A stretch of 11,825 nt of DNA from contig JAKFYO010000057.1 in the NCBI GenBank assembly GCA_021730825.1, forward strand, positions 1 to 11,825, given 5' to 3'. Below the pieces are notes generated by a model. The model did not search any database and was not told where the DNA came from. It saw nothing but the letters and a program-made list of their open reading frames with translations. Source of the stretch: Hyphomicrobiales bacterium. GTDB taxonomy: Bacteria; Pseudomonadota; Alphaproteobacteria; Rhizobiales; Xanthobacteraceae. Below, in pieces: positions 1-11,825 of the stretch (position 1 is the stretch's first letter; every line of letters begins with the position of its first letter). The translations under genes were made by a program, and so were the position numbers.

Positions 1-175
1 CCTTCACGTCGTTCTGGTTCTGGTTTTCGACGTTGCCCTTGGTCTTGTCCTTCTCGATCTGCTCGACCTTCGGATTTTCCTTCTGCGGAACCGGCTGGGT
101 CGGCTGCGTGGACTGCGCGAGCGCGAAGCCCGACGTCATGATCAAAGCGGTGGTAGTGAGTGCGAACTTACGCAT
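1..175 (-). CDS. Small exported Gln/Asn/Lys-rich protein, C-terminus cut by window edge
   Basis: The reading frame opens at ATG 175 and is still open at base 1, so at least 58 residues are encoded and the end is missing. Residues 1-20 form a typical Sec signal peptide: basic MRKF start, hydrophobic core, small residues, and a likely cut after FALA before QSTQ. The mature part is very hydrophilic, rich in Gln, Pro, Lys, Glu and Asn, with no Cys, so it is probably a small soluble or disordered periplasmic protein. A strong ribosome site GGAGG sits 8 bases before the start. A perfect EcfG-type promoter (224-248) and a 5' hairpin (197-215) lie upstream, which suggests general-stress control. I do not recognise the family. 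Confidence 0.8.
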   Translation of the reverse strand, partial: MRKFALTTTALIMTSGFALAQSTQPTQPVPQKENPKVEQIEKDKTKGNVENQNQNDVK

Positions 176-196
176 GAGTGTAACCTCCAAAATGAA

Positions 197-215
197 AAGC
201 CCCTTGATGGGGCTT
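197..215 (-). other. Hairpin at the predicted 5' end of the 175 transcript
   Basis: AAGCCCC (197-203) and GGGGCTT (209-215) form a 7-bp stem with a 5-base loop. On the minus strand it is followed by TTTTCATTTT, so it could also end transcription coming from the zinc-ribbon gene 281-415. Because it lies between the EcfG promoter and the ribosome site of the next gene, it may instead protect the 5' end of that mRNA. Confidence 0.5.
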
Positions 216-223
216 GCATATAA

Positions 224-248
224 AACGCGCGCGCCGCGCGATCGTTCC
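224..248 (-). promoter_or_regulatory. EcfG-type (general stress response) promoter
   Basis: On the minus strand the sequence reads GGAAC (248-244), 16 bases, then CGTT (227-224). This is an exact match to the known alphaproteobacterial EcfG/PhyR-regulon consensus GGAAC-N16/17-CGTT. It lies about 50 bases before the start of the exported protein at 175, the only gene it can serve in that direction. Transcription would begin around 214-219, at the foot of the hairpin 197-215. The motif match is observed; stress control is inferred. Confidence 0.65.
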
Positions 249-280
249 GAATTAAATGAAAAAGTAGAGTCGGTTAGCGC

Positions 281-415
281 TCATTGGCGCCGCGCTTTCA
301 CGGAAGCAGTCGGCAACGCTTTCAACGTGCCGCATTCGTCGCAGCGATAGGTCGTCGTTCGCGGCGTCGAGAGCTTTTCTTTCATCGGAATTTTACAGAC
401 TGGACAAAGGGGCAC
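281..415 (-). CDS. Zinc-ribbon microprotein, 44 aa
   Basis: Two Cys pairs, C4-x2-C7 (CPVC) and C25-x2-C28 (CDEC), spaced by 17 residues, make a minimal zinc ribbon followed by a short basic tail. The same frame is open up to GTG 517, but that start would lie inside the terminator hairpin of the upstream gene. I therefore prefer GTG 415, which has an AGG about 9 bases upstream and leaves just the zinc-ribbon core. No catalytic residues are visible, so nucleic-acid or protein binding is only an inference. It is one of six small Cys-pair proteins in the first 5.3 kb. Start choice is uncertain. Confidence 0.6.
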   Translation of the reverse strand: MPLCPVCKIPMKEKLSTPRTTTYRCDECGTLKALPTASVKARRQ

Positions 416-500
416 GGCAATACGCCTGACATGAATGTGAGTACGCGCACTAACCCCGCGGCCTTTGATTTGGATGCAATGGCGGCGCAAATAATCAAAA

Positions 501-524
501 GCGGCCGGTGTTGCCACCGGCCGC
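501..524 (-). terminator. Rho-independent terminator of the 555-731 gene
   Basis: GCGGCCGGTG (501-510) and CACCGGCCGC (515-524) form a perfect 10-bp stem. On the minus strand the loop is GCAA and the stem is followed by TTTTGATTATTTG. It lies about 30 bases after the stop of the exported protein gene. Its stem closely resembles those of the terminators behind the related genes at 5604 and 5965. Confidence 0.85.
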
Positions 525-554
525 TCCTGGAGACGAAGTAAACGATACGCGTGT

Positions 555-731
555 TTACTTCACCGAGTCGGGCGCAAAGTTCTTCTGCGGCATCTGCGCG
601 TTCGGACCCTGCTGCGAGGAAGCCGCGCTCAGGTCGAACCAGCTACGATCCTGACGGACCTGCGCGGAAGCGGCAGTCGCGGATGCGATAACCGTCGCGG
701 CGGTAATGGCACCGAGAATAAGCTTTTTCAT
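555..731 (-). CDS. Small exported protein, 58 aa
   Basis: The start at ATG 731 has AAAGGA about 9 bases upstream. Residues 1-23 are a clear Sec signal peptide (MKKLILG..., cut after ASA before Q24). The mature peptide is only about 35 residues, has no Cys, and ends NFAPDSVK. Two other genes here (5604-5765 and 5965-6138) encode proteins with the same layout, the same ASA|Q cleavage site and similar ends (NFDSIK, SFDNIK), so this is probably a more divergent family member. Each is a single-gene unit on the minus strand with a similar terminator. Function is unknown; a periplasmic role is inferred from the signal peptide. Confidence 0.82.
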   Translation of the reverse strand: MKKLILGAITAATVIASATAASAQVRQDRSWFDLSAASSQQGPNAQMPQKNFAPDSVK

Positions 732-766
732 AATGAGTTTCCTTTCGTTGGTAGCCTCGCGATGAA

Positions 767-791
767 AACGTTTCGCGCTGCGAAAAGTTGC
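767..791 (-). promoter_or_regulatory. Possible EcfG-type promoter, one mismatch
   Basis: The minus strand reads GCAAC (791-787), 16 bases, CGTT (770-767), one base off the GGAAC-N16-CGTT consensus. It sits 36 bases before the start at 731. The spacer contains the palindrome TTTCGC-GCT-GCGAAA. Confidence 0.35.
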
Positions 792-871
792 GGGTTTTAT
801 TTTTGCACCTGCTGCATCCAGCGCACGTTTTCGCCACGATTCGAAATTGTTGTGCGCGCGTGTCAGCGCGG

Positions 872-1054
872 CTATTCGGCGGTGAGCCGCGCTTCGGCTT
901 CTTCCTTATCGCGATGCGGCTTCAGATGCGCGAGCACACGCTCCAGATCTTCGTGCGGAAACTTGGCGTTGCAATAAAGACAGAAGAAATCCGGCTGGCG
1001 AGCGAGGGGCGCGGCCACGCTTTGCTTCCGGAAGAGGTCGAACAGGCGCTTCAT
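872..1054 (-). CDS. C2H2-like zinc-finger microprotein, 60 aa
   Basis: C25-x2-C28 (CLYC) is followed by F32 and by H43-x3-H47, with hydrophobic residues between, which is the layout of a single classical C2H2-type finger. The N-terminus (MKRLFDLFRK) is basic and amphipathic; the C-terminus is a charged Glu/Arg helix. The start ATG 1054 has only a weak upstream GGAT. It follows the four-gene unit 1783-1101 by 46 bases in the same direction and may be its last member. It is not a Ros/MucR protein, which is larger. Nucleic-acid or protein binding is inferred only. Confidence 0.68.
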   Translation of the reverse strand: MKRLFDLFRKQSVAAPLARQPDFFCLYCNAKFPHEDLERVLAHLKPHRDKEEAEARLTAE

Positions 1055-1100
1055 TATCTAAGAATATCCGGCGGCGCGAAAAGTTCCATTATTTACCGCG

Positions 1101-1316
1101 TCAGATACTGTATTCCCCGCATTGCGTGCATTCGTACATGACCGAGGTGCCGCCTTTGGGCTGGGTGATGCGGTGTACCTCGCGGAAGCTTTTGCTTCCG
1201 CAGCGGCAGGCGCTGCCGGGCTTCGTGGCTGCGGTGCCATCGTTTGTAAATCTAAAATCGCCGTGAGACGCCGGCGTTTCCGGCTCCACTGGTTTCGGCG
1301 GCTTCGACTGTGCCAC
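1101..1316 (-). CDS. Zinc-ribbon protein with CxCGS...MYECxxCG motif, 71 aa
   Basis: Residues 1-36 are Pro/Thr/Ser-rich and look disordered. The C-terminal half has C37-x-C39-G-S and M-Y-E-C63-x2-C66-G, a zinc ribbon. The protein encoded at 5066-5296 shares the same order and spacing (CFCGS...MYECIGCGKY), so the two are paralogues 3.7 kb apart and on opposite strands. The start is GTG 1316, preceded by GAGAG, 11 bases after the stop of the gene at 1328, so the two are co-transcribed. Function is unknown. Confidence 0.75.
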   Translation of the reverse strand: MAQSKPPKPVEPETPASHGDFRFTNDGTAATKPGSACRCGSKSFREVHRITQPKGGTSVMYECTQCGEYSI

Positions 1317-1327
1317 GCGTTGCTCTC

Positions 1328-1543
1328 TCAGATGCTCGCGGTGGTGGCCGGCTTCACGGTTTCGCGCTTGGCAATCCGGCCGAAAATCTGGTCCGGCGTT
1401 TCCAGCACGGTCACCGAGTCCGACGGGCCGAAGGTAATCAGCGTTCCGTAATTGCGCTCGTCGCGCAGCACGATGTTCGCACGATCGAGATTGACTTCGA
1501 CTGGGCGGTTGTCGGTTTTAGTTAACGTGATCCAAGCGCTCAT
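1328..1543 (-). CDS. Unrecognised small beta-rich protein, 71 aa
   Basis: The protein starts MSAWITLTKTDNRPVEVNLD and alternates hydrophobic and polar residues throughout (VNLDRANIVLRD, LITFGPSDSVTVLE), suggesting a small beta barrel or sheet, with a short helix and flexible tail at the end. The overall pattern recalls the FlbD/YlzI-type small proteins (I-x-L-T-...-V), but the match is weak. ATG 1543 is chosen over the in-frame GTG 1555 because GGTGAAAG provides a ribosome site and the extension adds only four residues. It lies in an operon between the 35-aa membrane peptide (8-base gap) and the zinc-ribbon gene (11-base gap). Confidence 0.72.
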   Translation of the reverse strand: MSAWITLTKTDNRPVEVNLDRANIVLRDERNYGTLITFGPSDSVTVLETPDQIFGRIAKRETVKPATTASI

Positions 1544-1551
1544 GCGTTCTT

Positions 1552-1659
1552 TCACCAGTGAAGCTGAACGATGCGCGCGAGCACGATTGCTGTTGCGAGG
1601 ATCGGGATAACAAGCGGTGGCGTGATGTAGCTTGCGAAACTGTTCGTGCGCTTAGCCAC
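1552..1659 (-). CDS. Single-TM micropeptide, 35 aa
   Basis: GTG 1659 opens a 35-codon frame. A basic, polar start (MAKRTNSFASY) is followed by about 19 hydrophobic residues (positions 12-30: ITPPLVIPILATAIVLARI) and a short end VQLHW, fitting an inner-membrane peptide with one span. Its start overlaps the last 8 bases of the upstream 43-codon gene in another frame, and its stop lies 8 bases before the next start, which is the spacing expected of a translationally coupled operon member. No function can be assigned. It could be chance, but hydrophobic segment, operon spacing and usable start all agree. Confidence 0.6.
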   Translation of the reverse strand: MAKRTNSFASYITPPLVIPILATAIVLARIVQLHW

Positions 1660-1783
1660 GTGCGGCCTGCGCTTCCATCTTCTCGACTTCCCGCTGATCC
1701 TTGAGCCAGCGCAGCAAGATCTGGTGCTTGATCTGCACCACTGAAGGCGACTTCAGCTTGTTTCCGAATTTTCGCTTTTCCAT
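1652..1783 (-). CDS. Basic helical microprotein, 43 aa
   Basis: ATG 1783 follows a good ribosome site (AGAGGAAACG). The product starts MEKRKFGNKLKSPS and continues as a predicted helix rich in Lys, Arg, Glu and Gln to its end (WLKDQREVEKMEAQAARG). There is no Cys, signal peptide or TM segment. It is the first gene of a leftward unit running 1783 to 1101 and overlaps the next start by 8 bases. The strong positive charge suggests nucleic-acid or ribosome contact, but that is speculation. Confidence 0.68.
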   Translation of the reverse strand: MEKRKFGNKLKSPSVVQIKHQILLRWLKDQREVEKMEAQAARG

Positions 1784-1811
1784 CGTTTCCTCTAGAGCGA
1801 GCGAGAAAAAA

Positions 1812-1829
1812 GCCCGGCTTGCGCCGGGC
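1812..1829 (-). terminator. Rho-independent terminator of the 1844-1984 gene
   Basis: GCCCGGC (1812-1818) and GCCGGGC (1823-1829) form a 7-bp stem with loop GCAA on the minus strand, followed by TTTTTTCTCGC. It lies 15 bases past the stop of the Pro-rich gene and separates it from the 1783 operon. Confidence 0.8.
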
Positions 1830-1843
1830 CTTCGAGCGGCAGC

Positions 1844-1984
1844 TTACTTGCTGCTTGTGCTTTTCTCTGCCGGTTTTTCCGGAGATGGTGCGCTCTTTTC
1901 AGGTTGCGGAGCCGCGGGCATTACCGGCGGAGAATTCACTTCCGGCTTCGGCGTGTCGGCTGCAAGAATTGCAGGATTGGTCAT
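1844..1984 (-). CDS. Pro/Lys/Glu-rich microprotein, 46 aa
   Basis: ATG 1984 has AAAGG about 9 bases upstream. The short start MTNPAILAAD is followed by a low-complexity segment of Pro, Lys, Glu, Ser and Ala (PKPEVNSPPVMPAAPQPEK...) ending STSSK, so it is probably disordered. It lacks a convincing signal peptide, although the start might be a remnant of one. A dedicated terminator right after the stop supports a real transcription unit. An overlapping ATG at 2001 in another frame is not preferred. Function is unknown. Confidence 0.65.
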   Translation of the reverse strand: MTNPAILAADTPKPEVNSPPVMPAAPQPEKSAPSPEKPAEKSTSSK

Positions 1985-2139
1985 GGTAATGACCTTTCAT
2001 GTTCAACCTAAAAACATATCTAGGCAGAAAGTAGTGATAGCACGCACGGTCTGCTAAATTGAGGCTGCATTGCGCCTTCGCGCGTTTACTTGCGCAAAGC
2101 TGGCCTTATTTACGTTTATCGAAGCTGCTATGAAGATCT

Positions 2140-2361
2140 ATGTCAGAAAACAATTCGGTCGGCCTGAATGGTATGGGCAACGATTTCAAGTGCATCGCTA
2201 TATGGAGCACTAGCACCGGATTTCACCGCTTCCATGCTTCGGGATATCTATCACCCAAAGACGCGAAAGACGCTGCAAGGGTGGGCGCAAACTCATCAGG
2301 CTATATTCGCCCTTCCTTCTTTGCTTATCTCCTGCGTGGCGGCCTGGTTTTCGAGACTTAA
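2140..2361 (+). CDS. Doubtful small ORF, 73 codons, in a gap of about 390 bases
   Basis: Between 1985 and 2377 no convincing gene is visible. The best candidate begins at ATG 2140 and has a plausible composition (GYLSPKDAKDAARVGA), but only a weak GAAG before it and no recognisable motif. A second frame (2168-2431) covers the same stretch and runs into the better-supported gene at 2378, and a 27-codon frame begins at 2130. GC is lower here than in the surroundings. It could be a decayed gene or plain intergenic DNA. Confidence 0.2.
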   Translation: MSENNSVGLNGMGNDFKCIAIWSTSTGFHRFHASGYLSPKDAKDAARVGANSSGYIRPSFFAYLLRGGLVFET

Positions 2362-2377
2362 CGCACTCTTTGCCTTG

Positions 2378-2563
2378 CTAATGCTCGATTGCAGCGTCCA
2401 ACGCCTTGGCAAGCGCTTTCGCTTTGTATAGGGCAGCCCTACGCCTTTCCTGATCGCTTCCATCACCCACAGTGATCATGCAGCGTATGGAATCTCCTCC
2501 CTGTGACAGCACAACCGAATACTCATTGCTGTTACCATTCCTCGTTACTTCGAGTTTATCCAT
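2378..2563 (-). CDS. Unrecognised small protein, 61 aa
   Basis: ATG 2563 has GGAG 5 bases upstream. The N-terminal half (LEVTRNGNSNEYSVVLSQGGDSIRCMITV) looks like three beta strands; the C-terminal part (SDQERRRAALYKAKALAKALDAAI) is one amphipathic helix. A compact alpha/beta fold is likely. There is one Cys, no signal peptide and no TM segment. It stands alone, with no same-strand gene nearby. I do not recognise the family. Confidence 0.72.
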   Translation of the reverse strand: MDKLEVTRNGNSNEYSVVLSQGGDSIRCMITVGDGSDQERRRAALYKAKALAKALDAAIEH

Positions 2564-2604
2564 ATTGGCTCCGAAAATTCGTTTGCAGTTGTAAAATGCC
2601 GGCA

Positions 2605-2634
2605 GAGGCCGCGCAGAGTGGAAAGCGCGGCCTC
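2605..2634. repeat. Perfect 10-bp inverted repeat, strong hairpin
   Basis: GAGGCCGCGC (2605-2614) pairs with GCGCGGCCTC (2625-2634) around a 10-base loop. It lies in the gap (2564-2802) between the divergent genes 2563 and 2803. No T-run follows on either strand, so a terminator is unlikely. It could be a leader structure or an operator. Confidence 0.55.
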
Positions 2635-2683
2635 CTCCCGGCGCAGTTCTCCGTTACCGGAGATCGCGCACGAGTTCTTTTTT

Positions 2684-2707
2684 CGCGGCTATCGCTTCGT
2701 AGCCGCG
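2684..2707. repeat. Second inverted repeat in the same gap
   Basis: CGCGGCTA (2684-2691) pairs with TAGCCGCG (2700-2707) around an 8-base loop. Six Ts precede it and a T5 stretch follows about 7 bases after it. This is a weak terminator at best on the plus strand; it may form a two-hairpin leader with 2605-2634 ahead of the gene at 2803. Confidence 0.45.
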
Positions 2708-2802
2708 CTATCTATTTTTCCAGGTGCCACGTAAGGTCGCTCTCTAGCGCCCGTTCGCGTATGCAGATCGTTGCATCCCGGTCCTGCGCCGGAGATCGTT
2801 CG

Positions 2803-2943
2803 ATGGCCACCGATGAAGAACGGCAAAGTGAGGCGCAGCGCTACGTACTCTATACGCTTGGTGTGCTTACAACCGCGCTGGTTTTAAGCTTTCTGTTTCT
2901 CTTTAATTTCACGAACTTCTTCAAGCTCGCGGTACCGCTCTAG
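2803..2943 (+). CDS. Single-TM microprotein, 46 aa
   Basis: ATG 2803 has GGAG 8 bases upstream. The protein begins with a charged cytosolic stretch (MATDEERQSEAQR) and then a long hydrophobic segment from about residue 14 to 40, with two Asn-Phe turns near its end, so one membrane span is expected. The frame is open further upstream to 2503, but that extension has poor composition and crosses the hairpins. Its TAG stop shares the tetranucleotide CTAG with the stop of the opposing gene 2940-3134. Family unknown. Confidence 0.7.
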   Translation: MATDEERQSEAQRYVLYTLGVLTTALVLSFLFLFNFTNFFKLAVPL

Positions 2944-3134
2944 TTCGGGTCCCGCTTGATCGCGCTTTGCGCGATGATGCGCTGACATCTTTCCGCGTCG
3001 CTCTTCACCAGATAGAGCGGATCGTCGCCATCGAACGGGCGTAGCGCCAGAATCCGGAAGCTGTTGTCGTTTGCGACGCGCAGGTTATCGCGTGTGAGAT
3101 GTACCGTCTGGCCAATCCGGAATTTGTGAAGCAT
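2940..3134 (-). CDS. Small protein with predicted beta-barrel pattern, 64 aa
   Basis: The best start is ATG 3134 (MLHKFRIGQTVHLTRDNL), preceded by GGCGAAAG, 17 bases after the stop of the FYDLN-type gene. The open frame extends back to 3203 but there it overlaps that gene. The pattern FRIGQTVHL...FRILALRPFDGDDPLYLVKSD is that of a small SH3-like barrel with a charged helical end. It is the last gene of the 3477-3292-3134 unit and converges on 2803-2943 with a 4-base overlap at CTAG. The family looks familiar as a conserved rhizobial hypothetical, but I cannot name it. Confidence 0.74.
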   Translation of the reverse strand: MLHKFRIGQTVHLTRDNLRVANDNSFRILALRPFDGDDPLYLVKSDAERCQRIIAQSAIKRDPN

Positions 3135-3151
3135 CGAACTTCTTTCGCCGG

Positions 3152-3292
3152 TCAGGATACGATCGCCACTGCGTCGGTCAGCGCGGTCTTGCATTTCGGA
3201 CAAACGATCGGGCGCTTATCGAGGTCGTAGAATTTGGCGGCGCACGCAGTGCAAATCCGTTTGGTGCCTGTCGGCGGTACTGGCTTGCTCAT
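3152..3292 (-). CDS. Stand-alone FYDLN-type zinc-ribbon head, 46 aa
   Basis: The sequence contains C14-x2-C17, then FYDLDKRPIVCPKC (21-34) with C31-x2-C34. This is the hallmark of the TIGR02300 / FYDLN_acid family of alphaproteobacterial proteins. Those are usually over 100 residues, with a long acidic tail; here only the zinc head and a 12-residue end (KTALTDAVAIVS) remain. ATG 3292 overlaps the stop of the preceding membrane-protein gene (ATGA), so translation is probably coupled. It could be a trimmed paralogue of the full-length gene. The molecular role of the family is not established; nucleic-acid association would be a guess. Confidence 0.8.
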   Translation of the reverse strand: MSKPVPPTGTKRICTACAAKFYDLDKRPIVCPKCKTALTDAVAIVS

Positions 3293-3477
3293 CGTGGCGC
3301 ATCGTTTCCGGGCCAGATGCCCGTGAATACGCGCCAGCCTATGAAGAAGGCGCAGGTGCCGATCAGGCTCGCGACGAAAACAGATTCAGAAACGGCCGAG
3401 TATTTCGCCCAAGCGACAAAAACGATCAGCGGGATGATAAGTATGAGGTAACCGACGAGCTTTGAGTGGTCATTCAT
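3289..3477 (-). CDS. Two-TM small membrane protein, 62 aa
   Basis: From ATG 3477 the protein reads MNDHSKLVGYLILIIPLIVFVAW, a first span at about residues 7-23, and a second span at about 34-52 (VFVASLIGTCAFFIGWRVF), joined by a short polar loop. No clear ribosome site precedes this start; the open frame continues to GTG 3546, but the added segment is very basic and unlike a leader. It opens a leftward unit of three genes and overlaps the next start by 4 bases. Function unknown. Confidence 0.66.
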   Translation of the reverse strand: MNDHSKLVGYLILIIPLIVFVAWAKYSAVSESVFVASLIGTCAFFIGWRVFTGIWPGNDAPR

Positions 3478-3794
3478 CCGCGGGGGGCGCGAGCGATCAT
3501 TGCTGCAAGCCTTCTTTCGGCTCCGATGCGGAACGCGATAGCGCACACTATAGGCGCGCGGCGCCCGTCAAATGAGGCGCTTCCACGGCCCGCACGAGTA
3601 TATTCGCGGGTTTTGCAGCGGGATTTGCTATTCCGCGAAATCTGGCGCATAGCGCTCCCGTTCGATCTGCTGCTGTACTGGCCAACGGGCCCAAAGAGCT
3701 CTCTCCAAGACATCGCTGCATCGGGAAAAGGTTCTGCGCGCACTGCGTAGCGCCTGCAATCTCGCCTATGATGGCGATACTTATGGAGACTACA
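3478..3794. other. Intergenic stretch between divergent units; probable csp leader
   Basis: No gene is supported here. It must hold the promoters for the leftward 3477 unit and the rightward cold-shock gene. I see the inverted repeat TTCGCGG (3603-3609) / CCGCGAA (3633-3639), and within it a near-repeat GGGTTTTGC / GGGATTTGC. A long structured leader would be usual for a CspA-type gene, but I cannot place the transcription start. Confidence 0.4.
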
Positions 3795-3998
3795 ATGGTT
3801 ACCGGCGTTGTGAAATTTTTTAACACGCAAAAAGGCTTCGGCTTCATTCAGCCCACCGACGGCTCGAAAGATGTGTTCGTTCATATCTCGGCAGTCGAGC
3901 GCTCGGGCATGAGCACGCTCAACGAAGGTCAGAAAGTGACTTTCGAAGTCGTCAGCGAGCGCGGCAAGCTTGCCGCTTCGAACCTGCAGAACGCCTAA
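3795..3998 (+). CDS. CspA-family cold-shock protein, 67 aa
   Basis: A complete single cold-shock domain. The RNA-binding motifs are K13-GFGFI (RNP1) and V27-FVHI (RNP2), with the typical MVTGVVKFFNTQKGFGFI start and a TFEVVSERGKLAASNL end. Length equals the family norm (65-70 residues). The domain binds single-stranded RNA/DNA and acts as an RNA chaperone in the cytoplasm. ATG 3795 is preferred over the in-frame ATGs at 3768 and 3783 because GGAG lies 8 bases before it and it gives the canonical N-terminus. A strong terminator follows 23 bases after the stop, so it is a single-gene unit. Which csp paralogue it is cannot be said. Confidence 0.96.
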   Translation: MVTGVVKFFNTQKGFGFIQPTDGSKDVFVHISAVERSGMSTLNEGQKVTFEVVSERGKLAASNLQNA

Positions 3999-4020
3999 GC
4001 GTTTCGCACGAGAATAGAGA

Positions 4021-4049
4021 AAGCCCGGCTTAACAGCCGGGCTTTTTTT
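4021..4049 (+). terminator. Rho-independent terminator of the cold-shock gene
   Basis: AAGCCCGGCT (4021-4030) and AGCCGGGCTT (4035-4044) form a 10-bp stem with a 4-base loop, with a run of seven Ts at 4043-4049. On the minus strand the stem is followed by TCTC, so it might weakly serve the converging gene 4068-4289 as well. Confidence 0.93.
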
Positions 4050-4067
4050 GTTTGGGCGATACGGGAA

Positions 4068-4289
4068 TCAGCGTTTCTTTATTTCCCGGTTTTTTGCTTT
4101 TTGCTTTTCAGCGAGCGCGTCGCGCGAAGCTTTGTTCGTGGCGGCGCGTGCCTTGCGCGTCGGCTCGGAAGCCTGCCGCAGCTTCTCCACGCGATCTTCC
4201 AGGTTATCGAGAGTGAGTCCGCTGATCGATTTCGAAGCCATTTCGGCTTCGGTCGGCGGAGTGCTTTCCGTACGGGGCTTTTTGCTCAT
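4068..4289 (-). CDS. Charged helical protein, 73 aa
   Basis: From ATG 4289 the protein has a disordered start (MSKKPRTESTPPTEAE) and then a long, highly charged helical region (LDNLEDRVEKLRQ...RDALAEKQKAKNREIKKR) with possible coiled-coil heptads near residues 25-38. It is strongly basic at the end. There is no Cys or TM segment. The ribosome site is weak; an internal start at ATG 4241 (MASKSISG) is possible. It converges on csp with only a terminator between. Composition and codon use look like real coding sequence; function is unknown. Confidence 0.68.
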   Translation of the reverse strand: MSKKPRTESTPPTEAEMASKSISGLTLDNLEDRVEKLRQASEPTRKARAATNKASRDALAEKQKAKNREIKKR

Positions 4290-4371
4290 TGCGGCTTGTA
4301 GCAGGTCGTTCCTCTGTGCGTAACCGCACGTGGGTTCGCCGCCCGCTTATTTGTTCTGACGCAGTTTTACT

Positions 4372-4397
4372 GGAACGTACTGCCGCAGCGGACGGTT
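4372..4397 (+). promoter_or_regulatory. Weak EcfG-like promoter candidate
   Basis: GGAAC (4372-4376), 17 bases, GGTT (4394-4397): one mismatch from GGAAC-N16/17-CGTT. It lies 36 bases before the ATG of the zinc-ribbon gene at 4434, a sensible distance. Confidence 0.3.
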
Positions 4398-4433
4398 AGT
4401 CAGGCGAGGGCCAAGAAAATCAGGAGGCGGCCT

Positions 4434-4613
4434 ATGTTAAATTGCGAGCCAAGCGACCAAGAAATTTCCTGCCCGCATTGCGACGCGATTTATTGTCTCG
4501 ACGGACGCGTGCGGCACCCCGAGCCCTACGTGTGCAAAAGCTGCGGACGCATGATGTATGATGGAAGAAGAAAGCTGATACCGGGACGCTGCAATGTTAG
4601 CGTCTCAAGCTAG
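4434..4613 (+). CDS. Zinc-ribbon microprotein, 59 aa
   Basis: ATG 4434 is preceded by a near-perfect ribosome site (AGGAGG, 7 bases). C13-x2-C16 (CPHC) and C34-x2-C37 (CKSC) with a 17-residue loop form a classical zinc ribbon, followed by a basic patch (MMYDGRRKLIPGR). C4, C21 and C53 are extra. The pattern is like rubredoxin-type or DksA-type ribbons, but without their other features; nucleic-acid binding is inferred only. Its TAG stop shares CTAG with the stop of the opposing ribbon-helix-helix gene. Transcription may start at the EcfG-like site 4372-4397. Confidence 0.8.
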   Translation: MLNCEPSDQEISCPHCDAIYCLDGRVRHPEPYVCKSCGRMMYDGRRKLIPGRCNVSVSS

Positions 4614-4876
4614 CGCTTCTTGGGCTCGTCCTCACCGGAATTCATGATGCCTCCCGGCGAACCGCCGGTGACACCATACGAGCTTGATTGGCCGCCGGGC
4701 GCAGCAAAATCGAAACCTTCGGCAGCAAGACCGCGCTTTAACAGTTCGCGTATTGCCGACGCGCGGCTCGGCATCCGCGAATTGAAACGGAAGTCATCCA
4801 GAGCTTGCACTTCTTCTGGCGTCAGCATGACCTGCAGGCGCTCTTCGCGCGTCGTGTTCTTTCCGTCTTTCGGCAT
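4610..4876 (-). CDS. Ribbon-helix-helix domain protein, 88 aa
   Basis: Residues 13-50 fit a ribbon-helix-helix (CopG/Arc-like) DNA-binding fold: strand RLQVMLT (13-19), helix 1 (EEVQALDDFRF), the turn SRMPSR (33-38), and helix 2 (ASAIRELLKRGL). Residues 55-88 form a Gly/Ser-rich flexible tail with an acidic-basic end (GEDEPKKR). Such proteins dimerise and bind operator DNA with the N-terminal strand. No adjacent toxin gene is visible on the same strand, so an antitoxin role is not supported; a free-standing regulator is more likely. The start ATG 4876 has AAGGGG 3-4 bases upstream. Convergent with 4434-4613 at CTAG. Confidence 0.87.
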   Translation of the reverse strand: MPKDGKNTTREERLQVMLTPEEVQALDDFRFNSRMPSRASAIRELLKRGLAAEGFDFAAPGGQSSSYGVTGGSPGGIMNSGEDEPKKR

Positions 4877-4935
4877 GGCCCCTTAAACCTGTTTTCGCGG
4901 CAAGGCCGCAAATTCAGTTACTCAATCTACTCATA

Positions 4936-4960
4936 AACCCAAAAAGCCGCAAAAAGTTCC
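4936..4960 (-). promoter_or_regulatory. Weak EcfG-like promoter candidate
   Basis: On the minus strand GGAAC (4960-4956), 16 bases, GGTT (4939-4936): one mismatch from the consensus, about 60 bases before the ribbon-helix-helix gene. Next to it (4967-4982) an 8-base unit GACATAGG is repeated twice in tandem. Confidence 0.3.
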
Positions 4961-5041
4961 ATAACCGACATAGGGACATAGGGTGCGGAGCGCGGCCAGT
5001 TAGGTCTTGCGGACTGTTAATGACGGCCGGCAAGGCCAAGG

Positions 5042-5063
5042 TTCGATCCGGAAGAGGATCGAA
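5042..5063 (+). promoter_or_regulatory. Hairpin masking the ribosome site of the 5066 gene
   Basis: TTCGATCC (5042-5049) and GGATCGAA (5056-5063) form a perfect 8-bp stem with loop GGAAGA. The only Shine-Dalgarno-like sequence of the gene (GAAGAGG, 5051-5057) lies in the loop and the first 3' stem bases, and the stem ends 2 bases before ATG 5066. When folded it would hinder ribosome binding. A protein operator on DNA is an alternative. Confidence 0.55.
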
Positions 5064-5065
5064 TT

Positions 5066-5296
5066 ATGAGCAGCTTAGTCGTGGACTTTCTAGTGGACGA
5101 AACGGTGCCGGACGCGACGGAGGCACCGGAAGCGGTCAGAGCGCAACCTGCGCTGGTCGTAAGCGGTATGCCCAAGTGTTTCTGCGGTTCTGAAAATTAT
5201 GTGCTCGCGAACGAAATGATCGCGGACACGATCAAGGGTATTCCTGCCTCGCGCATGTATGAATGTATTGGCTGCGGCAAATATCGCCTTGGCTAA
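5066..5296 (+). CDS. Zinc-ribbon protein with CxCGS...MYECxxCG motif, 76 aa
   Basis: An acidic start of about 35 residues (MSSLVVDFLVDETVPDATEAPE) precedes C38-x-C40-G-S and M-Y-E-C67-x2-C70-G-K-Y, the same zinc-ribbon pattern as in the product of 1101-1316. The N-terminal parts of the two do not resemble each other, so only the metal-binding module is shared. A hairpin at 5042-5063 covers the ribosome site. The next gene begins 83 bases later in the same direction. Function unknown. Confidence 0.8.
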   Translation: MSSLVVDFLVDETVPDATEAPEAVRAQPALVVSGMPKCFCGSENYVLANEMIADTIKGIPASRMYECIGCGKYRLG

Positions 5297-5355
5297 GTGT
5301 TACAAAAAATCCGCCGCGCTATGGTTTGCGCGCCGACGTCGGCATGCTTCACTCT

Positions 5356-5369
5356 TGTTTCAAGAAACA
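5356..5369 (+). promoter_or_regulatory. Operator-like inverted repeat before the 5380 gene
   Basis: TGTTTC-AA-GAAACA is a perfect palindrome apart from its two central bases, ending one base before the ribosome site AGGAG. The loop is too short for a good RNA hairpin, so a dimeric regulator site is more likely. A second palindrome GCCGACGTCGGC lies at 5332-5343. Confidence 0.3.
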
Positions 5370-5379
5370 GGAGAAGGCC

Positions 5380-5559
5380 ATGGCCGAAGACGACAATCCG
5401 CTCGAGGGCGCAGAATTCGAAGCCGCACTCGGCAAGCTACATTCCGGAACGGCTGATCCGAAGGCGCTTGCATTCGTTATCGAAGCGCTTCGCGATGCCG
5501 TGCTTGATCTGCAAGAGCAGGTCTATAGCGGCGATGATGAAGATGACGACGAGAAATAA
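5380..5559 (+). CDS. Acidic microprotein, 59 aa
   Basis: ATG 5380 follows AGGAG closely; the open frame further upstream has no ribosome site and poor composition. The protein begins MAEDDNPLEGAEFEAALGKLHSG, has a middle helix (KALAFVIEALRDAVLDLQEQVY) and ends in a run of Asp/Glu (SGDDEDDDEK). It is strongly acidic, all-helical, with no Cys and no TM segment. A DNA-mimic or chaperone-like role could be imagined but nothing proves it. A strong terminator lies directly after the stop. Confidence 0.78.
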   Translation: MAEDDNPLEGAEFEAALGKLHSGTADPKALAFVIEALRDAVLDLQEQVYSGDDEDDDEK

Positions 5560-5594
5560 AAAATCCGGCCGGCATTGCTGCCGGCCGTTTTTTT
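5557..5594. terminator. Bidirectional terminator between convergent genes
   Basis: CGGCCGGCA (5566-5574) and TGCCGGCCG (5579-5587) form a 9-bp stem, with seven Ts after it (5588-5594) and an A-rich tract before it (5557-5563). It therefore can stop transcription from 5380-5559 (plus) and from 5604-5765 (minus). The loop is TTGC on plus, GCAA on minus. Confidence 0.93.
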
Positions 5595-5603
5595 GCAGCG
5601 GTA

Positions 5604-5765
5604 TTACTTGATGCTGTCGAAGTTCGTGATCGTCATGTTGTAGCCCTGCGAAGCGCCGCCGACCGAAGCGACCGGATTTTTTTCGAGCGATGTCTGTGCT
5701 GAAGCTGCATTCGCAGAAATAGCCAGAATGCCTGCGGTCAGAACAGCGAAAAGGATCTTGGTCAT
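5604..5765 (-). CDS. Small exported protein with GGASxGYN...FDxIK motif, 53 aa
   Basis: ATG 5765 has GGAG 7 bases upstream. Residues 1-23 form a Sec signal peptide cut after ASA before Q24. The mature peptide is only 30 residues and contains GGASQGYN and the end TNFDSIK. The gene at 5965-6138 encodes the same C-terminal block (GGASWGYN...TSFDNIK), so they are tandem paralogues; the 555-731 product is a more distant relative. There is no Cys and no membrane anchor. Likely periplasmic or secreted; function unknown. Confidence 0.87.
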   Translation of the reverse strand: MTKILFAVLTAGILAISANAASAQTSLEKNPVASVGGASQGYNMTITNFDSIK

Positions 5766-5923
5766 TTTAAATCTCCGTCATTCGAGCGAACCAGGATTGA
5801 TCTGCTCTTGATACTGTCCATACGAGTGTAAGAGCCAATACGTTTCGCCGCCGCCGATAAAGTCCGCGTGATCGTAGCGTGAAGTACGGGGGATTTCCCG
5901 AAAAGAGACAGACATAAGAAAAG

Positions 5924-5949
5924 AACGGCCGGCATTCCTGCCGGCCGTT
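5924..5949 (-). terminator. Rho-independent terminator of the 5965-6138 gene
   Basis: AACGGCCGGCA (5924-5934) and TGCCGGCCGTT (5939-5949) give an 11-bp stem; on the minus strand the loop is GGAA and the tail TCTTTTCTT. It also has a T5 tract on the plus strand. The core is the same as in the 5566-5587 terminator, suggesting gene and terminator were duplicated together. Confidence 0.9.
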
Positions 5950-5964
5950 TTTCATGACGTTACG

Positions 5965-6138
5965 TTACTTGATGTTGTCGAAGCTGGTGAGGTTGTCGTT
6001 ATAACCCCAGGACGCACCGCCGGTGTTCAGCGAGAGCTGATGCTCATGCCAATACTGCTGCATGGTCTGCGCCGAAGCCGCGCCGACCGAAGCGAACAAC
6101 GTAGCAGCGGCGAGCGTCGCATAAATGAACTTCTTCAT
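5965..6138 (-). CDS. Small exported protein with GGASxGYN...FDxIK motif, 57 aa
   Basis: ATG 6138 has GGAG 7 bases upstream. The signal peptide spans residues 1-23 (MKKFIYATLAAA..., cut after ASA before Q24). The 34-residue mature part starts QTMQQYWHEH and ends GGASWGYNDNLTSFDNIK. It is the upstream member of the tandem pair with 5604-5765; the two are separated by a terminator and about 160 bases, so each is expressed on its own. The conserved aromatic and Gly residues in so short a peptide suggest a specific interaction, but no partner is known. Confidence 0.87.
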   Translation of the reverse strand: MKKFIYATLAAATLFASVGAASAQTMQQYWHEHQLSLNTGGASWGYNDNLTSFDNIK

Positions 6139-6530
6139 GGTGAGTCTCCTGTTGATTAAGCCGCTGGATCACCGGCGGCTGACAACAAGTAATTCCGCGA
6201 ATGAGGAATTTGGATGCGCCGCATCATCACGAAGGCGTGACGAGAAAAGTAGACGGCGCGTTTACGCGAAAATTGGCTGGCGAGAGTCGCGAATGATCAA
6301 GCCGTCATGCAACGCGCTCGTTGCGCCTGCGCACATTTCTCACTTCATCTGCGACGAAGGTAGAGGCGGGAGGAAGATACTGTTGCCCGCCACGCACACA
6401 TTGCGCCGGTAATCTGGCGCGCGAACACGCGATCGCCTTAATGGCTAATGCCCTCGGCGCGGATCACGTATGCGCGTCGGGCGTGATCGAATATCGAAAA
6501 TAAACGGCGCGCATACAAAGCGCTGGCTGG
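6139..6530. other. Gene-poor stretch of about 390 bases
   Basis: No convincing gene. Small frames exist, for example ATG 6292 to 6412 on plus with a weak GAGAG before it, but composition is not coding-like. I see two short inverted repeats: AATTCC/GGAATT (6191-6210, loop 8) and TCACG/CGTGA (6227-6240, loop 4). The left end must carry the promoter for 5965-6138; the right end follows the stop of the hydrolase gene, but I find no clear terminator. Confidence 0.4.
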
Positions 6531-7502
6531 TCAGAGCTTCGGGCTCCAGAAGTCGGCGTGATAGCGATACTGCGTGCCGGTTCGCTCGACGTAGCCAAGT
6601 CCGGGGAAAGGAAGGTGCATGCCGGCGACGAGAAGACGATCCGCTGCGGCCATATCGAACGCCCGTTTTCTTGCGGCTGCTGCTTGCGCCTGGTCGGTGT
6701 CGAAGGCGAGCGTCCATTCCGGGCGCTCGAATTGTAGTGCTGCGTTATGAACGATGTCGCCCCAGACCAGCATCTGTTCTTTCTCGGAGGCGAACAGATA
6801 TCCCGTATGGCCCACCGTGTGGCCGGGTAAGGCGAGCGCGGAAACGCCGGGCGCAATTTCACCGGTTTTGGGAAGCGGTTTCAGCCGGTGCGCATAAGGT
6901 TTGATCGCCCTCGCAGCCATCTCGAAGAACGGTTTAAACTCGGCGGGCGCTTTTTCGGCAGTCTCCGCGCTTAGCCAGAATTTCGCGTCGGCTTCAGAGA
7001 CGTAAATCTCGGCATTCTTGAAAACAGGCCGCCCCTCCATCGTCATGCCGCCGAAGTGGTCGGGATGCAGATGGGTGAGCAGGATCGCATCAACCTGGTC
7101 GGGATTGATGCCGGCCAGCACCAGATTTTCAGCGACGCGTCCGAGCGAGGAGCCCATCAACACGCCCGTGCCGGTGTCGACCAGATAGAGTTTTTCGCCA
7201 GTGTTCACGGCAAACGCATTCACGTGCGAACGCGGCGGTGAGGGCTGGTAGCTCTGTGCCGAGAGCTTCTGTATTTCCGCGGCGTCGCCGGAGAATAGCT
7301 TGAGCTCGAGTTCGATGTCTCCGTCGAGCACCGAAGTCACTTCGAAGGCGCCAAGTTTGCGGCGGACAAAACCCGGAGCCTGCGCTTTTGCGAGGGGCAT
7401 TTTCGCAGCCGCAAGCGTAGGAATCGCGCTCGTGCCTGCAAGCGCTCCGGCGCCAGCCATCAGCGCGCGGCGCGTGAGCGAATACCGGCCTTTGCTGCTC
7501 AT
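6531..7502 (-). CDS. Tat-exported MBL-fold hydrolase, methyl parathion hydrolase-like, 323 aa
   Basis: ATG 7502 is chosen (AGAGG with 9-base spacing; it puts the Tat signal at the very start). Residues 8-33 hold a twin-arginine signal: SLTRRALMAG, hydrophobic core, small-residue end (PTLAAA). The metallo-beta-lactamase core has H144-x-H146-x-D148-H149 (THLHPDH), H232 (GHTVGH), D249 (WGDIVH) and H296 (GMHLPFPG), a complete two-metal set. The order, the segment FEVTSVLDGDIEL, VNTGEKLYLVDTG and the end FPGLGYVERTGTQYRY resemble methyl parathion hydrolases, from memory of that family. It likely hydrolyses an ester, lactone or phosphotriester in the periplasm; the natural substrate is unknown. It diverges from 7726 across 223 bases and has no operon partner. 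Confidence 0.92.
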   Translation of the reverse strand: MSSKGRYSLTRRALMAGAGALAGTSAIPTLAAAKMPLAKAQAPGFVRRKLGAFEVTSVLDGDIELELKLFSGDAAEIQKLSAQSYQPSPPRSHVNAFAVNTGEKLYLVDTGTGVLMGSSLGRVAENLVLAGINPDQVDAILLTHLHPDHFGGMTMEGRPVFKNAEIYVSEADAKFWLSAETAEKAPAEFKPFFEMAARAIKPYAHRLKPLPKTGEIAPGVSALALPGHTVGHTGYLFASEKEQMLVWGDIVHNAALQFERPEWTLAFDTDQAQAAAARKRAFDMAAADRLLVAGMHLPFPGLGYVERTGTQYRYHADFWSPKL

Positions 7503-7725
7503 CGGCGTTTTCCTCTGCATTGTCGTTGCTGTTTCTCCACCGAGTTTCGCACGAAGCGAGTGAAGGAAACACCGCAAATGTCGCTCGCGTTTTTCGTGGC
7601 AGGAAAGTGGTGTGAAGCTGAACCACTGTTCATGAAACTATATTTGGTTCCACAGGTTACTAGGCATTGAACGCGAGTGTAGCAGCATTAAATGCCTCAC
7701 CTCGTGTAGTGAAAAGGAGGTTCTG

Positions 7726-8070
7726 ATGAACACCCTGCGCAAGAAGCTTACCGCGATCGGTCTGGCCGGCACCGTCGGTCTTACCGCGCTCGCAATCCCG
7801 TCGGCTCCGGCATCGGCCGCACCCGTTGCGCCGAGCCAGAACACTGTGAAGCAGTCTGCTCCGCAGCAGACGGAAGATGTTCGGTGGCGCCGTCGTCATT
7901 ATGGCCCGGCTGTAGCCCTTGGCGTTTTTGGCGCGGTAGCGGCAGGTCTTGCGGCGCATCAATATCAGCGCCGCTATTACCGCCGTCATTATTATGATCC
8001 GTATTACGCTCCGGCGTACTACGCGCCGCGGCACTACTATGGCCCGCCGCGCTACTATTACGGCTGGTAA
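7726..8070 (+). CDS. Secreted Tyr/Arg-rich protein, 114 aa
   Basis: ATG 7726 has a perfect AAGGAGG. Residues 1-31 are a Sec signal peptide (MNTLRKKLTAIGL..., cut after ASA). Residues 32-57 are polar and end in a basic patch (VRWRRRHYG). Residues 61-77 are a small-residue hydrophobic stretch (PAVALGVFGAVAAGLAA), possibly a TM or glycine-zipper-like segment. Residues 80-114 are almost only Tyr, Arg, His, Pro and Ala, with YYAP/YYGP-like repeats. Such proteins are common and unassigned in Rhizobiales; a cell-envelope role is inferred. The BA14K family is somewhat similar, but its typical Cys-containing end is missing. A strong terminator follows the stop. Confidence 0.88.
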   Translation: MNTLRKKLTAIGLAGTVGLTALAIPSAPASAAPVAPSQNTVKQSAPQQTEDVRWRRRHYGPAVALGVFGAVAAGLAAHQYQRRYYRRHYYDPYYAPAYYAPRHYYGPPRYYYGW

Positions 8071-8085
8071 CACCGCTTTTCGATC

Positions 8086-8113
8086 CGGGGCGCAGGCGAA
8101 AACCTGCGCCCCG
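8086..8113 (+). terminator. Rho-independent terminator of the Tyr-rich gene
   Basis: GGGGCGCAGG (8087-8096) and CCTGCGCCCC (8103-8112), extended by the C-G pair 8086/8113, form an 11-bp stem with loop CGAAAA. The tail ATTTCTTTT follows. It lies 15 bases beyond the stop. Confidence 0.88.
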
Positions 8114-8129
8114 ATTTCTTTTGCAAGCT

Positions 8130-8161
8130 CATCGCGCGCGGTCTAAAAGCCGCGCGCGATG
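8130..8161 (+). promoter_or_regulatory. Perfect 12-bp inverted repeat enclosing a start codon
   Basis: CATCGCGCGCGG (8130-8141) and CCGCGCGCGATG (8150-8161) are perfect reverse complements around the 8-base loop TCTAAAAG. The last three bases are the proposed ATG of the gene at 8159. As RNA this is a very stable hairpin that buries the start codon; as DNA it is a long palindrome. No Shine-Dalgarno sequence is visible next to it. Confidence 0.6.
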
Positions 8162-8734
8162 TCGTCAGAAAATTTCACATATGCCTATAAGCCGCGCCTG
8201 ATGGGCCCCGCTTACGAGTTCGTGCTCTCCAAGGACTCGCTCGATTGGGCGATCGGTCCCCGCAACGGGCGCGTGAGCTATCCCATGATCAAGCAGATCA
8301 GGCTCGGCTACAAGCCGACTAACATGGCGAACTCCCGCTTCATGGCCGAGATCTGGCCGCTGAACGCCCCAAAACTTCTGGTTTATTCAGTTTCGGCGCA
8401 GTCGTTGATCGATATGGCGGATCAGGGCAGCGATTACAGTCGTTTCATCCGCGAACTGCATCGGCGCGTCGATGCCGCGAAAACGAACTGTGTTTATGAA
8501 GCGGGATTTCCGGCGTGGCGTTGGTGGCCGTCCCTCATTGTCGGCGTGCTGACTGCGCTCGCAATCGTCTACGTCGTGTTTCAGGGGATTTCCGCCGGAC
8601 AACATCTGGTCGCAGGGGTCATCGCCTTTATCGGTGCGTGGTTTCTCTGGCAGATCTGGAACATCGTGATGCGCAACCGTCCGCGCCGTTACGCGCAAGG
8701 TGCAATTCCGGAAGATGTGCTGCCGAGGGTCTAG
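8159..8734 (+). CDS. Two-TM membrane protein with N-terminal cytosolic domain, 191 aa
   Basis: Residues 1-115 are a soluble alpha/beta domain (FTYAYKPRLMGPAYEFVLSK, then VSYPMIKQIRLGYKP and MAEIWPLNAPKLLVYS), with a bacterial PH-like strand pattern. Residues 124-142 and 148-170 are two membrane spans, followed by a basic end (MRNRPRRYAQG). I recognise the pattern as a conserved hypothetical of Rhizobiales, without known function. ATG 8159 is supported by the expected N-terminus but lacks a ribosome site and lies in the hairpin 8130-8161; the next in-frame ATG (8201) also lacks one. Its TAG stop shares CTAG with the phosphatase gene on the other strand. Confidence 0.82.
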   Translation: MSSENFTYAYKPRLMGPAYEFVLSKDSLDWAIGPRNGRVSYPMIKQIRLGYKPTNMANSRFMAEIWPLNAPKLLVYSVSAQSLIDMADQGSDYSRFIRELHRRVDAAKTNCVYEAGFPAWRWWPSLIVGVLTALAIVYVVFQGISAGQHLVAGVIAFIGAWFLWQIWNIVMRNRPRRYAQGAIPEDVLPRV

Positions 8735-9252
8735 CCCTTAGCCTGCAGGCTTGCCGGCGTCAGAAACATCTCTAGCCGGCCCGCTGGCGGCCCGGCTTCC
8801 TTCCAGCGGTTGACCGGCAGTTCGATCACGGCGAGGCCGCAGGTCGGATATTTTTTCTCGATACGGCGGATTGCGTCCGCGTCGCCGGATTTTGCGAAGC
8901 TGCGTGCAAGGCGCTCCATGCCGGGATTATGACCGACGCAAAGGAGCGTCTGCACGTCATCCGGCACGGTGTGAACGAACCCGAGAATCGTCTTTTCGGA
9001 TGCGCCGTAAAGGCCATTCACTTCTTGCGAAGGAATCTGCTTTCCAAATTGCGGCGCGACGAGGTCCCAGGTCTGCCGCGTGCGAACCGCGGTCGAAATC
9101 AGCGCAAGATCGGGAACGATCCCGGCACGCGCAATCGCCTTGCCCATTTCCGGGGCATCGCGGAGGCCACGTTCGGCGAGCGGCCGCAAGGCGTCGTCAT
9201 AGCCATCCGGCCAGTCGGACTTGGCGTGACGAAGAAGCAGAAGACGGCGCAT
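8731..9252 (-). CDS. SixA-type histidine phosphatase family protein, 173 aa
   Basis: Histidine-phosphatase (phosphoglycerate mutase-like) superfamily. The catalytic LLLRHAKSDW carries H9 with R8; LAERG (26-29) and STAVRTRQT (53-61, R57 and R59) belong to the phosphate pocket; VGHNPG holds the second catalytic H108. Length and motif order fit SixA-like phosphohistidine phosphatases, which remove phosphate from histidine of HPt-type proteins; many rhizobial members have unknown targets. ATG 9252 has AAGGA 7 bases upstream. It follows the MoxR ATPase gene by 52 bases in the same direction, so co-transcription is possible. Cytosolic. Confidence 0.92.
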   Translation of the reverse strand: MRRLLLLRHAKSDWPDGYDDALRPLAERGLRDAPEMGKAIARAGIVPDLALISTAVRTRQTWDLVAPQFGKQIPSQEVNGLYGASEKTILGFVHTVPDDVQTLLCVGHNPGMERLARSFAKSGDADAIRRIEKKYPTCGLAVIELPVNRWKEAGPPAGRLEMFLTPASLQAKG

Positions 9253-9304
9253 GCAAGTTCCTTAGACGGGGATTCGCCGAATACCGCAAAGATGTGAAAA
9301 GCGT

Positions 9305-10147
9305 TTAACCTTCGCGCCGCGACAGGAAGGCGAGCCGCTCGAACAGATGTACGTCCTGCTCGTTCTTCAAGAGCGCGCCGTGCAGCGGCGGGATCAGCTT
9401 CTTCGGATCGCGCTCGCGCAGCGTTTCCGGGCCGATGTCTTCGACCATCAAGAGTTTCAGCCAGTCGAGCAGTTCGGAGGTCGAGGGCTTCTTCTTGAGA
9501 CCCGGCACTTCGCGGATTTCGTAGAACATACGCAGCGCTTCGGCGACGAGACGCTGCTTGATGCCGGGGAAGTGGACCTCGACGATCTCGCGCATGGTGT
9601 CGGCATCGGGAAAGCGGATGTAGTGGAAGAAGCAGCGGCGCAGGAATGCGTCCGGCAATTCCTTCTCGTTGTTCGAGGTGATGACGATGATCGGACGCTT
9701 CACCGCCTTGATCGTTTCGCCGGTCTCGTAAACATGAAATTCCATGCGATCGAGCTCTTGCAGGAGATCGTTCGGAAACTCGATGTCGGCCTTGTCGATT
9801 TCGTCGATCAGAAGCAGCGGCCGTTCTTCGGCAGTAAACGCATCCCAAAGCTTGCCGCGCTTGATGTAATTTCTGATCTCGGACACGCGCGGGTCGCCAA
9901 GCTGGCTGTCGCGCAGGCGCGCGACCGCGTCGTATTCATAAAGACCCTGTGCGGCCTTGGTGGTCGACTTGATGTGCCATTCGATCAACGGAGCCTTGAT
10001 CGCTCGCGCCACTTCGGCCGCCAGAACCGTCTTGCCGGTGCCGGGTTCGCCCTTGATCAACAACGGGCGTTCGAGCGCGATCGCGGCATTGACCGCTACT
10101 TTCAGATCGTCGGCCGCGACGTAGCTTTTGGTACCTTCGAAACGCAT
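9305..10147 (-). CDS. MoxR-type AAA+ ATPase, 280 aa
   Basis: Walker A GEPGTGKT (33-40), Walker B LLLIDEID (111-118), sensor-1 ITSNNEKELPDAFLRRC (156-172) with candidate arginine fingers at R170/R171, and a C-terminal helical lid. The FHYIRFPD segment and overall length (about 280) fit the MoxR subfamily, which helps assemble or insert metal cofactors into protein complexes together with a von Willebrand factor A (CoxE-like) partner. That partner is not next to it here; instead a SixA-like phosphatase follows. ATG 10147 has GGAG 6 bases upstream. It diverges from flgE across about 260 bases. Confidence 0.93.
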   Translation of the reverse strand: MRFEGTKSYVAADDLKVAVNAAIALERPLLIKGEPGTGKTVLAAEVARAIKAPLIEWHIKSTTKAAQGLYEYDAVARLRDSQLGDPRVSEIRNYIKRGKLWDAFTAEERPLLLIDEIDKADIEFPNDLLQELDRMEFHVYETGETIKAVKRPIIVITSNNEKELPDAFLRRCFFHYIRFPDADTMREIVEVHFPGIKQRLVAEALRMFYEIREVPGLKKKPSTSELLDWLKLLMVEDIGPETLRERDPKKLIPPLHGALLKNEQDVHLFERLAFLSRREG

Positions 10148-10241
10148 TTCCGGCTCCGGGAATTCTTGAGGCGGCGCACCCTATGGGCCGCAATCAGCCT
10201 CGGCAAGGCGGCAGGCGACGCTGCGCGGCATGCATGTTCCG

Positions 10242-10260
10242 CCCGGCAGAACTTGCCGGG
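10242..10260 (+). promoter_or_regulatory. Palindrome upstream of flgE, candidate activator (enhancer) site
   Basis: CCCGGCA (10242-10248) and TGCCGGG (10254-10260) form a perfect 7+7 inverted repeat with a 5-base centre, nested in an outer pair GGCAGGC (10210-10216) / GCCTGCC (10269-10275). It lies about 100-125 bases before the likely flgE transcription start, the normal position for a sigma-54 enhancer. In Caulobacter such flagellar genes are activated by FlbD at GC-rich ftr elements; identity with an ftr site is an inference. An AT-rich tract (10298-10330) separates it from the promoter. Confidence 0.5.
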
Positions 10261-10341
10261 ACGGCAAAGCCTGCCTGTCGCGGGTCCGCGCTACATCTCA
10301 ATAAATCTAATAATTTCAACTACTTAGATAGGCCGTTCACA

Positions 10342-10356
10342 TGGCATGGCCGTTGC
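10342..10356 (+). promoter_or_regulatory. Sigma-54 promoter of flgE
   Basis: TGGCATGGCCGTTGC matches the consensus TGGCAC-N5-TTGC with one mismatch, and the GG and GC elements have the required spacing. Transcription would begin around 10368, about 42 bases before ATG 10410. Sigma-54 control of hook genes is established in Caulobacter-type flagellar systems. Confidence 0.65.
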
Positions 10357-10409
10357 CAATGGCTTGTGGGGCCCGCATGCGCGCGGCCAACGGATTTCGG
10401 AGGAGTGTA

Positions 10410-11789
10410 ATGGGTATCTTCGGTGCAATGACGACCGCGGTCGGTGGCCTGCAAGCGCAGTCCTTCGCGCTCGAAAACATCTCGGGCAACATCGCGAACT
10501 CGCAGACGACCGGCTTCAAGCGGGTCGATACGAGCTTCGCCGACATGGTCGCAAGCTCCAGCGCCAAGCGCCAGACCGCAGGCGGCGTTACCGCACTCTC
10601 CCGCCAGACCAACAACGTGCAGGGCGACATTCAGACCGCCGGCGTCGATACCTTCATGGCAATTAAGGGCGACGGGTACTTCGTCGTTCAGAAGCCCACG
10701 GCTTTCCCCGACGGCGTGCCGACCTTCGTCGGCGTCGATCTCTACACGCGCCGCGGCGATTTCGAACTCGACAGGAACGGTTACCTCGTCAACGGGTCCG
10801 GCTATTACCTGAAGGCGCTTGAAGTCGATGCTGTCACCGGCAATACGGTCGGCTCGGTCCCGGAAGTACTGCAATTCACCAACGACTTTTTGCCATCGCA
10901 GACAACCACGATCATCGACTACCGCGCGAACCTCGCGAGCCTTCCGCGCACGCAGGCTTATCTGAACGCGCCCGATACCCCGGACAGCGAATTGATCAAC
11001 CCAGCCGCGTTCGGTGTGAACCCGCTCGATGCGGGTACCGGCACCGTACTCGGCGCGGGTGTCAGCACGTTCCTCGAGCAGTCGATCGCAGGCGGTGCCA
11101 TCACCGTCTATGACGCGCTCGGTAACGAAATGAACGTGCAGTTGCGCTGGGCGAAGACCGACTCGGCGGCGACCGGCGGCACCGATACCTGGGAACTGTT
11201 CTATCTCGAAAATTCCAACGCAGGTGCTGCACAGGTCGCATGGCGCAACGCCGGCCAGGTCTATGCATTCAACGCAAGCGGCATCCTGACGCCGAACATT
11301 CCGCAGGTCACGATCACCGGCCTCTCGATCGACGGTGTCGTCATCGGCGACGTGATCCTTTCGCATGGTTCTTCGGGTGTCACGCAATTCGCCGACGCGA
11401 ACGGTGTTGCGAAAGTAAATCTGCTGAACCAGAACGGCTACGCCGCCGGCGAACTGCAATCGATCTCGGTAAGCGACCGGGGCCGCATTGTCGCGAGCTA
11501 TTCCAACGGCCGCTCCATCGACATCGCGGAAATTCCGCTCGCGAGCTTCCTCGGAGACAACCAGTTGAAGCGGCTGGATGGCGGCGCATTCGAAGCGACG
11601 TCGGAATCGGGTCCTGCGATCTACGGCGCGTCCGGTTCGATCATCGGCAAGTCGCTCGAAGGCTCGAACACCGACATCGCGGACGAATTCACGAAGCTGA
11701 TCGTGACGCAGCAGGCTTATGCGGCGAATACACGCATCGTGACCACCGCGGACCAGATGCTGCAAGAAACAATCAATATGATCCGCTGA
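10410..11789 (+). CDS. flgE: Flagellar hook protein FlgE, 459 aa
   Basis: ATG 10410 has GGAGGAG close upstream and gives the expected N-terminus MGIFGAMTTAVGGLQAQSFALENISGNIANSQTTGFKR's pattern, i.e. the rod/hook D0 motif at residues 7-38 (written here only as NISGNIANSQTTGFKR, 23-38). The middle includes TRRGDFELDRNGYLVNGSGYYLKALEV, typical of FlgE/F/G proteins, and a hook D2-like beta region. The last 45 residues (NTDIADEFTKLIVTQQAYAANT...) are the C-terminal D0 coiled-coil motif. About 460 residues suits FlgE better than FlgF/FlgG (about 260). It polymerises into the hook joining rod and filament and is exported by the flagellar type III system. A likely flgK follows 22 bases later, as in Rhizobiales. 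Confidence 0.94.
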   Translation: MGIFGAMTTAVGGLQAQSFALENISGNIANSQTTGFKRVDTSFADMVASSSAKRQTAGGVTALSRQTNNVQGDIQTAGVDTFMAIKGDGYFVVQKPTAFPDGVPTFVGVDLYTRRGDFELDRNGYLVNGSGYYLKALEVDAVTGNTVGSVPEVLQFTNDFLPSQTTTIIDYRANLASLPRTQAYLNAPDTPDSELINPAAFGVNPLDAGTGTVLGAGVSTFLEQSIAGGAITVYDALGNEMNVQLRWAKTDSAATGGTDTWELFYLENSNAGAAQVAWRNAGQVYAFNASGILTPNIPQVTITGLSIDGVVIGDVILSHGSSGVTQFADANGVAKVNLLNQNGYAAGELQSISVSDRGRIVASYSNGRSIDIAEIPLASFLGDNQLKRLDGGAFEATSESGPAIYGASGSIIGKSLEGSNTDIADEFTKLIVTQQAYAANTRIVTTADQMLQETINMIR

Positions 11790-11811
11790 GGCGGGCGAAG
11801 GCGAGTAAGCT

Positions 11812-11825
11812 ATGGGGCTGACCAC
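11812..11825 (+). CDS. flgK: Start of probable flgK (hook-filament junction), cut by window edge
   Basis: ATG 11812 (MGLT...) follows the flgE stop by 22 bases; a purine-rich GCGAAGGCGAG lies before it. Only the first codons are seen. The gene name rests on the common flgE-flgK order in Rhizobiales, where FlgK often starts MGLTTALN-like, so it is an inference. Confidence 0.4.

Follow-up and report, generated by a model that had tools for sequence, protein, structure and literature searches.

The window, an 11,825-nucleotide stretch at the start of a Hyphomicrobiales contig, begins with a run of very small genes. In positions 1 to 6138 we found 24 candidate genes, s1 to s24, of 35 to 88 amino acids (median 59), which make up 70% of this sequence. 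The longest frame of any kind there has 147 codons. The slot occupied by the array is flanked by a CoxE-like vWA gene on one side and by an MBL-SixA-moxR-flgE block on the other. The candidates, with their predicted products, and two genes of the right flank are listed here; G numbers denote genomes of the same genus.

2..175, minus: s1, exported microprotein; the contig ends after 58 codons (5' complete, 3' outside the window); G004 orthologue 71%, pN/pS 0.44
281..517, minus: s2, zinc-ribbon-like protein, start uncertain; Pfam zinc ribbon models under cut-off; G004 orthologue 48%, pN/pS 0.43
555..731, minus: s3, exported microprotein; G004 90%; pN/pS 0.42, paralogues pooled in
872..1054, minus: s4, small protein with CxxC; pN/pS 0.27
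1101..1316, minus: s5, small CxC/CxxC protein, distant s20 paralogue; pN/pS 0.41
1328..1543, minus: s6, 71-aa protein, FlbD-like below cut-off; pN/pS 0.24; 55 database homologues
1552..1659, minus: s7, 35-aa membrane-like protein; pN/pS 0.40, three genomes
1652..1783, minus: s8, 43-aa protein; pN/pS 0.28, four genomes
1844..1984, minus: s9, 46-aa Pro-rich protein; pN/pS 0.30, four genomes; ribosome site and ATG conserved
2140..2361, plus: s10, 73-aa protein; G003 84%, pN/pS 0.16
2378..2563, minus: s11, 61-aa protein; G003 92%, pN/pS 0.07
2803..2943, plus: s12, 46-aa membrane-like protein; pN/pS 0.31, four genomes
2940..3134, minus: s13, 64-aa conserved protein; pN/pS 0.25, five genomes; 30 database homologues
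3152..3292, minus: s14, 46-aa zinc ribbon, short FYDLN_acid relative; PF09538 55 bits; pN/pS 0.28
3289..3477, minus: s15, 62-aa membrane-like protein; pN/pS 0.36, five genomes
3795..3998, plus: s16, cold-shock protein; CSD domain, PF00313 88.2 bits (cut-off 27); pN/pS 0.18
4068..4289, minus: s17, 73-aa charged protein; pN/pS 0.30, two genomes
4434..4613, plus: s18, CxxC zinc-ribbon-like, without conservation support; AGGAG ribosome site; weak genus matches elsewhere
4610..4876, minus: s19, ribbon-helix-helix-like regulator; transcriptional repressor family phrog_4738, E 4.6e-8, no match in the Pfam search; pN/pS 0.37
5066..5296, plus: s20, small CxC/CxxC protein; pN/pS 0.34
5380..5559, plus: s21, 59-aa acidic protein; pN/pS 0.32
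5604..5765, minus: s22, exported microprotein, s24 paralogue; pN/pS 0.60 from an alignment of paralogue matches only
5778..5915, minus: s23, 45-aa frame, doubtful; no orthologue, no ribosome site
5965..6138, minus: s24, exported microprotein, conserved end GGASxGYN...SFDNIK; pN/pS 0.36, five genomes; 37 database homologues
6531..7502, minus: MBL-fold gene, right flank; PF00753 75.5 bits
9305..10147, minus: MoxR-type ATPase gene, right flank; PF07728

The original prediction had counted 22 short genes, none longer than 88 codons and eleven of them under 60 codons, in a region far denser in short genes than ordinary DNA. For 22 of the 24 candidates, genus mates carry homologues in the same region, and ten or eleven of these 22, depending on the start of s2, have fewer than 60 codons; since the predicted genes came unlisted, this agreement is one of counts. 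Regarding density, none of 362 sampled 6138-bp windows from the organism's own contigs C1-C20 (298.5 kb; minimum for the longest frame 335 codons) and none of 560 from the genus mate G007 (20 stretches, 400 kb; minimum 287) was as poor in long frames.

The signals that had been described around these genes could also be detected. Ribosome-site words lie upstream of 13 of the 24 candidates, against 24 of the 183 ATGs in positions 1 to 6530, in a count that placed s1 one base off and gave s2 an arbitrary start. Overlapping or shared ends occur on the same strand in s7/s8 and s14/s15, and tail to tail in s12/s13 and s18/s19. Terminator-like hairpins in positions 1 to 6530 numbered 25, compared with 11.0 (sd 3.5) in shuffled sequence, and Sigma-70 consensus sites 2, compared with 2.8.

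Coding evidence and protein families

To judge by codon patterns, most of the array genes are real and under purifying selection. In all 22 testable candidates the claimed frame was stop-free and showed the lowest pN/pS of the six frames, with values from 0.07 to 0.60; conservation with a ratio below 1 had been proposed as a check. Homologues of 40% identity or more were used, and s18 and s23, for which no orthologue was found in the genus genomes, had been excluded beforehand. The alignments came from protein similarity, which biases the test toward the claimed frame; a non-coding control (3628-3759) handled identically gave pN/pS of 0.70-1.15 in all frames. The evidence is thinner for s1 and s2, with one orthologue apiece, and for s22, whose matches are s24 paralogues only, and two candidates, s1 and s9, also have an open antisense frame.

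Many of the frames could instead have arisen by chance or be pieces left from the decay of longer genes. The missing orthologues of s18 and s23 point in this direction, as does s14, which matches FYDLN_acid above the cut-off of 23.9 and covers merely positions 5-39 of the 105-position model; the acid-rich C-terminal part is absent and the protein stops after the zinc ribbon. However, s14 is similarly short in relatives, and with the uniform result of the codon test we consider decay or chance very unlikely as a general explanation. The variable content and the RHH-like repressor could suggest the decayed remains of a mobile element or prophage. This reading is hardly credible, as the frames are intact and under selection, the window holds no tRNA, the PHROG matches comprise one cold-shock family, one RHH family and others that are unnamed, and the matches for the candidates in 1-6138 include neither integrases or transposases nor phage structural families, just as the original prediction had noted the lack of phage and transposon genes. 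Regarding an integron, the sole multi-copy repeat found was a terminator-like hairpin.

Family searches placed few of the proteins. Among the small candidates, NCBIfam returned cold-shock models, FYDLN_acid and, for s1, a RiPP precursor model below threshold (18.7 bits, cut-off 50). PADLOC gave one cold-shock model (4.5e-14) and otherwise weak matches (PtuB 0.00047, PDC-M16B 0.0034). An s13 profile had no match at E <= 1 among PDB sequences. The s24, s13 and s6 families are taxonomically narrow, given that 37, 30 and 55 homologues, respectively, were found among 5.8 billion proteins. An identification of s6 as FlbD was rejected at 15 bits (cut-off 24.7); 13 of its 32 aligned members matched FlbD at E <= 0.1 (best E 0.0045).

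The cold-shock gene and candidate stress promoters

By sequence, the array carries three EcfG-type promoters and one cold-shock gene with a conserved leader:

3661..3794, plus: conserved non-coding leader of cold-shock gene s16; six of eight genus genomes; flat codon pattern; from alignment and fold
224..248, minus: EcfG-type promoter of s1; matrix score 17.0; kept in G004
4372..4397, plus: EcfG-type promoter of s18; matrix score 16.7; s18 has no orthologue for comparison
4936..4960, minus: EcfG-type promoter of s19; matrix score 21.2; kept in 4/4 orthologues

The leader is strongly conserved, with predicted pairing at the Shine-Dalgarno; none of 30 pairs changed on both sides, and the fold z-score was -1.4. 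The frame 3628-3759, which lies partly in the leader and partly beside it, was rejected as a gene, being conserved but not codon-like, a feature absent from the original prediction. In Rfam the window had no match at gathering score and, close to the leader, a single one at chance level (E 0.57). In E. coli, cspA also has a long leader ahead of a cold-shock gene. The s16 leader resembles it in length, conservation and predicted Shine-Dalgarno pairing, but differs in lacking an Rfam family at gathering score and compensatory changes.

Promoters were sought with a matrix for the pattern GGAAC-N16/17-[CG]GTT, trained on the NepR loci of the genus, with the lowest training score as threshold. NepR is present in all eight genus genomes, in the case of G000 as a contig-end fragment. 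Sites at threshold were found upstream of s1, s18 and s19 and not of the other 21 candidates; the s1 site is retained in 2/2. Below threshold, s3 is preceded by a weaker GCAAC-N16-CGTT, and GGAACYTT lies upstream of s4 in five of seven genomes. The three sites in the 6.53-kb array compare with seven in the 298.5 kb of the organism's own contigs (Poisson P 5e-4) and one in 380 kb of G007, a per-kb contrast that inflates the enrichment, as this background is chiefly coding DNA. Nine island segments of the genus (57.3 kb) hold nine sites together, and three of the nine (G001, G005, G006) have none at threshold. With a simple upstream score, 5 of 24 array candidates were positive, against 7 of 110 elsewhere.

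Altogether, a minority of the array genes probably belongs to the general stress regulon. The suggestion that the region perhaps serves stress adaptation thus stands in part: the three promoters, the cold-shock gene and PhnA, DUF892 and DUF305 genes found in the same slot of relatives speak for it, whereas most of the 24 genes show no stress link. In Sphingomonas melonis the EcfG motif is given as GGAAC-N17-20-GTT, and the paper's table of EcfG targets includes small secreted and hypothetical proteins (PMC6599016). The same promoter type lies upstream of s1, s18 and s19; in contrast, here it marks a minority of the genes and EcfG control is a prediction from sequence.

The slot across the genus and its interpretation

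Comparison of the same locus in relatives, the other proposed check, bears out the description as a specialised accessory region. In the slot that the vWA gene and the MBL/moxR/flgE block enclose, single genes are present, absent or moved among genus genomes, and gene sets differ from genome to genome; as far as genome comparison can tell, genes come and go singly. A core (s6-s9 and s12-s16) is common to G003, G006 and G007. Both s4 and s21 occur in seven of eight genus genomes and in none of 53 others, and s19 in four of eight. In four outgroup slots of comparable length there are long frames instead, and the sole small-gene matches are weak ones to s9. At the vWA edge long cargo varies, including AT-rich long cargo with an HEC-03B-like gene.

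We favor, with a probability of roughly 0.6, a genus-specific hotspot of small genes, part of which is driven by stress through EcfG. The slot would collect, keep and rearrange tiny protein genes, mostly as single units, and may stay open because gains and losses there would harm no neighboring operon. Under stress, EcfG released from NepR would switch on s1, s18, s19 and probably s4, and the induced small exported, zinc-binding and regulatory proteins would adjust the envelope and gene expression; the remaining genes would be under separate control. Against this model count the occurrence of s19 beyond the genus (5 of 53 genomes), the lack of conservation support for s18 and the many genes without an EcfG promoter.

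The most serious alternative is a merely permissive site for short orphan genes, without common function or regulation, and with EcfG sites in just a few members that are unrelated to one another. The different gene set of each genome, the long cargo that varies at the vWA edge and the absence of an EcfG site from most genes fit it. Nevertheless, the core is retained in three genomes, EcfG sites exceed background and the s19 site is kept, so that we regard such a site as a real but lesser possibility. Beyond the favored hotspot, the genus may even assemble, duplicate, move and retain exchangeable single-gene microprotein units as a dedicated array, in part under the general stress sigma factor, forming one evolvable stress-adaptation locus; this extension is doubtful.

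Comparison with known systems

As a rule, small genes in bacteria occur dispersed and are open to doubt. This array groups some two dozen of them, 22 with codon-level evidence; their gene-by-gene history is readable over eight genomes, and the stress promoter is calibrated within the same genus. Therefore, how microproteins arise, are lost and are used becomes testable at one locus, and the array is a good site for studying the roles of tiny bacterial proteins and gene turnover.

A small-ORF survey of Sinorhizobium meliloti reportedly found conserved small genes in Hyphomicrobiales. Such genes are also described for Bradyrhizobium japonicum USDA 110, where the accessible parts of the survey treat them genome-wide and, unlike the case here, mention no dense array (PMC5082802). 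Searches of the open-licence PMC literature brought up no comparable small-gene array in titles or abstracts. Variable chromosomal slots between conserved genes, or genomic hotspots, are a known concept. The array slot resembles them in its fixed genus flanks, changing content and long AT-rich cargo at one edge, but differs in that its content is mainly selected single small genes rather than mobile-element or long cargo genes.

Coding evidence for the small genes

Twenty-four candidate small genes (s1-s24), each of 35-88 codons, cover 70% of window 1-6138, where the longest frame of any kind reaches 147 codons. Stretches as poor in long frames were found in 0 of 362 sampled windows of the own genome and in 0 of 560 from the genus mate G007. 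Six frames were compared for the 22 candidates with homologues, and in all 22 the claimed frame had the lowest pN/pS (0.07-0.60) and carried no stop. The second-lowest value always belonged to the antisense frame with common third positions, as expected. Coding support was weakest for s22 (pN/pS 0.60, paralogues only) and for s1 and s2 (a single orthologue each), and the orthologue search of the genus gave no conservation support for s18 and s23. Ribosome-site words accompany 13 of the 24 candidates versus 24 of 183 ATGs, and 25 terminator-like hairpins were observed versus 11.0 (sd 3.5) in shuffled sequences. The original prediction, which claimed a dense cluster of short genes with ribosome sites and terminators and proposed a conservation check of the short frames, was right, and such a cluster is unusual for these genomes. 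Two terminator-like hairpins, at 5559-5592 and 5919-5952 beside s21/s22 and s24, are near-identical and related to another at 495-528.

Flanks and evolution of the slot

The window comprises all of contig C23 in a 2.1-Mb assembly that is 73% complete, and seven genus mates were compared with it. The following genes lie to the right of the array:

6531-7502, MBL-fold gene
between the MBL-fold and SixA genes, exported 114-aa gene
between the MBL-fold and SixA genes, membrane-like 191-aa gene
8731-9252, histidine-phosphatase gene, here called SixA
9305-10147, MoxR-type ATPase
past the MoxR-type ATPase, flgE (name as in the original prediction)

On its left side the array is cut off where the contig stops; relatives have a CoxE-like vWA gene as the left flank. 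In G004 (L031) this gene was recovered as two separate pieces, by either a frameshift or an assembly error. The last 57 codons of flgE are copied exactly at a second contig end (G000:C70:1-171), perhaps through strain mixture or assembly overlap.

Outside the genus, vWA and moxR are 8 to 13.5 kb apart in G010, G033, G011 and G015, with mostly long frames (judged by length), and no s-gene matches were found in these four slots except weak s9 matches in two. The distance is only about 0.5-0.8 kb in five other genomes (G012, G014, G023, G030, G031). The vWA edge holds long cargo differing between genomes. G001 has an HD phosphohydrolase-type gene there and G002 a TPR-containing frame; in the own genome it is an AT-rich AAA gene beside the vWA gene on the separate contig C299 (L165 1-1265), which may adjoin the window. 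Its best PADLOC match is HEC-03B (E 3e-160), and this gene may be defence cargo at the slot's other edge.

A tree from four flank proteins joins the window with G004 (0.998) and then G006 (0.953), deeper branches being weak. The G004 island is collinear with the window save single-gene gaps; s7, s10-s11, s18-s20 and s22-s23 were not found in it. Common to G003, G006 and G007 are s6-s9 and s12-s16. In G007, s4 and s17 are placed elsewhere within the island. The pair s10-s11 is present in the window and G003, and s19-s20 in the window, G002, G003 and G007; on this tree, such a distribution implies repeated loss or transfer. Both s4 and s21 occur in 7/8 genus genomes and 0/53 others, s19 in 4/8 and 5/53. 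A further s21-like gene lies outside the island (G004:C12:38525-38701). The wide database search, which covered s24, s13 and s6, returned 37, 30 and 55 homologues, and the organisms named were Xanthobacteraceae, Rhizobiales or Hyphomicrobiales.

Regulation and exported microproteins

NepR, of the general stress response, was matched in 8/8 genus genomes, the own copy being a fragment at a contig end. Around it, these loci hold 32 distinct GGAAC-N15-18-NGTT sites, a motif type described for EcfG (PMC6599016). A matrix was trained on these 32 sites, some of which may be chance sites, with the lowest training score (14.6) as threshold. Three array sites score at least 14.6, upstream of s1, s18 and s19; the same threshold gave 7 sites per 298.5 kb of own contigs (Poisson P 5e-4) and 1 per 380 kb of G007. 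Nine genus island segments combined hold 9 sites in 57.3 kb, counting orthologous ones. The site is kept in 4/4 orthologues of s19, the ribbon-helix-helix-like regulator, and in 2/2 of s1. GGAACYTT precedes s4 in 5/7 genomes; in G007 and G002, s4 instead overlaps the end of s19. The slots of relatives additionally contain PhnA, DUF892 and DUF305 genes. The specialised accessory region originally proposed, perhaps for stress adaptation, is partly supported. A simple upstream score (5/24 candidates versus 7/110 elsewhere) counts against the stress link, as do the mostly coding background and the segments of G001, G005 and G006, with no site at the strict threshold.

The non-coding leader of the cold-shock gene s16 (window 3661-3794) is strongly conserved in 6/8 genus genomes, with substitutions following no codon pattern; among 113 other genomes, it has only one match, of 28 bases. 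G003 carries a second, shortened copy ahead of a second cold-shock gene. An Rfam search of the leader returned no family. In the predicted fold CUCUCC pairs with the Shine-Dalgarno sequence, and an alternative UCGCC/GGCGA hairpin seems possible by eye. Because the alignment shows no covariation and the fold z of -1.4 is not unusual for its composition, this modelled structure is only a suggestion.

Signal peptides are alike in s24, s22 and s3, which are predicted to be exported, and s24 and s22 also have GGASxGYN and FDxIK in common. In the s24 family (window 5965-6138 and database homologues) the signal peptide and the mature C-terminus look roughly equal in conservation, which is unusual. 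Upstream of s24, a TCACG...CGTGA inverted repeat (window 6139-6250) is kept in 5/5 aligned genomes and is a possible operator.

Altogether, we read the region as a genus-specific small-gene hotspot, part of which is probably stress-regulated, and class it as a novel form of the already known variable slots.
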